From Parazoarcus communis (GTDB taxonomy: Bacteria; Pseudomonadota; Gammaproteobacteria; Burkholderiales; Rhodocyclaceae), in NCBI RefSeq assembly GCF_003111645.1, contig NZ_CP022187.1, positions 1,550,001 through 1,614,000 of the forward strand: a stretch of 64,000 nt of DNA, written 5' to 3'. How positions within the stretch are numbered: position 1 is the first letter of the stretch; the number at the start of each line of letters is the position of its first letter. This document shows, piece after piece, positions 1-64,000 of the stretch. The notes beneath the pieces are model-generated. The model saw only the letters and a list, made by a program, of their open reading frames with translations, was not told where the DNA came from and ran no database searches. A program made the translations under genes and the position numbers.

Positions 1-108
1 GGGGAAGGCGCAGGCTACGCCGGCGGCATCCTGTCTGCCGGTGTCGACGGCATCCGGGTTGCCGAGGCGCTCGCCAAAGACATCATCGACGGCCAGCAGG
101 CGGACTGA
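1..108 (+). CDS. C-terminal end of FAD-dependent dehydrogenase (partial)
   Basis: Only the last 35 codons and the stop are present; the gene enters from the left edge. The peptide begins GEGAGYAGGILSAGVDG and ends in DGQQAD. The GEGAGYAGGI...SAGVDG signature is typical of the C-terminal FAD-binding part of the uncharacterised FAD-dependent dehydrogenases of the COG2509 type, where the glycine-rich turn contacts the flavin. The substrate of this family is not established. The gene converges on the permease that follows. Confidence 0.6.
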   Translation, partial: GEGAGYAGGILSAGVDGIRVAEALAKDIIDGQQAD

Positions 109-120
109 GCCCAGCCCGCG

Positions 121-135
121 CCGCGCTCAGCGCGG
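121..135. terminator. short GC hairpin between convergent genes
   Basis: CCGCGC and GCGCGG form a perfect 6-bp stem with a TCA loop, between the stop of the flavoprotein (108) and the stop of the permease (175). There is no T-run on either side, so an intrinsic terminator is only possible. Confidence 0.35.
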
Positions 136-174
136 TCACAGGCGAGCCAGACGCCGGCCTGACAGGCTTCGGGC

Positions 175-1575
175 TCAGTTCGTTGCCACCGCAGGCTTGG
201 CGACGACCTTTTCGTCATGTGCCGCTGCCGGCGGCTCATCCGGCAGGATCAGCGTGAGCAAGATGGCGGTAATGCCACTGATCGTGATCGGCGATCCGAT
301 CACTTTCTGCACTGCATCCGGCAAGCCGCTCAGCGCATTCGGCACCATGCTGACGCCAAGACCGAAACCGAAGGACAGGGCCATCACGTAGATCGCCTTG
401 CGGTCGATTGTCTGCGTCGACAGGATGCGGATGCCAGCCACTGCGATCGAACCGAACAGCACCAGCGTTGCACCGCCCAGCACCGGCTTGGGCAGCAGCA
501 CGAACACCGCGCCGAAGATCGGAAACAGGCCGAGCAACACCAGCAGGCCAGAGATGTACTTGCCCACATGGCGGCTTGCCACGCCGGTGAGCTGGATCAC
601 ACCGTTGTTCTGACTGAAGGTGGTGTTGGGGAACGTATTGAACACGGCTGCGAGGGCAGAGTTGAGGCCATCTCCGAGGATGCCGCCCTTGATCCGCTTC
701 ATGTAGACCGGCCCCTTCACCGGCTCACCGGAAATCACCGAGTTTGCGGTGAGATCGCCGGTGGTTTCGATCGCCGTGATCAGGTACAGAAACGCAATCG
801 GGATGAACAGCGCCCAGTCGAATGCGAGACCAAACCTGAACGGCTCCGGAATCGCGAAAAACGGCTGACTGCCAAGCCTGGAGAAGTCAACCATCCCGGC
901 GAACGCCGCGATCACAAAGCCCACCGCAAGGCCAATCAGGATTGCGCTGAGCCGGATCATGCTGTTGCGCGCAAAACTCAGCCAGATGATGATGGTGATC
1001 ACCGTCAGCGCCAGCGCCATGTTGGAGGCAGAACCGAAATCCTTCGCTCCGAAGCCGCCCGCCATGTCGGTCACGCCGACCTTGACCAGACTGAGTCCGA
1101 TGATGGTGATCACGATCCCCGTCACCGTCGGCGTGATGATCCTGCCGAGCTTGTAGATGAACCGGCTCAGAACGATCTCGATCAGACTGCCGGCGAGGCA
1201 GAGACCAAACAGCAGGGCCAGGATCTGCTCCGGCGTATCGCCCCGCCCCTTTGCCACCAGGCCGGCCGCGAGGATGGAGCCGAGAAACGCGAAACTCGTT
1301 CCCTGAAGACTGAGCAGACCGGAGCCGATAGGCCCGACACGCTGGGACTGAATCCAGGTGGAAACCCCGGAGACGAACAGCGACATGCTGATCAGGTAGG
1401 GGATGTACTGACCAAGACCGAGTGCGCCGCCAATAATGAGCGTTGGGGTGACGATGCCGACGATGCTTGCAAGAAGGTGCTGCAGCGCTGCAAGCAGACT
1501 GGCGGCGGTTCCGGGCCGATCCTCCAGCCCGTATAACAGTGCGGGCAGCCGAACAGCGGGGTTGTCTTGCGACAT
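175..1575 (-). CDS. NCS2 nucleobase:cation symporter (xanthine/urate type)
   Basis: This 466-aa polytopic inner-membrane permease belongs to the NCS2 (UraA/XanQ/UacT) family, which imports purines or pyrimidines with H+ or Na+. It shows the TM1 QH motif (ALQHLLAS), the GLLSLQGTSFAF segment, an AIETTGDLTA segment (the position of the substrate-binding Glu in XanQ) and an NTTFSQNNGVIQLTG motif. The QNNG and E-T-T-G-D pattern is closer to xanthine/urate carriers than to UraA, but substrate cannot be fixed by eye. The ATG at 1575 is preferred over the upstream in-frame start at 1629 because AGGAG lies about 9 bases before it. No purine catabolism gene is nearby, so it looks monocistronic. Confidence 0.88.
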   Translation of the reverse strand: MSQDNPAVRLPALLYGLEDRPGTAASLLAALQHLLASIVGIVTPTLIIGGALGLGQYIPYLISMSLFVSGVSTWIQSQRVGPIGSGLLSLQGTSFAFLGSILAAGLVAKGRGDTPEQILALLFGLCLAGSLIEIVLSRFIYKLGRIITPTVTGIVITIIGLSLVKVGVTDMAGGFGAKDFGSASNMALALTVITIIIWLSFARNSMIRLSAILIGLAVGFVIAAFAGMVDFSRLGSQPFFAIPEPFRFGLAFDWALFIPIAFLYLITAIETTGDLTANSVISGEPVKGPVYMKRIKGGILGDGLNSALAAVFNTFPNTTFSQNNGVIQLTGVASRHVGKYISGLLVLLGLFPIFGAVFVLLPKPVLGGATLVLFGSIAVAGIRILSTQTIDRKAIYVMALSFGFGLGVSMVPNALSGLPDAVQKVIGSPITISGITAILLTLILPDEPPAAAHDEKVVAKPAVATN

Positions 1576-1975
1576 GACGAGGACTCCTGTGCGTAATTGG
1601 TAATGGCTCGGTCGGGTGCGCACACTCACCAGGCTCTGTGGCTCGATGAAATCCGCTCACCCGACGCATCCAAAGCACTCAGCAAGCCCCGTGCCGTCAA
1701 ATCGCGCCCTCTTCAGCCCGCAAACCCCGGAAAACCGGATTTCTTCGCGCCGAAATGGGGCGCCGCAGACTCCGCACGCGCAAGTCACTGTTTAATAGCA
1801 CTTTTCAATCCACTGGCATTGGTGCAGACATTGCGCTGACGCACCTTGCAGGTGAATTCATTACGCATATCCCCGACGGCTATTCGCACTATAGGGATAT
1901 CGACATATGCACGAAGTCATCACGCCCCGGCAGATCCGGAACCCCGCCCCGCCGGATGGAGGGCGGAAAACACGA
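1576..1975. other. 400-bp intergenic region, no gene seen
   Basis: This region holds the promoter of the permease and the 3' end of the GH19 gene, both on the minus strand. No coding signal is convincing in either direction. At 1934-1939 and 1952-1957 there is a 6-bp inverted repeat (ATCCGG/CCGGAT) just downstream of the GH19 stop that could end its transcript. No recognisable regulator site was seen. Confidence 0.5.
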
Positions 1976-2785
1976 TCAGGCCAGGTCCGAAATCGACCGC
2001 TCGCCGCGATGAAAGGCATCCGTGAAGCGGTCGAGACCGTGACTCCCGCCATTGACCAGCCGGCGAGCGTGACGCAGATCGCCCTCGATCAGCGCGCGCT
2101 TGATCCGGGCCTCCTTGTCCTTCAGAAAGGACGCCAGCAAACGCCCGGCAATCAAGGGGTCGGAAGCAAGCTCGGGCTTGCGCACCAGTTCATCCCCCAT
2201 CCCGAGCAGCTCTCCATAGCGCGCATAGTTGAAGCGACCGGTGAGCTGGATGTAACCCCGTCCGCGAAAACGTTCGCCGTCAGGTGCGCCCTGGTTTCCG
2301 AGATCCCGGCGCGCGTCGTAGAGGTCGAAGGGATGACCACGCGGTGAGGTGTTGAAGCGTGAAAGCCCCTCCGGCACCGGCTTGAAACTCTCGGTCTCGG
2401 CACGAATCGTAGCCAGAGCCATCAACACCATCGGTTTGTCGGTCAGACCACTCTCGGCCAGTGCCGTACTCACAGGCGGCAGGTTCTCGCGGATATTGCG
2501 AATCGGCGTCGATGGAAACATCTCTGACACTGCCTGCACCGTCACTGCGGGCAGCACATCCGGCCACACGTCGGCACGTTTCGCCAGGTCGAGCGCCCCA
2601 AGCGTTCGCGGGCCGGCAATGCCATCTGCCAGCAGGCCCTCACTCAGCTGGAATGCCATGAGTGCCGCCTCGGTCCCGCCCCCGAACTCGCCGTCGAGCA
2701 GTCCAGGGTCGAAACCTCTCGACTTGAGTTCGCGCTGCAGGCGCTTCACCGCGGCGCCTTTCATTCCCCGCTTGAGCACTGCCAT
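1976..2785 (-). CDS. peptidoglycan-binding GH19-type lysozyme/endolysin-like protein
   Basis: This 269-aa protein combines an N-terminal PG_binding_1 domain (about residues 4-65, with the D-G-x-F-G-x-x-T-E-A-A repeat) and a glycoside hydrolase 19/chitinase-like domain (about 90-255). The catalytic part carries TIRAETESFKPVPEG, where E130 and E139 are candidate acids, and RGRGYIQLTGRFNY (174-187), the classic GH19 substrate-cleft motif. Such proteins cleave the glycan of peptidoglycan. No signal peptide is present, so export would need a holin, a secretion system or lysis; an endolysin origin or a secreted effector role are both possible. The ATG at 2785 follows an AGGGGAGA ribosome site. It is divergent from the membrane protein gene at 2961. 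Confidence 0.8.
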   Translation of the reverse strand: MAVLKRGMKGAAVKRLQRELKSRGFDPGLLDGEFGGGTEAALMAFQLSEGLLADGIAGPRTLGALDLAKRADVWPDVLPAVTVQAVSEMFPSTPIRNIRENLPPVSTALAESGLTDKPMVLMALATIRAETESFKPVPEGLSRFNTSPRGHPFDLYDARRDLGNQGAPDGERFRGRGYIQLTGRFNYARYGELLGMGDELVRKPELASDPLIAGRLLASFLKDKEARIKRALIEGDLRHARRLVNGGSHGLDRFTDAFHRGERSISDLA

Positions 2786-2851
2786 CGTTGTCTCCCCTGC
2801 ATGAATGACGATTTCACTATAGGTCAGCGCAATCGCTTCGGCTGCAAGTCT

Positions 2852-2877
2852 GCACATTGTGCGGGCACATCTATACT
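2852..2877 (+). promoter_or_regulatory. palindrome plus -10-like box upstream of membrane protein gene
   Basis: The perfect 11-bp palindrome GCACATTGTGC (2852-2862) lies 10 bp upstream of a TATACT -10-like hexamer (2872-2877) in the divergent intergenic region. A regulator bound there would cover the promoter of the gene at 2961. No clear -35 box is visible. Confidence 0.35.
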
Positions 2878-2960
2878 GGACTGAAACCACGCGCGGCCGT
2901 CCATCCGACGCATATGTAGCGACACTTCACGAGCACCCCGAGTGCAACCGGAGGCTTCAC

Positions 2961-4640
2961 ATGTATGCCAGTTCGCAGGCGACCTTGATCACCACGGGCA
3001 TGCTTCCGTTTCTGTTGCTCGTAAGCGCCGTGCTGACCGCACCGGTCTCGATCGGCCTGCTGGCGCTTTACCGGCGTGCGGTCTTGCGCTCGATGGCGAT
3101 CTCCAGTGCGGCCGCGCCTGCAGTCGGTGACGGCTCCCCGCTCGCGCCCCCAAGGGCCGTGCTCAGGCTGTGCATGGTCGATGCCGGCGCCCTGCCGGAA
3201 CCGCGAGCCCGCACCACCATCCAGCGTTCGCTCGTCATGGCATCGCTGGTCTACGGTGCAGCCGGATTCACTTACGCCCTGGTCCTCGGTGGCGCGTGGA
3301 TGATCCAGACCCGCGCAGACGGCTTCGTGGTGATCCGGTTTCTGTGGCTGCTGTCCTGCTATGCGTGGCCAGCGGCACTCGCAATCGGTCTGCTGGTCGC
3401 CGTGAACCTGAAACAGCGCCTGATCGTCGCCTGCGCCTATTTCGTCATGCTGTTCGCGGTTGCGATCTACGGCCTGCTGCGCAACGACGCGCTGAGCGTC
3501 GGCCAGGTCGCGAGCTTCTGGATGCTGACCAACGCCCCCGCCACCATCCTGTTGCTCGCATTTCTGCATCGCCGCGTACGCGCGGTCGGTCCGCTGGTGC
3601 TGGCCTTCATGGTGGTCGTCGTTACCGGATCGCAGGTTGCACTGACCGTGGTCGGCAGCAGCGAAGCCGGCATGCGCGCAGCGGTACTGACCGGCGCCGC
3701 GGTCGGGCTCGGCGGAGAGGCCACGTTCTTTGCCACGATGTTGCTTGGCGCACTGCTGGCGGCGGTGGCGGGCTGGTTCTGCCTGAAGTGGCTGGGGCAT
3801 CGCCATCTCGCCCGGCGCAGCAGCGATCAGGCACTCACGCTCGATGCCATGTGGCTGCTGTTCGGGATGGTGCAGTCGATCACCCTCGCCTTCGAAGGCT
3901 GGGCCTGGATCCTGACCGGTCCGGTCGCCTTTGCTGGCTACAAGGCCGTCAGTACGGCAGGCTTTCGCGCCGCAGGCCTGCATCGTGCGCCACTGCACCC
4001 GCCCTCGCTGCTGCTGTTGCGTGTGTTTGCGCTCGGTGCGCGCAGTGGTCAGCTGTTCGACGCACTTTCCAGGCGCTGGCTGCGCACCGGCGACATCAGC
4101 ATGATCGCGGGCCCGGATCTGGCAACGAGCACCGTCGAACCACATGAGTTTCTTGATTTCGTGGGCGGCCGCTTGTCACGCCGGTTCGTGCGCGATGCCG
4201 ACGATCTTGAGCAACGGCTGCAAGCCGCGGCCCGCGGCCCCGATCCGGACGGCCGCTACCGGATCAACGAGTTCTTCTGCCATGCAAACACGTGGCAACT
4301 GGCAATGCGCCGCCTGGCCGCATCGTCCGATGCAGTGCTGATGGACCTGAGGAGTTTCTCCGCCGCGAACCAAGGCTGCCAGTACGAGTTGCAGCAGATC
4401 ATCGACATCGTGCCCCTGGACCGGGTGCTATTCCTCGTCGACGCCAGCACTGACAAGGCATTTCTTGAGCGCAGCCTGCTGGATCTGTGGAGCCGCGCCG
4501 CCAGCGACTCGCCAAACCGCGAACACCCCACGCCTCGGGCAAACATCGTCGACATCGGCAAGCGCGTCGAGACCATCATCCCACCCCTGCTCGGACTGCT
4601 AGACACTCCTCAGCTGCAGCCCGCCGCTGGAGCGGGCTAG
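2961..4640 (+). CDS. polytopic membrane protein with C-terminal cytosolic alpha/beta domain
   Basis: Not a named family that I recognise. The 559-aa product has about eight or nine hydrophobic segments between residues 10 and 335. A soluble region of about 200 residues follows (about 350-545). The soluble part alternates predicted strands and helices: LLLRVFAL (351-358), ISMIAGPDLA (379-388), DAVLMDLRSF (457-466) and RVLFLVDAS (488-496). The helix after the third strand starts with a conserved-looking N-Q-G-C-x-x-E-L. That arrangement resembles TIR/SEFIR-like or nucleotide-processing Rossmannoid domains, but no catalytic residue can be assigned with certainty. The ATG at 2961 follows CGGAGG. 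It is divergent from the GH19 hydrolase and converges on the TonB receptor gene. Confidence 0.75.
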   Translation: MYASSQATLITTGMLPFLLLVSAVLTAPVSIGLLALYRRAVLRSMAISSAAAPAVGDGSPLAPPRAVLRLCMVDAGALPEPRARTTIQRSLVMASLVYGAAGFTYALVLGGAWMIQTRADGFVVIRFLWLLSCYAWPAALAIGLLVAVNLKQRLIVACAYFVMLFAVAIYGLLRNDALSVGQVASFWMLTNAPATILLLAFLHRRVRAVGPLVLAFMVVVVTGSQVALTVVGSSEAGMRAAVLTGAAVGLGGEATFFATMLLGALLAAVAGWFCLKWLGHRHLARRSSDQALTLDAMWLLFGMVQSITLAFEGWAWILTGPVAFAGYKAVSTAGFRAAGLHRAPLHPPSLLLLRVFALGARSGQLFDALSRRWLRTGDISMIAGPDLATSTVEPHEFLDFVGGRLSRRFVRDADDLEQRLQAAARGPDPDGRYRINEFFCHANTWQLAMRRLAASSDAVLMDLRSFSAANQGCQYELQQIIDIVPLDRVLFLVDASTDKAFLERSLLDLWSRAASDSPNREHPTPRANIVDIGKRVETIIPPLLGLLDTPQLQPAAGAG

Positions 4641-4650
4641 TGCAGAGGGC

Positions 4651-6792
4651 TCAGAGATCGACGCGCAGCGTTACCCAGTGACGCAACTCGACGACACGGT
4701 CGGAGGGCTCGCCGCTGGCCTTGAATTCGCCGTGGGCGCCGTTGATCGACTGCGCGGTGTACGCGATTTCGCCACGCTGACCGCCGATATTGAAGGGATA
4801 GCCCAGGCGTGCGTCGAAGCGACGATAGAAGTCGACCGAGCTGTTTCGCGTCCACTTCATCTCGCCCACCCAATAACCGGCCAGCGAGAAGTCCAGTCCG
4901 CCTGGCAGCTTCTGCATCAGCAGAAAGGACGTCGAGCTGCTGGGACTGGACCGACGCGTCAGCAGATCAATTTTCTCCTGATTACTGGTTCTGACCAAAG
5001 TCGTCACCCCTGACCCCGGCATGACCGAACCCAGATATGTCGAAGAGATCTCGGTCCATGCCTGGCCGAGCATCAGCCGCGTCGAATCAAAAGGCTGCCA
5101 GCGCCACTGGAATTCAACGCCCTCGATCTTCACCCGCTGGATGGCAGTCGTATAATCAGCGCGAGTCGGATCGCATGTCCCGGGATAGTCCTGAACATCG
5201 CACACGGATGAAGGCAACAGCCGGTTCACCGTCAGCATCCGGTTCGGGATCCGCTCTCTGAACACCCGGATGTCCAGACTGCTGCGCAAGGATTTCCAGT
5301 CGCCAAGATAGCCAATCTCGATCGTGTTGATCTCCTCCTGCTCCATGTCCGGATCGCCAAGAAACTCCTGCTTGTAGACCTGGCCTGCCGGAATGGGCGT
5401 GCCACTCGCCGTCGAGTAAGGCGTCAGCACGCGGTTGCCGACGTAATCAACCGTACTGCCCGTCCGATAGGCACGGGACGCCCCCAGGCGCACCGTGTTC
5501 TCAGGGTTGAGGTGAAAGTTGAGGCTCAACCGCGGCGAGAAGTTACGACCGCCAAGCGAGTCGTACTCGCTCGCCGCCCCAAGGTTCCCGGTAAACCACT
5601 CCGCAGGCTTCCATTCAAGGTTGCCGAACAGTCGGGCGACACGCCGATAGACCGTGTCCCGTCCATACAGGAAATCGTCCGACTTCAGGCTGTCCAGCCG
5701 GTAACCCGCGCCCCACACCAGACGGGTGGCGTCGAACGGGGAAAACGTGTGTTGCGCCTCGAGTTCGTGCCGGGTACCGACATCGCCGTAGGCGTCGACC
5801 TTGTAGAGCAGATCGTCGTCCCCATTCCAGGTCAGATCATCAGTGCGTTCGATATGGGCCTCCGAACCGTGGTCTTCCGCATATGAATAGCGCAGCTGAA
5901 AATCCGAGCCCTCACCCAGGGCACGACGCCACAGAGCCTGAATGTAGGTGTTGGACTGATCGAAGTCCCGGAGCGGATTACCGGGGTCATCGCCGCCGGT
6001 GAGCACATCAACCCCATTGACTTCCTCTTTATTCAGACGCCCCTGAATCGTGGTGGCCTCGATATGGCCAAAGCTCAACTGCAGCTGATCGCTGTTGCTG
6101 AGCCAGAATCCGGCGTTCAGGTTGACGAGACGCGAATTGAACGAGTCCTGCCAGTCAAACTGGTCGGTGAAACCAGTATCGTTCTTCTCCTGGTAGGTGA
6201 AGCGGAAATCGCCACTCTCGCCCAGACGTCCGCCGGCTCGCAGCGTGGTATCGCTCACACCCTGGTTGCCCTGATTGGTGCTGACCGACACACCGCGCAC
6301 CAGGGCCGGATCGACGGTAATGATGTTGATCACACCAAGGAATGCATTCGAACCATAGGAGACCGCGTTGGTGCCGCGCACGACCTCGATGCGCTCCACG
6401 TCCTCAAGCGCTACAGGCAGCGTCGCCCAGTTCACCCCGTTCTGGAACAAGGGCGAATACTGGGAACGCCCGTCGATCAGGACCTGCACCCGGGGGGAGA
6501 AGTCCTCATTGGTCAGACCATGGTAGGTGACCCGTGCCGCATCGGTATTGTTCGGATAGGTCAGAAAGCCCGGAACGATGCGAAAGACATCATTGAGGTC
6601 GCGCGCGCCGATCGCCTTGATCATCTCGCGATCGATCACGGTGACCGAGGCAGATGCGTCGGCAAGGCGCTGTGGCAGACGGCTGACCGAGGCAACGATG
6701 GGCAACTCGGCAAAAAACAGGTTTTCTTCAGCAAACGCGAAGGCGTCGATGCTCGAGGCACAGAGCAGGACCGGCAGCAAACTTGCAAGCAT
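4651..6792 (-). CDS. TonB-dependent outer-membrane receptor
   Basis: This 713-aa precursor has a signal peptide (MLASLLPVLLCASSIDAFA). The plug domain follows, with SVTVIDREMIKAIGARDLNDVFRIVPGF, VQVLIDGRSQYSP and IEVVRGTNAVSYGSNAFLGVINIIT. A long beta-barrel completes the protein and ends in an aromatic-poor VTLRVDL. Such receptors import siderophores, cobalamin or other scarce ligands using TonB energy; the ligand is not apparent and no transporter genes adjoin. An in-frame reading could begin at 6888 or 6933, but those add a long hydrophilic leader before the signal peptide. The ATG at 6792 has an AAGG stretch close upstream and a palindrome 25 bp further up, so it is preferred. Confidence 0.85.
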   Translation of the reverse strand: MLASLLPVLLCASSIDAFAFAEENLFFAELPIVASVSRLPQRLADASASVTVIDREMIKAIGARDLNDVFRIVPGFLTYPNNTDAARVTYHGLTNEDFSPRVQVLIDGRSQYSPLFQNGVNWATLPVALEDVERIEVVRGTNAVSYGSNAFLGVINIITVDPALVRGVSVSTNQGNQGVSDTTLRAGGRLGESGDFRFTYQEKNDTGFTDQFDWQDSFNSRLVNLNAGFWLSNSDQLQLSFGHIEATTIQGRLNKEEVNGVDVLTGGDDPGNPLRDFDQSNTYIQALWRRALGEGSDFQLRYSYAEDHGSEAHIERTDDLTWNGDDDLLYKVDAYGDVGTRHELEAQHTFSPFDATRLVWGAGYRLDSLKSDDFLYGRDTVYRRVARLFGNLEWKPAEWFTGNLGAASEYDSLGGRNFSPRLSLNFHLNPENTVRLGASRAYRTGSTVDYVGNRVLTPYSTASGTPIPAGQVYKQEFLGDPDMEQEEINTIEIGYLGDWKSLRSSLDIRVFRERIPNRMLTVNRLLPSSVCDVQDYPGTCDPTRADYTTAIQRVKIEGVEFQWRWQPFDSTRLMLGQAWTEISSTYLGSVMPGSGVTTLVRTSNQEKIDLLTRRSSPSSSTSFLLMQKLPGGLDFSLAGYWVGEMKWTRNSSVDFYRRFDARLGYPFNIGGQRGEIAYTAQSINGAHGEFKASGEPSDRVVELRHWVTLRVDL

Positions 6793-7227
6793 CCGCCTTC
6801 GAACAGGCGCGCCTATAACTAATTTATTAGTTCTGGCGTTTCCCGAACGCAAGCCAGAAGTTCCGAAGTGTTTTGCACCACAGTTCATGAATACATTGTC
6901 CGCATGTTTTTCCGAGCGTATCGGGACCGACACATTCGCTTCTTGGACGAAGTATCCATTGCGTTTCCGGGAGCGTCAATCGCATACCAACGCCCCGGAA
7001 TGAGCGAAAAGCATGCATTCGGGCAGAAATTCCGTACTTCACCGTACGGCAATCCGGCAGGAGCCGCACCAAGCCTGAATGGCGCTTTAACCGCAGCCTC
7101 CTTCGGGGCCGTTTCACAGAACTGGATACTGGCGTTGCACGCTGTCGCAAAAATACGACGCGATTCCTGGCACCAATATACAAAAGGTATTAATTTTCAG
7201 CTTGACGAATACACCAGATCGGTGATT
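6793..7227. other. 435-bp intergenic region, no gene seen
   Basis: This holds the promoter side of the TonB receptor (minus) and the end of the response regulator gene. It contains the AT-rich palindrome listed separately and an AT-rich stretch at about 7148-7205 that may contain promoter elements. If the receptor started at 6888 or 6933, part of this interval would be coding. Confidence 0.5.
6817..6832. promoter_or_regulatory. perfect palindrome upstream of TonB receptor (operator candidate)
   Basis: AACTAATTTATTAGTT is a perfect inverted repeat with 7-bp arms and a 2-bp centre. It lies 25 bp before the chosen ATG in an otherwise GC-rich neighbourhood. Its position over the likely promoter/leader suggests an operator. 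It does not match a textbook Fur box, so the regulator is unknown. Confidence 0.5.
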
Positions 7228-8595
7228 TCAACGCCCATCCGGAAGCCCTGTCTGGGCCATCGTTCCACGAAACCTGGCCGCATCCACGCCAAGCTTTGCG
7301 AGCTTGTCATAGAGTGTCTTGCGCGGCACACCAAGTGCCTCGGCAGCACTTGCAACATCCCCGAGCGTTCTTTCAAGCGCGCTTTCGATCAGGCGCAGTT
7401 CGAATGCCGCGACCCGCTGCGGCAAGGTTTCGCCTGACGGCGCGCCTCCCGACCCGGGCCGCCACACACCAAGCACGTAGCGTTCAGCCGCGTGCTGCAG
7501 CTCCCGCACATTGCCCGGCCAGTCGCAGCTCATCAGCCAGTCGACCACTGCCGGCAGGACCGGCGGCTGCGGACGACGGTAACGCTCGGCCGCCTGAAGA
7601 CAGAACGCGTTGAACAGCAGGGGAATGTCTTCGCGCCGCTCGCGCAGGGGCGGCAGGTTGAGCGGAACGACATTCAGACGATAGTAGAGATCGGCCCGAA
7701 AGCGGCCGGCCTTGCTTTCCTCGGCCAGATCGACCTTGGTGGCGGCGACGATGCGGCAATCAACGGGAACAAGGCGGTTGGAGCCAAGGCGCTCGACGAC
7801 CCTCTCCTGCAACACACGCAGGAGCTTTGCCTGCAGCGCCAGCGGCATGCCCTCGATTTCATCGAGAAACAGGGTGCCGCCATTGGCGTGTTCGATCTTT
7901 CCCGCGCGGCTGCGTGTGGCGCCGGTAAAGGCCCCCGGCTCCACCCCGAACATTTCGCTCTCGAACACGGTTTCGGGCAGAGCCGCACAATTGATCGCAA
8001 CGAAATTGCCCTGCCGTCGGCGACCGGACTCGTGCAGGCCGCGGGCAACACGCTCCTTGCCCGTACCGGTTTCACCATGCACCAGCACATCCACATCGGT
8101 GTCGGCCAGTTCGGCGACCAACTCGCGCACCCGGCTCATCGCCAGGCCATTTCCAAGCAGGCCGTCAGTACCCGTCGTCTGCGCAAGCTGCCTGCGCAAT
8201 GCGCGATTCTCCAGCACCAGGCGACGCTTCTCCATCGCACGGCGGACGACATCCAGCAGTTGCTCGGGCGCAAAGGGTTTCTCGATGAAGTCATAGGCGC
8301 CGGCTCGCATGGCCTCAACCGCCATCGACACGTCACCATGACCGGTCACAAGGATTACCGGCAGGTCAGGGTCGATGGCCACAACCCGCTGCAGCAGCGC
8401 CATGCCATCCATGCCCGGCAGGCGCACATCGGTCACCAGCACTGCGGGCGTCGCAGTCCCCACGCGCGCGACGACCGACTCTGCGCGGGCGTGGCCCTCC
8501 ACGTCGATGTCGGCCAATGCAAAGGTCTGGCATCCGGCCGCCCGCACCGCATCGTCGTCCTCGACGTACAGCACCTTCAACTCCCCGCTACTCAT
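7228..8595 (-). CDS. DctD-like sigma-54-dependent response regulator
   Basis: This 455-aa NtrC-family activator starts with a receiver domain (phospho-acceptor D56 in LVTDVRLPG, acidic D13/D14, lysine in FIEKPF). A sigma-54 AAA+ domain follows, with Walker A GETGTGKE, the sigma-54 contact motif GAFTGA, the Walker B region GGTLFLDEIEG and WPGNVREL. The C-terminal Fis-type HTH is VASAAEALGVPRKTLYDKL. Phosphorylation should allow it to remodel RNA polymerase-sigma54 at -24/-12 promoters. Its start overlaps the kinase stop by 4 bp. Its obvious target is the promoter of its own operon at 13965-13979. Confidence 0.93.
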   Translation of the reverse strand: MSSGELKVLYVEDDDAVRAAGCQTFALADIDVEGHARAESVVARVGTATPAVLVTDVRLPGMDGMALLQRVVAIDPDLPVILVTGHGDVSMAVEAMRAGAYDFIEKPFAPEQLLDVVRRAMEKRRLVLENRALRRQLAQTTGTDGLLGNGLAMSRVRELVAELADTDVDVLVHGETGTGKERVARGLHESGRRRQGNFVAINCAALPETVFESEMFGVEPGAFTGATRSRAGKIEHANGGTLFLDEIEGMPLALQAKLLRVLQERVVERLGSNRLVPVDCRIVAATKVDLAEESKAGRFRADLYYRLNVVPLNLPPLRERREDIPLLFNAFCLQAAERYRRPQPPVLPAVVDWLMSCDWPGNVRELQHAAERYVLGVWRPGSGGAPSGETLPQRVAAFELRLIESALERTLGDVASAAEALGVPRKTLYDKLAKLGVDAARFRGTMAQTGLPDGR

Positions 8596-10415
8596 GCTCT
8601 CAACTCCTGATCCCTGCTTTCGTCATCCACATCCGACCCTGTCGGCCAGCTCGCACGGACGACTGCACCTCCCGCCTGACGCTGGTCGAACGTGATCTGT
8701 CCGCCCGCAGCCACCACCAGATCGCTGACGATGGCCAGACCCAGCCCCAGCCCCTGGCCAAGCGGTTTGGTGGAAAAGAACGGCTGGGTGATCTTCTCTC
8801 TCAAGGCGGGATCGATACCAGGGCCATTGTCCGCGACTTCAAGCACCAGTGCGCTACCACGTTTCCCCACCCAGACCTCGATCTCGGCACCCGATCGACC
8901 GACGAGCGCATCCAGCGCATTGCCAATCAGATTCAGCAAGACCTGCTCGAGCGCCTGAGGCTGCAGCGGCAGCGCGATATCCTCCGCGTAGGTTTTCAGA
9001 TCGACCCCTCCCGCATCAATCCGGTGGGCCAGCCAGCCAACCACGGTGCGCACGGTCTGTGCCGCAGGCGCAGAGCCACGCACCGACTGCTGACGGGAAG
9101 CAAAGACCTTGAGCTGGGCCGTGAGCCGTGCCATGCGCTCTACCAGACCGATCATCTGCTTCAGGTTGTCGCCCAGCGGCTCATACCTGCCGCGCTCCAG
9201 AAAGGTCAGTCCATTGCCAGCAAATGCTCGCATTGCGGCCAATGGCTGATTCAGTTCATGCGCCACACCGGCCGCCATCTGTCCCAGGGCGGCCAGCCGG
9301 TTGGCATCGATCAGTGCGCGCTGCGCCCCACGCAGCTTCTTTTCCGCCGCGGCTCGCTCTCCCACTTCACGCAGCAGTTGCGCATTGGTGGCGGCAAGAT
9401 CCGCCGTGCGTTCGGCCACCGTGCGCTCCAGCACGGCCTGCGCCGCAAGGCGTTCGCGGATGCGGCGCGCACGCTGTGCCCAGTACATGCCAGCCACGCC
9501 AAGCACGCATAGCGCCAAGGCAGCCGCAAGGATTTCCACTCGTGCAGCCTCGGTCGCCGGCGCCGTATCGAGCATGATCATCATGCGCCAGTCTGCCCAG
9601 CCCAGGTCCTGCTGCCTGACCACGAAGGCCTTTCCATCAAGACGCAGCCGGTTGGCCTCCCGCCACACCAGGGGCAGCGGCTCAAGGCGCTCGGTAAAGT
9701 ACTGGCGGGTACTGCTCAGCGCCTGTCGCGATGCTTCGGACAACGGTGCGAGGGTGGAGAACTTCCATTCACTGCGTGAAGACAGCGCCACCACGCCATG
9801 GCGGTCCACGACCATGATCGACTCACCGCTCTCTGCCCAGGTACGTTCAAGTAGCGTGAGCTCGACCTTGACCGCAAGCACACCAACGACGCTCGTGCCA
9901 TCAAGCACCGGATGCGCAATGAAGAAGCCTGGAATGCGCGTGGTCGCCCCGACGGCGAAAAACGCACCGGAGTCGCCCCTCAGTGCATCCTTGAAGTAGG
10001 GTCGGAAAGCGTAGTTCTCTCCGACGAAGCTCTCCGGAAGCTGCCAGTTGCTGGCCGCCAGCGTGCGACCGGATGGGTCGATCAGATACAACACCCCGGC
10101 CCCCGTTCGCTCGTTTACCTGCTCCAGCAGGCGGTTGGCGAGATCGACCCGGCGTGGATCGTTCGCATGCGCCAGAAGCTCGCGCAAGCCAGGATGCTGT
10201 GCGAGCACCACGGGCAGACTTTCATAACGCTGCAGTTCGGAGTCCAGGCTGGCCGACAGCAGCGCCAGACGCTGTCCGGCGCTGCTTTCGAGCTCGTCCA
10301 TGCCCGACTGCAGCCGCCACTGATACCCGAACCACAGCAGCGGCAGGATGGCCAGGATCAGCGCCCCGCCACGAACCCGGGGCGTCCACCACGATGATGA
10401 GATGCGAAGGAACAT
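8592..10415 (-). CDS. DctB-like sensor histidine kinase
   Basis: This 607-aa membrane sensor has TM1 at about residues 17-33, a periplasmic double-Cache/PDC domain at about 35-285 and TM2 at about 293-314. A coiled coil follows (about 325-365). The HisKA domain has the phospho-accepting H386 in AHELNQPLAAMRAF, and the HATPase has NLIGNALDAL, ADNGPGID and GQGLGLGLAIV. The periplasmic part shows the DctB-type FRPYFKDALRG...IPGFFIAHPV pattern, which in that family binds C4-dicarboxylates. It is the partner of the downstream response regulator and lies 3 bp after the DUF1850 gene, so it is part of the transporter operon and probably senses the transported acid. Confidence 0.92.
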   Translation of the reverse strand: MFLRISSSWWTPRVRGGALILAILPLLWFGYQWRLQSGMDELESSAGQRLALLSASLDSELQRYESLPVVLAQHPGLRELLAHANDPRRVDLANRLLEQVNERTGAGVLYLIDPSGRTLAASNWQLPESFVGENYAFRPYFKDALRGDSGAFFAVGATTRIPGFFIAHPVLDGTSVVGVLAVKVELTLLERTWAESGESIMVVDRHGVVALSSRSEWKFSTLAPLSEASRQALSSTRQYFTERLEPLPLVWREANRLRLDGKAFVVRQQDLGWADWRMMIMLDTAPATEAARVEILAAALALCVLGVAGMYWAQRARRIRERLAAQAVLERTVAERTADLAATNAQLLREVGERAAAEKKLRGAQRALIDANRLAALGQMAAGVAHELNQPLAAMRAFAGNGLTFLERGRYEPLGDNLKQMIGLVERMARLTAQLKVFASRQQSVRGSAPAAQTVRTVVGWLAHRIDAGGVDLKTYAEDIALPLQPQALEQVLLNLIGNALDALVGRSGAEIEVWVGKRGSALVLEVADNGPGIDPALREKITQPFFSTKPLGQGLGLGLAIVSDLVVAAGGQITFDQRQAGGAVVRASWPTGSDVDDESRDQELRA

Positions 10416-10418
10416 TGA

Positions 10419-10805
10419 TCAGGGCCTGCCGGCCGGCCACGCATCACAGGCACGAAGCTCGGTCACCCCGCCGTCGGAGGGCAGCACTGCCGACATCGGC
10501 ACACAGGCAGTGCCTTCGGCACACCACTGGTAATCAGCGGTAAAGCCGGAGCGGGTCAGGCGCAAGCGCTCGTGAGTAGTGCGGGGATGCCATTCCCATA
10601 CCCCGTCATGCAACACCGCCTCCGGCGCCGGTTCCATTCCAGCGCCGTAACCACGCACCCGGACCGATTCGAGCACCAGCACGGTGTTTTCCACCCGCCA
10701 GTCCTCTTCCCACAGGATTTTCTCGATCGAGTGCGTCCACCCGAGGGTAAAGCTGTTGGCCGCGAGCGTTACCGCGGCCACCGCCGTTGCGAGGCAGACA
10801 CCCAT
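10419..10805 (-). CDS. DUF1850 protein of TAXI-TRAP operon
   Basis: This small 128-aa protein has a hydrophobic N-terminus (MGVCLATAVAAVTLAANSF) and then LGWTHSIEKILWEEDWRV and a GYGAGMEP motif, which are hallmarks of the DUF1850 family. These proteins are regularly encoded beside TAXI-type TRAP permeases; their biochemical role is unknown. The start at 10805 overlaps the permease stop as TGATG, which supports translational coupling. An upstream in-frame ATG at 10841 would lie inside the permease gene and is less likely. Confidence 0.8.
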   Translation of the reverse strand: MGVCLATAVAAVTLAANSFTLGWTHSIEKILWEEDWRVENTVLVLESVRVRGYGAGMEPAPEAVLHDGVWEWHPRTTHERLRLTRSGFTADYQWCAEGTACVPMSAVLPSDGGVTELRACDAWPAGRP

Positions 10806-12841
10806 CAGACCGTCAGCGGCGAGAGCCTGCGCGCCCGCCACAGGTGCCAGCCGAATACCAACGAGGCCAGCGCGAAGCCCAGCTCATCGGTGATCGGCAA
10901 GGCGACCACCAGCAGCGATGCCGCCACGAAGGCGAGCACGCGCTCGATCAGGTTCATCGGCGTACGGAAGAAACCCACCACAGCAACTCCCCACAGGGTC
11001 ACGGCCAGCAAAGCCTTGAAGAATACATAGATTGTGGCATCGAAGCCCTTGTCACCCTGCAGCATCAGCTCAGGCGCGAACACGGCCATATACGGCACGA
11101 CGAAACCGGCCACCGCAATCTGCACGGCCCGCACACCGATCTTGAGCCCCGACTCCTTGGCAATCGGCGCAGCCGCAAATGCAGCCAGCGCCACCGGCGG
11201 CGTCAGGTCGGCAAGAATGCCGAAATAGAACACGAACATGTGCGATACCACCAGCGGCACACCAAGCTCCAGCAGGGCCGGCGCCGCAATCGAGCTGGTG
11301 ATGATGTAGTTGGGAATGGTCGGAATCCCCATGCCCAGCACCAGGCAGGTCAGCATCGTCAGCACCAGCGACAGCAGCAGGCTGTGCGCACCAAGCTGAA
11401 TGATATACCCGGCAAAGGCGGTCGCCGCACCGGTCAGCGTCAGCGAGCCGATGATCACACCCACCAGCGCGCACGCCACACCGACCGGCAGCGCATGCAT
11501 GGCGCCATCGGCGAGCGACTGCACCGCCACCTTCAGCGTGGTGCGTCCATCCTTGTAACCGGCCAGCAGGACGGCGAGCACCGCGATCACGCCCATGACC
11601 GCAACGATGCCGACCGAGGCAAAAGCCGAGCAGGCGAGGCCGAGGACGATCCAGAACACCAGCCGCAGGGAGAGGCCATTGAGGCGACCGGAATACGAGG
11701 CACCGAAGATCAGCACCACGGTGAGCGCCAGGCCGACCATGCCCGAGAACAGCGGCGTAAAACCGGCGAACAGCAGATAGACGAGGGAAATCAGCGGCGC
11801 CAGCAGGTACCAGCGCTTGCGAATCGCCACCCAGGGATCGGGGCAATCTTCCTTGGCCAGACCTTTCAGGCCGGCGCGGCCGGCTTCCAGATGCACCATC
11901 CAGAACACGGTGAAGAAGTAGAGCACGGCAGGAATCGAGGCTGCCTTGCAGATCTCGATGTAGGGCACGTTGATGGTCTCGGCCATGATGAAGGCCACGG
12001 CGCCCATCACCGGCGGCATGAGCTGCCCGCCCATCGAACTGGTGGCCTCGACCGCGCCGGCAAAGTCGGCGCGATAGCCGAACTTCTTCATCAGCGGGAT
12101 GGTGAACTGGCCGGTGGTCACCACGTTGGCCACGCCCGACCCGTTGATTGTGCCCATCAGACCGGACGACACCACCGACACCTTGGCCGGACCGCCCTTG
12201 GTATGGCCGACGGTGCCGAGGGCAAAGTCGTTGAACAGGTGAATCATGCCTGCCTGCTCGAGGAAGGCGCCGAACAGGATGAACAGGAAGATGTAGCTCG
12301 ACGACACATAGGTCGGGGTGCCGAAGATGCCCTCGGTCCCGAAGGCCAGCTGGCCAACGACCTGATCGAGACCGTAGCCGCGATGTGCGAACACACCCGG
12401 GAGGTACTCGCCGAACAGTGCGTAGGACAGAAAACCGAGGCAGATCAGCGGCAGGGCGAAGCCCATGATGCGCCGCGCCGCTTCGAACACCAGTACCAGC
12501 GTGACAACACCGACGAACATGTCGGCATCCGTGAGTTCGCCTGCGCGCTGGACCAGCTCAGCCTCGTACACCCAGTGATAGGCGCCCAGTGCCAGCGCAC
12601 TGAAACCGACCAGCTTCGTCAGTATGTTCGTGCCCGCTGCACTGCCTCCACGCAAGGGATAAATCAGGAAGGTGAGCAGCAACAGAAAGCCGACGTGCAT
12701 GGATCGCACTACCGAGCTCGAGACTGGGCTGAAGGCTGCGGTTATGATCTGGAAGACGGAAAACAGGATGGCGACGTAGAAGACAACGCGCAGCATCCCA
12801 TGGCCGGCTTCAGCGGCCGGCGAGGAGGCAGTTTGAGTCAT
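10805..12841 (-). CDS. TRAP transporter fused permease (4TM/12TM, TAXI type)
   Basis: This 678-aa inner-membrane protein combines the small (4 TM) and large (12 TM) TRAP membrane subunits in one chain, as is usual for TAXI systems. Features include TYVSSSYIFLFILFGAFLEQAGM and the SSGLMGTINGSGVANVVTTGQFTIPLMKK-type loop. SSMGGQLMPPVMGAVAFIMAE and GMGIPTIPNYI are also present and are characteristic of the DctM-like part. It should use the Na+ gradient to import an organic acid delivered by the binding protein encoded upstream. It lies about 110 bp downstream of that gene, with a long hairpin in the gap. Confidence 0.92.
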   Translation of the reverse strand: MTQTASSPAAEAGHGMLRVVFYVAILFSVFQIITAAFSPVSSSVVRSMHVGFLLLLTFLIYPLRGGSAAGTNILTKLVGFSALALGAYHWVYEAELVQRAGELTDADMFVGVVTLVLVFEAARRIMGFALPLICLGFLSYALFGEYLPGVFAHRGYGLDQVVGQLAFGTEGIFGTPTYVSSSYIFLFILFGAFLEQAGMIHLFNDFALGTVGHTKGGPAKVSVVSSGLMGTINGSGVANVVTTGQFTIPLMKKFGYRADFAGAVEATSSMGGQLMPPVMGAVAFIMAETINVPYIEICKAASIPAVLYFFTVFWMVHLEAGRAGLKGLAKEDCPDPWVAIRKRWYLLAPLISLVYLLFAGFTPLFSGMVGLALTVVLIFGASYSGRLNGLSLRLVFWIVLGLACSAFASVGIVAVMGVIAVLAVLLAGYKDGRTTLKVAVQSLADGAMHALPVGVACALVGVIIGSLTLTGAATAFAGYIIQLGAHSLLLSLVLTMLTCLVLGMGIPTIPNYIITSSIAAPALLELGVPLVVSHMFVFYFGILADLTPPVALAAFAAAPIAKESGLKIGVRAVQIAVAGFVVPYMAVFAPELMLQGDKGFDATIYVFFKALLAVTLWGVAVVGFFRTPMNLIERVLAFVAASLLVVALPITDELGFALASLVFGWHLWRARRLSPLTV

Positions 12842-12892
12842 GGAAACTCCGGACTGGATGTCGCTGGGCGACGGGGCAGACGGGTGCAGGCA

Positions 12893-12932
12893 CCCTGCTC
12901 CACTCCACGGTCTTCCGCGGAGTGGAGCAGGG
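12893..12932 (-). promoter_or_regulatory. intra-operon 14-bp stem-loop between binding protein and permease
   Basis: CCCTGCTCCACTCC (12893-12906) and its exact reverse complement (12919-12932) enclose a 12-nt loop that can itself form a CGG/CCG mini-stem. On the transcribed minus strand no U-run follows, so it is more likely an mRNA-stabilising or attenuating hairpin than a full terminator. It would favour more binding protein than permease. Confidence 0.75.
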
Positions 12933-12952
12933 CGCGAACGGATGATGCAGGC

Positions 12953-13903
12953 TTACTTGATCACGCCCTTTTCGCGGTAGTACTTCTCGGCACCGGGGTG
13001 CAGGGGAATCGGCAGCCCCTTTACCGCATTCTCGAGCTTGATCTGGCGTGCGGCGGCATGCGACGTGCCGAGGCGCTCGAGGTTTTCGAAGATGCCGCGG
13101 GTCATCTCGTAGGCCACTTCCGTGGACACCTTCTCGTGGGTCACCAGCAGGTTGTTGATTGCAGCCGTCGGCACGTCGACCGACTGCCCGTCATAGGTGC
13201 TGGCGGGGATGACCGCAGCCCCATAGGCTGCATCGCCCACCTTGGCCACGACGTCGGCCGGGATCGCCACGAAGTTCACCTTCACCGCCGTCGACAGGTC
13301 GCGCAGCGCAGCCACGCCGAGGCCGGACGATTGCAGGGTGACGTCGATCTGGCGGTTCTTCATCAGTTCGACCGATTCACCGAAGGGCAGGTATTCAACC
13401 TTGGAGAAATCGCTGTAGCTCAGACCGGCGGCCTTGAGGATGGCGCGGGCATTGATCTCCGTGCCCGAGCGCGGCGCACCGACCGAGATGCGCTTGCCCT
13501 TGAGGTCGGCAAGGGTCTTGATGTTCGCATCGCTGAGCGCGACGATCTGGATGTAGTTCGGGTACACCGAAGCGACCGCACGCAAGCGGTCGAGCGGCTT
13601 GCTGAAGCCGGCATCGGCATCGCCCTTCCACGCATCGGACACCGAGTCGGCCAGTGCAAAGCCGATCTCACCGCGCCCGCTCTGCAGCAGGTTGAGGTTC
13701 TCGGCCGAAGCCTTGGTCGATTGCACCTGAACCTTGGCGTCAGGAATCTTCTCGCCATAGATCTGCGACAGCGTCACGCCCAGCGGGTAGTACACGCCGC
13801 TGGTGCCGCCGGTCAGCACGTTGACAAAGGTCGCCGCCGAGGCGGTCTGGGTGGCTACCGTAATCAGCGCGCCAAGCAGGCAGTTGCGCACAATGCTCTT
13901 CAT
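12953..13903 (-). CDS. TAXI family TRAP transporter solute-binding protein
   Basis: This 316-aa periplasmic protein has a signal peptide (MKSIVRNCLLGALITVATQTASA). The mature part begins TFVNVLTGGTSGVYYPLGVTL, the typical TAXI opening, and contains LADLKGKRISVGAPRSGTEINARAIL. Known TAXI members bind glutamate, glutamine, 2-oxoglutarate or related acids. The gene is first in an operon with the fused permease, DUF1850 and a DctBD-like pair. AAGGAG precedes the ATG, and a sigma-54 promoter lies about 50 bp upstream. The LhgO-like gene on the other side of the shared intergenic region makes a C5-dicarboxylate-type ligand the best guess. Confidence 0.92.
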   Translation of the reverse strand: MKSIVRNCLLGALITVATQTASAATFVNVLTGGTSGVYYPLGVTLSQIYGEKIPDAKVQVQSTKASAENLNLLQSGRGEIGFALADSVSDAWKGDADAGFSKPLDRLRAVASVYPNYIQIVALSDANIKTLADLKGKRISVGAPRSGTEINARAILKAAGLSYSDFSKVEYLPFGESVELMKNRQIDVTLQSSGLGVAALRDLSTAVKVNFVAIPADVVAKVGDAAYGAAVIPASTYDGQSVDVPTAAINNLLVTHEKVSTEVAYEMTRGIFENLERLGTSHAAARQIKLENAVKGLPIPLHPGAEKYYREKGVIK

Positions 13904-13964
13904 CGATCGTCTCCTTCAATAGACTTTTTGAATTCGCCCATAAATCCTGAGCTCTCAATACATC

Positions 13965-13979
13965 GCAATCGTCGTGCCA
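13965..13979 (-). promoter_or_regulatory. sigma-54 (-24/-12) promoter of TAXI-TRAP operon
   Basis: On the minus strand the sequence is TGGCAC-N5-TTGC, an exact match to the core sigma-54 consensus with the required 10-bp spacing between the GG and GC doublets. Transcription should start near 13953, which leaves a leader of about 50 nt before the ATG at 13903. The operon itself encodes a GAFTGA-type sigma-54 activator. Confidence 0.85.
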
Positions 13980-14072
13980 GAAAGCATCGACAGGAAGACG
14001 CTCGTAAGCAGCTGTTTTTATTTGCTTATTCATTCTTCGCCTGCACCCGCCGAGGCGCAGATTCCGAACTTC

Positions 14073-14108
14073 CCGAATGCAGCCACCAAAGCCGTCCGGA
14101 CTTTCGGA
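14073..14108. promoter_or_regulatory. tandem dyads, candidate enhancer for the DctD-like activator
   Basis: TCCGAACTTCCCGA (14073-14086) and TCCGGACTTTCGGA (14095-14108) agree at 11 of 14 positions. They are centred 22 bp apart, two helical turns. The second lies inside a perfect inverted repeat GTCCG-N6-CGGAC (14094-14109). Their centres are about 127 and 149 bp upstream of the predicted start, where NtrC-family enhancers normally lie. Confidence 0.6.
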
Positions 14109-14242
14109 CAAACCGGGGGCGCGCTGCGATACCGTGTGCCGTTCAGCCGCTACCTGACGGCCGAACAATCTGGTAGAAATCGGCGCGCTCAACAAGACCC
14201 GCCACGCATGGCGGAACAACAGCGATACCGGAGGCATGAAAC

Positions 14243-15355
14243 ATGGAGACAATCGACTGTGTGGTCATCGGCGCAGGCGTGGTGGGCCTGGCATGTGCCC
14301 GCGCGCTGGCGCAGGCGGGACGTGAAGTGATCATCCTCGAACGCGAGACCACCTTCGGCAGCGGCATCAGCGCGCGCAACAGCGAGGTGATCCATGCCGG
14401 CCTGTATTACGCCCCGGGTTCGCTCAAGGCACACCTGTGCGTAAGCGGTCGCGACATGCTCTATCGCTACTGCGCCGAGCGCGGCATCGGCCACCAGCGC
14501 TGCGGCAAACTGCTGGTCGCTCCTCAGCCACAACAGACCGATGCCCTGAAGAACATCCACGCACGTGCGCAAACGAATGGGGTGCACGATCTGCGCTGGC
14601 TCAACAGCAGCGAAATCCGTGACATGGAGCCCGAGCTCGACGCGCACGCTGCGCTGCTGTCGCCCTCGACCGGTATCGTTGACAGCCACGGCCTGATGCT
14701 TGGACTGCTGGGGGATGCCGAGCATCACGGCGCCATGCTCGCACTTGCCAGTCCGGTGCGTGGCGGGCGGGTAGACGGCGACGGCATCGTGCTGCAGATC
14801 GTCGATGACAGCGGCACCGAAACCGAGCTGCGCGCCGGGTGCGTGATCAATGCCGCAGGGCTCGACGCCATCGACATCGCGCACCATATCGAGGGCGTGC
14901 CGACTGCAGCGCTGCCGCAGGCGCACTTCGCCCGCGGCGTGTACTTCACCTACCGTGGCCGCGCGCCCTTCTCCCGCCTCATCTATCCGATTCCGGAAGC
15001 CGGCGGACTGGGCGTGCACCTCACCCTCGATCTTGGCGGACAGGCAAAGTTCGGCCCCGATGTGGAATGGATCGACGCCCCCGACTACAGCGTCGACCCG
15101 GCACGCGCCGAGCGCTTCTACACCGCGATCCGCAAATGGTGGCCTGCACTGGAAGATGGCCGCCTCGACCCTGGGTACGCCGGCGTGCGCCCCAAGATTG
15201 TCGGCCCCGGCGAGCCCGACGCCGATTTCCGCTTCGACGGACCGGCACAGCACGGCATTCCAGGGCTCATCCAGCTGTTCGGGATCGAATCACCCGGGCT
15301 GACCGCGTCAATGGCAATCGGGGAGCATGTCGCCCAGCTCGCCCGGCGCGCCTGA
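14243..15355 (+). CDS. LhgO-like FAD-dependent 2-hydroxyglutarate dehydrogenase/oxidase
   Basis: This 370-aa flavoprotein belongs to the DAO/L2HGDH family (COG0579). It has an N-terminal FAD Rossmann motif [17 protein letters not shown], then [30 protein letters not shown] and the C-terminal [14 protein letters not shown]...[24 protein letters not shown], all typical of L-2-hydroxyglutarate dehydrogenases. These oxidise L-2-hydroxyglutarate to 2-oxoglutarate and pass electrons to the quinone pool or oxygen. GGAGG stands 9 bp before the ATG. The gene is divergent from the TAXI transporter operon and converges on speE. The substrate is inferred from family; other 2-hydroxy acids are possible. 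Confidence 0.8.
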
Positions 15356-15371
15356 GGAAGCGATCGGGGCC

Positions 15372-16259
15372 TTACCCGCCCAGCAGCTTGCGCAGGTGAT
15401 TGGGCAGCGCAAACTGGGCGCGATGCACCTCGCCGTTGTAGTGCTGCAGTTGCCCGATACCGCGCTCGGCGATGCGCCGATCGACCTCGTCAGCGTCCAG
15501 CGCAAGCGGGTCGAGCGTTGCCGATGCGGTGGCGAGGCCCCACAGGCTGCCGTACAGCGGAATGTAGAGAAAATACGGCCTGACCACGGCAAACACGTGA
15601 CGCAAGCGAGCGACCAGGTCGCGCACGCGCTCGGGCTGGAAAACCGGCGCACCGATATGCAGGCTGAGCGCACCGCCCGGAGTCAGCATGGCCGCGCAAG
15701 CGCGCAGGAAGTCCTCAGCGTACAGCGCTTCGGCCGGGCCGACCGGGTCGGTCAGGTCGAGCACGATGAGATCGTAGGTATCGCCTGCAGCGGGGCCATC
15801 CTCCATCACGTAGCGCAGCCCGTCGCCAATGCGGATCTCGAGACGGGGGTCGTCGAGGGCGCCGTTATGCACCGACTGCAGATGGTGGCGGGCGATGTCG
15901 ATGACCTTCTCGTCGAGTTCGGCCAGCACTACGCGTTCCATGGTCGGGTGCTTGAACAGCTCGTCAGCCGAACCGCCGTCACCACCGCCGATGATCAGCG
16001 CGCTGCGTGGCGCCGGATGGGTGATTGCCGGCACATGGATGATGTTCTCGTGGTAGTAGAACTCATCCCGCTCCGAGGTCATGAAGCAGCCATCGAGCCG
16101 GAACAGGCGGCCGAACTGGGGTGAATCCCAGACTTCGTAAGCCTGGAACTCGGAATGACCTTGCTCGATCAGCTCCCCGCCGCGGTAGAAGTACCCGGAA
16201 TCGTCGTTAAGCTGCTCAAAGATCAGGCCTTCGGCTTCGGGCAGTTTCGCACCGCTCAT
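15372..16259 (-). CDS. speE: polyamine aminopropyltransferase (spermidine synthase)
   Basis: This 295-aa enzyme transfers the aminopropyl group from decarboxylated S-adenosylmethionine to putrescine. It shows the SAM-binding GGGDGG motif (91-96), LAELDEKVI (acidic residue contacting the nucleoside) and the catalytic region VLDLTDPVGPAEALY (about 166-180), matching DxTDPxGP of SpeE. Its length is normal for the family. It starts 3 bp after speD, so the two form a biosynthetic operon. Confidence 0.93.
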   Translation of the reverse strand: MSGAKLPEAEGLIFEQLNDDSGYFYRGGELIEQGHSEFQAYEVWDSPQFGRLFRLDGCFMTSERDEFYYHENIIHVPAITHPAPRSALIIGGGDGGSADELFKHPTMERVVLAELDEKVIDIARHHLQSVHNGALDDPRLEIRIGDGLRYVMEDGPAAGDTYDLIVLDLTDPVGPAEALYAEDFLRACAAMLTPGGALSLHIGAPVFQPERVRDLVARLRHVFAVVRPYFLYIPLYGSLWGLATASATLDPLALDADEVDRRIAERGIGQLQHYNGEVHRAQFALPNHLRKLLGG

Positions 16260-16262
16260 CGA

Positions 16263-16652
16263 TCAGACCTCGGCGGGCAGGCGACCGCGCACCACCTGGT
16301 GCTCGACACGGTCTTCGGGGCCCATTGCGGCGATCACACGCTCGAACACGCGACGTGCACGGTCGCTGTTGTCGCGCGAGTAATTGCACACATACACGTC
16401 GAGGGTGACATCGCCGCTCTCGGGCCAAGTATGGATTGCCAGATGCGATTCGGCCAGCACGACGGTACCGGTCACGCCTGCGGCCTCTCCGGTATTCTCA
16501 TCGCGAAACTGGTAGAAATATGCGCCAAGCGGCGTGAGCCCCGCTTCGCGACATTCCGCGACGCACAGGGACTCTAGATTGGCGCACTCGCACATGAGCT
16601 TGCCGGCGTCAGCGCACCGATACAGATCGGCAATCAGATGAAGACCATTCAT
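16263..16652 (-). CDS. speD: S-adenosylmethionine decarboxylase proenzyme
   Basis: This 129-aa prokaryotic-type SpeD supplies decarboxylated SAM to SpeE. The proenzyme cleaves itself between E68 and S69 in LAESHLAIHTWPE, turning S69 into the pyruvoyl cofactor. The C-E-C pair near residues 21-23 and the GTVV strand before the cleavage site are also usual. It is the first gene of speDE. Confidence 0.94.
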   Translation of the reverse strand: MNGLHLIADLYRCADAGKLMCECANLESLCVAECREAGLTPLGAYFYQFRDENTGEAAGVTGTVVLAESHLAIHTWPESGDVTLDVYVCNYSRDNSDRARRVFERVIAAMGPEDRVEHQVVRGRLPAEV

Positions 16653-16689
16653 TTACGGGTTCGATATTCCAGGTTGAGTCAAGCTGGCA

Positions 16690-16730
16690 ATTCTAGCATG
16701 TCGTGCTTCGTTAATATTCGTGCAAATATT
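16690..16730 (-). promoter_or_regulatory. speDE promoter region with extended -10 and AT dyad
   Basis: On the minus strand TGCTAGAAT forms an extended -10 (hexamer at 16690-16695), about 40 bp before the speD start. Upstream, AATATT-N6-AATATT (16713-16730) is an AT-rich inverted repeat around the expected -35 position. It may be an UP-like element or an operator. Confidence 0.45.
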
Positions 16731-16747
16731 ACGTATTGCAGCGCCTG

Positions 16748-17485
16748 TCATGCCCCGTTTCCCTGCATCTGCAGCCAGCTTGCGCTGGAAAAGGTGAACG
16801 ACTCCCGGTCGCGCCGCCACACCACGGCATCCGGATACACCATCAGCCACCACGTCTGCGTACCCGGATACGGCGCAGCGCGCGCAAAGCCCTCCGGCTC
16901 CAGCAGGGCAACACACCACGACGGACGCGGATCGCGAACCGACTTGTAGAGAATCGCGCCAACGCCTGCGTCGCGCACGTGCCGCGACAACGCCTGGGTT
17001 GCAGCGTAATCGGTGGGGTGCTGCCACAGCGCCGCATCGCGACTGAACGGCGCCGCACGCAGATCGACGGCAGAGGTGGCGATGGCAGCGCGAAAGGCCG
17101 TGTGGGCGACCGGCTCCATGCGCTCGAGATCGACCGCATCCATCAGAAAACGCCAGCGCCAGTACCCGAGTTCGGCACAGGCCGTACGGACGGTTCCGGC
17201 ACCGTAGAACACGCCCGGATCGATTGCGGCACGAAAACGCGAACCACCGCGCCGCGTCGGATAACGAAACGGCGCAGCCAGCAGATAGTCCAGCCGTCCT
17301 GCAGCGCCGGGCAACGCCGGCTTGCTGTCATCGAGCAGACGCTCCAGTACGTCCTGCTCGTCCCGGCTGTCGACGATCTTCATCGTGGACGCGACGTGCT
17401 GTGCCTCCACGATGCGCCAGGCCGCGCCGCGCCAGGCGCGCGCCTCAGACGAGACCGCGAGAGGCGTCCAAGTACTGGACGACAC
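16748..17485 (-). CDS. RES-domain toxin of a RES-Xre toxin-antitoxin system
   Basis: The product is about 245 aa. The RES fold is recognised from AWRIVEAQH, PFRYPTRRGGSRFR, PGVFYGAGTVRTACAELGYWRWRF and the late AILYKSVRDP segment. RES toxins degrade NAD+ in the cytoplasm, causing growth arrest until antitoxin is restored. No ATG lies before the domain. I chose the GTG at 17485, which overlaps the antitoxin gene by 41 bp; a GTG nearer the antitoxin stop would cut into the domain. The order antitoxin-then-toxin is standard. The start is uncertain, the family call less so. Confidence 0.78.
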   Translation of the reverse strand: MSSSTWTPLAVSSEARAWRGAAWRIVEAQHVASTMKIVDSRDEQDVLERLLDDSKPALPGAAGRLDYLLAAPFRYPTRRGGSRFRAAIDPGVFYGAGTVRTACAELGYWRWRFLMDAVDLERMEPVAHTAFRAAIATSAVDLRAAPFSRDAALWQHPTDYAATQALSRHVRDAGVGAILYKSVRDPRPSWCVALLEPEGFARAAPYPGTQTWWLMVYPDAVVWRRDRESFTFSSASWLQMQGNGA

Positions 17486-17825
17486 GGACCAGCCCCTCCG
17501 TACTGCGAATGAGATCGACCGGACGGCCGTTGAGTGCGCGGTTCTCGCTGTTGAGCCATGCGCGGGCACTGGATTCGTTGCCGACAATGGAGTCGAGCGC
17601 ACGGAAAGCGCGCACGAACAGCAGCGCAAACTCCCACTCCTTGCGCCCCTGATCGAGCACATAGTCGCCGCTGTAGAGTCGCGTCACCGTTGCCGGGCTG
17701 ACGCCGAGCACCCGCGCCAGCAGCGCGCGCGAAACATTGAGCTGTTCGGCGGCACGTGCGACCGCCTTGCTCAGCACCGATGCGGCTTCAGGCCGGACTG
17801 CAAGCCCGGGGGAAATGACTGCCAT
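17445..17825 (-). CDS. Xre/ParS-MbcA-type antitoxin (DUF2384 family)
   Basis: This 126-aa protein has an HTH region (about residues 15-55: LSKAVARAAEQLNVSRALLARVLGVSPATVTRLYSG). The C-terminal toxin-binding domain includes ALLFVRAFRALDSIVGNESSARAWLNSENRALNGRPVDLIRSTEGLVRVVQYLDA. The N-x-x-L-x-G-x-P-x-x-L-I-x-S pattern is diagnostic of the antitoxin toxin-binding domain that caps RES toxins. AAGGAGG precedes the ATG at 17825. Its promoter sits between two near-identical palindromes, which fits autorepression by the antitoxin or the complex. Confidence 0.88.
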   Translation of the reverse strand: MAVISPGLAVRPEAASVLSKAVARAAEQLNVSRALLARVLGVSPATVTRLYSGDYVLDQGRKEWEFALLFVRAFRALDSIVGNESSARAWLNSENRALNGRPVDLIRSTEGLVRVVQYLDASRGLV

Positions 17826-17836
17826 AGGGCACCTCC

Positions 17837-17876
17837 TTTCTGCAGAAATTCTAGCACATCAATATTTCTACAGAAA
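17837..17876 (-). promoter_or_regulatory. RES-Xre promoter flanked by two 12-bp operators
   Basis: TTTCTGCAGAAA (17837-17848) and TTTCTACAGAAA (17865-17876) are 12-bp palindromes differing at one base, centred 28 bp apart. Between them the minus strand has an extended -10, TGCTAGAAT (hexamer 17848-17853). One site covers the start region and the other the -35 region, so bound antitoxin would block transcription. Confidence 0.75.
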
Positions 17877-17888
17877 CCACGCCTTCAC

Positions 17889-18518
17889 TCAGACCCGCTT
17901 CATTTCCTCAGTCAGCGCGGCGATGCTCACAGCCTCGTCGCGCGCGAACGCGACAAGCTCCGGATAAAAACGCAGAAAGCCCGCCTCCATTTCTGCCCAT
18001 CGTGCATCACTCAGGGTGTCGAGGCTGGCACCGAGTTCGAGCGGCCGGCGCAGACGACTGCCAATGCCGTTGAGCGCGCGGCGCAGGCCATGCTCGCTGC
18101 GATAGGTCGACAGCCAGTCCTGCTCAGCCATGCGCCGCAAGGGCAAGGGCAGGCCATCGGGCAGCACCTCCGGATGACGCGCTTCGCTCGCCAGCAAGGC
18201 AGCATAGTTCTCGCGCAAGAAGGCATCCAGGGGTTGCGTATTGAATCCGTCCCAGTGCAGCGTGAGCCAGTGATCGTAGAGCATGTCCACCAGCACCCCG
18301 CCAAAGCGTCGCCAGGGCGGCTCGAAGCAGCGCACCGCAGCACGGTGTTCATGATGCGCATCGGTAAATGCGTCGACCCGCCGGTGCAGGCGGATGCCGA
18401 TCGCCAGCGCAGGTGCAAGATCTGCCGGCAGCGGCCCTTTCACGAAATCGCCCAGCAGGTTGCCTGCAGGCGAGGTGCGGCTGACCTGAGCAAGCTGCAG
18501 ATGCGCGAGAAAGTTCAT
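17889..18518 (-). CDS. acpH: acyl carrier protein phosphodiesterase (AcpH)
   Basis: This 209-aa protein begins MNFLAHLQLAQ and has GNLLGDFVKG, GIRLHRRVDAFTDAH and GGVLVDMLYDHWL, the conserved blocks of AcpH (YajB). AcpH is an HD-like metal-dependent phosphodiesterase that removes 4'-phosphopantetheine from holo-ACP. The conserved His and Asp residues in those blocks are the expected metal ligands. Its start overlaps the stop of the upstream membrane protein by 4 bp, so the two are co-translated. Confidence 0.85.
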   Translation of the reverse strand: MNFLAHLQLAQVSRTSPAGNLLGDFVKGPLPADLAPALAIGIRLHRRVDAFTDAHHEHRAAVRCFEPPWRRFGGVLVDMLYDHWLTLHWDGFNTQPLDAFLRENYAALLASEARHPEVLPDGLPLPLRRMAEQDWLSTYRSEHGLRRALNGIGSRLRRPLELGASLDTLSDARWAEMEAGFLRFYPELVAFARDEAVSIAALTEEMKRV

Positions 18519-19192
18519 CCGCAGCTCATGCTGATATCGGGGGCGAGCCCTTCTGTTGCGACGCGCTTGCGCGCCAGCTGGCGATCATGCCAGCGCGCCA
18601 GTAACAGCACACTCACCAGCGCACCCAGAAAAGCCATGAACATGTCGGACTGCGTATCCCACGGATCGCCCTGGGTGCCGAGAAACTCGTCCGCCCCCTG
18701 CCCCATGAGCAGGGCTGCGCCCCACTCCACCAGTTCGTACCAGGCGCTGACCGCCATCGCAACGCAAACCGACAGGAAGCCGGCCAGCCACCTGCCGCTG
18801 ACGCGCCCTCCCTGCAACAGGATTTCCCGCGCCAGCAGCGCTGGCACCACCCCCTGAGCGAAGTGCCCGATCTTGTCGTAAGGGTTGCGACCGGTCGCCA
18901 GCACGTCCTGCAGCCAGAAGCCGAACGGAACCCGCGCATAGGTGTAGGCCCCGCCGACGATCAGGATCACCGCATGCACGAAGATCAGCCCGTACAGCAG
19001 ATCGGTGAGCGGATGCCGCCGGTGGGTCAGGAACAGCGTCGGCAGTGCGATCAGCACTGGCGCAACCTCCATCAGCCAGGTGGCACGGTCATACGGCTCG
19101 ATGCCGGACACCACCAGCAACACACAGCAAACTCCTGCCGCAGCAAGCAGCACGGTCTCTCGGGATCGCACCCGGTGGTTCTTCGCGTTCAT
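18515..19192 (-). CDS. DUF2238/YjdF-family inner-membrane protein
   Basis: This 225-aa protein has about six hydrophobic segments. The signature block is NPYDKIGHFAQGVVPALLAREIL followed by WYELVEWGAALLMGQGADEFLGTQGDPWDTQSDM, which identifies the DUF2238 (YjdF) family. Function is unknown; conserved acidic and histidine residues lie near the membrane face. I chose the ATG at 19192, preceded by GTGAGG; an ATG seven codons earlier (19213) is possible. It is translationally coupled to acpH. Confidence 0.75.
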   Translation of the reverse strand: MNAKNHRVRSRETVLLAAAGVCCVLLVVSGIEPYDRATWLMEVAPVLIALPTLFLTHRRHPLTDLLYGLIFVHAVILIVGGAYTYARVPFGFWLQDVLATGRNPYDKIGHFAQGVVPALLAREILLQGGRVSGRWLAGFLSVCVAMAVSAWYELVEWGAALLMGQGADEFLGTQGDPWDTQSDMFMAFLGALVSVLLLARWHDRQLARKRVATEGLAPDISMSCG

Positions 19193-19268
19193 CGTTTGCC
19201 TCACAGCGGACATCTGGTCGTCATGCCAGACGAGAAGCGAATTCTACAAGGCTCGCGTGGGGCCGGAC

Positions 19269-20675
19269 TCACCGCATCCAGAACTTTGCCTCTTCGCTTA
19301 CCGTCACGGTCGGATCTTGCGCATCCACCACCGAGAAGCGGAACGGGTGAGAACCCACGCGCAGCGCACCGGGTTCGACCCTGACTTGCGCCGTTGCCGA
19401 CGCCGAGGCCGCCGCCGGCACGACGACCTGCAGCGGTGCGGAGAGGTGAATGCCGTCGATGCCCGTGACGCTGACATCGAAGGTCCGAGCCTGCTCGCTG
19501 GCGTTGATCAGGCTCAGCTGGAAGGCATTCTCGATCGAACCGTCAGCGGCTTCCGTTGCGAGCACGGCGCGGTCGCGTTCGATATCGAGCTTGAGCGGAA
19601 CGCGCGTGGCGAGCGACCAAACCGTCACCGCCAGCAGGGAGAAAAACACGGCAGAGTAGATCAGCACGCGCGGACGCAGGCTGCGGCGAATGATCGTATT
19701 CGTCGACGAGCGGTTCTTGAGCGCATTTTCGGTTGAGTAGCGAATCAGCCCGCGCGGGTAGTTCATCTTGTCCATCACCTGATCACAGGCGTCGATGCAG
19801 GCTGCGCAGCCGATGCATTCCAGCTGCAGTCCGTCGCGAATATCGATGCCGGTCGGACACACCTGTACGCAGATGCTGCAATCGATGCAGTCGCCGAGCC
19901 CCTCCTCGGCCGGTACCGCCTTCTTCGACCGCCCGCCACGGGCCTCGCCCCGCCTTTCGTCATAGGCCACGATCAGTGTATCGGGGTCGAACATCACGAA
20001 CTGGAACTGCGCGTAGGGGCAGATGTACTTGCACATCTGCTCGCGCATGAAGCCGGCGTTGCCGTAGGTCGCTGCACCATAGAACAGCACCCAGAATGTC
20101 TCCCAGCCACTCAGCGAGAAACTCAGTGTCGCATCAGCCAGTTCGCGGATCGGCGTGAAATAGCCGACGAAGGTAAACCCGGTCCACAGTGAAAGCACCA
20201 GCCAGGCGCTGTGCTTGGCCGTTTTCAGGCCGACCTTGCGTGCAGACCACGGCGCGGCATCAAGCTTGATGCGCCTGGGTCGATCGCCCTCGATCCGCTG
20301 CTCTATCCACAGGAAGATCTCGGTATAGACGGTTTGCGGACAGGTGTAGCCGCACCACAGTCGCCCGGCCACCGTGGTAAAGAGAAACAGCGCCAGGGCG
20401 GACAGCACCAGCAGAATCGCGAGATAGATGATGTCCTGCGGCCACAGCACGAAGTCGAAGACGAAGAAACGGCGGGCATCGAGATCGAACAGCACCGCCT
20501 GACGCCCGTTCCATGGCAACCAGCACAATCCGTAGAATACGATCTGTGTAAGCCATGCAAACATCCAGCGCCAGCGCTGAAAGAGGCCGCTGACCGTGCG
20601 CGGATACACCTTGGGATCGGACGCAAAGAGCGGCTGTATCGGGATGACACGCTGGGGGCTGTTCGGCTCGGACAT
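19269..20675 (-). CDS. ccoG: cytochrome c oxidase accessory protein CcoG (FixG/RdxA)
   Basis: This 468-aa membrane ferredoxin-like protein is needed for assembly of cbb3-type oxidase, where it helps reduce copper for CcoN. It has N-terminal TM helices, a CGYTCPQTVY motif (108-117) and CKYICPYAQF (215-224). Two 4Fe-4S motifs follow at C263/266/269/273 and C287/290/293/297, and then a TM helix and a C-terminal Ig-like domain. The ATG at 20675 (MSEPNSPQ) is preferred over an in-frame GTG at 20702. No ccoNOQP genes are in the window. It is divergent from an NsrR-like regulator, which suggests co-control by NO or redox state. Confidence 0.92.
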   Translation of the reverse strand: MSEPNSPQRVIPIQPLFASDPKVYPRTVSGLFQRWRWMFAWLTQIVFYGLCWLPWNGRQAVLFDLDARRFFVFDFVLWPQDIIYLAILLVLSALALFLFTTVAGRLWCGYTCPQTVYTEIFLWIEQRIEGDRPRRIKLDAAPWSARKVGLKTAKHSAWLVLSLWTGFTFVGYFTPIRELADATLSFSLSGWETFWVLFYGAATYGNAGFMREQMCKYICPYAQFQFVMFDPDTLIVAYDERRGEARGGRSKKAVPAEEGLGDCIDCSICVQVCPTGIDIRDGLQLECIGCAACIDACDQVMDKMNYPRGLIRYSTENALKNRSSTNTIIRRSLRPRVLIYSAVFFSLLAVTVWSLATRVPLKLDIERDRAVLATEAADGSIENAFQLSLINASEQARTFDVSVTGIDGIHLSAPLQVVVPAAASASATAQVRVEPGALRVGSHPFRFSVVDAQDPTVTVSEEAKFWMR

Positions 20676-20719
20676 TGGGGCGACCACGGGGTTGGAGAAC
20701 ACCGGTCATGACCGCCGGC

Positions 20720-20750
20720 TTAAGGTTTATTTTCGATGCATGTTAAGGTT
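20720..20750. repeat. direct repeat TTAAGGTT in ccoG/nsrR divergent region
   Basis: Two exact copies of TTAAGGTT start at 20720 and 20743, 23 bp apart, in the 124-bp region between the two start codons. The spacing puts them on about the same helix face. A further ATACACCTT, resembling one half of an NsrR site, lies just before the regulator's ATG. The binding protein is not proven. Confidence 0.45.
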
Positions 20751-20799
20751 AGCAGCGTCCTGACTCATAATCAATACTTCGGATACACCTTATAAAATC

Positions 20800-21258
20800 A
20801 TGCGCCTCAGTGCCTTCTCCGACTACTCGCTGCGTGTCCTGATGCATCTGGGCACGCATACCGACCGACTCGCCACGATCGGCGAAATCGCCAAGCTGTA
20901 CGACATCTCGGAGAACCATTTGACCAAGGTCGTGCATCAACTCGGTCGTGCCGGTTACATCGACACCTTGCGCGGCAAGGGTGGCGGCATCCGCCTGGCC
21001 CGCGCCCCGCGGCAGATCCCGCTCGGCGAAGTGCTGCGCCACACCGAGACCGACTTTGCGCTGGTGGAGTGCTTCGGCGAGGCTTCGCGCTGCCACATCG
21101 AACCCGACTGCCAGCTCAAGCCCATCCTGAACGAGGCGCTCGTGGCAATGTTCCGGGTGCTCGATGGCTACACCCTGGCCGACATCCTGACACCGGGCAT
21201 TGAACGCCCCGCGGTGATCAAGGTCATCAGACACTCCATCGCAGAAGACAAGGCCTGA
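20800..21258 (+). CDS. nsrR: Rrf2-family regulator, NsrR type
   Basis: This 152-aa protein starts MRLSAFSDYSLRVLMHL, the NsrR/Rrf2 winged-helix opening, with the recognition region SENHLTKVVHQLGRAGYIDTLRGKGGGIRLA. The cluster loop contains C91, C98 and C104 in VECFGEASRCHIEPDCQLK, expected to hold an Fe-S cluster that senses nitric oxide. The C-X6-C-X5-C spacing is close to known NsrR proteins and differs from IscR. It probably represses NO-defence genes and may regulate itself and ccoG. The symbol is family-level. Confidence 0.85.
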   Translation: MRLSAFSDYSLRVLMHLGTHTDRLATIGEIAKLYDISENHLTKVVHQLGRAGYIDTLRGKGGGIRLARAPRQIPLGEVLRHTETDFALVECFGEASRCHIEPDCQLKPILNEALVAMFRVLDGYTLADILTPGIERPAVIKVIRHSIAEDKA

Positions 21259-21276
21259 GCAGCGACTGCGCCCGGC

Positions 21277-22470
21277 TCACGCCGTTACCGCAAGCCGCCC
21301 CCGGTACAGTTCGGCAATCAGATCGCGTGGGGTGACGATGCCGCTCAGCCGGCCTTCGTGATCCACGATGGGTATATGGCTGTGCCCCGCGCCGCCCAGC
21401 AATGCAATCACATCGATCAATGGCGTGAGCTCTTCCGCCGTCTGTACCGGCGTACTCATGACCTGACCGACAACCTCGGCCTTGTCGCTGTGCGTGCGTC
21501 CGCTGCGGCGGACAAAGCGCCGCAGGCGCTCGTCGAATCCGCGATAGCCTCCAGGACCGGCCCGTCTCATCAGGTCGGCGCGGGTCATCATGCCCACAAC
21601 CCGCCGCGCCCTGTCCACCACCGGCAAGGCCTTGATCTGGTGTCGCTGCATCACCTCCCAGGCCTCTTCAAGCAGGGTTCCATACTCGACCGAGATCACG
21701 GCTCGCGTCATCACGTCAGCACAGCTCACACTGCCGAAGCGGCGCCGGTAAGCATGTGCTTCTGCGCGCAGAAACAGGTCCCGCAGGTCTTCGCGGCTGA
21801 CGTCGAGCACCTGGTTGTACTCGTCGAGTACCGCATCCAGATCCTCCGTAGCCAGCCCCCCGAGCGATGAGGGTGCAGCGCCCGCCGGTTCGGCGCCAGC
21901 GATCACGGCCTTTCGTTGCGGGTACTCACGCCCGGTCGCGCGGTTGTAGAGCACCGCCAGCGTGAGCAGGCAGACGGAATTGATCAGTACGGGATAGATC
22001 ACGAAGCCGAAGCCGAGGCCCTCGATCGCGGGGCCACCGACCACTGCGGTCAGCGCCACCGCGCCGGCTGGCGGATGAATGCAGCGCAGCACGAACATCA
22101 GACCGATTGCAGCGGAGACCGCGACCGCAGCGGCCATCATCGGCTCCGGAATCCCACGCGCGCACGCGACGCCGATCACCGCCGCCAGCAGGTTGCCGCC
22201 GAGCATTGCCCACGGCTGTGCCAGCGGACTCGCCGGTACGGCGAACAGCAGCACGGCGGAGGCGCCCATCGGCGCGATGATCCAGGGCAATGCAGCCGCA
22301 TCGACAAACAGGCGTCCGAGCAAGGCGGTTGTGAACAGCCCGAGCAAGGCACCGAACGCTGCACGCAGACGCTCCTGCCCGTTGACGTGCTGCTGGTTTG
22401 GCAGAAATCCGTGGCGTGCCGCCCAGACGCGACGCGGCACCCCCGTCATGGGGCGCAGACGCCCGGCCAT
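21277..22470 (-). CDS. HPP-family membrane protein with two CBS domains
   Basis: This product of about 397 aa has a four-helix HPP domain (ALPWIIAPMGASAVLLFAVPASPLAQPWAMLGGN..., and the name-giving IHPPAGAVALTAVVGG). A linker follows, and then two CBS domains (CADVMTRAVISV...LPVVDRARRVVGMMTRADLM and VGQVMSTPVQTAEELTPL...IPIVDHEGRLSGIVTPRDLI). HPP proteins have been linked to nitrite or anion transport, and CBS pairs usually bind adenine nucleotides, so gating by energy state is plausible. The start is uncertain: ATGs at 22470 and 22449 are both in frame, and neither has a good ribosome site. Confidence 0.8.
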   Translation of the reverse strand: MAGRLRPMTGVPRRVWAARHGFLPNQQHVNGQERLRAAFGALLGLFTTALLGRLFVDAAALPWIIAPMGASAVLLFAVPASPLAQPWAMLGGNLLAAVIGVACARGIPEPMMAAAVAVSAAIGLMFVLRCIHPPAGAVALTAVVGGPAIEGLGFGFVIYPVLINSVCLLTLAVLYNRATGREYPQRKAVIAGAEPAGAAPSSLGGLATEDLDAVLDEYNQVLDVSREDLRDLFLRAEAHAYRRRFGSVSCADVMTRAVISVEYGTLLEEAWEVMQRHQIKALPVVDRARRVVGMMTRADLMRRAGPGGYRGFDERLRRFVRRSGRTHSDKAEVVGQVMSTPVQTAEELTPLIDVIALLGGAGHSHIPIVDHEGRLSGIVTPRDLIAELYRGRLAVTA

Positions 22471-22721
22471 GTTCGCCCGGGCGACGCACTGTGCCGTTGA
22501 TTCAGGGCAATACAAACGTACATGGAGACCGGCTTCCTCGTATCGACTCGAATCCGAAAGCACCCACCGCGCACGTTCTCGCGCAGATGGACGATGGGCA
22601 GCGATTGGAACCGAGGACGGGCAAAGACGGAATGACGGTGGTCAAGCGTCAGCGCACCCGCATCGACACCGACGGGGCGCATGCCGGTATTGCACCGGCA
22701 CATCACAATCAGTCGCAGCGA

Positions 22722-23684
22722 TCAGCCCTTGCCGGACGGACCCTCGGCGCCAAGGCCAAACGCCGTGCGGACCTTGCCGACAAGCCTGAGCGCAGCCAGG
22801 GTCAGGGCGCCCGCGATGATGCCGACCACCACGTCGAGCACAAGCGGTGTTGCCACACCCAGCACACCGCCGATGCCGGCCACCGCGCCGGCCACCTCTG
22901 CAGCGTTTTCGATACCATGGTGCAGCAGCGGAACACCATGGGTCAGGATGCCGCCTCCCACCATGAACATGGCCGCCGTTCCGATGACCGCAAGCGCCTT
23001 CATCAGGCGGGGCGCCGCCAGCAGCAGCCCGCGTCCGACAAGTTGCCAGACAGCGCTCGTCTTCTCCAGCAGGTGCTGACCGACATCGTCCATCTTCACG
23101 ATGCCCGCCACCAGGCCGTACACCGCAACCGTGATCAGCACCGCAATAGCCGACAAGACCGTAAGCTGGGTCACGAAGGGCTGACCGGTCACGGTACCCA
23201 GTGCGATCACGATGATCTCGGCCGAGAGCACAAAGTCGGTGCGGATCGCCCCCTTGATCTTGTCCGCTTCAAACTCGGCCAGATCAACACTTTCATCCGC
23301 CACCGCCGCCAGTTGCTTGGCATGGTGAGCAGCATCCTCGGCCGGATCGTGCAGAAACTTGTGCGCCAGCTTCTCGACACCTTCGTAGCACAGGAACAGC
23401 CCCCCCAGTATCAGAAGCGGCGTCACCAGCCAGGGGATGAAGGCGCTGATCGCCAGTGCCGCCGGCACCAGAATCACCTTGTTCAGCATTGACCCCTTCG
23501 CAACCGCCCACACCACCGGCAGTTCGCGCTCGGCTCGCACGCCCGAAACCTGCTCGGCATTGAGCGCAAGGTCGTCGCCGAGCACACCAGCCGTTTTCTT
23601 GGCAGCGACCTTGGTCATTACCGCGACATCGTCAAGGACGGTCGCAATGTCATCCAACAGGGCAAGCAGACTGGCTCCGGCCAT
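22722..23684 (-). CDS. DUF808 (YedI-type) inner-membrane protein
   Basis: This 320-aa protein begins [46 protein letters not shown], which is the near-invariant start of the DUF808/YedI family. [19 protein letters not shown] and several TM helices follow. The function of the family is not known. The ATG at 23684 is preferred to an in-frame TTG seven codons upstream because it matches the family N-terminus. It stands alone, separated by about 250 bp from the HPP gene. Confidence 0.82.
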
Positions 23685-23993
23685 CAGGGCATCCGTTCTC
23701 GGCAAGCGCGCGGCCGGTCAGGTCGCGCAGAATTGAAAGGTGTCACTATAAGACCTTAAGCAGGCAAATCCACGACTGCCGGGCTCAAGCCCGGTCCGGC
23801 ATTCGATCCGACCCTCACAAAGGCGTCCGGCACGGCACTCAAAAGTCCCGTAGCCGTGGGCTTTCGACCCGGGCGGCAGGCCTTCATTTTGCCTTGACTA
23901 TCAGGCACCTCGCCACCCTCCTAATCCAAATGGAATTCCTGCCACAAGTCCTCTATGCTTCCCAATACAAGGCGGGACAAGAGGAGACAGACA
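23685..23993. other. 309-bp intergenic region with REP-like hairpin
   Basis: No gene is seen. A perfect 7-bp inverted repeat CCGGGCT-CA-AGCCCGG (23779-23794) followed by GGTCCGGC resembles a REP-type palindrome. Promoters of the DUF808 gene (minus) and the next gene (plus) must lie here, but no clear -35/-10 pair was recognised. GAGGAGA before 23994 is the ribosome site of the next gene. Confidence 0.5.
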
Positions 23994-24434
23994 ATGGACA
24001 GGAACGGACGAGTGGCAACGTGGCTCGAACTCGCGGTTGCGCCCGAATGGCGACGCAAGTCGATGCATGTGTGTGTGCACCCGGTTGGTGCGGGAGACGA
24101 GCAGTGCTTTGCGATCTCCATGGACGGTCGTCGCCTGTGCGCGAGCAACGGTCAGCTGACCACATTTCGCGGACGCCTGGCAGTAGAGCGATTTCTGCAT
24201 ATGGTGCAGATTGAAACCTTCGATCTTTCCGAACCCGATCCGGGGATGAACTCATTCCCGCGTGGCTATTTCTGCCTGTGCCTGAACCGGCAGAACTGCC
24301 TGAGCCCCTGCGCTGAGCAGGTCGATCACAGCGAACCAACCTGCTCCCCGACCTGCAGTCTCGGCCAGGTCGAATGGCATCCGCACACCCCAGCCTCCGA
24401 CAGGGGGCTGAGACGGAGCGCGCAGCGCAACTGA
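23994..24434 (+). CDS. hypothetical Cys-rich protein
   Basis: I do not recognise this 146-aa product. The first 100 residues are mixed charged and hydrophobic with an RRKSMHVCVHPVG segment and no signal peptide. The last third is rich in cysteine (YFCLCLNRQNCLSPCAEQ and CSPTCSLG), enough to bind a metal or Fe-S cluster or to form disulfides. A strong GAGGAGA ribosome site precedes the ATG, and a perfect terminator follows, so it is a well-defined single-gene unit. Confidence 0.6.
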   Translation: MDRNGRVATWLELAVAPEWRRKSMHVCVHPVGAGDEQCFAISMDGRRLCASNGQLTTFRGRLAVERFLHMVQIETFDLSEPDPGMNSFPRGYFCLCLNRQNCLSPCAEQVDHSEPTCSPTCSLGQVEWHPHTPASDRGLRRSAQRN

Positions 24435-24442
24435 AGCCCTGA

Positions 24443-24470
24443 GGCGCACCGCGAACGATCGCGGTGCGCC
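24443..24470. terminator. bidirectional terminator hairpin
   Basis: GGCGCACCGCGA and TCGCGGTGCGCC form a perfect 12-bp stem with a 4-nt loop in the 40-bp gap between two convergent genes. It should stop transcription from both sides; there are no strong T-runs. Confidence 0.8.
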
Positions 24471-24474
24471 CGAT

Positions 24475-25680
24475 TCACAGCCGCTCTGACGGCGTCACCG
24501 AAAACGGCGCGTCGAGAAACTCCTCGGGCGTCGGCAGCGGCGTCGTGGGCAGCACCATGTCCTGCGGACGCAGCTGCTCGGTGAAGCCTTCGAGCGAACC
24601 CATCGAGTGGCTGTCACGACGCGCAACCGGCTCGCTGATCATGTAGGCAATCACCAGCTGCGTCAGCGCCACCAGCGCATCACGGTGGGTGCGCTCCTGC
24701 CCGTGCGAGGCATCCGCACCGAAGCCGATCAGCGCGGTTCGAATGTCGTTTCCGGCTTCGACAGCCGCCGCCGAGTCGGAGCGGTAGTAGCGGAAAATAT
24801 CGCGCCGATGGGCGATGTCGTTTTCCTTCGCCAGGCTGATCAGCTTGTGCGTCAGGTGATAGTCGAAGGGTCCGGACATGTCCTGCATGCAGATCGTCGC
24901 CGCATGCTCCGAGGTATTCTGTCCCGGCGCCGCGATGGAGATGTCGAGGCTGAGCATTTCGGCAATCTCGCCGTGCAAGGCGGCCGACGCCCCCGACCCG
25001 ACCTCTTCGGTGATGGTAAGCAGCGGATGCACATCGACCGGCAGCTGCAGCTTGTGATCACGCACCGCCTTGCATGCGGTGAGCAGTGCGGCCACCGCGG
25101 CCTTGTCATCGAGGTAGCGCGAGTTGATATAGCCGCTGGCCAGGATTTCGGGCTCGGGGTCGAAAGCGATCCAATCGCCGACATTGATACCGGCCTGCTC
25201 AAGACCCGCCTTGTCGGCGACGGGCAGATCGACCCTGACCTCGACGAACTCCCAGCCGACAGGCTGGGTATCGACCTCGCCACCGAAGGCGTGCCCCGAT
25301 GTCTTGAGCGGGAGGCAGGTTCCCCGCACATGACCGCTGTCGGTAAAGATCGTCAGCCGCGAGCCTTCGGCGAAGCGCGAGGACCAGTGCCCGATCGGCA
25401 CGATCTCGAGCCGACCATTGGACTTGAGACTGCGCACCATGCCGCCAAGGGTGTCGAGGTGGGCAACGATGGCGCGTGCAGGCTGTGCTTCGCGTCCGCG
25501 CAAGGTGCCGCGAATCGCGCCACGGCGCGTCAGTTCGTAGGAAATCTCGAGCGCTTCCAGGCGCCCCGCCGCATAGCGCACCACGGCATCCGTAAGCCCG
25601 ACCGGACTGGGGATGGCCAGCAGTTGCAGCATGGTTTCCTCGAGGTACTCGTAATCGATCGGCGGTATTTTCTGCGTCAT
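24475..25680 (-). CDS. M42-family peptidase of the NAGGN osmoprotectant system
   Basis: This 401-aa metallopeptidase-like protein belongs to the M42/M20 co-catalytic zinc fold, with VAHLDTLGGMV, SRYLDDKAAVAALL, TITEEVGSGAS and GFGADASHGQERTH supplying metal-binding Asp, Glu and His. It matches the hydrolase that accompanies N-acetylglutaminylglutamine amide synthesis genes. Its role is unproven; turnover or maturation of the dipeptide is plausible. It is the last gene of the operon and its start overlaps the synthetase stop by 4 bp. Confidence 0.85.
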   Translation of the reverse strand: MTQKIPPIDYEYLEETMLQLLAIPSPVGLTDAVVRYAAGRLEALEISYELTRRGAIRGTLRGREAQPARAIVAHLDTLGGMVRSLKSNGRLEIVPIGHWSSRFAEGSRLTIFTDSGHVRGTCLPLKTSGHAFGGEVDTQPVGWEFVEVRVDLPVADKAGLEQAGINVGDWIAFDPEPEILASGYINSRYLDDKAAVAALLTACKAVRDHKLQLPVDVHPLLTITEEVGSGASAALHGEIAEMLSLDISIAAPGQNTSEHAATICMQDMSGPFDYHLTHKLISLAKENDIAHRRDIFRYYRSDSAAAVEAGNDIRTALIGFGADASHGQERTHRDALVALTQLVIAYMISEPVARRDSHSMGSLEGFTEQLRPQDMVLPTTPLPTPEEFLDAPFSVTPSERL

Positions 25681-27425
25681 GTATGAAGTTCTCCTGTGAG
25701 CTGCCGACTGCGCGGAAACAGCAGGTCGACAAAGCGCTCCGCGGTGGGCTGAGGCTCATGGTTTGCGAGCCCGGGGCGTTCGTTGGCCTCGATGATGACG
25801 TAATCCGGGCCATCGACCGCCGGCACCAGAAAGTCGAGCCCGGTCACTGGAATATCGAGCACGCGGGCAGCCTTTTCGGCGGCTTCGCGCAAGGCCGGGT
25901 GCAAGTCCGCAGTCACATCGTGAATGGTGCCACCGGTGTGCAGATTGGCAGTGTTGCGCACCCGCAGACGGGTTTCGGCGGGCAGCACGGAGGACAGCGT
26001 CCAGCCTTGCGAACGAATGCAGCGCTCGGCTTCGTCATCGAGGGGAATCTTCGACTCGCCCCCTGTGGCCGCGGCGCGACGCCGACTCTGCTTCTCGACC
26101 AGGGTCTGCACCGAACTCTCACCATCGCCGACCACCACTGGCGGGCGCCTCACTGCAGCGGCCACCACGCGAAAATCGATGACGACGATGCGCAGATCCT
26201 CGCCGCTGCAGAACTGCTCGACGATGACGCGATCGCAGAAACCATGCGCACGCTCCACCGCAGCCGTGACTTCATCCGCGGCCGTGAGATTGACGCTGAT
26301 ACCCTTGCCCTGCTCACCCTCGACCGGCTTCACCACGACTGCGCCATACCTGGCCAGAAATGCGGCGCGCGCGGCGGGATCATCGGCACCGATCTGGGCC
26401 GGTACGCTGACCCCTTCTGCCGCCAGCAGTTTCAGCGTCACGCGCTTGTCCTGGCACCGGCTCATTGCGATGGCCGAGGTCAGCTCGGAGAGCGACTCGC
26501 GACAGACGATGCTGCGCCCGCCCAGTGTCAGGCGGAAGTACCCGCCCTCGGCATCCAGAATCTCGGCGTGAATGCCGCGCCGTATGGCCTCGTCGACAAT
26601 CAGCCGCGCATACGGGTTGAGCCCCTCGAGGCCCTCAGACGGGCCGGTAAACAGCGCCTCGTTGATCGCATTGCGCCGCTTCACTGCAAACGCCGGAATC
26701 CGCTGAAAGCCGAGCTTTTCATACAGACTGATCGCCTGCACGTTGTCGTGCAACACCGAAACGTCCATCCATGCCCGGCCACGTGCGAGGTAGTGCTCGG
26801 CGAGATAGCGCACCAGCGCCTCACCCACGCCGGGATAGGTCGCCTGCGGTGCCACAGCCAGCGCCCACAGACTGGAACCGGCCTGGGGGTCGGCAAAGGC
26901 TTCGACATGATCCATGCCCATTGCCACGCCGATCACCTCGCCGGTGCAGCGATCTTCGGCCAGCGCATAGGTGATCACCCGGCTCGCGCGCTCACGCCAC
27001 ACCCGTTGCGGATCGACCGGCACCATGCGTCGCATCCGGTACAGGGCATTGATCGCGGCCACATCGGCGCGGGTGCGCAAACGCCGCACATTGAATCCGC
27101 GACGCGTCGCGCGTTGAGCGCGATAGGCGCTCAATTGCAGGCGGAAGGCATCGGACGGGTCGAGAAAGAGCTGTTGCGGCGCGGAGCCCACGACCACCTG
27201 CGGCTTTTCGACATAGAAGGCAATATCACGCTGGCCCGCACGCTCAAGCAACAACTGGCTGGCGAGCGCGGCCGGATCGCGCCAGGTCTGTGCCGGCAGC
27301 CAGCGCCCCCAGCCACACTCCACGATGACATCCTCCGGCATCGCCACGGCTTCGGGCTGACCGGCGGGCAGATGCAGCGCCTGATTTCCGGCGCGTCTCA
27401 CGCGCGCAAGCTGTTTGCGGATCAT
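25677..27425 (-). CDS. ngg: N-acetylglutaminylglutamine synthetase (GNAT plus ATP-grasp)
   Basis: This 582-aa two-domain enzyme has an N-terminal GNAT acetyltransferase (WALAVAPQATYPGVGEALVRYLAEHYL, VLHDNVQAISLYEKLGFQ). A C-terminal ATP-grasp ligase follows (VVVKPVEGEQGKGISVNL, VEQFCSGEDLRIVVID, VTGLDFLVPAVDG, IIEANERPGLANHEPQP). It acetylates glutamine and joins it to a second glutamine, making N-acetylglutaminylglutamine. I chose the ATG at 27425 because a GAGGAG ribosome site lies 7 bases upstream; the ATG at 27446 would overlap asnO slightly. Confidence 0.9.
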   Translation of the reverse strand: MIRKQLARVRRAGNQALHLPAGQPEAVAMPEDVIVECGWGRWLPAQTWRDPAALASQLLLERAGQRDIAFYVEKPQVVVGSAPQQLFLDPSDAFRLQLSAYRAQRATRRGFNVRRLRTRADVAAINALYRMRRMVPVDPQRVWRERASRVITYALAEDRCTGEVIGVAMGMDHVEAFADPQAGSSLWALAVAPQATYPGVGEALVRYLAEHYLARGRAWMDVSVLHDNVQAISLYEKLGFQRIPAFAVKRRNAINEALFTGPSEGLEGLNPYARLIVDEAIRRGIHAEILDAEGGYFRLTLGGRSIVCRESLSELTSAIAMSRCQDKRVTLKLLAAEGVSVPAQIGADDPAARAAFLARYGAVVVKPVEGEQGKGISVNLTAADEVTAAVERAHGFCDRVIVEQFCSGEDLRIVVIDFRVVAAAVRRPPVVVGDGESSVQTLVEKQSRRRAAATGGESKIPLDDEAERCIRSQGWTLSSVLPAETRLRVRNTANLHTGGTIHDVTADLHPALREAAEKAARVLDIPVTGLDFLVPAVDGPDYVIIEANERPGLANHEPQPTAERFVDLLFPRSRQLTGELHT

Positions 27426-27435
27426 CACCCGCTCC

Positions 27436-29208
27436 TCAGGAAACATGCGTCTGAAGCCACCACTCGAGCAGGCCGAGCTGCCAGAGCTTGGAGCCGCGCA
27501 AGGGCGTGATGTGCGCCATCGGATCGGCCAGCAACGTGTCGACGTAGTCCTTGCGGAACAGCCCGCGCTCCCGCGCCGAGCGGCTGCTCAACGAATCCCG
27601 GACCCGCTCCAGCACCGGCCCCTGAAGATACTTGAGCGCCGGCACCGGGAAGTAGCCCTTGGGACGGTCGATGACCGCCGACGGAATGACCTTGCGCGCC
27701 GCCTCCTTGAGCACACCCTTGCCCCCATGGGACAGCTTGTGACGCGAGGGAATACGGGCAGCGAGTTCGACCAGCTCGTGGTCAAGGAAGGGTACGCGCG
27801 CCTCGAGCCCGAACGCCATCGTCATGTTGTCAACCCGTTTCACCGGATCGTCCACCAGCATGATCGTGGTATCCAGGCGCAAGGCCTTGTCCACCGGATC
27901 GTGCGCTCCGGGCCCGTTGAAGCTGGCGGCAACGAAGGCGCCGCTGCAGTCCACACCCTGATAGGCCGGACTCACGACACGGCTGTACTCTTCAAAATCC
28001 CGGTCGCGGAAGGCCGCAAGATAATCTGCCACCGGATCATTGCTGTTGGCGACCTTCGGATACCAGTGATAGCCACCGAACACTTCGTCCGCGCCCTGCC
28101 CGCTCTGCACCACCTTGCTGTGGCGCGACACCGCTTCGGAGAGCAGATAGAAGCCGATGCAGTCGTGGCTGACCATGGGCTCGTTCATCGCATCGACCGC
28201 CTCGGGCAGGCGGGTGAGCAATTCGGACTCGGGCACGAAGATGCGCTCATGAATCGTGCCGAACTCACGCGCGACGATGTCCGCATACTCGAACTCGTTG
28301 CCCTTCTCGCCGCCCACATCCTCGAAACCGACGTTGTAGGTGCGCAGATCCTTCACCCCGGCCTCGGACATCAGGCCCACGATCAGGCTTGAATCAACCC
28401 CGCCGGAGAGCAGGGCGCCGACCGGCACATCCGCCACCAGCCTCCGCTTGACCGCGCCTCGCAGACTGTCGAGCAGAATCTCGGTCCATTCTTCGAAGCT
28501 GCGGTTCTCGTCGGCTGCATCCTGCGGATACACCAGCGACCAGAAGCTGCGTTCGGTGCGTCGCCCATCCGCTTCGATGCTCATCAGCGTGCCGGGCGGC
28601 AGTTTGCGCACCCCCGACAGCAGCGTGTAAGGCGCCGGAACCACCGCATGAAAAGACAGATAGAAGTTGAGCGCGGCCGGATCGATGCTCGTGTCCACCC
28701 CACCCGCCTTGAGCAAGGCCGGCAGGCTGGATGCAAAGCGCAGTCCGCCCGGCAGTTCAGCGTAATACAGCGGCTTGATGCCAAGCCGGTCGCGGCCAAG
28801 CAGCACCTTGCCGCTGTCGCGCTCCCAGAGCGCAAACGCAAACATGCCATTGAGGCGCTGCACGAAGTCCGGCCCCCAGGCGTGATAGGCCTTCAGCAGG
28901 ACCTCCGTGTCGCCGTGCGAGAAAAACTGATAACCCTTGCCTTCAAGTTCACGCCGCAGTTCGGGGTGATTGTAGATCGCACCGTTGAACACGATGCCAA
29001 GGCCGAGTTGAGGATCCACCATCGGCTGCTGCGCAGATTCGGAGAGGTCCATGATCTTGAGTCGCCGGTGGCCCCAAGCCTGTGCGCCCTGCGCAAACAC
29101 GCCGCCGTTGTCCGGACCACGCCGCTGCTGATGTTCGTTCATCCGCGAAATGGCGCTCAGATCGGGCGTCTGCCCATCGAATCTCACCTCACCTGCAATT
29201 CCACACAT
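27436..29208 (-). CDS. asnO: N-acetylglutaminylglutamine amidotransferase (asparagine synthetase-like)
   Basis: This 590-aa enzyme has an N-terminal glutaminase domain with nucleophile C2 (MCGIAGEV), RGPDNGG (30-36) and NGAIYNH (75-81). The C-terminal ATP-pyrophosphatase domain has the PP-loop SGGVDSS (268-274) and GQGADEVFGGY. It is homologous to AsnB, but its place in this trio marks it as the enzyme amidating N-acetylglutaminylglutamine to NAGGN, a compatible solute made at high osmolarity. It is first in the operon. The upstream 255 bp is unusually AT-rich near 29220-29275 and probably holds an osmotically controlled promoter. Confidence 0.9.
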   Translation of the reverse strand: MCGIAGEVRFDGQTPDLSAISRMNEHQQRRGPDNGGVFAQGAQAWGHRRLKIMDLSESAQQPMVDPQLGLGIVFNGAIYNHPELRRELEGKGYQFFSHGDTEVLLKAYHAWGPDFVQRLNGMFAFALWERDSGKVLLGRDRLGIKPLYYAELPGGLRFASSLPALLKAGGVDTSIDPAALNFYLSFHAVVPAPYTLLSGVRKLPPGTLMSIEADGRRTERSFWSLVYPQDAADENRSFEEWTEILLDSLRGAVKRRLVADVPVGALLSGGVDSSLIVGLMSEAGVKDLRTYNVGFEDVGGEKGNEFEYADIVAREFGTIHERIFVPESELLTRLPEAVDAMNEPMVSHDCIGFYLLSEAVSRHSKVVQSGQGADEVFGGYHWYPKVANSNDPVADYLAAFRDRDFEEYSRVVSPAYQGVDCSGAFVAASFNGPGAHDPVDKALRLDTTIMLVDDPVKRVDNMTMAFGLEARVPFLDHELVELAARIPSRHKLSHGGKGVLKEAARKVIPSAVIDRPKGYFPVPALKYLQGPVLERVRDSLSSRSARERGLFRKDYVDTLLADPMAHITPLRGSKLWQLGLLEWWLQTHVS

Positions 29209-29463
29209 ATGGCATTCCTGTTTGATGACAATCTATACATTCTAACAAATATATTTTGTCTGAATTTGTGCATCGCCATCCGCCCCCCCATCTGTCATAG
29301 CACTTCCCTGCCCGTCCTGCCCGGAACAACAGCCAATCAACTCGCCGGACATGCACGGAAGTCGGGTAAAATCCCGCCCTCTCTTGCTGCGCATGAATGC
29401 CGCCCAAGCGCTGGCACACGCAAGGCGGAACGACGCAGGCCCACCCTATTCCGGAGTACACCG

Positions 29464-29904
29464 ATGAGCCTCCTGGCACAACTGAAAAAGGATTCATTGC
29501 TTGCACGCAAAGCGGCAGACAGCGTTCGCGCCACGCTGCTGAGCACCCTGATCGGCGAGGCCGAGATGGTGGGCAAGAACGCCGGCAACCGTGAAAGCAG
29601 TGACGACGAAGTGCAGCAGACCATCCGCAAGTTCCTCAAGAACAATCAGGAAGCGCTTGCAGTGATCAAGGATGAAGCTCGGCTTGCCATTCTGCGCACC
29701 GAGTCCGACATCCTTGCGAGCTATCTCCCGGCCATGGCGTCGGAAGCCGAAGTGAAGGCCTTCATTGCGGAAACCGTCGCGGGTCTCGCCGATCGCAGCC
29801 CGAAGTCGATGGGTACCGTGATGGGTGCGCTGAAGGCAAAGTACGGAACCAACTTCGATGCCAAGCAGGCCAACGCCTGGGTGCGTGAGGCCCTGGCCGG
29901 CTGA
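29464..29904 (+). CDS. GatB/YqeY domain protein
   Basis: This 146-aa helical protein of the YqeY family has MSLLAQLKKDSLLARKAADSVRATLLSTLIGEAE, ASYLPAMASEAEVKAFI and MGTVMGALKAKYGTNFDAKQANAWVREAL. It resembles the C-terminal tRNA-binding tail of GatB/GatE but acts alone; its function is not established. GGAG stands before the ATG. It is divergent from the NAGGN operon. A TAAAAT -10-like box lies at 29367-29372, followed by a leader of about 85 nt. Confidence 0.88.
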   Translation: MSLLAQLKKDSLLARKAADSVRATLLSTLIGEAEMVGKNAGNRESSDDEVQQTIRKFLKNNQEALAVIKDEARLAILRTESDILASYLPAMASEAEVKAFIAETVAGLADRSPKSMGTVMGALKAKYGTNFDAKQANAWVREALAG

Positions 29905-30133
29905 TTTGCCGCGGCAGGCGCCCGTTATTGGGGGGCGCTGCCTGTCGTACAGGCCTCGATCCGATGGGCAGGCCTTGCCCTCAGCACGGGCGCGGGACCA
30001 GGGGTTTTCGGCGTCGAGCGCCCCTTGGCTCGCAGGCGGAGCAGGAATCACCGCCCTGGACAACCGGGTTCGGGAGTGCCGCCGAGCAGCACCGACGCAG
30101 CCGGCATCGATGCCCGCAATCAGTCATTCGCAC
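29905..30133. other. 229-bp spacer with imperfect hairpins
   Basis: Just after the YqeY stop, GGCAGGCGCCC pairs with GGGGGCGCTGCC with one bulge (about 29914-29943) and may act as a terminator. Smaller GC hairpins follow. No riboswitch or RNA family was recognised and no convincing reading frame is present. Confidence 0.4.
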
Positions 30134-30592
30134 ATGTCAGCCCTGCAACTCAAACTACCGCCTCCTGTCGTCGCTGCGCTTGTCGCCCTGGCAATGTGGC
30201 ACCTTGCCTACCTGCCTCCCGAGGCGCAGTCCACACCCTTGCAACTGGCGATAGGCGGCCCGATTGCCCTCGCTGGGGGCCTCATCAGCGCAAGCGGCAT
30301 ACTGACCTTCTGGCTTGCGCGCACGACGATCAACCCGATGCATCCGGAGAGGACGTCATCCCTCGTCACCACGGGTGTTTTCCGGCTGAGCCGCAATCCG
30401 ATGTATCTCGGGCTCGTGATCACACTCGCAGGCTGGGCGGTTCATCTGCCCCTGTCCGCAGCCGTCCTCGGCCCGCCGGTCTTTGCGCTCTACATCCACC
30501 ATTTTCAGATCCTGCCCGAGGAACGAATCCTCGCCTCGGTTTTTGGCGTGGAGTACGAAAACTACAAGACCAAGGCCCGGCGCTGGCTCTGA
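30134..30592 (+). CDS. isoprenylcysteine carboxyl methyltransferase-like membrane protein
   Basis: This 152-aa protein has four hydrophobic segments. The C-terminal signature is TTGVFRLSRNPMYLGLVITLAGWAV and ALYIHHFQILPEERILASVFGVEYENYKTKARRWL, typical of the ICMT/PEMT-like family (COG2020). R-N-P-M-Y-L-G and E-E-R-x-L form the SAM-binding region. The substrate is unknown in bacteria of this type. The ATG at 30134 is chosen from the hydrophobic start of the family; an ATG at 30110 is also in frame. Confidence 0.8.
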   Translation: MSALQLKLPPPVVAALVALAMWHLAYLPPEAQSTPLQLAIGGPIALAGGLISASGILTFWLARTTINPMHPERTSSLVTTGVFRLSRNPMYLGLVITLAGWAVHLPLSAAVLGPPVFALYIHHFQILPEERILASVFGVEYENYKTKARRWL

Positions 30593-30628
30593 TCTTCCTG
30601 CTGCCGGTAGTCGAAGCGGTCAGGGCTT

Positions 30629-31513
30629 TCATCTCGCACACGCCCACAGTGCAGCAAGAACCATCAAACCACCACCCAGCCAGCCCGCAACACTGAGGCT
30701 TTCCCCAAGCCAGAACACCGCAAAGAGCGCACCAAACACCGGTTCGCTGCTGGTCAGCAAGGCCACCCGGCTCGGCGAGCTGTGCCTGAGGGCCCAGTTC
30801 TGGACGTAGAAGGCAAACAGGGTGCAGCCAAGAACCAGATAGGCGGTGGATTGCCAGAATGCGGCTTCCGCGGGCAGCGCGGGCAAACCATCGAATGCAA
30901 GAACGGCCAGCCCCAGGCTGCCAAAACCAACGACTGCAGCCTGAACCGCCGTCAGCACCAGCGCTGGCGCAGTGCTGCCGCGAGTCAGCCTGCTCGTCTG
31001 GCAGACGGTGATCGCACGCAACAGCGCGGCTGCAAGCATCAGGCAGTCCCCGAATCCGAGCGTGCCCGACAGTCCGCCGCTGAGCAGCAGTGCGCCCGCC
31101 AGGGACACACCGGCAAACAGGAACATGGCCCGCGGCGGGCGGACTCGCTCCATCGACCACTCGACAAATGGCGTGAATACCACGCACAGGCTGATCAGGA
31201 ACGCAGCGTTGCTGGCCTGTGTGTTCGCCACCCCGAAGGTTTCACACAGAAAGATCGCCAGCATCAGCGCACCGAGCGGCAGCCCGGTACGAATCGCATC
31301 GCGCTGCTGCCGGGCCGACGCACGCAGCACGGACGGCAGCAGCAGGGCAAAGGTCAGAATGAAGCGCACCGCAAGAAAGCCCAGTACGGGATAGAAGACC
31401 AGGGCGCTCTTGGCGACGCCGTAACTGCTCCCCCAGACAATCGCCACGAGAATCATGGCGACATCGGACGCACGGAGCAGACCTTGGGGCACGGAGCCAA
31501 CACGTATCGACAT
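30629..31513 (-). CDS. DMT-superfamily (EamA) transporter
   Basis: This 294-aa inner-membrane protein has ten predicted helices in two EamA repeats. The first repeat opens with IVWGSSYGVAKSAL and VRFILTFALLLP. The second ends with SSEPVFGALFAVFWLGESLSVAGWLGGGLMVLAAL, the characteristic ExxxA...GE motif. Family members export metabolites or amino acids. The ATG at 31513 is chosen over an in-frame TTG at 31567. It is divergent from a LysR regulator that may control it. Confidence 0.88.
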   Translation of the reverse strand: MSIRVGSVPQGLLRASDVAMILVAIVWGSSYGVAKSALVFYPVLGFLAVRFILTFALLLPSVLRASARQQRDAIRTGLPLGALMLAIFLCETFGVANTQASNAAFLISLCVVFTPFVEWSMERVRPPRAMFLFAGVSLAGALLLSGGLSGTLGFGDCLMLAAALLRAITVCQTSRLTRGSTAPALVLTAVQAAVVGFGSLGLAVLAFDGLPALPAEAAFWQSTAYLVLGCTLFAFYVQNWALRHSSPSRVALLTSSEPVFGALFAVFWLGESLSVAGWLGGGLMVLAALWACAR

Positions 31514-31587
31514 GGCAGGAACAACGCAGATGAACTGGAAGCGCAAATTGTCAATTAAGGCACTCAAAGCGATAATCCTGCGATCTA

Positions 31588-31602
31588 GAACAACACCTGT
31601 TC
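31588..31602. promoter_or_regulatory. dyad immediately upstream of LysR-type gene
   Basis: GAACA-N5-TGTTC is a perfect 5-bp-arm inverted repeat ending 3 bp before the regulator's ATG. It fits an autoregulatory LysR site or a site shared with the divergent transporter. No clear Shine-Dalgarno sequence is visible at this start. Confidence 0.4.
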
Positions 31603-31605
31603 CTC

Positions 31606-32544
31606 ATGCGCATCAATCATCCCCCTGAATGCTTGTCTGACATGGCAGCCTTCGCCTGCGTGGTCGACTGCGGCAGCTTCTCGGCTGCTGCGCGGCGCAT
31701 GGGGCTCACCCCGTCGGCAGTCAGTCGTCAGGTGGCGCGACTGGAAGCCGTGCTGCAAGTGCGACTGCTTGAGCGAACGACGCGCAAGCTGCGCCTGACC
31801 GACGCCGGGACTGCCGCATATGCCCGCTGTCAGGACATGGTGTCGGCCGCGCGCGAAGTCCTGGCGCTGAGCGATACCCACACGGCCGAGCCTCGCGGCC
31901 TGGTGCGCGTGAGCATGGCCAAGGCGCTGGGGCGTCTGGTCATCCATCCCCTGATGCCCGAGTTCCTGCGCCGCTATCCGGAGGTGGACGTGCAGATGGT
32001 GGTGACCGACCGCACCGTGGACCTGTTTGAAGAGGCCATCGACCTCGCCATCCGCGTCACCGATGCGCCGCCGCCGGGCCTCGCGGGACGGCCCTTGATG
32101 CACATCCGCCACATCGTCTGCGCCACCCCGCAGTATCTGGCAGACGCAGGCACGCCCTCCCACCCGCATGACCTGGCGCAGCATCGTTGCCTGTATCTCG
32201 GGGAGGATGAACGCGACCGCCACTGGCGCTTTGATCGCGCAGGAGACAGCGCCCGCGTCAAGGTGAGTGGCCGCTATGTTGCCAATCACAGCGAGATCAG
32301 GCTTGAAGGCGCACTGCAGCACCTTGGTATCGCCAGCCTGCCCGAATTCACTGCGCGGGCAGCGCTGCAGCGCGGAACACTGATCGAAGTGCTCCCGGGC
32401 TGGGAGCACAGGACCGAATACGCCGGCACGGCGTGGTTGCTCTATCCCTCAAACCGCTTTTTGCCGGCAAAGCTGCGAGTCTGGATCGATTATCTGGTGG
32501 AAAAACTGGCCACTGACACCAAGGCGCCGGGAATGCCGCGCTGA
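31606..32544 (+). CDS. LysR-family transcriptional regulator (CrgA/PecT class)
   Basis: This 312-aa protein has an N-terminal winged HTH (MAAFACVVDCGSFSAAARRMGLTPSAVSRQVARLEAVLQVRLLERTTRKLRLTDAG). A periplasmic-binding-protein-like effector domain follows (RVSMAKALGRLVIHPLMPEFLRRYPEVDVQMVVTDRTVDLFEEAIDLAIRV). Its likely target is the divergent EamA transporter, 92 bp away. The effector is unknown. Confidence 0.9.
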   Translation: MRINHPPECLSDMAAFACVVDCGSFSAAARRMGLTPSAVSRQVARLEAVLQVRLLERTTRKLRLTDAGTAAYARCQDMVSAAREVLALSDTHTAEPRGLVRVSMAKALGRLVIHPLMPEFLRRYPEVDVQMVVTDRTVDLFEEAIDLAIRVTDAPPPGLAGRPLMHIRHIVCATPQYLADAGTPSHPHDLAQHRCLYLGEDERDRHWRFDRAGDSARVKVSGRYVANHSEIRLEGALQHLGIASLPEFTARAALQRGTLIEVLPGWEHRTEYAGTAWLLYPSNRFLPAKLRVWIDYLVEKLATDTKAPGMPR

Positions 32545-32681
32545 TCAGCGCTGCCAACAAATCACATTGACTCCTGCGTGTTCCTCGGCCGTAATACATG
32601 CACAGGAACAGACAGCTGAAACCACGCTGACGCAGACGACGTCGGACGTGTGCTGACTCAAACCCCGACCCGAGGCAAGCC

Positions 32682-33596
32682 ATGAGCAACCCGACCCGGC
32701 AGGTGGAGCACGACTGCACCGCAGCGCAAGGCTGCGGCGCGATTGAACACATCATCCAGCCCCGCGACAAGGATCTGGGCGGATTCTCGGTGCGGCGGAC
32801 GCTACCCACCGCACAGCGCAAGATGGTGGGCCCGTGGATCTTCTTCGATCACATGGGGCCGGCGGAATTTCCGGCCGGTAAGGGCATCAATGTCAGGCCG
32901 CACCCGCACGTCAACATCGCCACCGTCACCTATCTGTTCGAAGGCGAGATCCTGCACCGTGACTCGCTCGGCAGCCTGCAGGCCATACGCCCCGGCGACA
33001 TCAACCTGATGGTGGCAGGCAGCGGCATCGTGCATTCCGAGCGCGAACGTCCGGAACTGACCGCCGTGCCGCATCGCCTGCACGGCCTTCAACTCTGGCT
33101 CGCGCTGCCGGAAAAGGACGAAGAAATCGACGCCGCCTTCCATCACTACCCCGCAGCGGCGATCCCTTCGGTCACGGTCGAGGGCGTCCCAGTGCGCGTC
33201 ATGATGGGCTCGGCCTTCGGAGTCAGCTCCCCGGTGAAGGTCTTTGCCGAAACCCTGTACCTGGAAGCCCATCTGCACGCGGGTCAGTCGCTTGCGCTGC
33301 CTGCGGCTGAAGAGCGTGCGGTGTATGTGGCCCAGGGCAGTCTGAAGGCCCAGGGCACCGACATACCCGAGCATTCGATGGCAGTGTTCGCCAATGTCGC
33401 AGGTGTCGTCCTGGAGGCGACCCGTGAATCGCGCATCGCGATCATTGGTGGTGAGCACCTTGGCACGCGCTTCATCGACTGGAACTTCGTCTCCAGCCGC
33501 AAGGCGCGTATCGAGCAGGCGCGGCAGGACTGGAAGGCTGGCCGGTTTCCCAAGGTGCCTGGTGACGAGACGGAGTTCATCCCCTTGCCCGAGTGA
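32682..33596 (+). CDS. pirin family protein
   Basis: This 304-aa bicupin has the pirin motif WIFFDHMGPAEFPAGKGINVRPHPHVNIATVTYLFEGE. The metal ligands H74 and H76 lie in the HPH turn, and H118 and E120 in VHSE, matching the His3Glu Fe site of pirins. Bacterial pirins act as quercetin dioxygenases or as regulators of other enzymes; the role here is not evident. It stands alone and converges on the next gene. Confidence 0.9.
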   Translation: MSNPTRQVEHDCTAAQGCGAIEHIIQPRDKDLGGFSVRRTLPTAQRKMVGPWIFFDHMGPAEFPAGKGINVRPHPHVNIATVTYLFEGEILHRDSLGSLQAIRPGDINLMVAGSGIVHSERERPELTAVPHRLHGLQLWLALPEKDEEIDAAFHHYPAAAIPSVTVEGVPVRVMMGSAFGVSSPVKVFAETLYLEAHLHAGQSLALPAAEERAVYVAQGSLKAQGTDIPEHSMAVFANVAGVVLEATRESRIAIIGGEHLGTRFIDWNFVSSRKARIEQARQDWKAGRFPKVPGDETEFIPLPE

Positions 33597-33607
33597 TCCC
33601 CTGGTCG

Positions 33608-33626
33608 GCCCGGGTGCGCACCGGGC
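33608..33626. terminator. hairpin between convergent genes
   Basis: GCCC-G-GGTGCGCACC-GGGC can form a 9-bp stem with a single-base bulge in the 50-bp gap between the pirin gene and the gene that follows. It is a weak call because it lacks a T-run. Confidence 0.4.
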
Positions 33627-33646
33627 AAATCGAGCCGCCGGTCGCG

Positions 33647-34225
33647 TTATTCGATCAAAAGAGACTCGATCCAGCGCTCGCCCGGGGCAACATCATCGCG
33701 CGTGGCCGGGTCGTACGGCGCCACGTCGGCGGCATCAGGCGGCGCACTGATGTAGTTGAGGTCGATCGCTTGCGGGCTGCCCACCCACCCGCGCTCATCC
33801 GGTTCAAGTCTGAAGTACAGGCCGTTTCTCATGCTGGCACCGAACTCGCCCGGACGCTTGAAGAGAAACAGCAGATCGTGCTCGAGCCAGCTCATGTCCT
33901 TTGCGCTCACCGTGCGCGGGTTCGAGTAGGGATAGGGCACATGGCAGACGATCTCGACCTTGCCGTCGAGACACTTGAACTCCTTCATCGACAGAAAGTA
34001 GTCCGCGAAGCGCGCGTGATCCATGCTGATCTCAAACGAACTGACACCCCCACCCCGCGGCGAAAAACGAACCGTCCCAAGCGGGATGCGTTGCTTGTCG
34101 CGTGTGTTTGCAAAGATGGTCTTCGTCCCGTCCAGCTCTGCTGCGGATACAACGGCAGGCCAGCCTGCAAGGAAAGCGGCGAACAGACAGACCTGAAACC
34201 TCACCCGCAGACGTATTGGATTCAT
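33647..34225 (-). CDS. hypothetical exported protein
   Basis: This 192-aa precursor is not a family I recognise. It has a signal peptide (basic MNPIRLRVRFQ, then a hydrophobic core ending WPAVVSAAE, cleavage about residue 28). The mature protein is mainly beta-like with aromatic residues, two cysteines (FKCLDGKVEIVCHV) that could form a disulfide, and a SWLEHDLLFLFKRP segment. It is divergent from the Sel1-like gene across the repeat-bearing region, and both products are exported. Confidence 0.7.
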   Translation of the reverse strand: MNPIRLRVRFQVCLFAAFLAGWPAVVSAAELDGTKTIFANTRDKQRIPLGTVRFSPRGGGVSSFEISMDHARFADYFLSMKEFKCLDGKVEIVCHVPYPYSNPRTVSAKDMSWLEHDLLFLFKRPGEFGASMRNGLYFRLEPDERGWVGSPQAIDLNYISAPPDAADVAPYDPATRDDVAPGERWIESLLIE

Positions 34226-34390
34226 CAGGGCGCTCCCGTGAGTCTGGGCCCAGGAACATCGGGCCTCGACACCAGTCTGAACCCATTGATTTATCGACTC
34301 AAGCCTCGAGCATGCAGGCTACCGACCGGTCCGCAGCCAGCGTGCGATGCAGCACCGGCTGAGCGCTCCCGTGCTAGCGCCTGGTGCGGT

Positions 34391-34481
34391 CGCCCGGTGT
34401 TATCGCCCGGTGTTATCGCCCGGTGTTATCGCCCGGTGTTATCGCCCGGTGTTATCGCCCGGTGTTATCGCCCGGTGTTAT
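34391..34481. repeat. minisatellite: seven perfect 13-bp tandem repeats
   Basis: The unit CGCCCGGTGTTAT is repeated seven times without a mismatch (91 bp). A degenerate partial copy precedes it and CGTTCTTC follows. It ends 38 bp before the start codon of the Sel1-like gene. Thirteen bp is not a multiple of three, and identical tandem copies are prone to slipped-strand change of copy number, so it could vary promoter spacing between cells. Confidence 0.95.
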
Positions 34482-34519
34482 CGTTCTTCACCGTGTCACC
34501 CTACCTAAGGGCACTGACA

Positions 34520-35335
34520 ATGAAACGCACCTGGCTTCTGTTTTTCCCGCTCGTGTCCGCGTCATCCCTGCTGATTGCGCAGGACAGCAGCCGCAGCGAC
34601 TGGATCAGGAATCCGGCGATGGGCAACTACAAGGCCTACGCCGAGTTCAAGATGGCCAACTACGATGGTGCTCGCCATGTGTGGGAGGTGCTGGCGGGCG
34701 TTGGTAATACCGACGCCTTGTTCAACCTCGCTGTGCTGGCGGAAGACGGTCTCGGTGAGCCGCGAGACCTCGCCAAGGCCGAGGCGCTGTACATCGCGGC
34801 AGCAGACGCCGGCAACTTCAAGGCCCAGTATCGCCTGGGCATGCTCTACAGCAGCGGCGGAATACTTGGTAAGGACCTTGAGAAGGCACGCTACTACCTG
34901 AGCCGTGCGGCAGCGGCGGGAGATCGCGATGCCACCGCACGGCTGCAGTCGCTGTCCATGCCCGAACGCACACCCGGCGATTTCGAGCGGGCCGAAATCC
35001 TCTCGAGCAGCGGCAGACACGCCGAGGCCGCGAGCCTTTACCGGCAGCTCGCCACACAGGGCGACGCCAGATCGCAGACGCGTCTTGCGTGGATGTACGA
35101 GGCCGGGCTTGGCGTCGAACGCAGCCTGGACGAAGCCGCTCGACGTTTCGCCATCGCAGCCGAGGCGGGCGAAGCCGAGGCGCAGTACGCGCTGGCCGTC
35201 ATGTTCCGCACCGGCAAGGGGCAGCCCGTCGATATCGCGCGCAGCCGGCACTGGCTCGAACGCGCAGCGGACCAGCACTATCCGCCGGCGCTTGCGGCAC
35301 TCGCAGCCGCAAGCGAGGCGGAGGGCGGTGAGTAG
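34520..35335 (+). CDS. exported Sel1-like (TPR) repeat protein
   Basis: This 271-aa precursor has a signal peptide (MKRTWLLFFPLVSASSLLIAQ) and then Sel1-like repeats across the rest of the protein. Examples are ALFNLAVLAEDGLGEPRDLAKAEALYIAAADAGN, AQYRLGMLYSSGGILGKDLEKARYYLSRAAAAGD and AQYALAVMFRTGKGQPVDIARSRHWLERAADQ. Such solenoids mediate protein contacts in the periplasm. AAGGG precedes the ATG. Upstream reading continues open through the tandem repeat, but the signal peptide fixes this start. Expression may depend on repeat number. Confidence 0.85.
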   Translation: MKRTWLLFFPLVSASSLLIAQDSSRSDWIRNPAMGNYKAYAEFKMANYDGARHVWEVLAGVGNTDALFNLAVLAEDGLGEPRDLAKAEALYIAAADAGNFKAQYRLGMLYSSGGILGKDLEKARYYLSRAAAAGDRDATARLQSLSMPERTPGDFERAEILSSSGRHAEAASLYRQLATQGDARSQTRLAWMYEAGLGVERSLDEAARRFAIAAEAGEAEAQYALAVMFRTGKGQPVDIARSRHWLERAADQHYPPALAALAAASEAEGGE

Positions 35336-35443
35336 TCACCCGCCCCGTACCCCGCGCCCCGCGCCCGGCACAACGCATTCGGCATTTTTCTTTCGGGGCG
35401 CACTTGCTAGACTTTGGATTTTCGTTCTGCCACCGATCCCGCC

Positions 35444-35953
35444 ATGTCAGAAACCGCGCTGCAATCGCCCCAGACCACCTCTGCATCCCGCACCCGGGTT
35501 GAACGCGCCCTGCGCACGCTCGGCATGCCATCCGACATCGTCGAATTCACCATTCCGACACGTACCAGTGCAGAGGCCGCTGCAGCGATTGGGTGTGGTG
35601 TCGAACAGATCGCCAAGTCGATCGTCTTCACGACCAGGCAATCGGAACGCTGCGTGCTGGTCATCGCCAGCGGAGCCGACCGCATCGACGAGAAGAAACT
35701 GAAGGAAGTGCTCGGCGAAGGGGTCAAGCGCGCCGACGCCAATTTCGTGCGCGCTCAGACCGGGTTCGTCATTGGCGGCGTGGCGCCGGTTGGCCACACC
35801 GGCGAGGTGAGCGTACTGGTCGACGCCGCGCTATGGGCGCTCGACCCGATCTGGGCTGCAGCGGGCACACCGAACACGGTTTTCAGGCTCGCCGCAGACG
35901 ACCTGCACCGGATCCCCGGCATCCGCGTGGTCGACGTCCGGCAGGCGCCATGA
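35444..35953 (+). CDS. YbaK/EbsC-type aminoacyl-tRNA deacylase
   Basis: This 169-aa protein of the YbaK/ProXp family hydrolyses mischarged aminoacyl-tRNAs in trans. It shows EQIAKSIVF (K58 is the family's conserved lysine), LVIASGADRID and TGFVIGGVAPVGH, the conserved substrate-pocket segments. Which tRNA it edits (Cys-, Ala- or Ser-tRNA-Pro type) cannot be told by eye. The ATG at 35444 has no strong ribosome site. Confidence 0.87.
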   Translation: MSETALQSPQTTSASRTRVERALRTLGMPSDIVEFTIPTRTSAEAAAAIGCGVEQIAKSIVFTTRQSERCVLVIASGADRIDEKKLKEVLGEGVKRADANFVRAQTGFVIGGVAPVGHTGEVSVLVDAALWALDPIWAAAGTPNTVFRLAADDLHRIPGIRVVDVRQAP

Positions 35954-35980
35954 ACCGTCCAGGCTGAAGGCTCTGAGCGA

Positions 35981-37012
35981 TCAGGCCTCGGCCATGAGCG
36001 CGCGAATGTTTTCGAGCAAGGCATCGACACTTTCGACCTGCGTGTCCCAGCCACACATGAAGCGTGCCCCACCGGCCCCGATGAAGGTGTAGAAGCGCAG
36101 GCCCCGCGCGCGCAGACCATCGAGCACCCGCGCAGGCAAGTGGACGAATACGCCATTGGCCTCGACCGCAAACAGCAACCCGGCCCCCGGAATCGCCGCC
36201 AGCCCGGCCGCCAGTCGCTGTGCCATGGCGTTGGCGTGGCGTGCATGCTTCAGCCACACATCGTCTTCGAGAATGCCGAGCCAAGGCGCGGCAAGGAAAC
36301 GCATCTTCGACGCAAGCTGACCCGCCTGCTTGCATCGCCAGGCGAAGTCCTCGGACAGACGGCGGTCGAAGAAGACTACCGCCTCACCCATCGGCAAGCC
36401 CATCTTGGTACCGCCAAAACACAGCACATCGACGCCGGCACGCCAGGTCACATCGGCTGGCGACACCCCAAGCGACGCCACTGCGTTGGCAAAGCGGGCA
36501 CCGTCCATGTGCACGCGCAGATCGCTTGCATGCGCGAGGGCGGCGATGGCGGCAATCTCGTCGGGACGATAGACCGTGCCAACCTCGGTGGCCTGCGTCA
36601 GCGTCACCACGCGTGGCTTCGGGTAGTGGATATCGCTGCGCCGCGCAATCACCTCTCTCACCGCGTCCGGTGTCAGCTTGCCGCCTGCGCCCGGGGCAGT
36701 GAGCAGCTTGGACCCGTTGGAAAAGAACTCCGGACCGCCACATTCGTCGGTCGCGACGTGCGCCAGTTCGTGGCAGATCACGCTATGGTAGCTCTGGCAC
36801 AAGGCCGCCAGGGCCAGCGAATTTGCCGCGGTGCCGTTGAAGACGAAGTACACATCGCAGTCGGTTTCAAAAAGGTCTCGCAGGCGCTCGGACACCCGTC
36901 GCGTCCACTCATCGTCGCCATAGGCAGGCGCGTGCGCCGCGTTGGCCGACACGAACGCCTCCATCGCCTCCGGGCAGATACCGGCGTAGTTGTCGCTGGC
37001 GAAATGCTGCAT
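35981..37012 (-). CDS. low-specificity L-threonine aldolase
   Basis: This 343-aa PLP enzyme of the aspartate aminotransferase fold cleaves L-threonine and allo-threonine to glycine and acetaldehyde. It begins MQHFASDNYAGICPEAMEAF and carries YGDDEWT, FNGTAANSLAL, HMDGARFANA and the Schiff-base lysine K203 in VLCFGGTKMG. The ATG at 37012 is chosen because GGGAG precedes it and the product then starts as usual for the family. It is divergent from ppiC. Confidence 0.88.
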   Translation of the reverse strand: MQHFASDNYAGICPEAMEAFVSANAAHAPAYGDDEWTRRVSERLRDLFETDCDVYFVFNGTAANSLALAALCQSYHSVICHELAHVATDECGGPEFFSNGSKLLTAPGAGGKLTPDAVREVIARRSDIHYPKPRVVTLTQATEVGTVYRPDEIAAIAALAHASDLRVHMDGARFANAVASLGVSPADVTWRAGVDVLCFGGTKMGLPMGEAVVFFDRRLSEDFAWRCKQAGQLASKMRFLAAPWLGILEDDVWLKHARHANAMAQRLAAGLAAIPGAGLLFAVEANGVFVHLPARVLDGLRARGLRFYTFIGAGGARFMCGWDTQVESVDALLENIRALMAEA

Positions 37013-37131
37013 GCTGAACTCCCAAAAAATCCGAAAAGCACTGCTGTCCGTCATCGACGTTTTCCGCCGTGGCGTTTGACTCATGCCCAGATTACGGTAG
37101 GCTCTCCGCTTTCTCAAAAGGAGCAATCCAC

Positions 37132-37410
37132 ATGGCAAAAGCCACTGCACGTCACATCCTGGTCGCCAGCGAAGCCAAGTGCAACGAACTCAAAGCCGCC
37201 ATCGAAGCCGGCGCCGACTTCGCGCAAGTCGCGAAAGAGAACTCGACCTGCCCGTCAGGCCGTCAAGGCGGTGACCTCGGCTCCTTCGGCCCGGGTCAGA
37301 TGGTCAAGGAATTCGACACCGTCGTGTTCAGCGCACCGATCAATGTCGTGCAAGGCCCGGTGAAGACCCAGTTCGGCTACCACCTGCTCGAAGTCACCAG
37401 CCGCAGCTAA
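37132..37410 (+). CDS. ppiC: parvulin-type peptidyl-prolyl isomerase
   Basis: This 92-aa single-domain cytoplasmic PpiC starts MAKATARHILVASEAKC. The parvulin core follows: FAQVAKENSTCPSGRQGGDLGSFGPGQMVKEFDTVVFSAP...GPVKTQFGYHLLEV, including the conserved catalytic-pocket His, Cys and Phe. It accelerates cis-trans isomerisation at X-Pro bonds. AAAAGGAG stands upstream, and a strong terminator follows within 30 bp. Confidence 0.93.
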   Translation: MAKATARHILVASEAKCNELKAAIEAGADFAQVAKENSTCPSGRQGGDLGSFGPGQMVKEFDTVVFSAPINVVQGPVKTQFGYHLLEVTSRS

Positions 37411-37436
37411 GCACTGAGCTGTTTCAGCCGGTGCCG

Positions 37437-37468
37437 GTGTTGAAGGGGCTGAGCCCCTTCAACACTTT
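37437..37468. terminator. bidirectional terminator hairpin
   Basis: GTGTTGAAGGGG and CCCCTTCAACAC form a perfect 12-bp stem with a 5-nt loop, followed by TTTC on the plus strand. It lies between the convergent ppiC and acylphosphatase genes. Confidence 0.88.
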
Positions 37469-37494
37469 CATCCGCGCCATGTTCCGGCGCGCGT

Positions 37495-37773
37495 TCAGCC
37501 GGTCTGGCGCTGCTCGAAAATCTCGAAAAATCCTTCTCCCTCGCTGACCACCACCTCGCGTACCACCGCGTCTGCCGGGCCCACCTTTGCCCACTCGATC
37601 AGCGTCTGCAGCACAGCCTCTTCGCCGGCGATCATGGCCTGAACCGAGCCATCCGGCCGATTCCGCACCCAGCCCTTCACACCCAGCGCGGTCGCCTGTT
37701 CGACCATCGACGCGCGGTAGTAGACGCCCTGGACACGACCCCGAATTTCAAGATGCAGCACACGTTCAGACAT
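37495..37773 (-). CDS. acylphosphatase
   Basis: This 92-aa enzyme hydrolyses acyl phosphates. The catalytic arginine R20 lies in GRVQGVYYRA and the catalytic asparagine N38 in GWVRNRPDGSV. Its length is exactly that of the family. AAGGGG precedes the ATG at 37773; an in-frame start 13 codons upstream is unlikely. Confidence 0.93.
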   Translation of the reverse strand: MSERVLHLEIRGRVQGVYYRASMVEQATALGVKGWVRNRPDGSVQAMIAGEEAVLQTLIEWAKVGPADAVVREVVVSEGEGFFEIFEQRQTG

Positions 37774-37875
37774 CACCCCTTCCCCAGCTCCCACAGTTTC
37801 AATTGACTTCACCCCGTCCGCGCTTCATGCGTGGAAAGGTCCATTTGACGGCATGAATGCCACCGCCGTCCATCC

Positions 37876-40695
37876 TCAACGTTCGATGAGCGTCAGCCCC
37901 GCCGGCAGCGATTCGCCAAAGGCACGGCGGCGGTCCGCCTCGTCCAGCGCCACCAGCTCGCGTACCTGCTGGATCCAGCTCTCCGGCGCATTGATCTGCA
38001 CCAGACGACGCCCCACCTCCTCGCGCACCGTGAGCGACAGATCGCGCGCTCGATCACAGGTGAAGCGCGCCAGCTGCGCCGCAGCAAAGGCCGCGGGTTC
38101 AACCTTCTTCCAGTCCAGCGCAAGCACCGCACCCAGCCATTCGGCAGCGACCTCGGCCGGTACCGCCGTGTGCGGGCTGGCATAGAGCGGCGCGCGCGCG
38201 CCCACCCGACCGAGCGCCCACCATCCCTGTGCTTTCTCTGCCGGCTGCGCCAGACGTTCGAGCAGCCAGCGCCCCACCTCCACCTTGTGCTCGAGCGGTA
38301 CCCGCTCGAGCGACGCCGCCAGTCGCACCATGTCGTCGTAGGCGGCGAAGGCCGGGTTCTGATTCTGATTGCGCCTGGAGGCGGACACCAGCGCCTCGAG
38401 CTGGTTGGCCAGCACCTCAAGCAGGACGAGCTGGGCCGGCTCAGCGAGTCCGGCTGCGGCGCGCCGCCACAGCGTCCACCACTCCGACCAGTTCTGGCGC
38501 TCATTCACATACTGCAGGCCTTGTTCAAACAGCGGCCACAACTGCTCGATGCGCCAGTCGTCGAGCGGTGCGCCATACCCCGGACGCAGGCAGAATCCCG
38601 CCAGATTGAGCCACACCCGCTCATGCTGGGCGGAACGCCGGCGGCGCTTGGCACGTGCCCAGAGGGCATCGAACAGGGCGCGCGCAAGCGCCATGTCCCA
38701 GGTCTCGCGCTTGCCCAGCAGCATTTCGAGCTCGCCGCGCAACTGCCGCACCGGCGTGACCGCACCGGCACTCGAAGCCCCGCCCGAACCGCCACCTGAG
38801 GGTGCACTGCCAAACACCCGGTCGATGCACGCCACCGCCTCGGCAAAACGCGGCGGCAACCCGGCCTGCGGATCCGCAGCCGTGTCAGCCTCGGTATCGG
38901 CGCCACGCAGCTGGAATTCGAGCAGCCAGCGCCGATCAGGCTCGTCCGTGCTGACACAGTGCATCTGCAGGGAGCCGACCTCCGTAATCGTACTGATGAG
39001 TTCGACCGTCACGTCTCCGCGCCCGCTGCCCTCGCCCGACTTGCCCACGACGGTTGCGATCGGCGGCAGACGGACGAAATCCTCGCCCGAGAGCGACACC
39101 ACGTCGCCCGGCTGATGCGCCAGACCGGCACTGGAAGCAACCAGATGGAAGCGCACCGGCTGCCCGAGGCGCAACGCAAAACGGTGTTCGCTGAGGTGAA
39201 TCTCCCGATCTTCCTCCGTGCCGCGCGGCAGGACGCAAATGCCGCGCGCGCCACCCGCGTCCGCGCCCTGCCTGTCGTCCAGCACCAGAAAGTAGCTTCG
39301 CGCCGAGCCGCCGCCAATCGCCGGCGCCAGACCGTCGCGTACCAGCGAATAGGCCACCGCTCCGCGTGCCACGGCCACCTCGGCATCGTTGGCCAGCACC
39401 TGTGGCGATGTCCCGCGCCACTGCGCGAGCATCTCCACAATCCGCGACGCAAGCCTTGGCGAGCGGAACACGCCGCCGTTGAGCAATACCGTATCCGGTA
39501 CCGGCAGTGCCTCTGCGGCCGGCGCGGACTCGCCGAGTGCGGCGCGTGAAGCGCTGGCGTGACGACCGAGGAATGCCGCAAGGTGGCGCGTGATCGCTGC
39601 ATCAGCTGGATAGGGCAAGCCGAACTCGACGATGCCGGCGCGGCGACGGCGGGGTTGCTCGTCTGCGCCCACCAAGGGGAAGAAACCGTCGGCAACGAGA
39701 CGCTCGACCTCGTCGCGGGTGAGTTCGGCAGAGCGCGCGCCACCGATCAGCCTGGCGCCGGCGCCCAGCAGGGTCACCGTCACCTGCGCCGGCGCACCGT
39801 CGGCGAGCAGCTGTTCCTTGGCGTTGCGGCATTGCTGCACGAGCTGTGAAAAGCGTGCTGCCGTCAGCCTTTGTCCTGCTGCGCTCAGCCACGGCTCGAG
39901 CAGATGCGCCAGGGCCAGATCCATGTTGTCGCCACCCAGCATCAGGTGATCGCCGACCCCGATACGGGTGAGCTGCGGCATGTCTGCGCCCGACTCAACC
40001 TGAATCAGGGTGAGGTCGGTCGTGCCACCGCCAACATCGCACACCAGCAGCAGCCGGGTGTGCTGCAACTCGGCGGCAAGGCTGGCGCGCTTGCGAAACA
40101 GCCAGTCGTAACATGCGGCCTGCGGCTCTTCGAGCAGGCGCAGCGTGTGCAACCCTGCCAGCCGCGCGGCCTCGACGGTCAGCGCACGCGCACCCTCGTC
40201 GAAGGATGCCGGCACCGTGAGCACGATCTCCTGTGCTTCGAGCGGAGCCTGCGGGAAATGCTGCAGCCACGCCGCACGCACATGCGCAAGATAGCTCGCA
40301 CTCGCCGCCAGCGGCGACACCTTGGCTACATCATCGCCCGCGCCCCACGGCAGGATGGGCGCGAGCCGATCGACTGCGCCATGCGACAGCCAGCTCTTGG
40401 CGCTGGACACCACTCGCCCCGGCACCTGCGCCCCGAGATCGCGCGCGAGGGCGCCGACCACCGCCTGCTCGACACCGGCGAGATCGGGCGCTGCCCATGG
40501 CAAGGCAGTGTCTCCCGCCGCCAGCCCCCCCTTTGCGGGGTGATAGCGCAAGGAGGGCAACATCGGCCGCCCGGCCACCGCGCCCGGCGCGACGAGCTGG
40601 GTGATGGACAGCAGCTGAATCTCGTCACTGCCCGGCGCCGCGTAGGCGACGACCGTATTGCTGGTGCCGAGGTCGATACCGACGCGGTAACGCAT
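37876..40695 (-). CDS. large Hsp70-like protein with unusual C-terminal domain
   Basis: The 939-aa product begins with an Hsp70 ATPase domain: phosphate-1 GIDLGTSNTVVAYA, phosphate-2 LLVCDVGGGTTDLTL, adenosine-loop-like VLLNGGVFRSPRL, and a connect region LLEEPQAACYDWL. The canonical substrate-binding domain and C-terminal tail of DnaK are not seen. Instead there is a beta-rich middle and a helical C-terminal region (about 690-935), rich in Trp and Arg. Part of this may be the DUF3731-type domain; that name is from memory. The ATG at 40695 directly precedes the ATPase domain. A GTG at 40734, just after the upstream stop, is an alternative. It is third in the DUF2760 operon. Confidence 0.82.
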   Translation of the reverse strand: MRYRVGIDLGTSNTVVAYAAPGSDEIQLLSITQLVAPGAVAGRPMLPSLRYHPAKGGLAAGDTALPWAAPDLAGVEQAVVGALARDLGAQVPGRVVSSAKSWLSHGAVDRLAPILPWGAGDDVAKVSPLAASASYLAHVRAAWLQHFPQAPLEAQEIVLTVPASFDEGARALTVEAARLAGLHTLRLLEEPQAACYDWLFRKRASLAAELQHTRLLLVCDVGGGTTDLTLIQVESGADMPQLTRIGVGDHLMLGGDNMDLALAHLLEPWLSAAGQRLTAARFSQLVQQCRNAKEQLLADGAPAQVTVTLLGAGARLIGGARSAELTRDEVERLVADGFFPLVGADEQPRRRRAGIVEFGLPYPADAAITRHLAAFLGRHASASRAALGESAPAAEALPVPDTVLLNGGVFRSPRLASRIVEMLAQWRGTSPQVLANDAEVAVARGAVAYSLVRDGLAPAIGGGSARSYFLVLDDRQGADAGGARGICVLPRGTEEDREIHLSEHRFALRLGQPVRFHLVASSAGLAHQPGDVVSLSGEDFVRLPPIATVVGKSGEGSGRGDVTVELISTITEVGSLQMHCVSTDEPDRRWLLEFQLRGADTEADTAADPQAGLPPRFAEAVACIDRVFGSAPSGGGSGGASSAGAVTPVRQLRGELEMLLGKRETWDMALARALFDALWARAKRRRRSAQHERVWLNLAGFCLRPGYGAPLDDWRIEQLWPLFEQGLQYVNERQNWSEWWTLWRRAAAGLAEPAQLVLLEVLANQLEALVSASRRNQNQNPAFAAYDDMVRLAASLERVPLEHKVEVGRWLLERLAQPAEKAQGWWALGRVGARAPLYASPHTAVPAEVAAEWLGAVLALDWKKVEPAAFAAAQLARFTCDRARDLSLTVREEVGRRLVQINAPESWIQQVRELVALDEADRRRAFGESLPAGLTLIER

Positions 40696-40735
40696 CGACC
40701 GCCCGGCACCGACATCGCTGGAACGCTTGCTCACT

Positions 40736-42619
40736 TCAGGCGGACGCCTCCGCACGCACCTCGAACTCGACCTTCCAGCGCTGATCGCCATCGACCGGCA
40801 CGGCCTCCAGCTCCAGCGTACCGGCCTCGGTGACCCGTGCATGCAGCCTCACCCGCACGATTTCGCCTGCAGCACGACCTTCGGCAGGCAGGGTGGCCTC
40901 GATCTCGTCGAGCTCCTGCAATTCATCGACCGACCACATGTCGAGCAGCGTGCCAACCTGATCCGTGCGTCTCACCGACGAACCGAAGAAACGGAACCGC
41001 ACCGGTTCGCCCACCACCAGGCCGAATTCCTGCGCCGGCAGCGCAGCCTCGGTGCCCTCCTCCATGCCGAATGGCGCCAGGCACAGGGCTTCGATCGGCG
41101 GCTCCATGCCGGGTACGGCAGGCATGCTCGACTCGACCGCCACGTAGTAGGCCCGTGCCGTACCGCCGCGAATCCGCACACCGCTGCCACGGCGCACGTA
41201 TCCGTAGTAGGCCGCACCGCGCGCCACCGCGAGATCGAGATCGGCGCCGCCGAGCAGCCGTGCCGGCGGCGCACCTTCGGCCGTCAGCCAGGATTCGAGC
41301 GTGGCCAGCAGACGGTCGGCAAGCAGGCCGGACTTCAGCACACCGCCGTTGAACAGCACCGCGGTGGGATGCAGAAAGCTCGCGTCATGTGGCTGCGCCC
41401 TGTCGAAGCCCTCGAGCGCGGCCGTGGCCTCACGCTGACGGGTCAGGAAAGCGGCCAGATGACGGGTGATGGCGGCATCCTGCGCATAGGGCAGGCCCAG
41501 TTGCGTGAGCGCTGCACGCGCACGGACCTGAGGATGCTCGGACACTGACACCTGGGGGAAGAAGCCATTGAGCAGCACGGCATCGAGTTCGCTGCGGGTC
41601 AGCTCGGTGCGGACCGAACCGCCAATCAGCTTGGCGCCGCGGCTGGGCACCACAAGCGCAACCGCGTCAACATCGGGTTCGGCCAGCAGCTTTTCCTTGG
41701 CCCCGCGGCAGGCGTGCGCGAGCGCCCGGGTCTGCCATGCGTCGAGCCGCGTTCCCTGCTCGGCCAGCTTGCGCACCACGCCATAGGCGAGGGCCAGATC
41801 CATGTTGTCGCCGCCCAGCAGGATATGGTCGCCCACTGCCACCCGGTGCGGCTCCAGGTTACCGTCACGCTCGACCACTGCGATCAGCGACAGGTCAGTC
41901 GTGCCCCCGCCGATATCGACCACAAGGATGATGTCACCCAGCTTCACATCCTTGCGCCAGCCGCCCCCGCTGTTCTGAATCCAGCTGTAAAGCGCCGCCT
42001 GCGGCTCTTCGAGCAGGGTCAGACGGGTGTAGCCGGCAGCGGCAGCGGCCTCGGCAGTCAGCTCGCGCGCCACCGGATCGAAGGATGCCGGAATGGTGAC
42101 GGTGACGTCCTGCTCGGCAAACGGCGCCTCGGGGTGCGCCGCATTCCAGGCCTCGCGCAGGTGCTCCAGGTAGCGTACCGACGCATCGAAGGGCGAAATG
42201 CGCGCAACCTCTTCGGGCGCATCGGCGGGCAGAATGGGCCCGCGCCGGTCCACGCCGGGATGGCACAGCCAGCTCTTCGCGCTCGCCACCATGCGGATCG
42301 GCGTACCCGCGCCACGCGCACGCGCAAAGGCGCCCACGGCGAAATCCTGATCCGCGGTCCATGGCAGGGCAAGATCGCCCGGCGCGAGTTCGCTGGCATG
42401 CGGCAGATAGACGAAGGACGGCAACAGCGGCATGGCCTCGACTGCGCCCGGCCCCGTCAGCTGCGGAACGGAGAAAACCTCCAGCGCGGCCGCCTCGCCG
42501 TCACTGATCGCGGTGTCGACGTAAGACAGCGCGCAGTGAGTGGTGCCAAGGTCGATGCCGATCGTATAGCGTGGCGCGGTTTCCCCGGCGCCACTCACCA
42601 CTTCAGTGTTGTCGCTCAT
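40736..42619 (-). CDS. Hsp70-like protein (DUF2760-associated)
   Basis: This 627-aa protein of the Hsp70 superfamily has the ATPase motifs GIDLGTTHCALSYVD, VVDIGGGTTDLSLI, VLFNGGVLKSGLLADRLL and LLEEPQAALYSWI. A beta-type C-terminal region follows (EFGLVVGEPVRFRFFGSS...VRLHARVTEAGTLELEAVPVDG). It lacks the DnaK C-terminal lid and EEVD-like tail. It is clearly related to its neighbour at 37876, which suggests a gene duplication with added C-terminal sequence. Its start overlaps the DUF2760 gene by 4 bp. Client and partner proteins are unknown. Confidence 0.87.
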   Translation of the reverse strand: MSDNTEVVSGAGETAPRYTIGIDLGTTHCALSYVDTAISDGEAAALEVFSVPQLTGPGAVEAMPLLPSFVYLPHASELAPGDLALPWTADQDFAVGAFARARGAGTPIRMVASAKSWLCHPGVDRRGPILPADAPEEVARISPFDASVRYLEHLREAWNAAHPEAPFAEQDVTVTIPASFDPVARELTAEAAAAAGYTRLTLLEEPQAALYSWIQNSGGGWRKDVKLGDIILVVDIGGGTTDLSLIAVVERDGNLEPHRVAVGDHILLGGDNMDLALAYGVVRKLAEQGTRLDAWQTRALAHACRGAKEKLLAEPDVDAVALVVPSRGAKLIGGSVRTELTRSELDAVLLNGFFPQVSVSEHPQVRARAALTQLGLPYAQDAAITRHLAAFLTRQREATAALEGFDRAQPHDASFLHPTAVLFNGGVLKSGLLADRLLATLESWLTAEGAPPARLLGGADLDLAVARGAAYYGYVRRGSGVRIRGGTARAYYVAVESSMPAVPGMEPPIEALCLAPFGMEEGTEAALPAQEFGLVVGEPVRFRFFGSSVRRTDQVGTLLDMWSVDELQELDEIEATLPAEGRAAGEIVRVRLHARVTEAGTLELEAVPVDGDQRWKVEFEVRAEASA

Positions 42620-43194
42620 AGCTCGACCTCCGCCGGGGCGATGATGGAGGGGTCGTGACAATCGGACAGACTCGGCAGACGCGTATCGCTGACACGCCAG
42701 CCGCGATGCGTCAGCTGCCCGCTGAAGGGCGGCTGGCCGACGACCTTGCCGCTCAATCGAATCGCCGCAGCGTCGAAACCGGCGGCCAGGGTGATGCGCT
42801 CGCTTTCGTTCTCCGCGCGCACCGGCTGCAGGCTGAAGTGCTCGCGCAGGGTCTTGCGACAACCTTCATGCACCAGACGTGCGGCCGCACCGATGTCGGC
42901 ATCGGAGTAGGCAGTGATGTCTTCCTCGACGAAATCGACCAGGCGCGCCTCGCGCTGCAGCAGGCCGAGCAGTTGCAGCGCCGATTCCGGCGACGTCTGA
43001 TGCAGGGTGCTGACAGCGGGCGCGACAACTGCAACGGCGGGTTCAGGCTCGGCTGCAGGTGCGGGCTGTGGTTCGGGCGCGCCAGCGCGCAGGCGGCGAA
43101 TGCCGGCGGCCAGTTCGGCATCGCCGATGATCGCGAAAAAGGTGCCGAAGGCGAGCGAAATACGGCCGAGCAATGAGGGGTTTGAGTCAGTCAT
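42616..43194 (-). CDS. DUF2760 protein
   Basis: This 192-aa protein has a hydrophobic N-terminal segment (residues 8-24, SLLGRISLAFGTFFAII) and an alanine/proline-rich linker (about 38-62). The conserved DUF2760 domain follows: SALQLLGLLQREARLVDFVEEDITAYSDADIGAAARLVHEGCRKTL...GKVVGQPPFSGQLTHRGWRV. Function is unknown. Its coupling to two Hsp70-like genes suggests an anchor or adaptor that brings them to the membrane. Confidence 0.85.
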   Translation of the reverse strand: MTDSNPSLLGRISLAFGTFFAIIGDAELAAGIRRLRAGAPEPQPAPAAEPEPAVAVVAPAVSTLHQTSPESALQLLGLLQREARLVDFVEEDITAYSDADIGAAARLVHEGCRKTLREHFSLQPVRAENESERITLAAGFDAAAIRLSGKVVGQPPFSGQLTHRGWRVSDTRLPSLSDCHDPSIIAPAEVEL

Positions 43195-43532
43195 GCGGGC
43201 GCTCCTGGATCATGGGGTGAGCTGGCGGATCGTCGAATCGCAGTTGCGAAGGCACGCTGCGTCCTCGCGCCGGGTGCGCGGGCGTCGATACCGACCGGTA
43301 TTTTGCACCGCAATATAACCCATCCGCGACCATCTGCCAGCGCCCGACCGATCTGCGGGACGACAATGCCGTCAAAGTCAGGCCGCACATTCCGCAGCCC
43401 GCGCAGGTCGCCCGGCGCACATGACCTGAATACGCGCTTTGCATCGAACCTCGAACATCGAGCGGATGTTCCTGGCTGCGACCTCGCCTTCAGCCGCGCA
43501 CAAGACCGGATCGCAGGCTCAGTCCAGGCCGG
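43195..43532. other. 338-bp region between pepD and the DUF2760-Hsp70 operon
   Basis: No gene was seen. It should contain the promoter of the Hsp70-like operon. The notable element is a perfect inverted repeat GAACATC-N5-GATGTTC at 43453-43471. No CIRCE element and no clear sigma-32 promoter were recognised. Confidence 0.5.
43453..43471. promoter_or_regulatory. 7-bp-arm inverted repeat upstream of Hsp70-like operon
   Basis: GAACATC and GATGTTC flank GAGCG. It lies about 260 bp upstream of the DUF2760 start and 60 bp after the pepD stop, so it may be an operator or a weak terminator hairpin of pepD. The GAAC...GTTC ends recall some LexA-like boxes, but the spacing was not matched to a known regulator. 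Confidence 0.4.
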
Positions 43533-45008
43533 TCACGCCTGGGACGGAGGGTGCGGCGGAATCGACGCCAGCACGGCCACCAGCAGGCGCCAGGCCTGCG
43601 CCACGCTGGCCACCTCGACCCGCTCGCCCGGCGCATGCGCCCCGCGAATGTTGGGACCGAAGGAGATCATGTCCATGTCCGGCCAGATCGCGGTCAGGAT
43701 GCCGCACTCCAGACCGGCGTGGATCACCTTTACCGCGGCGTCACCACCGAACTCGCGTCGATATACCGTCTGAAACAAGGTGAGCAGGCCGGAGTCCGGG
43801 TTGGGCGCCCAGCCGGGATAGGGCTCGCGCACCGCAGCGGACATTCCCGCAAGGGAAAACAGACTGACGATCTCGGACGCCAGTTCGCGGGTACCGGCGT
43901 CGAGCAGGGAGCGCACCATCAGCGTGGCATGGATGTGTTCTGCGTCCACCCGCAACACGCCGAGATTGCTCGAGGTCTCAACCACGCCGGGCACCCGCTG
44001 ACTCATGCGCCTGACGCCGTGCGCCACCACGTGCAGCGCGGCAAGCACACGCCGGCCGGCCTCGTCGCTGAGCACCCGTGACGGCACACCCGGTTCCGGC
44101 AGCAGGCGCAGACGAAACCCGTCATCCACCCCGCCCAGTTCTTCGGCAATCTCGTCGCGGGCACGCGCCAGCGCAGCCTGCAGTGCCTCGGCACCGCCGT
44201 CCGCCAGCACGATCAAGGCCTGTGCTTCTCGCGCAAGTGCATTGCGCGCAGTACCGCCCTCCAGCGTCGCCACCCGGTAGTCCACCCCGGCTGCAGCCAG
44301 CATCTGCAGCACCCGCAGCAGCAGCTTGATCGCATTGCCGCGCTGCAGATGGATATCCACGCCCGAGTGCCCGCCGCGCAGGCCATCCACCACGATACGC
44401 AGCGCCTGATGTCCCGCGGGCACGGGCGCGGCCTCCAGCGCCGCGTCGACCACCACGTCCGCGCCACCCGCACAGCCAAGATAGAACTCGCCCCAGTCCT
44501 CGGTATCGATGTTGATCAGCAAGCGCCCGCACACGGCATCCGGCTTCAGCCCGTGGGCGCCGCTCATGCCCGATTCCTCGTCGAGCGTCAGCAGGACTTC
44601 CAGTGCAGGATGCGCAACATCGTCCGATTCCAGCGCGGCCAGCGCGAGCGCGACCCCGATGCCGTTATCCGCCCCAAGCGTGGTGTCGTCGGCCACCAGC
44701 CAGCCATCACGCAGTTCCGCCCTGATGGAATCGTGCATGAAGTCATGACTGCTGCCGGCATTCTTCTGGCACACCATGTCGAGATGGCCCTGCAGCACCA
44801 CGCCAGGGCGGTTCTCATAGCCCGGCGTTGCGGGCTTGGACAGGATCAGGTTGCCGGTCTCATCGACCTTTGCGCCCAGCCCGCGCACCTGCGCCCAGGC
44901 CGCAAGCTCATCCCGTATCGCCCGTTCATGCCGGGAGGGCCGCGGAATGCGGCACAGCGTGGAAAAATGCCGCCATACGGCAGCAGGCTCAAGACCGGAC
45001 AAATCCAT
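43533..45008 (-). CDS. pepD: aminoacyl-histidine dipeptidase (PepD)
   Basis: This 491-aa M20-family zinc peptidase hydrolyses Xaa-His and other dipeptides. Metal-binding and catalytic segments are VVLQGHLDMVCQKN, TTLGADNGIGVALALA, TLDEESGMSGAHGL, INIDTEDWGEFYLGCAGG and the late KVIHAGLECGIL. The lid domain includes GLRGGHSGVDIHLQRGNAIKLL. The ATG at 45008 (MDLSGLEP) is chosen; an ATG three codons upstream is also in frame. It is probably monocistronic. Confidence 0.93.
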   Translation of the reverse strand: MDLSGLEPAAVWRHFSTLCRIPRPSRHERAIRDELAAWAQVRGLGAKVDETGNLILSKPATPGYENRPGVVLQGHLDMVCQKNAGSSHDFMHDSIRAELRDGWLVADDTTLGADNGIGVALALAALESDDVAHPALEVLLTLDEESGMSGAHGLKPDAVCGRLLINIDTEDWGEFYLGCAGGADVVVDAALEAAPVPAGHQALRIVVDGLRGGHSGVDIHLQRGNAIKLLLRVLQMLAAAGVDYRVATLEGGTARNALAREAQALIVLADGGAEALQAALARARDEIAEELGGVDDGFRLRLLPEPGVPSRVLSDEAGRRVLAALHVVAHGVRRMSQRVPGVVETSSNLGVLRVDAEHIHATLMVRSLLDAGTRELASEIVSLFSLAGMSAAVREPYPGWAPNPDSGLLTLFQTVYRREFGGDAAVKVIHAGLECGILTAIWPDMDMISFGPNIRGAHAPGERVEVASVAQAWRLLVAVLASIPPHPPSQA

Positions 45009-45286
45009 CCTGCACATCCTCTTCAGTCGAAACAGCGGACGACACTGCGTCGCCCGCGCGCACATCCTTCTCGCGAAAAGGATAGCGTGTTTGCAGTGCG
45101 AGGTCGCATCCCTCATGGGGGACGGGTCCGCGGCCTCCGGCGCACCGGTCACTTACCCCGTAAGACATAAGCCTTTACAAGAAATTACCTTGCGTAACAG
45201 CCCGGATGCAAAGGATGGCCTAATGTCGGTCTGACGCTGCGGGACTCGACGCGGAGTATTTTCAGCCTTACCGGGAGCAGCCAGAC

Positions 45287-46015
45287 ATGAACATCCGCAT
45301 TCCGAAACAGACCGCTCGCTGGACGCTTCCGCTGATTCTCGCGCTGTCGGTGAGCGCCTGTGTGGTCGCACCTGCAGAGCCCTATTACGATCGTGGCGAC
45401 GCGATCTACATCACACCGCCGCCTCGTGTCGAATACCGCGGTTATCCGCCATCGATCGGCTACATCTGGATAGAAGGCAACTGGATCTGGAGCGGACATC
45501 GTCACGAGTGGGTTCCGGGACGCTGGGCGCCTCCTTCCCGTCATGCCTACGAGCTCCAGCGCCGGGAGCGCATGCTTGAGATCGAACGCATGCGGGTGCA
45601 ACAGCAGCGTCAGGCGCTGGCGATAGAGCGCGAGCGTGCTCAACGCGCCCGCGCCGCCGAGCAGGCGCAACGCGAACGCGCTCTGCGGGATCGCGCCGCG
45701 CACGATCATCGCGGGGACTCGCGGCGCGAGCGCGCGGCAGTTCAGGAACAGGACCGGAGCTCGCGCGACCATGACCATGACCGTGATCGCGACCGCGACC
45801 GCGGACGTGAGCAGAACACGCGGGAACGGGGCCAGGAACCAAACCAGCAGCGCAGCGAGCGACGGGAAGCCCGCCAGACCGAACCCGAAACGCGTAACCG
45901 GCAGGAACGCAGCCGCGACGAAGCCCAGACAACCGAGCGCAGTCGCGACCGGAGCGAGTCGCGCAACGGGCGGTCGAGAGATGAGGAGCACGGTGACGGC
46001 GAGCGTCGGAACTAG
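45287..46015 (+). CDS. YXWGXW-motif lipoprotein with long Arg-rich tail
   Basis: This 242-aa lipoprotein precursor has a lipobox VSAC (C25) after a hydrophobic signal. Residues 50-82 hold the YXWGXW-type repeat (YIWIEGNWIWSGHRHEWVPGRW). From about residue 86 to the end the chain is extremely charged, made of Arg, Glu, Asp, Gln and His with DR/RD runs, and probably an extended helix then disordered. The role is unknown; such proteins lie in the envelope of betaproteobacteria. It stands alone, upstream of a protease gene. Confidence 0.75.
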   Translation: MNIRIPKQTARWTLPLILALSVSACVVAPAEPYYDRGDAIYITPPPRVEYRGYPPSIGYIWIEGNWIWSGHRHEWVPGRWAPPSRHAYELQRRERMLEIERMRVQQQRQALAIERERAQRARAAEQAQRERALRDRAAHDHRGDSRRERAAVQEQDRSSRDHDHDRDRDRDRGREQNTRERGQEPNQQRSERREARQTEPETRNRQERSRDEAQTTERSRDRSESRNGRSRDEEHGDGERRN

Positions 46016-46196
46016 CCCCCCGACAGTCCACCGGCGCGCACTGCGGGAACGAGGACGCTGACGCCGGGGTCTCCCGGCAGGTGACGCCGGCATGCCGGAA
46101 GCGCACAATGGCCGGCGCGGCAGCACTGGGGCCCGCCTCAGGGCTTTACATGCACATCCGGTTTCGCCGCTGCGCCCTCATTACGTCGACCCGAAC

Positions 46197-46928
46197 ATGA
46201 TCGAACCCCTGCTCCTGACCTCTGCGCGAATTGTCACTTTCTTCGATCAGCAACTGCTGACCAACGCGAGCGGCTTCTTCTTCGAGCGCAACGACCGTCT
46301 GTTCGTGGTCACCAGCAGGCATGTCGTGTGCGACTTGGCCAACATGCACCAGCCGAACCGGATCGAGATCGAACTGCACATGGATGCCGACAACCTCGCC
46401 GAATCGACCGGATTCTCGATACCGCTTTACTGCGATGGCAAGGGCCTCTGGCGCGAGGGGCTCGACAATGCGGGCGATATCGATGTTGCCGTGATCGAAA
46501 TCGACCGCAAGGCGCTGCCGGAACAAGCCCTCTATTACGCCTTCACCCCTGAGCACCTGCTAGGGCACTTCGACCAGGTCGAAGTCGGAACCTCGCTGCT
46601 GGTGGTCGGCTTTCCGCTGGGCTTTCACGACACTCTCAGCCACATGCCCGTCGTCCGCCATGCAATCATCGCGTCCTCTTTCGGTTTGCGCTTTCAGGGC
46701 AACGGCTACTTTCTCACCGATGCGCGCACTCATCGCGGCACCAGCGGCGCCCCGGTCGTCATGCGCATTGAGCACCCCGACGACGAACACACCGAACTAC
46801 CGTGGATGCTGCTCGGCATTCATTCGGCGCGCCTGGACGTCGGCTCCCGCGACCAGCAGGTGGACGAGGCTCTGGGTCTGAACTGCGCATGGTATGCCGA
46901 CATCCTGCTGACACTCACCGAGAACTAG
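46197..46928 (+). CDS. trypsin-like serine peptidase domain protein
   Basis: This 243-aa protein resembles the chymotrypsin/HtrA catalytic fold. H42 lies in FVVTSRHVVCD, D96 (or D94) in DIDVAVIEI and S183 in THRGTSGAPVV, giving the expected triad order and the GTSGAP nucleophile loop. It has neither a PDZ domain nor a signal peptide, so it is predicted to be cytoplasmic. The substrate is unknown; a phage-defence or stress role cannot be judged from context. Confidence 0.75.
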   Translation: MIEPLLLTSARIVTFFDQQLLTNASGFFFERNDRLFVVTSRHVVCDLANMHQPNRIEIELHMDADNLAESTGFSIPLYCDGKGLWREGLDNAGDIDVAVIEIDRKALPEQALYYAFTPEHLLGHFDQVEVGTSLLVVGFPLGFHDTLSHMPVVRHAIIASSFGLRFQGNGYFLTDARTHRGTSGAPVVMRIEHPDDEHTELPWMLLGIHSARLDVGSRDQQVDEALGLNCAWYADILLTLTEN

Positions 46929-47004
46929 GCCACGCGGGCACGGTCCGCACCAGCATATTTTCCTGAAGACGGTTTCCCCGCCCTGCACGGCCTATACTGG
47001 ATGA

Positions 47005-47024
47005 GCACCTGCAACAGCAGGTGC
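47005..47024 (+). promoter_or_regulatory. 5'-leader hairpin of the 42-aa protein gene
   Basis: GCACCTGC-AACA-GCAGGTGC is a perfect 8-bp stem with a tetraloop. A TATACT -10-like box ends 6 bp before it, so the hairpin would form at or very near the 5' end of the transcript, just before the AGGAGA ribosome site. It probably protects the mRNA. Confidence 0.6.
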
Positions 47025-47041
47025 CCACCAGGAGAAGCATC

Positions 47042-47170
47042 ATGGGCAAGTCACAACACAGCAACAAGGAAGCGCGAAAACAACCCGCGTTGAGCCCGAA
47101 GGAAAAAAAGGCGGCCAAGCAGGCCAAGAAACACGAGTCCGACGTAAAACCGCTCGTCCCCGGGCGCTGA
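47042..47170 (+). CDS. 42-aa basic protein
   Basis: This short gene encodes MGKSQHSNKEARKQPALSPK followed by a Lys/Ala-rich stretch (residues 21-31) and ends VKPLVPGR. It has 10 lysines and no hydrophobic segment, so it is probably cytoplasmic, disordered and perhaps nucleic-acid binding. AGGAGA lies 6 bp before the ATG, and a structured leader and -10-like box precede it, which supports real expression. I recall similar small proteins annotated as hypothetical in betaproteobacteria. Confidence 0.7.
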   Translation: MGKSQHSNKEARKQPALSPKEKKAAKQAKKHESDVKPLVPGR

Positions 47171-47290
47171 GGCAGCGCTGACTCACCGGCCTGCCGTTCG
47201 CGAGGCGGGCACCCGGTCGAGGCCAGCATGCAGCCACTGAACACGCCCGGCTTCCAGGTGTTCGGTTCGTGCACCGCATGCGCAGGCTGA

Positions 47291-48313
47291 TTACTCTTCC
47301 AGCAGCATCTTCTTCAGATAGTCCGGCAGGCCGGACAGCACCAGCGTATCCGAGGCGCGGTCATACTGGATCGCGCCCGAACGCAATCCGCTGCGATCAA
47401 ATTCCAGCTTCCATTGTTCGCCACTGGCGCGAAAGCGCACCAGCGGGCGAATGGCACGGCGGTCGGGCACAAAACCGCTGCTCAGCTTGATGGCTTCGGA
47501 ATTGAGCGCCGTATCCAGGCGCTCCGGCTGCTCCGGCCACACCTGACGCGCGATCTCATCCAGCGCGACCGGCTCGCCCGTCTCCCCAAGTTCATCCAGA
47601 TAACCGTGGGCACGCTCCAGCAGCGCATCCCGCGCCGGCGCCTCCAGCCGCTCGGTCTCCACAAACTGGTTGAGCGCGAGCACCAGCTTCTTGGTTTCCT
47701 TGAGCGCAATCACGATATCGCTGCAGCCGAGAAAGCGCTTGAACCAGGCAGCGACATCGCCGCGCCCCTTCAGAAAGCTGATGTAACGCTCGTCGCCACG
47801 CTGCCACCCCGCGAGGTCGATGCGGCCGGCCGCCCGCAGGCTGGAAAAATCGAGGTAACTGCAATCGACGATGTCGAGCGCGCCGCTGATTGCAGAGCCA
47901 ATGCTCTCGCCCACCAGCGCCACCCACAGGCAGTCGGTGCCGCCCTCGGTGATGCGTGCGACCACCACGAACGCGCTGGCATCGAGCTCCTCATCGTGCG
48001 CGCAGATCTGCAACTGCTCCATCATGTGCCGGGACAGCGTGATGAAGTCGGTGCTGCGCTCGACCACATGCTCGCGCAACAGCCGTGGCATCGGAAAGCT
48101 CTCCTCGTCCTCCTCGAAGCGGCCGAAGCCCTTGCTCGAACGATCGGCGTAGTGGGTACACAGGCGTTCGACGAGTCGCACCGCGGCATCGTCGAGCGGA
48201 CAGCCCGCTGCGCGCAACTCGATCGCGGCCGGGGCCTGCGCCTCCTTGATCAGACGATGAACGACAAGATCGGTAATGGTGTGCTGGATCTGGCTGGGCT
48301 GATTCGGGCTCAT
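47291..48313 (-). CDS. nucleoid-associated protein, YejK/NdpA family
   Basis: This 340-aa protein has the NA37/NdpA features: an N-terminal ITDLVVHRLIKE, SFPMPRLLREHV, AFVVVARITEGGTDCLWVALV, LDIVDCSYLDFSSLRAAGRIDLAGW and FLGCSDIVIALKETKKLVLALNQFV. Family members coat the nucleoid, but their action is not understood. The ATG at 48313 is chosen because homologues begin near the IT/VHRL segment. It is divergent from the flavoprotein gene. Confidence 0.82.
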   Translation of the reverse strand: MSPNQPSQIQHTITDLVVHRLIKEAQAPAAIELRAAGCPLDDAAVRLVERLCTHYADRSSKGFGRFEEDEESFPMPRLLREHVVERSTDFITLSRHMMEQLQICAHDEELDASAFVVVARITEGGTDCLWVALVGESIGSAISGALDIVDCSYLDFSSLRAAGRIDLAGWQRGDERYISFLKGRGDVAAWFKRFLGCSDIVIALKETKKLVLALNQFVETERLEAPARDALLERAHGYLDELGETGEPVALDEIARQVWPEQPERLDTALNSEAIKLSSGFVPDRRAIRPLVRFRASGEQWKLEFDRSGLRSGAIQYDRASDTLVLSGLPDYLKKMLLEE

Positions 48314-48512
48314 GCGACGGACTCGGGGGCATTCGGGGGGGCGAATTCTCTCATGCCTGCGCCCACCGCTCACAGCATCCCGGACATGTACGCTTCGGTA
48401 CAAAGTCGCTTAACCATGATGGCTAGAATGTTTTGTGCCGGATGACCGACTCCGCCCGAGACGGAATCGCGTTCTGGACCGGCATTCACCACGCTCAGAA
48501 AAGAGTCTCATC

Positions 48513-49841
48513 ATGAAAAACATCAAACTGGCTTACCTGCTCCTGATCGCGGGGCTGACTGCGCTTTGGCTGCTGGCCGACAACATCCTCTCGATTCCAT
48601 ACGATTTCTTCGCTTACCGCGCATCGCTGATCAATTACAGCGGCATCATCGGGATCGGCGTCATGAGCATCGGCATGATCCTCGCCATGCGACCGGCCGC
48701 GCTCGAACCCGTGCTCGGCGGACTCGACAAGGGCTACCGCCTGCACAAATGGCTGGGCATCACCGGACTGGTGGCCTCGGTGCTGCACTGGCTGCTGGCC
48801 AACGGGCCCAAATGGATGATCGGCTGGGGCTGGATGGAACGCCCGCAGCGCGGCCCGCGCGTCGAGCAGACAAATGCAGTGTTCGCCTTCCTCGACAGTC
48901 AGCGCCACCTTGCCGAGTCGGTCGGCGAATGGGCCTTCTACGGTGCGGTTGTGCTGATGGTGCTTGCGCTCGTGAAGTGGTTTCCCTACCGCTATTTCTT
49001 CAAGACCCACCGCATTCTCGCCATCGCCTATCTGGCCCTGGTCGCGCACGCCGTGGTGCTGATGAAGTTCACTTACTGGGGTGAAATCATTGGACCCCTG
49101 ATGGCCGTGCTGATGGCCGCGGGCAGTGTCGGGGCGGTGATCTCGCTGACCCGGAAGGTTGGCAGCCGGCGCAAGGCGCACGGCACGATCGAAGCGCTCG
49201 AATACCACGCAGAGAACCGGGTGCTGAAGGTTGCCGTCAAGCTCGACGGCCGCTGGGCCGGGCACAAGGCAGGCCAGTTCGCCTTCGTCACCTTCGACCC
49301 CGCCGAAGGCCCGCACCCCTTCACCATCTCTTCTGCATGGCAAGGCGACGGCAAGCTGTTCTTCCTGATCAAGGGCATCGGCGACTACACCCGCCAGCTG
49401 CCTGACAGCCTTAAAGTGGGCGATTCGGTGAACGTCGAGGGCCCCTACGGCCGCTTCGAGTTCGAGAGCGACAAGCCCGGCCAGATCTGGGTTGCCGGGG
49501 GCATTGGCATCACCCCCTTCATTGCCCGCATGCAGAGCCTGATCGGTAAACCGGACGCACCGGCGATCGATCTCTTCTACAGCACCAGCGCACCCGACAA
49601 GGGCTTTATCGAGCGCATCCGCCAGATTGCGGATGCCGCCAGGATCCGCCTGCATGTGCTGGTAGCGGACAAGGATGGGCGCCTCAATGCCGAACGGATC
49701 CGTCAGCAGGTGCCCGACTGGAAACGCAGCGACGTCTGGTTCTGCGGCCCGGCAGGCTTCGGCAGTGCGCTGCGCAGGGATTTCGCCTCGAGCGGTCTGA
49801 GCGCAGACGACTTCCACCAGGAGCTGTTCGACATGCGTTGA
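48513..49841 (+). CDS. ferric reductase-like transmembrane flavoprotein
   Basis: This 442-aa protein has six TM helices of the ferric-reductase (FRD) type with heme-ligand-like histidines (LHKWLGITG, SVLHWLL, KTHRILAI, LVAHAVVL). A ferredoxin-reductase module follows: FAD site HPFTISS, NAD(P) site IWVAGGIGITPFIA, and C-terminal DVWFCGPAGFGSALRRDF. It should pass electrons from NAD(P)H across the membrane to heme and an external acceptor, perhaps Fe(III) or another metal. The ATG at 48513 gives a proper first helix. A strong terminator follows. Confidence 0.85.
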   Translation: MKNIKLAYLLLIAGLTALWLLADNILSIPYDFFAYRASLINYSGIIGIGVMSIGMILAMRPAALEPVLGGLDKGYRLHKWLGITGLVASVLHWLLANGPKWMIGWGWMERPQRGPRVEQTNAVFAFLDSQRHLAESVGEWAFYGAVVLMVLALVKWFPYRYFFKTHRILAIAYLALVAHAVVLMKFTYWGEIIGPLMAVLMAAGSVGAVISLTRKVGSRRKAHGTIEALEYHAENRVLKVAVKLDGRWAGHKAGQFAFVTFDPAEGPHPFTISSAWQGDGKLFFLIKGIGDYTRQLPDSLKVGDSVNVEGPYGRFEFESDKPGQIWVAGGIGITPFIARMQSLIGKPDAPAIDLFYSTSAPDKGFIERIRQIADAARIRLHVLVADKDGRLNAERIRQQVPDWKRSDVWFCGPAGFGSALRRDFASSGLSADDFHQELFDMR

Positions 49842-49866
49842 GCTGCCGGACGCTGTCCACGCGCAA

Positions 49867-49899
49867 GGGGCCGGGTGTCGCAATGCGACACCCGGCCCC
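49867..49899. terminator. strong bidirectional terminator hairpin
   Basis: GGGGCCGGGTGTCG and CGACACCCGGCCCC form a perfect 14-bp stem with a 5-nt loop; GACTTGTTT follows on the plus strand. It separates the convergent flavoprotein and peroxiredoxin-like genes. Confidence 0.9.
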
Positions 49900-49934
49900 G
49901 ACTTGTTTCTGATTGACGGAAACCGTCGCAGCGA

Positions 49935-50483
49935 TCAGAGCGCGCCGGTGTACTCGCCGCGCGCCGGGTAGTCCGCCTTGATCGCGAAGTCGATGGCGCC
50001 CAGCAGATCCTGGAACTGGGGACGGGCAAACGGCATGGTCTGCACTGCACCGTAGTACAGCGTGCCGTCGGGACGAACGAGGAACACACCCGGCTCGCTG
50101 AAGAGCCCCGGCTCCTCGATGCCGATCGAGGTCTTGCCACGCGAGGTGCTGATATACAGGCCCCACTGGCGCGCACTGTGAAGGTTCAGGCCATAGCCGA
50201 ACTTGATGCCGCTGGCGCTGACCTTCTCGGCCATCAGCTTGGCGCGCTCCTCGACGTCACTGCTGACGGCAATGATCTGTACGCCGCGCTCAGCAAACTG
50301 CGGTGCCAGGCGCTCGAGTTCGATCAGGTACTTGGCACAGATCGGGCAATGCAGGCCACGATAGAAAACGACCAGATCGAAGCGTTCGCCGGGCGCAGCG
50401 CCCAGGACGAAACGACCGCCGTCGGTCAGCGGAACCTTGAGTGCGGGGACGGGCTGGCGGGGAATCAGGGCATTTACGGTCAT
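49935..50483 (-). CDS. peroxiredoxin-like AhpC/TSA family protein
   Basis: This 182-aa thioredoxin-fold protein has the active-site region VVFYRGLHCPICAKYL with C46 and C49 in a CPxC arrangement, followed by IIAVSSDVEERA and PGVFLVRPDGTLYYG. This fits the peroxiredoxin-like family that reduces peroxides or acts as a disulfide reductase. It is divergent from an AraC-type regulator with a dyad in the shared region, so it is probably controlled by it. Confidence 0.85.
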   Translation of the reverse strand: MTVNALIPRQPVPALKVPLTDGGRFVLGAAPGERFDLVVFYRGLHCPICAKYLIELERLAPQFAERGVQIIAVSSDVEERAKLMAEKVSASGIKFGYGLNLHSARQWGLYISTSRGKTSIGIEEPGLFSEPGVFLVRPDGTLYYGAVQTMPFARPQFQDLLGAIDFAIKADYPARGEYTGAL

Positions 50484-50625
50484 TGTTTCTCATCCATGAA
50501 ATCGGTTTGAGGCGCCACCGTACAGCAGCACCGGAAAAAGGACCCGGACACGAGGCCGTGTTGTTGAAACGGACGTCGTGCTTGATCCGACGGATGCATT
50601 ATGATGTACTTAATGCAACACAAAA

Positions 50626-50648
50626 TACGAATTTGATTGCAGTTCGTA
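50626..50648. promoter_or_regulatory. dyad in AraC / peroxiredoxin-like divergent region
   Basis: TACGAA and TTCGTA are exact inverted copies 11 bp apart, centred 35 bp before the regulator's start codon, in an unusually AT-rich stretch. It is a good candidate operator for the AraC-type protein. Confidence 0.5.
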
Positions 50649-50671
50649 CAATCACAGTGGTCATTATCGAC

Positions 50672-51502
50672 ATGCCTGATCGCCTCGACAGACTCTCCGC
50701 CCTGATTGACGGTCTCGCACCGCGCGTCGGCGTCATGCGTCCGCGCAGTGGCTTATCGACGCTCAGCTTCGATGCCACTCAGGCATCCCGTTTGCACCTG
50801 CACCTGATCGCGCAAGGTGATATCCGCCTGCAGACTCAGGCAGATCCGGATGCCCGTGCAAACGCGCCCGCGATCGTCGTCTGCCGCGCCGACATCGCGC
50901 ACTCGATCACGGTGTCGGAACCCGATGCGCTGATGTGCGCCGAGGCCGCGCTGGAGGGGCCTGCCGCCGCCCTGCTGCTCAACGAGTTCTCCAAACCGCT
51001 GGTTCTCGAGCTCGACGAATCCGATGCCTCGCTGGGCTACGTCGTGCGCCTGATCGCGTCCGAACTGAGCAACCCGCGTTGCGGACAGCCAGCACTGCTC
51101 GACCGTGCGGGCGACATTCTTTTCATCGGCCTGCTGCGTCACCTCGTTGCCCAGCCTCAGACAACGAGCGGACTGTTCAATGGCCTTGCCGACACCCGTA
51201 TCGCCCGTGCCCTGGTCGCGATCCATGCTGCGCCGCAGACGCAATGGACACTGGAGATGCTGGCCGAGGAAGCCGGCATGTCGCGCACCTCGTTCGCCAC
51301 GCGCTTTCGCGAACTGATGCACCAGCCGCCCGGCAAGTACCTGGCACAAGTCAGGCTGTCGATTGCGAGCCAGGCCGTACGCAGCGGCGCCGGTCTCAAA
51401 CAGGCCGCGCGCGACAGCGGTTATGCCAGCACCGCGGCGTTATCGCGCGCGCTGTCGCGCTCGAACGCACGCGGCAGTGACGCGCTCGCCGCAGAAACTT
51501 AG
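50672..51502 (+). CDS. AraC-family transcriptional regulator
   Basis: This 276-aa protein has an N-terminal cupin-like effector domain (about residues 1-170). A C-terminal double HTH follows (TRIARALVAIHAAPQTQWTLEMLAEEAGMSRTSFATRFRELMHQPPGKYLAQVRLSIA...GLKQAARDSGYASTAALSRALSR). It is in the group often encoded next to oxidoreductases, and here it faces the peroxiredoxin-like gene. The start has no clear ribosome site; an in-frame reading extends further upstream. Confidence 0.85.
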   Translation: MPDRLDRLSALIDGLAPRVGVMRPRSGLSTLSFDATQASRLHLHLIAQGDIRLQTQADPDARANAPAIVVCRADIAHSITVSEPDALMCAEAALEGPAAALLLNEFSKPLVLELDESDASLGYVVRLIASELSNPRCGQPALLDRAGDILFIGLLRHLVAQPQTTSGLFNGLADTRIARALVAIHAAPQTQWTLEMLAEEAGMSRTSFATRFRELMHQPPGKYLAQVRLSIASQAVRSGAGLKQAARDSGYASTAALSRALSRSNARGSDALAAET

Positions 51503-51601
51503 ACTGACGGTCGCGCCTCGACGACAAGGAATACGCAAGTTGAAGAACGACAGACCCGGCAAGCAGAACATCGGTCCGGCCATGCGAACACAGGCAGTGT
51601 C

Positions 51602-52390
51602 ATGAGCACCTCGTGCTACTGGCTGCTTCGCCACGAAAACCGCCTGCTGACCATCGACGATCCGACCGGCGTGACCGCGTTTCCGTTCGGCCTGCCACAC
51701 GAGCTAGACAACCCCACCGACGCCTTGCTGATCGGTGAATGGCAGGGCGCGCCATGCTATGCGGCCGATATCGACACGCTGCCAGCCGGCCTCAACGCCG
51801 AACTGACTCCCGTGCGCGCCCTCTTCGGGCTGGCCGGTGCCGAAGCATTTGCGCTTGCCGGGCGCGCAACCCAGCTCCTGGACTGGCAGCGCAACCACCG
51901 CTTCTGCGGGCGCTGCGGCACGCCGACGCATATGGCGGCGGGCGAACGGGTCATGACCTGCAGTGCCTGCGGGCTGGTGGCCTACCCGCGCATTTCCCCT
52001 GCGGTCATGGTGCTGATACGCCGCGGTGAAGAACTCCTGCTGGCACGCAGCCCGCACTTCGCACCGGGTGTCTTCAGCGCGCTGGCCGGCTTTGTCGAGG
52101 CTGGCGAAACCCTGGAGCAGTGTGCCGCGCGCGAGGTACGCGAAGAGGTGGGGATCGAGATCACCAATCTGCGCTACTTTCACAGCCAGTCCTGGCCCTT
52201 CCCCAATTCGCTGATGCTCGCTTTCTTCGCCGACTACGCGGGCGGCGAGATCACACCGGAACCGTCCGAGATCGAGGCCGCAGACTGGTTCCTGCCCAGC
52301 GCACTCCCCTTGTTGCCCGCGCCCTTGAGCATCGCACGGCAACTGATCGATGCGGCGTGCATACAGGGCAGCGGACGCGATCACGCATGA
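51602..52390 (+). CDS. nudC: NAD+ diphosphatase / NADH pyrophosphatase
   Basis: This 262-aa Nudix enzyme has a zinc ribbon (C102, C105, C120, C123) and a Nudix box at about 163-185 (GFVEAGETLEQCAAREVREEVGI). The NudC-specific SQSWPFPNSLM motif follows it. It cleaves NAD(H) to NMN(H) and AMP and in E. coli removes NAD caps from RNA. It is monocistronic upstream of the N-ATPase operon. Confidence 0.94.
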   Translation: MSTSCYWLLRHENRLLTIDDPTGVTAFPFGLPHELDNPTDALLIGEWQGAPCYAADIDTLPAGLNAELTPVRALFGLAGAEAFALAGRATQLLDWQRNHRFCGRCGTPTHMAAGERVMTCSACGLVAYPRISPAVMVLIRRGEELLLARSPHFAPGVFSALAGFVEAGETLEQCAAREVREEVGIEITNLRYFHSQSWPFPNSLMLAFFADYAGGEITPEPSEIEAADWFLPSALPLLPAPLSIARQLIDAACIQGSGRDHA

Positions 52391-52462
52391 CATGACAGCA
52401 GGCCCGGCGACGGCGCCTTCATCCATTGCGGGCTGAGCGCGGCCCCCCATGTCCTGTGGTGA

Positions 52463-54362
<1,900 letters not shown>

Positions 54363-54366
<4 letters not shown>

Positions 54367-54710
54367 TGCGCCCCGCAGAGCGCAGGGACACGCCTGCTGA
54401 CACATCCGGACACCCAGACGGGAACACACCTGCAGCGTCCCGTCGCGAAGCGCTCAACGACGCGGTGGACAAGGACGTCGCCCGCATCGAGAAGGGCGAG
54501 CGCGAGCGTCGCAGCGTGCTCGGCTATACCGTGTTCATGGGCACCATCGCCGGCCTGTTCGTGCTGCCGGTGGTCGGCGGCGCCTATCTTGGGCGCTGGC
54601 TCGACGGCCTTGCCGAAGGCTATTCGGTGCGCTGGACGGTGAGCCTGATCCTGCTCGGCGTGGTCATCGGCGGCATCAACGTCTATCGCTATCTGGAGGA
54701 GCACCCATGA
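54363..54710 (+). CDS. atpQ: N-ATPase AtpQ (AtpI-like) membrane protein
   Basis: This 115-aa protein has a charged N-terminal tail (about residues 1-52) and two TM helices (YTVFMGTIAGLFVLPVVGGAYLGRWL and WTVSLILLGVVIGGINVYRYL). This matches the AtpQ/AtpI-type ATP synthase gene-1 family, thought to help c-ring assembly or Mg2+ handling. Its ATG overlaps the epsilon stop. Confidence 0.82.
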
Positions 54711-54739
54711 ACGCCCGATTTCCGGCACCGACCAACTGA
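54707..54739 (+). pseudogene. 10-codon frame at the atpR position (probable remnant)
   Basis: An ATG overlapping the atpQ stop as ATGA, with GGAG upstream, opens a frame of only ten codons (MNARFPAPTN) before TGA. atpB begins 7 bp later. In N-ATPase operons this is where atpR, a small membrane protein gene of roughly 250-300 bp, is found. The frame looks like the preserved start of a deleted atpR, or a coupling peptide. Confidence 0.6.
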
Positions 54740-54746
54740 GCCGATC

Positions 54747-55436
54747 ATGGATACCGAATCGATCATCTTCACCATCGGCCCCCTGGCGATCACCCGCCCG
54801 GTGGCCACGACCTGGGCGGTGATGCTCGGCCTCACAGTGCTGTGCGCGCTTGCGACCCGGCGCCTGAAGCTCGACCCCGGCCCCTTCCAGACCCTGCTCG
54901 AGGGAATCGTCGGCACCATCCACGACGCAATCGACGACACCCTGCCCGACTACGGCGTGCGTCTGCTGCCCTTCATCGGCACGCTGTGGATCTTCATTGC
55001 CCTTGCCAACCTGGTGGGCGTGCTGCCCGGCGCAAGTTCGCCGACGGGGGATCTCTCCACCACGGCAGCCCTGGCGATACTGGTGTTCCTGTCGGTGCAT
55101 TGGTTCGGCATCCGTAGCGAAGGGCTTCGCGCCTATCTCGCGCACTATGTTCAGCCCAGCCCGATCATGCTGCCCTTCCACATCATCAGCGAGATCTCGC
55201 GCACCGTGGCGCTGGCCGTGCGCCTGTTCGGCAACGTCATGAGCCTGGAGACCGCCGCGATCCTTGTGCTGCTGGTCGCCGGTTTCCTGGTGCCGGTGCC
55301 GGTGCTCGCCCTGCACATCGTCGAGGCGCTGGTGCAGGCCTACATCTTCGGCATGCTGGCGCTGGTGTACATCTCGGGCGGCATCCAGTCTCAGCAAACC
55401 CGATCATCCCGTATCAAGGCAGGAGTCTCTTCATGA
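54747..55436 (+). CDS. atpB: N-ATPase subunit a
   Basis: This 229-aa stator ion-channel subunit has the essential arginine R159 in ISEISRTVALAVRLFGNVMSLE, the universal L-F-G-N motif, FIGTLWIFIALANLVG and a C-terminal helix FGMLALVYISGGIQ. It contacts the c-ring to drive ion passage. It starts soon after the atpR remnant and overlaps atpE by 4 bp. Confidence 0.92.
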   Translation: MDTESIIFTIGPLAITRPVATTWAVMLGLTVLCALATRRLKLDPGPFQTLLEGIVGTIHDAIDDTLPDYGVRLLPFIGTLWIFIALANLVGVLPGASSPTGDLSTTAALAILVFLSVHWFGIRSEGLRAYLAHYVQPSPIMLPFHIISEISRTVALAVRLFGNVMSLETAAILVLLVAGFLVPVPVLALHIVEALVQAYIFGMLALVYISGGIQSQQTRSSRIKAGVSS

Positions 55437-55699
55437 ACGACATGACCTATTTCACCACGCTGTCTACGGTTGGCGCACTGTTTGCAATCGCGCTCGGCGT
55501 GTTCTTTCCGGCGCTGGCCATGGGCCGCGCCATCAGCCAGGCACTCGACGCAATTGCCCGCCAACCCGAAGCCGAGAAGTCCATCTCGCGCCTGCTCTTC
55601 ATCGGTCTGGCAATGATCGAATCGCTGGCCATCTATGTGCTGGTGGTGGTGCTCATCGTGCTGTTTCGCAACCCGTTGCTCGAATACCTGCTCAAGTAA
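55433..55699 (+). CDS. atpE: N-ATPase subunit c
   Basis: This 88-aa hairpin of two TM helices joins through the polar loop ARQPEA (42-47). The ion-carrying carboxylate is E63, followed by S64 (GLAMIESLAIYV). In Na+-binding c-rings a Gln or Glu stands in helix 1 where this protein has M30 (FPALAMGRAI), and Thr often follows E-S where this one has L65. The E-S pair and Y68 remain. The site may therefore prefer H+, although its close relatives are predicted Na+ pumps. Confidence 0.92.
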   Translation: MNDMTYFTTLSTVGALFAIALGVFFPALAMGRAISQALDAIARQPEAEKSISRLLFIGLAMIESLAIYVLVVVLIVLFRNPLLEYLLK

Positions 55700-55711
55700 G
55701 GACGACCGATC

Positions 55712-56461
55712 ATGCAACTGGACTGGACGACTTTCCTGCTCCAGATCGTCAATTTTCTGGTGCTGGTATGGCTGCTCAAGCGCTTCCTGTACCGGCCTGT
55801 GCTGGACGTGATCGCCCGCCGCCGCCAGGGAATCGAGAAGGCACTGAGCGACGCCCGCGACGCCGAGGCGCGCGCGGAAACCCTGCGTCAGGACTACGAG
55901 CGCAAGCTCGCCGAACAGGACAGCGCACAGGCAGCCGACATGGCCAGACTGGGAGACGAGATCGCAGCAGAACGCCGCCGCCTCATGGCCAAGCTCGATG
56001 CGGAACTGGCCGCAGAGCGCGAGCGCCAGGTTGCGCTTGTCGAAAAGCAGACGGCCGATGCCGGTCGCAAGGCAGGCGATACCGCACGCGCCGCCGCCCT
56101 GAGTTTCGTCAGCCGCCTGCTCGGCCGGCTGTCGGGCGCCGAGCTCGACTCCCGGCTTGTGGACATGCTCATCGAGGACCTCGCCACACTGCCTGCCGAG
56201 CAGCTCGAGGCCTTGCACGACGCTGCCGCTGCACCCGAGGCCAGCCTGCAGCTCACCACCGCGCGCGCCCTGAGCGAGGCCGACGAGTCGCGTCTGCTTG
56301 GCGCACTCGCGGATACGCTGGGCCGCAGCCTGCCGATCACGAAACAGATCGATGCATCCATGCAGTCGGGGCTGCGCGTTGGCATCGGCCCCTGGATGCT
56401 TGCCGCGAGCCTTGCCGACGAGCTGGCATTTTTCCGCTCGGGAGCCCGCCGTGCGTGCTGA
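55712..56461 (+). CDS. atpF: N-ATPase subunit b (extended, delta-like C-terminus)
   Basis: This 249-aa protein has one N-terminal TM helix ([20 protein letters not shown]), then a long coiled coil (about 30-130). The C-terminal region (about 135-240) resembles the delta subunit, including the late [36 protein letters not shown]. The operon has no separate atpH, so this extended b subunit would take over the delta role, as is usual in N-ATPases. Confidence 0.87.
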
Positions 56462-57926
56462 GCATCCTGATCCGCCCGCGCCAGCGGACAGCGCCAGCTA
56501 CAGCCCGCGCTTGCGCATCGTCGAGCGCGGCAAGGTGACTTCGGTCGGTGATGGCGTGGTGTGGATCGAAGGCCTGCCTTCGGCGCGCATGGATGGCATC
56601 GTCAGGATCTCGGACGGCAGCGAGGCGCTGGTCTTTCATCTCGCGCCCGACCGTATCGGCGCCATTCTGCTCACCACCACACCCGCGCTCATGCCCGGCT
56701 GCGAGGCACGCCAGTCCGGCGACATCCTCACCATGCCGACAGGCGACGGCCTGCTGGGCAGGGTCATCGACCCGCTGGGCATGCCACTCGATGGCGGCAC
56801 CGCGCCCGACTGCAGCGGCCGCCGCGCGATCGAGGGCGACTCCCCACCGATCATCGCGCGCGATTTCGTCGACCACCCGCTCTACACCGGCAGCAAGATC
56901 GTCGACACCCTGATTCCGATCGGCCGCGGCCAGCGCCAGCTGCTGATTGGAGACAACGGCACCGGCAAGAGCGCACTCGCACTGGACGCCGTCATCAGCC
57001 AGCGCGACCAGAACGTGCGCTGCCTCTACGTCATGATCGGGCAGAAGCGTTCGTCCGTCGTGCAGACCATCGACACCCTGCGTACCCACGGCGCACTCGC
57101 CTACACCACCCTCGTCGTGGCCGAAGCCACGGCCAGCACCGGCATCCGTTACCTGGCCCCATTCGCCGGCTGCGCGATTGCCGAAGAGTGGATGAACGCC
57201 GGCCACGACGCCCTGATCGTGTATGACGACCTCACCACCCATGCGCGGGCGTATCGCGAGCTGTCGCTGCTGCTGCGCCGCCCGCCGGGGCGCGAAGCCT
57301 ATCCGGCCGACATCTTCTATCTGCACGCACGGCTGCTCGAGCGCTCCACCCGCCTCAGCGCCGCCAACGGTGGCGGCAGCATGACCGCGCTGCCGATCGC
57401 CGAGACCGAGCAGGGCGAGATTGCGGCCTACATCCCGACCAACCTGATCTCGATCACCGATGGCCAGATCCACTTCGACAGCAAGCAGTTCGCCCGTGGC
57501 GTGCTGCCTGCCATCGACATCACGCGCTCGGTCTCACGCATCGGCGGCAAGGCCCAGCACGAGGCCATCAAGCGCGAAGCCGGGCGCATGAAGCTGGACT
57601 ACCTGCAGTTTCTCGAACTCGAAGTGTTCACCCGTTTCGGCGCCAAGCTCGAAGCGTCGATGGAAGCCCGTATCCGACGCGGACGACTGCTGCGCGACAT
57701 CCTCGCCCAGGACCGCCTCGACCCTCACAGCGCCCTCGACCAGCTCGCCTGGCTCATCGCCTGCAACGAGAAGCTGCTCGACGGACTCGACGATGGTGAG
57801 CTCGACACCGCGCTGCACCGCCTGCGCACCGGAGCGGCAGGCACTGGCCTCACGCTCGACAGCCCGCGCACCGAATGGCTGACGGCGGTGCGCGGCTGGC
57901 TGAGCACCACCGCCGAACAAGCATGA
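56451..57926 (+). CDS. atpA: N-ATPase alpha subunit
   Basis: This 491-aa F1 alpha subunit has Walker [11 protein letters not shown] (commonly GDRQTGKT in F1 alpha), [67 protein letters not shown] and [15 protein letters not shown]. It starts with GTG at 56451, overlapping atpF by 11 bp; GGGAG lies 8 bp upstream, and no suitable ATG precedes the conserved N-terminus. Confidence 0.93.
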
Positions 57927-58747
57927 GCAAACGCCGCGAGCTGGAGAACCATATCGACAGCCTCGCCGACATCGGCGAGCTGCTCGGCGCGATGAAGAAC
58001 CTCGCCCTCGTCGAGAGCCGCCGCATCAATACCTTCATCGATGCCCAGCGCGCCGCCGCCGACATCGTGGAACACACCCTGGCCGATTTCATTGCCGACT
58101 ATTCCGGCCACATTGCGCCCGCCGCCCCTCATGGCGAAGTCGTCTGCCTGATCGGTTCCGAGCGCGGCTTCTGCGGCGACCTCAACCAGCGCCTGATTGC
58201 TGCAGCAGAAAGCATCCGCGAAGACGCGCAGATCGTGCTCGTCGGCAGCCGCCTGGCCGACGCCTGGACCAGCGACTTCGCGGCCAGCATCCCCGGTGCG
58301 GGGTTTGCGGATGAGGTGCAGAACGTACTGGCAAGCCTCGTCGCTCAGCTCACCCCCTTGCTCAAGGGCGCACGCCCGTTCGGTCCGCCCGCACTCAGCC
58401 TGCTCTATCTGGCGGAAGGCGGCACAAAACACCATTCGCTGCTGCCCGCACCCGAGCCGCGCCGGGACGGGCCGCGTCGCACCCATGCACTGCAGCTGAA
58501 CCTGTCGCCGCAGGCGTTTCACGCCGGCCTGATCGACCAGTTTCTCGAAACCGCGCTCGGTGGCGCACTGTATGACGCACTGCTGCACGAGAACCAGCTC
58601 AGGCTCGAACACATGGAGCAAGCCGGCCACCGCATCGACGAACAGCTCGAAGAGCTTGGCCGGCGCAGCAACCGGGCACGCCAGGAGGAAATCACCGAGG
58701 AAATCGAGATCATCCTGCTGTCGAGCCTGGGCAGCAGGGAGCCCTGA
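57923..58747 (+). CDS. atpG: N-ATPase gamma subunit
   Basis: This 274-aa rotor shaft subunit has the N-terminal coiled coil [29 protein letters not shown], the central [15 protein letters not shown] fold and the C-terminal helix [47 protein letters not shown]. It is shorter and more divergent than housekeeping gamma, as expected for N-ATPases. Its ATG overlaps the alpha stop; it is the last gene of the operon. Confidence 0.9.
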
Positions 58748-58777
58748 CCCAGGTTGCGACGGCCGCGCGCGCCCGGC

Positions 58778-60580
58778 TCAGAGGTCCAGTTGCAGCGCCG
58801 CGAGCCGGGAATACAGCCCGCCCTGCTTGCGCAGATCTTCCGGGGTGCCGGTTTCGACGACACGCCCGCCCTCCATCACCACAATGCGATCGACCTTCTG
58901 CACGGTGGCGAGGCGGTGGGCGATGATCAGCGTGGTGCGCCCCTCCATCGCGGCGTTCAGCCCCTGCTGCACGAGAATCTCGGATTCGGCATCGAGCGCA
59001 CTGGTGGCCTCGTCCAGCAGCAGCAGACGTGCATGCTTGAGAATCGCACGTGCAATGGCAATGCGCTGGCGCTGCCCGCCCGAAAGCCGCGTGCCGCGCT
59101 CGCCGAGGAAGGTCTGGTAGCCCTCGGGCAGACGGCCAATGAATTCATCCACCAGGGCCGCGCGCGCCGCCTGCATCACTTCTTCGTCGGTCGCATCCAT
59201 GCGCCCGTAGCGGATGTTCTCCAGCGCGTTGGCGGAGAAGATCACCGGGTCCTGCGGCACGATGGCGATGTCCTTGCGCAGATCGTGCAGACTGAGCTGG
59301 CGGATGTCCTGCCCGTTGATCAGCACGCTGCCGCCGGTTACGTCGTAGTAGCGCAGCAGGAGCTGGAACAGACTGGTCTTGCCCGCACCCGACGGCCCCA
59401 CCAGCGCAACGCGCTCGCCCGGACGGATGTCGAGGCTGATGTCGTCCAGCGCACGCACCTGCGGGCGACCGGGATAGGCGAACACCACATGATCGAGACG
59501 GATGCCAACCTGCGCTGCGGGCGCCGGCTGCTGGGGTTCGTCCTGCTCGCGAATGGCGGACTCCGCATGCAGCAGATCGAGCAGACGCTCGGTCGCGCCG
59601 GCCGCGCGCATCACGTCACCCCACACCTCCGCCATGGTCCCCACCCCGCCTGCCACCAGCGCCGCATACAGCACGAAGGAGGCCAGCTCGCCACCGGTCA
59701 TCAGGCCGTCGTGCACCTGACGCGCACCGATCCACAACACGAAGATGATCGTCCCCATCACCGCGGTGATGATCAGCGCAGTCAGCGCGGCACGCACCCG
59801 CGTGCGACGGATTGCAGTGACGAAGCTGGTTTCGGTGCGGTCTGAATAACGCCGCGCCTCTTCCTGCTCCTGGGTACAGGCCTGCACCGTGGGCATGGCA
59901 TTCAGGATCTCGCCGGCCAGCGCCGAGGTGTCGGCGATGCGGTCCTGCGATTCGCGCGACAGACGCCGCACCTTGCGCCCGATCACCATGATCGGCAGCA
60001 CCAGCAGGACCATCAGCACCAGGTTGAGCGAGAACAGATAGAAGCTGGTCACGGCCAGCATGATCATGCCGCCGATGAACTGGAACAGGCTACGCAGCCC
60101 CATCGAGATCGAACTGCCGACCACGGTCTGGATGAGCGTGGTGTCGCCAGTCAGACGCGACAGCACCTCGCCCGTCTGCAAGGTCTCGAAGAACTGCGGC
60201 GACTGCGACAGCACCCGCGCATACACCGCGTTGCGCAAGTCCGCCGTCGCCCGCTCGCCCACCCAGGACACGGTGTAGTAGCGCATCGCCACCGCCAGCG
60301 CCCACAGAAAAGCCAGCCCGAACAGGGCAACGAAGTGGCCGTTCAGACTCAGGGCGCCCAGCAGCCCCTGGCCCGCTGCCTCGCGGCTCTGCGCACCGAA
60401 GCCAAAGTCGATGAGATCGCGAAACGCCAGCGGAACGAGCAGGATGGTGCCCGACGCCACGCACAGCAGCACGAAGGCCAGCGCAATACGCACGCGGTAG
60501 GGACGCAGAAAAGGCCACAGCCCGCTCAGCACCGAAAGCCGCCGCGGGCCCTTCCCGGCATCATTCCGCGCCTGTTGCAT
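58778..60580 (-). CDS. ABC exporter, fused permease and ATPase (MsbA-like)
   Basis: This 600-aa half-transporter has six TM helices in the first 310 residues and a C-terminal nucleotide-binding domain. The domain shows Walker A GPSGAGKT, Q-loop VPQDPVIF, signature LSGGQRQRIAIARA, Walker B LLLLDEATSALD and switch AHRLAT. It should act as a homodimer exporting a lipid or drug-like compound; the substrate is unknown. It is co-directional with the gene at 60590 and starts about 10 bp after it. Confidence 0.9.
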   Translation of the reverse strand: MQQARNDAGKGPRRLSVLSGLWPFLRPYRVRIALAFVLLCVASGTILLVPLAFRDLIDFGFGAQSREAAGQGLLGALSLNGHFVALFGLAFLWALAVAMRYYTVSWVGERATADLRNAVYARVLSQSPQFFETLQTGEVLSRLTGDTTLIQTVVGSSISMGLRSLFQFIGGMIMLAVTSFYLFSLNLVLMVLLVLPIMVIGRKVRRLSRESQDRIADTSALAGEILNAMPTVQACTQEQEEARRYSDRTETSFVTAIRRTRVRAALTALIITAVMGTIIFVLWIGARQVHDGLMTGGELASFVLYAALVAGGVGTMAEVWGDVMRAAGATERLLDLLHAESAIREQDEPQQPAPAAQVGIRLDHVVFAYPGRPQVRALDDISLDIRPGERVALVGPSGAGKTSLFQLLLRYYDVTGGSVLINGQDIRQLSLHDLRKDIAIVPQDPVIFSANALENIRYGRMDATDEEVMQAARAALVDEFIGRLPEGYQTFLGERGTRLSGGQRQRIAIARAILKHARLLLLDEATSALDAESEILVQQGLNAAMEGRTTLIIAHRLATVQKVDRIVVMEGGRVVETGTPEDLRKQGGLYSRLAALQLDL

Positions 60581-60589
60581 CGCTGAGCC

Positions 60590-61093
60590 TCAGGCCGGTT
60601 TGCGAAATTCGTTCGCAACCCATGCGTTTGCGCTGCTGGTCGTGAGCTTGAAGCCCGCCGACACCCTCAGCCGCGCCAGTTCCTCGCCGTTGGCATCAAA
60701 GGCGGAGAGCATCGCGTAGGGGTCGTATTCGTCGGGTTCGATATCGAGGGTGACGTCGATGCGGCCGTCGTCGGTATTCACCGTGACTTTCTTGTGAAAC
60801 ATCGCGTGCAGTTGCTGCTCGTGCCGACGCCTGAACTCGGACGCGGTCTTGACCAGCGTATTGAACGCGTTGGCGTCGAGCGGCTTTGGATTCTTCTTGT
60901 CGCGCCCCATCGTCCACGGGCCGACCAGCGCAGGCTCTGGTTCGCCGTCGATGGTCATCGACACCGCCCAGCCCTCGTCATCCTCGTTCTTGATCACGCG
61001 CGCGGTCCAGCCGTCGTCGCACCACAGTCGCGCCTCTTTGATCGGCGCAGATTCGTCGAGCCCGTCGGACTCGCTGCTTGTCATCTCAGTCAT
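60590..61093 (-). CDS. conserved hypothetical acidic protein
   Basis: I do not recognise the family of this 167-aa protein. It is acidic and soluble, with no signal peptide. The middle (WCDDGWTARVIKNEDDEGWAVSMTIDGEPEPALVGPWTMGRDKKNPKPLD) looks beta-rich, and FNTLVKTASEFRRRHEQQLHAMFHKKVTV is helical. It sits 9 bp before the ABC exporter, so the two are probably co-transcribed, but nothing shows a joint function. Confidence 0.75.
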   Translation of the reverse strand: MTEMTSSESDGLDESAPIKEARLWCDDGWTARVIKNEDDEGWAVSMTIDGEPEPALVGPWTMGRDKKNPKPLDANAFNTLVKTASEFRRRHEQQLHAMFHKKVTVNTDDGRIDVTLDIEPDEYDPYAMLSAFDANGEELARLRVSAGFKLTTSSANAWVANEFRKPA

Positions 61094-61214
61094 CGCGTCA
61101 TTTTACTGCTGCAGCGCACCTGGGAGGACGTGCGTTCATGGAAAAGACCGCTGCCATTGACGCGACCGGACCCCGGGTCTCACCATGGCTGCCCACTTGC
61201 GCTGGAGTTTTCAC

Positions 61215-62144
61215 ATGACAACCGCCGTTCTGCTCTTCGACTCACAGGCAGCCGAGATCAAGCGTCTGCTTGCACTGTCAGCCGCTGAAATCGAGTTCGT
61301 CGAAGACCTTGATGATCTCGAATCGGTGCGCAGCTGCGATCTCTGGCTTGGCACACCCGACACGGCCGCCAAGCTGCTGGGCAAAGGATGCACACCGCGC
61401 TGGCTTCAGTCGACATGGGCCGGAATCAGGCCTTTGCTGGCGACAGGCCTGCCCACGGATTACCGGCTCAGCCGGGCGGTCGGCATCTTCGGCCAACCGA
61501 TCGCGGAATATGTTCTTGCGCGCCTGCTGGAACACAAACAGCAACTGCGAGCGCGCGCACTGAGCCAGACCAGGCGTGAATGGAATGCCGCGGCGCCGGG
61601 AATCCTGTCCGGCAGCAAGGTCCTGATTGTCGGTGCGGGCGAAATCGGTCAGTCGGTTGCGGGCTATCTGCGGCCATTTGGCGTGCGCCTGACCGGCGTT
61701 GCGACGAGCACAAAGCCCGTCACGCATTTCGATACAGTAGTGACGATGGATGATCTGTGCACCGCGGCTGCCGATGCAGACTTCGTAGTGAACATCCTGC
61801 CGGAAACGGCAGCGACCACTGACATCTTCGACGACGCCTTCTTCGCTGCGCTCAAGCCCGGGGCGATCTTCATCAACGTTGGGCGCGGCAGCGCAGTTGT
61901 CGACCGCGCGCTGATCAGCGCACTCGAACAGGGCCGGCTCGCGGGCGCCGTGCTGGACGTCTTTCGCGAGGAACCCCTGCCTGCGGCACATCCGTTCTGG
62001 ACAACGCCGAACCTGACCCTCACCGGGCATATTGCCGGCCCCACTATTCCTTCCCTGATCTGCGAACTGTTTGTCGAGAATCTGCGCAGATTCAATGCAG
62101 GTGAAGCGCTGAAAGGCGAAGTGGACTTTCTCAGGCCCTACTGA
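61215..62144 (+). CDS. D-2-hydroxyacid dehydrogenase (GhrA-like)
   Basis: This 309-aa NAD(P)-dependent dehydrogenase has the Rossmann motif VLIVGAGEIGQSVA (140-145 Gly core), NILPETAATTDIF, INVGRGSAVVD (catalytic Arg), AVLDVFREEPLP (Glu) and the late LTLTGHIAGPT with the catalytic His. It reduces 2-keto acids such as glyoxylate or hydroxypyruvate, or similar compounds. The ATG at 61215 follows GGAG. Confidence 0.87.
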   Translation: MTTAVLLFDSQAAEIKRLLALSAAEIEFVEDLDDLESVRSCDLWLGTPDTAAKLLGKGCTPRWLQSTWAGIRPLLATGLPTDYRLSRAVGIFGQPIAEYVLARLLEHKQQLRARALSQTRREWNAAAPGILSGSKVLIVGAGEIGQSVAGYLRPFGVRLTGVATSTKPVTHFDTVVTMDDLCTAAADADFVVNILPETAATTDIFDDAFFAALKPGAIFINVGRGSAVVDRALISALEQGRLAGAVLDVFREEPLPAAHPFWTTPNLTLTGHIAGPTIPSLICELFVENLRRFNAGEALKGEVDFLRPY

Positions 62145-62240
62145 ACTCGCTGCCCCGGCATCATCCCGCCCATCTCTGCGCTGTCCCGATGCGCAGGGAC
62201 GCAGCGAGAGACTCGCTACGCCAAGGTCGAACCGCAGCCC

Positions 62241-62858
62241 TTAAGCCACGTAGAACAGAATCGCAAAGTAATGCACGGCGCTTCCTGCGATCACAAACAG
62301 GTGCCAGATACCGTGCCAGTGGGCGAACTTTTCATCGAAGGCGTAAAAGACGATCCCCAGCGTATAGATGAGCCCGCCCACCGCAACCCAGGCGAAACCT
62401 GCAGGTGACAGGGCTTCGATCAGCGGGAAGATCGCCGCCAGTGCGGCCCAGCCCATCAGCACATACAGCACCAGCGACAGCGCTCGTGTGCGCTTTCCGA
62501 GCACGAACTCCTGGACGATCCCCACCAGCGCCAGCCCCCAGATCACGCCGAACAGCGACCAGCCCCATGGCCCGCGCAAACTGACCAGCGTAAAGGGCGT
62601 ATAGGTGCCTGCGATCAGCAGGTAGATGGCGTTGTGATCGAGCTTGCGGAAGAAGCGCTTCAAGTCGCCCTTCGTGCTGTGATAGGCGGTGGAGAAGCCA
62701 TACAGCATGACCAGGGTGGCGCCATAGATGGTAAAGCTGACGATCTTCCACGGATCGCCGCTCAGCGCGCCGATCACGATCAGCACGACGGCGCCGGCGA
62801 GCGCGAGCAGCGTGCCCACGAGGTGGCTGTAGCTGTTGAATCTTTCGCCGTGATACAC
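62241..62858 (-). CDS. hemolysin III / YqfA family membrane protein
   Basis: This 205-aa protein has seven TM helices and belongs to the hemolysin III/PAQR-like family. It has ERFNSYSHLVGTLLALAG, STAYHSTKGDLKRFFRKLDHNAIYLLIAGTYTPF and WHGIWHLFVIAGSAVHYFAILFYV, where Ser, His and Asp residues form the putative metal site. I chose GTG at 62858 (VYHGERF) because AAAGGGAG stands at ideal distance and the length then fits the family. A longer in-frame start at 62978 adds an unrelated leader. Confidence 0.88.
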   Translation of the reverse strand: MYHGERFNSYSHLVGTLLALAGAVVLIVIGALSGDPWKIVSFTIYGATLVMLYGFSTAYHSTKGDLKRFFRKLDHNAIYLLIAGTYTPFTLVSLRGPWGWSLFGVIWGLALVGIVQEFVLGKRTRALSLVLYVLMGWAALAAIFPLIEALSPAGFAWVAVGGLIYTLGIVFYAFDEKFAHWHGIWHLFVIAGSAVHYFAILFYVA

Positions 62859-63030
62859 GACTGCTCCCTTTCTCGGACGATGCGTCGCAAACGGCAGCAG
62901 TTGCCACGTTTCCGGTTCGTCACAGTAAAAACAATGGCTGTGAGCCCCTCCGAACGGATTCGTTCGGGCCGGAAACATGTCCTGACAACACAGTCAGCGA
63001 GCGCTACAGGAAACGCTCACGACAAGGCGA

Positions 63031-63930
63031 TCAGGCTGTGTTCTCAGGCGCTGCCGATTCCACCGTCACTTTGACTTCAACCGTCATGCCCCTGAATGCG
63101 TCGGGCGAACCGATGTAGCTGCCCGTCAGCGGCGCCGCCTGTGAAGGGTCGCGCACCACTGCAACCCGGATCAGGTTGCGTCCACCGACGATTGCGTTGG
63201 TCGGATCGAACGGCAGCCAGCCCGCGCCCGGCAGATAGACATGCACCCAGGCATGCGACGCGCCACCGCCAACCATGCCACTTTCGGCACCGAGCAGGGA
63301 CTCGTCGTAGAGGTAACCGGACACGAAGCGCGCAGCCAGACCGAGACTGCGTACAGCCTCCATCATGAACAGGGCGAAATCGCGGCAACTGCCGCTACCG
63401 AGATTGAGGGTTTCGATCGGCGTGCGGGTGCCCTCCTCGTTGCGCGACTCGTAGGCAAACTGCGCCTTGATCGCATGGGTAATGGCGATCAGTACATCCA
63501 GCGTGCGGTCAGTGCCCGCATCAGCGCAAACATTGCGCACCCAGGCGTCGACCCGGTGCTCGGGGTCCCTGTACTGGCGCTCGTTGCAGCGCGCCAGATC
63601 GGGTATTTCACTGGCGTCGTAACTGAACGGGAGCCGCTCCGCATAGGTTTCGATCATGTCGACATCGGGCGTGGTCGGATAGTGCTCAGCCACGAAGGTG
63701 GAATCGAACACCAGTTCTGAAGCCTGCTCTTCGAAGCTCGCAATCAGCACCGAATTGCTGAACACATCGTGTATCCAGCGCAGCTTGGCCGGCGGATTGA
63801 TGCTGATCCCGGTATCGACCAGGCGCAGGTCGTGACTGTCCCGCGGACGGCACATGAAGCGGTGCTCGCTGAATGCCACCGGCTCGCTGTAACGATAGAC
63901 CGTTTTATGCGAAACCTTCAATCGTGCCAT
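63031..63930 (-). CDS. transglutaminase-like family protein
   Basis: This 299-aa protein has an N-terminal bacterial transglutaminase-like beta domain (KVSHKTVYRYSEPVAFSEHRFMCRPR) and a papain-like core. C182 (LGSGSCRDFALFMME), H226 (SHAWVHVYLPGAGWLPFDPTN) and D242 form the triad. It may cleave or cross-link peptides; the family is often encoded with ATP-grasp and alpha-E proteins, which would lie outside this window. AAGGAG precedes the ATG at 63930. Confidence 0.88.
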   Translation of the reverse strand: MARLKVSHKTVYRYSEPVAFSEHRFMCRPRDSHDLRLVDTGISINPPAKLRWIHDVFSNSVLIASFEEQASELVFDSTFVAEHYPTTPDVDMIETYAERLPFSYDASEIPDLARCNERQYRDPEHRVDAWVRNVCADAGTDRTLDVLIAITHAIKAQFAYESRNEEGTRTPIETLNLGSGSCRDFALFMMEAVRSLGLAARFVSGYLYDESLLGAESGMVGGGASHAWVHVYLPGAGWLPFDPTNAIVGGRNLIRVAVVRDPSQAAPLTGSYIGSPDAFRGMTVEVKVTVESAAPENTA

Positions 63931-64000
63931 GTGCTGCTCCTTTGATACTTCGTGTCTCGATGTGTGCGGGCACCGCCCGCGCAACATTCATTTTCCGGCT

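What the first reader, a model, noticed from the sequence alone, without database searches (positions are those of the whole stretch)
34391..34519. Seven perfect 13-bp repeats in the promoter region of a Sel1-like exported protein
The array of identical CGCCCGGTGTTAT units ends 38 bp from the start codon and lies between two divergent genes for exported proteins. Perfect identity implies recent or ongoing expansion. A change of one unit shifts helical phase by more than a full turn, so expression could vary with copy number, a possible phase-variation switch. Alternatively each unit may be a binding site.
Basis: partly seen in the sequence, partly recalled or inferred. Interest (0 to 1): 0.6.

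Follow-up and report, generated by a model that had tools for sequence, protein, structure and literature searches.

The report
Seven-copy 13-bp repeat before Sel1 gene
A short stretch of DNA repeated seven times just before a gene for an exported protein is real and locally unusual, but it looks like an ordinary copying-slip repeat of one bacterial lineage, and whether it tunes the gene is untested.

Summary
Seven identical CGCCCGGTGTTAT units lie at 34391-34481, 38 bp before the ATG (34520) of a 271-aa Sel1-repeat protein and 165 bp from the start of a divergent exported protein. Two decayed units precede them in register (34378-34390, 9 of 13; 34365-34377, 7 of 13), so the array grew from an older, weaker repeat. 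The unit is found nowhere else intact in the genome. Two-copy stretches were not found in representative genomes, viral contigs or 394 other family genomes, apart from one two-copy hit with 3 mismatches. In 864 kb of the own genome (19%) it is the only perfect array of four or more copies. No comparable array precedes the Sel1 gene in 59 related loci (about 55 distinct). The sister species G002 has no Sel1 gene at this place. Neither an RNA-structure role nor a strong promoter inside the array is supported. Best reading: a lineage-specific minisatellite made by slippage, probably length-variable between strains, with at most a modest effect on Sel1 transcription. Phase variation is possible (analogues: hmw1A/hmw2A, nadA, sabA), but nothing here shows copy-number variation or an effect on expression.

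The parts
34391..34481 (+). Seven perfect tandem copies of CGCCCGGTGTTAT (a further CG follows at 34482-34483)
34378..34390 (+). Decayed unit in register, CGCCTGGTGCGGT, 9 of 13 identical
   Evidence: about 0.1% of other 13-mers of the window match the unit at 9 or more positions
34365..34377 (+). More decayed unit in register, GCTCCCGTGCTAG, 7 of 13 identical
   Evidence: 2.8% of other 13-mers match at 7 or more positions, so it is weak on its own
34507..34511 (+). Shine-Dalgarno-like AAGGG, 8 bases before the ATG
   Evidence: read; position checked
34520..35335 (+). Gene for an exported Sel1-repeat protein, 271 aa
   Evidence: Pfam PF08238 Sel1, E 2.3e-27; the homologue in L046 aligns from residue 1
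33647..34225 (-). Divergent gene for a 192-aa protein with a signal-peptide-like N-terminus; no Pfam or NCBIfam family
34197..34309 (.). Start and upstream flank of the divergent gene, alignable to the sister species G002 (71% identity); the array lies outside it

Best explanation
The array is a minisatellite (a candidate VNTR) that arose and was homogenised by replication slippage in the 5' flank of the Sel1 gene in this lineage. An older, imperfect 13-bp repeat (its decayed units remain on the 5' side) was expanded and homogenised to seven identical copies. Shown: the array, the decayed units, its uniqueness, and its absence in relatives. Inferred: that copy number differs between strains, and that any effect on Sel1 is modest. 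Because the units are identical, adding or losing one leaves the sequence next to the start codon unchanged; it alters only the number of units and the distance to DNA upstream of 34365. So the expected effect is graded tuning or none, not an on/off switch.
For: Perfect 7-unit core flanked 5' by in-register units of 9/13 and 7/13. The unit has no other exact copy in the 4.57-Mb genome. The exact two-unit stretch is absent from genome contigs and viral contigs. With up to 3 mismatches, 2 of 395 family genomes match: the own genome and one imperfect two-copy site. No array of 3 or more copies at 90% or better lies upstream of the Sel1 homologue in 51 loci (one 6-bp, 5.5-copy, 85% tract in L065) or in 8 further loci, at least 4 of which repeat members of the 51. 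It is the only perfect array of 4 or more copies in 864 kb of the own genome. Its RNA fold is not special: 335 of 1000 arrays of permuted units fold as well or better.
Against: Such arrays are rare in this genome, and this one sits 38 bp from a start codon, so pure chance placement is not certain. Perfect identity could also reflect selection on a bound sequence. No second strain was available, so variability is not shown. Only 19% of the genome was surveyed. The closest orthologues are only about 70% identical, so their upstream DNA is a weak comparison.
Confidence: 0.65

Rival explanations
1. A promoter-proximal contingency locus: slippage changes the number of 13-bp units, and this changes Sel1 transcription stepwise, as in hmw1A/hmw2A, nadA or sabA.
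For: Position 38 bp from the ATG and perfect units; exported product; each pair of units gives a weak promoter-like TTATCG-N18-TGTTAT; published precedents.
Against: The best promoter score is matched or beaten by 62 of 400 random 200-bp stretches of the window, and the consensus scan found none. No copy-number variation or expression data. No similar arrays upstream of orthologues. Bacterial contingency loci mostly use units of 1-9 bp (recalled).
Confidence: 0.2
2. An array of binding sites: each unit binds a regulator or nucleoid protein, and cooperative binding controls the divergent pair.
For: Identical, evenly spaced units between divergent genes.
Against: The genome has only one site outside the array within one mismatch, while the reversed control pattern has 5. 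A 13-bp spacing puts neighbouring sites about a quarter turn apart. The alignable upstream flank of the divergent gene ends at 34309, before the array.
Confidence: 0.08
3. The array acts in the mRNA leader as a structured element whose length tunes translation.
For: The strand folds better than dinucleotide shuffles (z -3.97, 1 of 200).
Against: 335 of 1000 permuted-unit arrays fold at least as well, and predicted accessibility of the AAGGG and ATG region stays between 0.15 and 0.31 for 0 to 11 copies with no trend. The only Rfam match is a microRNA family far below its threshold.
Confidence: 0.04
4. Translation starts upstream and the array is coding, so each unit shifts the frame of Sel1 on and off.
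For: The Sel1 frame is open upstream through the array to 33593; 13 is not a multiple of 3.
Against: The signal peptide starts at ATG 34520, which has a well-placed AAGGG, and the L046 homologue aligns from residue 1. The upstream frame is antisense to the divergent gene in G+C-rich DNA.
Confidence: 0.02

Closest known systems
[quoted passage not shown]
   Same: Short perfect units upstream of a gene for a surface or exported protein; more repeats generally went with less mRNA (PMC2424069, passages read).
   Different: There, repeat number ranges from 9 to 28 among isolates and expression was measured; here the unit is 13 bp, one genome is known, and nothing was measured.
TAAA repeats in the nadA promoter of Neisseria meningitidis
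   Same: A repeat tract upstream of the start alters the spacing between distal and proximal elements (PMC2791445, passages read).
   Different: nadA has mapped NadR operators and an IHF site around the tract; none is known here.
T-tract of the sabA promoter of Helicobacter pylori (rheostat)
   Same: A promoter-proximal repeat whose length shifts the axial alignment of upstream elements and core promoter (PMC4081817, passages read).
   Different: A mononucleotide tract next to a known -35 element; here no core promoter is mapped.
Bacterial minisatellites used as VNTR typing loci
   Same: Perfect short-unit array outside genes (class recalled).
   Different: Polymorphism among strains, the property that makes a VNTR, could not be tested.

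Membership tests
Minisatellite (tandem array of a unit of about 10 bp or more) | Head-to-tail copies of one unit | tested here: met
VNTR | Copy number differs between strains | not testable with these tools
   One genome per species is held; no second strain
Promoter-type phase-variation locus | Array within or next to a mapped promoter | tested here: inconclusive
   No consensus promoter; only weak sites inside the array; no transcription start data
Promoter-type phase-variation locus | Expression changes with copy number | not testable with these tools
   Needs reporter fusions
Dispersed repeat or shared operator | The unit recurs at other places in the genome | tested here: not met
   Only one other site within one mismatch
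Sel1-repeat proteins | Sel1 repeats above the Pfam cutoff | tested here: met
   94.9 bits against a cutoff of 30.7

The most novel reading that the evidence does not exclude
A 13-bp promoter minisatellite works as a slippage-driven rheostat for an exported Sel1 protein in a free-living betaproteobacterium; by its unit length and its host it would extend promoter-type phase variation beyond host-adapted pathogens.
Probability: 0.15. Interest if true: 0.45.

Novelty: new member of a known kind. Interest (0 to 1): 0.2.

Why it matters
If copy number varies and changes expression, it would be a simple contingency locus in an environmental betaproteobacterium, where few such loci are described (recalled). 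If not, it is a handy strain-typing marker and an example of a short minisatellite that looks regulatory only because of where it lies.

Tried and rejected
RNA leader structure: rejected, since arrays of permuted units fold as well in 335 of 1000 cases and start accessibility does not depend on copy number. DNA hairpins: neither strand of the array folds better than shuffles. Coding array or N-terminal extension: rejected because of the signal peptide, the AAGGG and the L046 homologue. Rfam: only mir-9198, 27.8 bits against a cutoff of 92. Mobile element or plasmid origin: no plasmid match to 34150-34620 and no viral contig with two units. Shared dispersed unit: rejected. The G340 match (CGCCCGGTGTTCTCGCCCGGTATTCT) is two imperfect copies only. 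Sel1 relic in G002: the stretch before ybaK reads AADQDDLPAVAAMAAEGSD-stop, like the Sel1 C-terminus, but its score of 42 is reached by several of 211 other windows of the same locus (listed top scores 41, 42, 42, 42, 43, 47, 47, 53), so a relic is only suggested by its position. Literature: full-text searches for 13-bp tandem repeats, for Azoarcus with phase variation, and for Sel1-like repeat with Azoarcus found nothing on this array (listings). PMC2907700 was opened for passages only and is not relevant.

Full report
Observation. Seven identical 13-bp units, CGCCCGGTGTTAT, occupy 34391-34481 of the window and are followed by CG. Tandem Repeats Finder gives 34390-34483, 7.2 copies, 100% matches, the best-scoring array of the window. 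With up to two mismatches the window contains these seven matches and no others. The array ends 38 bp before ATG 34520, which is preceded by AAGGG at 34507-34511. Two further units in register lie 5' of the array: 34378-34390 (9 of 13) and 34365-34377 (7 of 13). Among other 13-mers of the window 0.10% reach 9 matches and 2.8% reach 7. No such unit is visible on the 3' side (4 of 13 at 34482-34494). A perfect core with decayed edge units is what slippage with repeated homogenisation leaves (inference).

Genes. The downstream gene encodes a 271-aa protein with Sel1 repeats (PF08238, E 2.3e-27). NCBIfam gives only matches far below their cutoffs. The N-terminus looks like a signal peptide (by eye). 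The divergent gene (33647-34225) encodes a 192-aa protein with a signal-peptide-like start and no Pfam or NCBIfam match. Further genes around: pirin, LysR, an aminoacyl-tRNA editing domain protein, a beta-eliminating lyase.

Where the genome belongs. The genome is one contig of 4,572,081 bases; the window is 1550001-1614000. Two other members of its genus (G003, G004) have contigs of the same lengths as JAUSOD010000091.1 (Azoarcus sp. MAG) and NZ_QKOE01000006.1 (Parazoarcus communis SWub3), so I take it to be in the Parazoarcus group of the Betaproteobacteria (inference).

Distribution of the unit. In the own genome the unit occurs exactly only in the array; one more site has one mismatch, against 5 hits for the control pattern read backwards. 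The exact two-unit stretch has 0 matches in genome contigs and 0 in viral contigs. With up to 3 mismatches, 2 of 395 family genomes match: the own genome and G340, where two imperfect copies stand alone. The two collections of contigs may leave out records very near the window's own genome.

Comparison of the locus. Among 5 genomes of the genus, 3 have a Sel1 protein at E <= 1e-30: the own one and two at 48-49% identity. In the sister species G002 the order divergent gene - ybaK is kept and the Sel1 gene is absent; alignable DNA upstream of the divergent gene ends at window position 34309, before the array. A stretch before ybaK in G002 resembles the Sel1 C-terminus, but not beyond chance by score. 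In 5 of 54 homologous loci (L049, L050, L052, L059, L063) a relative of the divergent gene lies just upstream of Sel1 in the same direction, so the two genes are linked in several lineages; 3-kb flanks limit this count. Upstream of Sel1 homologues, 51 loci (L046-L096) showed one tract of 3 or more copies (L065, 6 bp, 5.5 copies, 85%), and 8 further loci showed none; at least four of the 8 repeat members of the 51, so about 55 are distinct. Some matches begin inside the gene, so the upstream boundary is approximate.

How unusual in the genome. In 864 kb of the own genome (the window plus 40 stretches, 18.9%), 41 rows score 50 or more; the array ranks fourth and is the only perfect one with at least 4 copies. 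The others with at least 3 perfect copies are 9 bp x 3.7 and 8 bp x 3.6. In 419 kb of G002 the best array has score 85.

Mechanism tests. No sigma-70 consensus site was found in 34180-34560. With an approximate, recalled sigma-70 matrix the best sites are the repeated TTATCG-N18-TGTTAT inside the array, score 7.7, reached by 62 of 400 random stretches. RNA 34380-34540 folds better than shuffles (z -3.97), but this is a property of tandem repetition: 335 of 1000 arrays of permuted units are at least as stable, and predicted openness of the AAGGG and start codon does not trend with 0 to 11 copies. DNA strands of the array fold no better than shuffles.

Reading. The evidence supports a slippage-made minisatellite of one lineage. 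Since all units are identical, copy-number change cannot alter the sequence next to the start codon; it can alter only the number of units and the distance to upstream DNA. This argues for a graded effect or none rather than an on/off switch. Precedents for graded effects are hmw1A/hmw2A, nadA and sabA. Strain variation and expression could not be tested here; they decide between a neutral repeat and a rheostat.

Noticed in passing
L110:17815-17920 (own genome, stretch 1150001-1170000): Two tandem copies of AGAACCAAAGGGGTC followed by an inverted copy (GACTCTGACCCCTTTGATCC), next to the end of a gene; looks like a dispersed palindromic element.
   Followed up: no
L130:13551-14027 (own genome, stretch 1265001-1285000): A 225-bp unit in two imperfect copies holding TTGTCCACAG and GGGGATAAACA, reminiscent of DnaA-box-like sites (recalled).
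   Followed up: no
L117:8553-11356 (own genome, stretch 2990001-3010000): A 324-bp unit in 8.7 copies at 93% matches, probably a large repeat protein gene.
   Followed up: no
L097:13458-18150 (G002): Two neighbouring genes for large Hsp70-like proteins; a homologue lies at window 37876-40842 and another directly upstream of Sel1 in L053.
   Followed up: partly
L127:10519-10552 (own genome, stretch 575001-595000): Another perfect 13-bp repeat (ACCACACGCAGTG), 2.6 copies, of unrelated sequence.
   Followed up: no

What the first reader, a model, noticed from the sequence alone, without database searches (positions are those of the whole stretch)
55433..55699. c subunit lacks the helix-1 Na+ ligand expected in an N-ATPase
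Aligned on the A-R-Q-P-E-A loop, the Gln of Na+-type c subunits (Q32 in Ilyobacter tartaricus; Glu in the Burkholderia N-ATPase as I recall it) is M30 here. The Thr that often follows E-S is L65. E63, S64 and Y68 are kept. This predicts weak or no Na+ binding and possible H+ coupling. It coincides with loss of atpR, so the two changes may be linked.
Basis: partly seen in the sequence, partly recalled or inferred. Interest (0 to 1): 0.7.

Follow-up and report, generated by a model that had tools for sequence, protein, structure and literature searches.

The report
Proton-type N-ATPase ring subunit, clade-wide
The rotor-ring subunit in this extra ATP-driven ion pump really has lost the residues needed to hold sodium, but this is a fixed trait of a large and partly described subfamily of proton-type pumps rather than a change in this one organism.

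Summary
In detail: window 55433-55699 encodes an N-ATPase c subunit with M30, E63-S64-L65 and Y68, in an operon without atpR. It is not specific to this genome. In 86 of 86 related operons (84 distinct c sequences, minimum pairwise identity 60%) residue 30 is Met, residue 65 is Leu (one Met) and atpR is missing. In 41 operons with atpR, residue 30 is Glu (38), Gln (1) or Met (2). Subunit a changes too: all 86 carry His at the E. coli aH245 proton-channel position and 81 carry Glu at aE219; none of the 41 has that His. H+ coupling is the best explanation (inferred, not measured).

The proposed link to atpR loss is not supported: the traits coincide on one deep branch only, two Desulfobacterota operons have M30 and keep AtpR, and B. 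pseudomallei keeps Glu30 and atpR although its ring is H+-specific. The genome also holds a canonical N-ATPase with atpR and Glu30, and an F-type ATP synthase.

The same trait set was published for Nitrospiraceae in 2025, so this is a new member of a known kind. The subunit-a co-signature and the decoupled Desulfobacterota cases were not found in the papers I read.

The parts
52538..53971 (+). atpD, N-type F1 beta subunit
   Evidence: TIGR03305 (alt F1F0 beta) 606 bits, above F-type TIGR01039 575 bits but below the alt cut-off of 752
53968..54366 (+). atpC, epsilon subunit
   Evidence: PF02823 7.4e-11
54345..54710 (+). atpQ (AtpZ/AtpI-like, PF09527)
   Evidence: PF09527 1.7e-10; followed by 36 bp and then atpB, so there is no atpR
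54747..55436 (+). atpB, subunit a; R159 (E. coli aR210), E168 (aE219), H190 (aH245), N163 (aN214), Q197 (aQ252)
   Evidence: PRK13420 349 bits (cut-off 272)
55433..55699 (+). atpE, c subunit with M30, E63-S64-L65, Y68
55712..56461 (+). atpF, b subunit with C-terminal delta/OSCP-like extension
   Evidence: PF00430 3.7e-10 and PF00213 (OSCP) 2.1e-06; TIGR03321 2e-42
56451..57926 (+). atpA, alpha subunit (GTG start at 56451 inferred from the ATPase operon on the Sulfuricella plasmid)
   Evidence: PRK13343 669 bits; PF00006 2.2e-72
57923..58747 (+). atpG, gamma subunit (start inferred at [10 protein letters not shown])
   Evidence: PF00231 8.2e-27

Best explanation
This is the c subunit of an extra rotary ATPase of an atpR-less subfamily of N-ATPases, and its ring most likely carries H+. 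Each E63 carboxylate binds a proton in a mostly non-polar site. M30 takes the place of the helix-1 Gln/Glu that would give Na+ an oxygen ligand, and L65 takes the place of the Thr that would hold the coordinating water. Protons reach the ring through a subunit-a channel built with the E. coli set E219/N214/H245/Q252. With a separate F-type ATP synthase in the cell, the complex probably works as an ATP-driven H+ pump (pH or membrane-potential homeostasis). SHOWN: the residues, their fixation in the clade, the absence of atpR, the subunit-a signature, and three rotary ATPase operons in the genome. INFERRED: ion specificity, direction of operation and physiological role.
For: c M30 in 86/86 and L65 in 85/86 of the atpR-less clade, against Glu/Gln30 in 39/41 and Thr65 in 26/41 of atpR-bearing operons. 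The Na+ site of the F. nucleatum ring uses Glu32, Val63 O, Glu65, Ser66 and a Thr67-held water (PMC3692424); Met30 and Leu65 supply neither the helix-1 ligand nor the water anchor. The H+-type c subunits of E. coli and of this genome's own F-ATPase have Ile at the position of M30. Subunit a: His at the aH245 position in 86/86 against 0/41, and Glu at aE219 in 81/86 (Asp 1, Gln 4); simulations and mutants show aH245 is needed for H+ transfer in E. coli (PMC11121307). Across 127 N-type operons, a complete Na+ motif (E/Q30, S/T64, T65) goes with Gly at that position in 24/26, and an incomplete motif goes with H/D/E in 95/101. dN/dS is far below 1 and catalytic residues are intact. A c gene from a second ATPase occurs in 39/40 M30-type genomes. 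Published prediction of H+ for the same trait set in Nitrospiraceae (PMC12342949).
Against: No biochemical measurement exists for this clade that I could find. Ser64, Tyr68 and the backbone ligand are retained, so partial Na+ affinity cannot be excluded from sequence. Some F-type a subunits in the sample lack His at the aH245 position (6 of 8), so that residue is supportive and not diagnostic. aD119 is not conserved here (Gly or Ser). The counts reflect a few lineages rather than independent events. B. pseudomallei shows that sequence-based ion prediction in N-ATPases can fail.
Confidence: 0.85

Rival explanations
1. The complex is still Na+-coupled: E63, S64, a backbone carbonyl and water suffice, and Met30 only shields the site.
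For: E63, S64 and Y68 are invariant in the clade. N-ATPases were originally predicted to be mainly Na+-selective (Dibrova 2010, cited).
Against: Two of the Na+-coordinating groups seen in the F. nucleatum ring are gone. Subunit a has proton-relay residues that the Na+-motif N-ATPases lack.
Confidence: 0.1
2. Loss of atpR and loss of the helix-1 ligand are mechanistically linked: AtpR assembles or inserts only rings with a helix-1 carboxylate, so an M30 ring no longer needs it.
For: Perfect co-occurrence within the clade: 86/86 M30 without atpR against 39 atpR-bearing operons with E/Q30. 35 of 40 M30-type genomes have no AtpR at all.
Against: Two Desulfobacterota operons (L142, L143) have M30 and keep AtpR (PF12966 3e-23 and 1.5e-18), nested among atpR-bearing Glu30 operons (support 0.998). 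The co-occurrence in the large clade is one phylogenetic event, and other traits (a-His, c Arg79) changed on the same branch.
Confidence: 0.1
3. The operon is a decaying duplicate that has lost atpR and ligand residues through relaxed selection.
For: A second, complete N-ATPase exists in the genome. Koumandou and Kossida suggested degeneration for some N-ATPase loci lacking subunits (PMC4154653).
Against: M30 and L65 are fixed across 84 distinct sequences (one L65M), dN/dS is about 0.03 for c, all eight genes are intact, and two congeners and other phyla carry the same set.
Confidence: 0.03

Closest known systems
atpR-less N-type ATPases of Nitrospiraceae (ISME J 2025, PMC12342949)
   Same: No Glu32, T67 replaced by Leu, no atpR, gene order D C Q B E F A G, PF09527 AtpQ, predicted H+
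   Different: Described there only for Nitrospirales. Here in an Azoarcus relative, with the same set in 86 operons of several phyla; the Met identity and the subunit-a His/Glu signature are not mentioned in the passages read.
Burkholderia pseudomallei N-ATPase (c17, PMC5376962)
   Same: N-type gene order; c-ring predicted here, and measured there, to be H+-specific
   Different: Has Glu30, Thr62-Met63 and atpR; its H+ specificity arises with a two-carboxylate site
Canonical atpR-bearing N-ATPase, including the paralogue in this genome (L010)
   Same: Gene order and b-delta fusion; about 45-53% identity in beta, alpha, a and c
   Different: Has AtpR; c has Glu30 and Val65; subunit a has Thr and Gly at the aE219/aH245 positions
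Nitrosococcus halophilus double N-ATPases (PMC4154653)
   Same: Extra N-ATPases lacking atpR
   Different: c-subunit residues not reported in the text read

Membership tests
N-ATPase (Dibrova/Koumandou/ProAD sense) | Gene order beta-epsilon-...-a-c-b-alpha-gamma in one cluster | tested here: met
   D C Q B E F A G at 52538-58747
N-ATPase (Dibrova/Koumandou/ProAD sense) | No separate delta gene; b subunit with C-terminal extension or delta fusion | tested here: met
   249-aa b with PF00430 and PF00213 (OSCP); no separate delta ORF
N-ATPase (Dibrova/Koumandou/ProAD sense) | AtpQ (PF09527) between epsilon and a | tested here: met
   PF09527 1.7e-10
N-ATPase (Dibrova/Koumandou/ProAD sense) | AtpR (PF12966) in the operon, i.e. 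two extra genes between epsilon and a | tested here: not met
   36-bp Q-B gap; no AtpR in 86 clade operons; the genome's only AtpR is in the other N operon
N-ATPase (Dibrova/Koumandou/ProAD sense) | Groups with N-type rather than F-type subunits | tested here: inconclusive
   N-type models outscore F-type ones for beta and alpha but below their cut-offs; trees were rooted with only two F-type operons, so N monophyly was not tested
N-ATPase (Dibrova/Koumandou/ProAD sense) | Found in addition to an F- or A-type ATPase | tested here: met
   three c genes in the genome; a second c gene in 39/40 M30-type genomes
Na+-translocating N-ATPase | Complete Na+ motif in c (Gln/Glu at 32, E65, Ser/Thr66, Thr67, Tyr70) | tested here: not met
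   M30 and L65
Na+-translocating N-ATPase | Na+ transport or Na+ protection against DCCD | not testable with these tools
   needs biochemistry
atpR-less, H+-predicted N-type subfamily (as in Nitrospiraceae, PMC12342949) | No Glu32, T67 to Leu, no atpR, gene order atpGAFEBQCD, PF09527 AtpQ | tested here: met
   Nitrospirota loci L041 and L075 fall in the same set

The most novel reading that the evidence does not exclude
N-ATPases fall into lineages whose ion choice is written in two subunits at once: a complete Na+ motif in c goes with Gly at the aH245 position, and each lineage lacking the full motif has its own titratable residue there (His in the M30 clade, Asp/Glu in the E-T-M lineage). 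The M30 clade would then be a distinct proton-pumping N-ATPase subfamily that assembles its ring without AtpR.
Probability: 0.5. Interest if true: 0.5.

Novelty: new member of a known kind. Interest (0 to 1): 0.33.

Why it matters
N-ATPases are often annotated as Na+ pumps and read as signs of salt adaptation. A large, patchily distributed clade cannot be read that way. The c residue-30/65 plus subunit-a His test is a simple two-subunit rule for sorting them, and the clade shows that AtpR is not generally needed for an N-type operon to be kept.

Tried and rejected
AtpR supplied in trans from the canonical operon: rejected as a general explanation, because 35/40 M30-type genomes have no AtpR. 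AtpR moved elsewhere in the operon or hidden in larger Q-B gaps: an iterated AtpR HMM found it in all 41 canonical operons used in the residue count (42 loci including L144, which has no c subunit) and in none of the M30 clade. Of the large gaps inspected, L045 holds an antitoxin-like ORF and the ORFs tested from L054, L066 and L095 match no Pfam family. Degeneration: rejected from dN/dS and fixation. Direction of change (loss versus gain of atpR): left open; the a+c tree and the beta+alpha+a ML topology put the clade sister to all atpR-bearing N-ATPases, the a-only tree joins it to one atpR-bearing group, and the basal node has SH support 0.28. The bootstrap run timed out, so no bootstrap values are given. 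Dibrova 2010 is not held. No structure was predicted, because a single c hairpin would not show the inter-subunit ion site.

Full report
OBSERVATION. The ORF at 55433-55699 (+) is an 88-aa c subunit with M30, E63-S64-L65 and Y68, in an intact operon D C Q B E F A G at 52538-58747 with 36 bp between atpQ and atpB. The operon is N-type by gene order, by AtpQ (PF09527) and by a b subunit carrying a delta/OSCP-like C-terminus. NCBI's 'alternate F1F0' models outscore the ordinary F-type models for beta and alpha but stay below their cut-offs, while PRK13420 (subunit a) and PRK13343 (alpha) are exceeded. It is therefore a divergent subfamily.

THREE ROTARY ATPases. The genome has three c genes: this one; a canonical N-ATPase at C1:1.083-1.096 Mb with AtpR (PF12966 2.3e-24), whose c has Glu30 and E-S-V; and an F-type at 3.33 Mb whose c has Ile at that position. 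The two N-ATPases are only 45-53% identical in beta, alpha, a and c. Within the genus the M30 operon is patchy: found in G000, G001 and G002 but not in G003 or G004.

CLADE-WIDE TRAIT. A genome-collection search with subunit a gave 245 related stretches, of which 80 loci were fetched: Rhodocyclales, Nitrosomonas, Methylobacter, Marinobacter, Microbulbifer, Legionella, Acidithiobacillus, Nitrospirota, Desulfuromonadales and others. With additional loci, 86 operons without AtpR were analysed. Residue 30 is Met in 86/86, residue 65 is Leu in 85/86, and residue 29 is Ala in 86/86, across 84 distinct c sequences whose pairwise identity goes down to 60%. The same operon lies on a plasmid of Sulfuricella denitrificans. 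In 40 whole genomes carrying it, 35 have no AtpR anywhere and 39 have at least one further c gene.

COMPARISON SET. 41 atpR-bearing N-ATPase operons with a c subunit, from chromosomes and plasmids, have Glu30 (38), Gln30 (1) or Met30 (2). The two Met30 exceptions, L142 and L143 from Desulfobacterota, have AtpR by Pfam (3e-23 and 1.5e-18) and nest with Glu30 operons (0.998). The helix-1 change to Met therefore happened at least twice, once without loss of atpR. The large M30 clade is monophyletic (0.90 on a+c; 0.98 on beta+alpha+a; only 0.55 on a alone), so its coincidence with missing atpR is a single event and carries no statistical weight for a link. Whether atpR was lost in this clade or gained by its sister is not resolved.

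SUBUNIT a. Aligned to E. coli, the M30 clade has His at the aH245 position in 86/86 and Glu at aE219 in 81/86 (Asp 1, Gln 4), with aN214, aQ252 and aR210 invariant; no atpR-bearing operon has that His. In E. coli, aH245 transfers protons and small-residue replacements abolish function (PMC11121307). Across all 127 operons, a complete Na+ motif in c goes with Gly there in 24/26, and an incomplete one goes with His, Asp or Glu in 95/101. These are few lineages, so the numbers describe a pattern and do not give a test. Caveat: most F-type a subunits in the small comparison (6 of 8) also lack His there.

MECHANISM. The Na+ site of the F. nucleatum ring uses Glu32, the Val63 carbonyl, Glu65, Ser66 and a water held by Thr67 (PMC3692424). 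Met30 and Leu65 remove the helix-1 ligand and the water anchor. With the subunit-a proton relay, H+ coupling is the best explanation (0.85). Pump direction and physiological role are inferred from the presence of a separate F-type ATP synthase.

LITERATURE. The same trait set (no E32, T67 to Leu, no atpR, predicted H+) is reported for Nitrospiraceae (PMC12342949). ProAD classes 893 of 1807 N-ATPases as H+-specific by c motif (PMC11738941). The B. pseudomallei ring, with Glu30 and T62-M63, is H+-specific in vitro (PMC5376962), so Glu30 alone does not imply Na+. The finding is thus a new member of a known kind. The extent of the clade, the a-subunit signature and the M30-with-atpR operons are additions that I did not find in the papers read; Dibrova 2010 was not available.

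Noticed in passing
window 54747-55436 (subunit a H190, E168): Subunit a carries the E. coli proton-channel His (aH245) and Glu (aE219) equivalents; the His is in 86/86 of the M30 clade and 0/41 of atpR-bearing N-ATPases.
   Followed up: yes
L142 and L143 (extended as L176, L177): Desulfobacterota N-ATPases with M30 and E-S-I in c that keep AtpR: an independent change of the helix-1 ligand.
   Followed up: partly
window c subunit residue 79 (Arg): Arg or Lys at position 79 near the end of helix 2 in 85/86 of the M30 clade, Ala in 39/41 of atpR-bearing N-ATPases; meaning unknown.
   Followed up: no
L045 5223-6000, L081 2882-6000: Insertions between atpQ and atpB in Methylococcales relatives; L045 carries an antitoxin-like ORF (MazE, Pfam 1.1e-06), and neither holds AtpR.
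   Followed up: partly
L166 1303-2532: Acaryochloris plasmid N-ATPase operon has a cation:proton antiporter gene inserted between atpQ and atpR.
   Followed up: no
L164 (Sulfuricella denitrificans plasmid pSCD): An atpR-less M30-type operon on a plasmid, a possible vehicle for its patchy distribution.
   Followed up: no
window 58778-60580 (-): MsbA-related ABC transporter convergent with the ATPase operon, immediately downstream of atpG.
   Followed up: no
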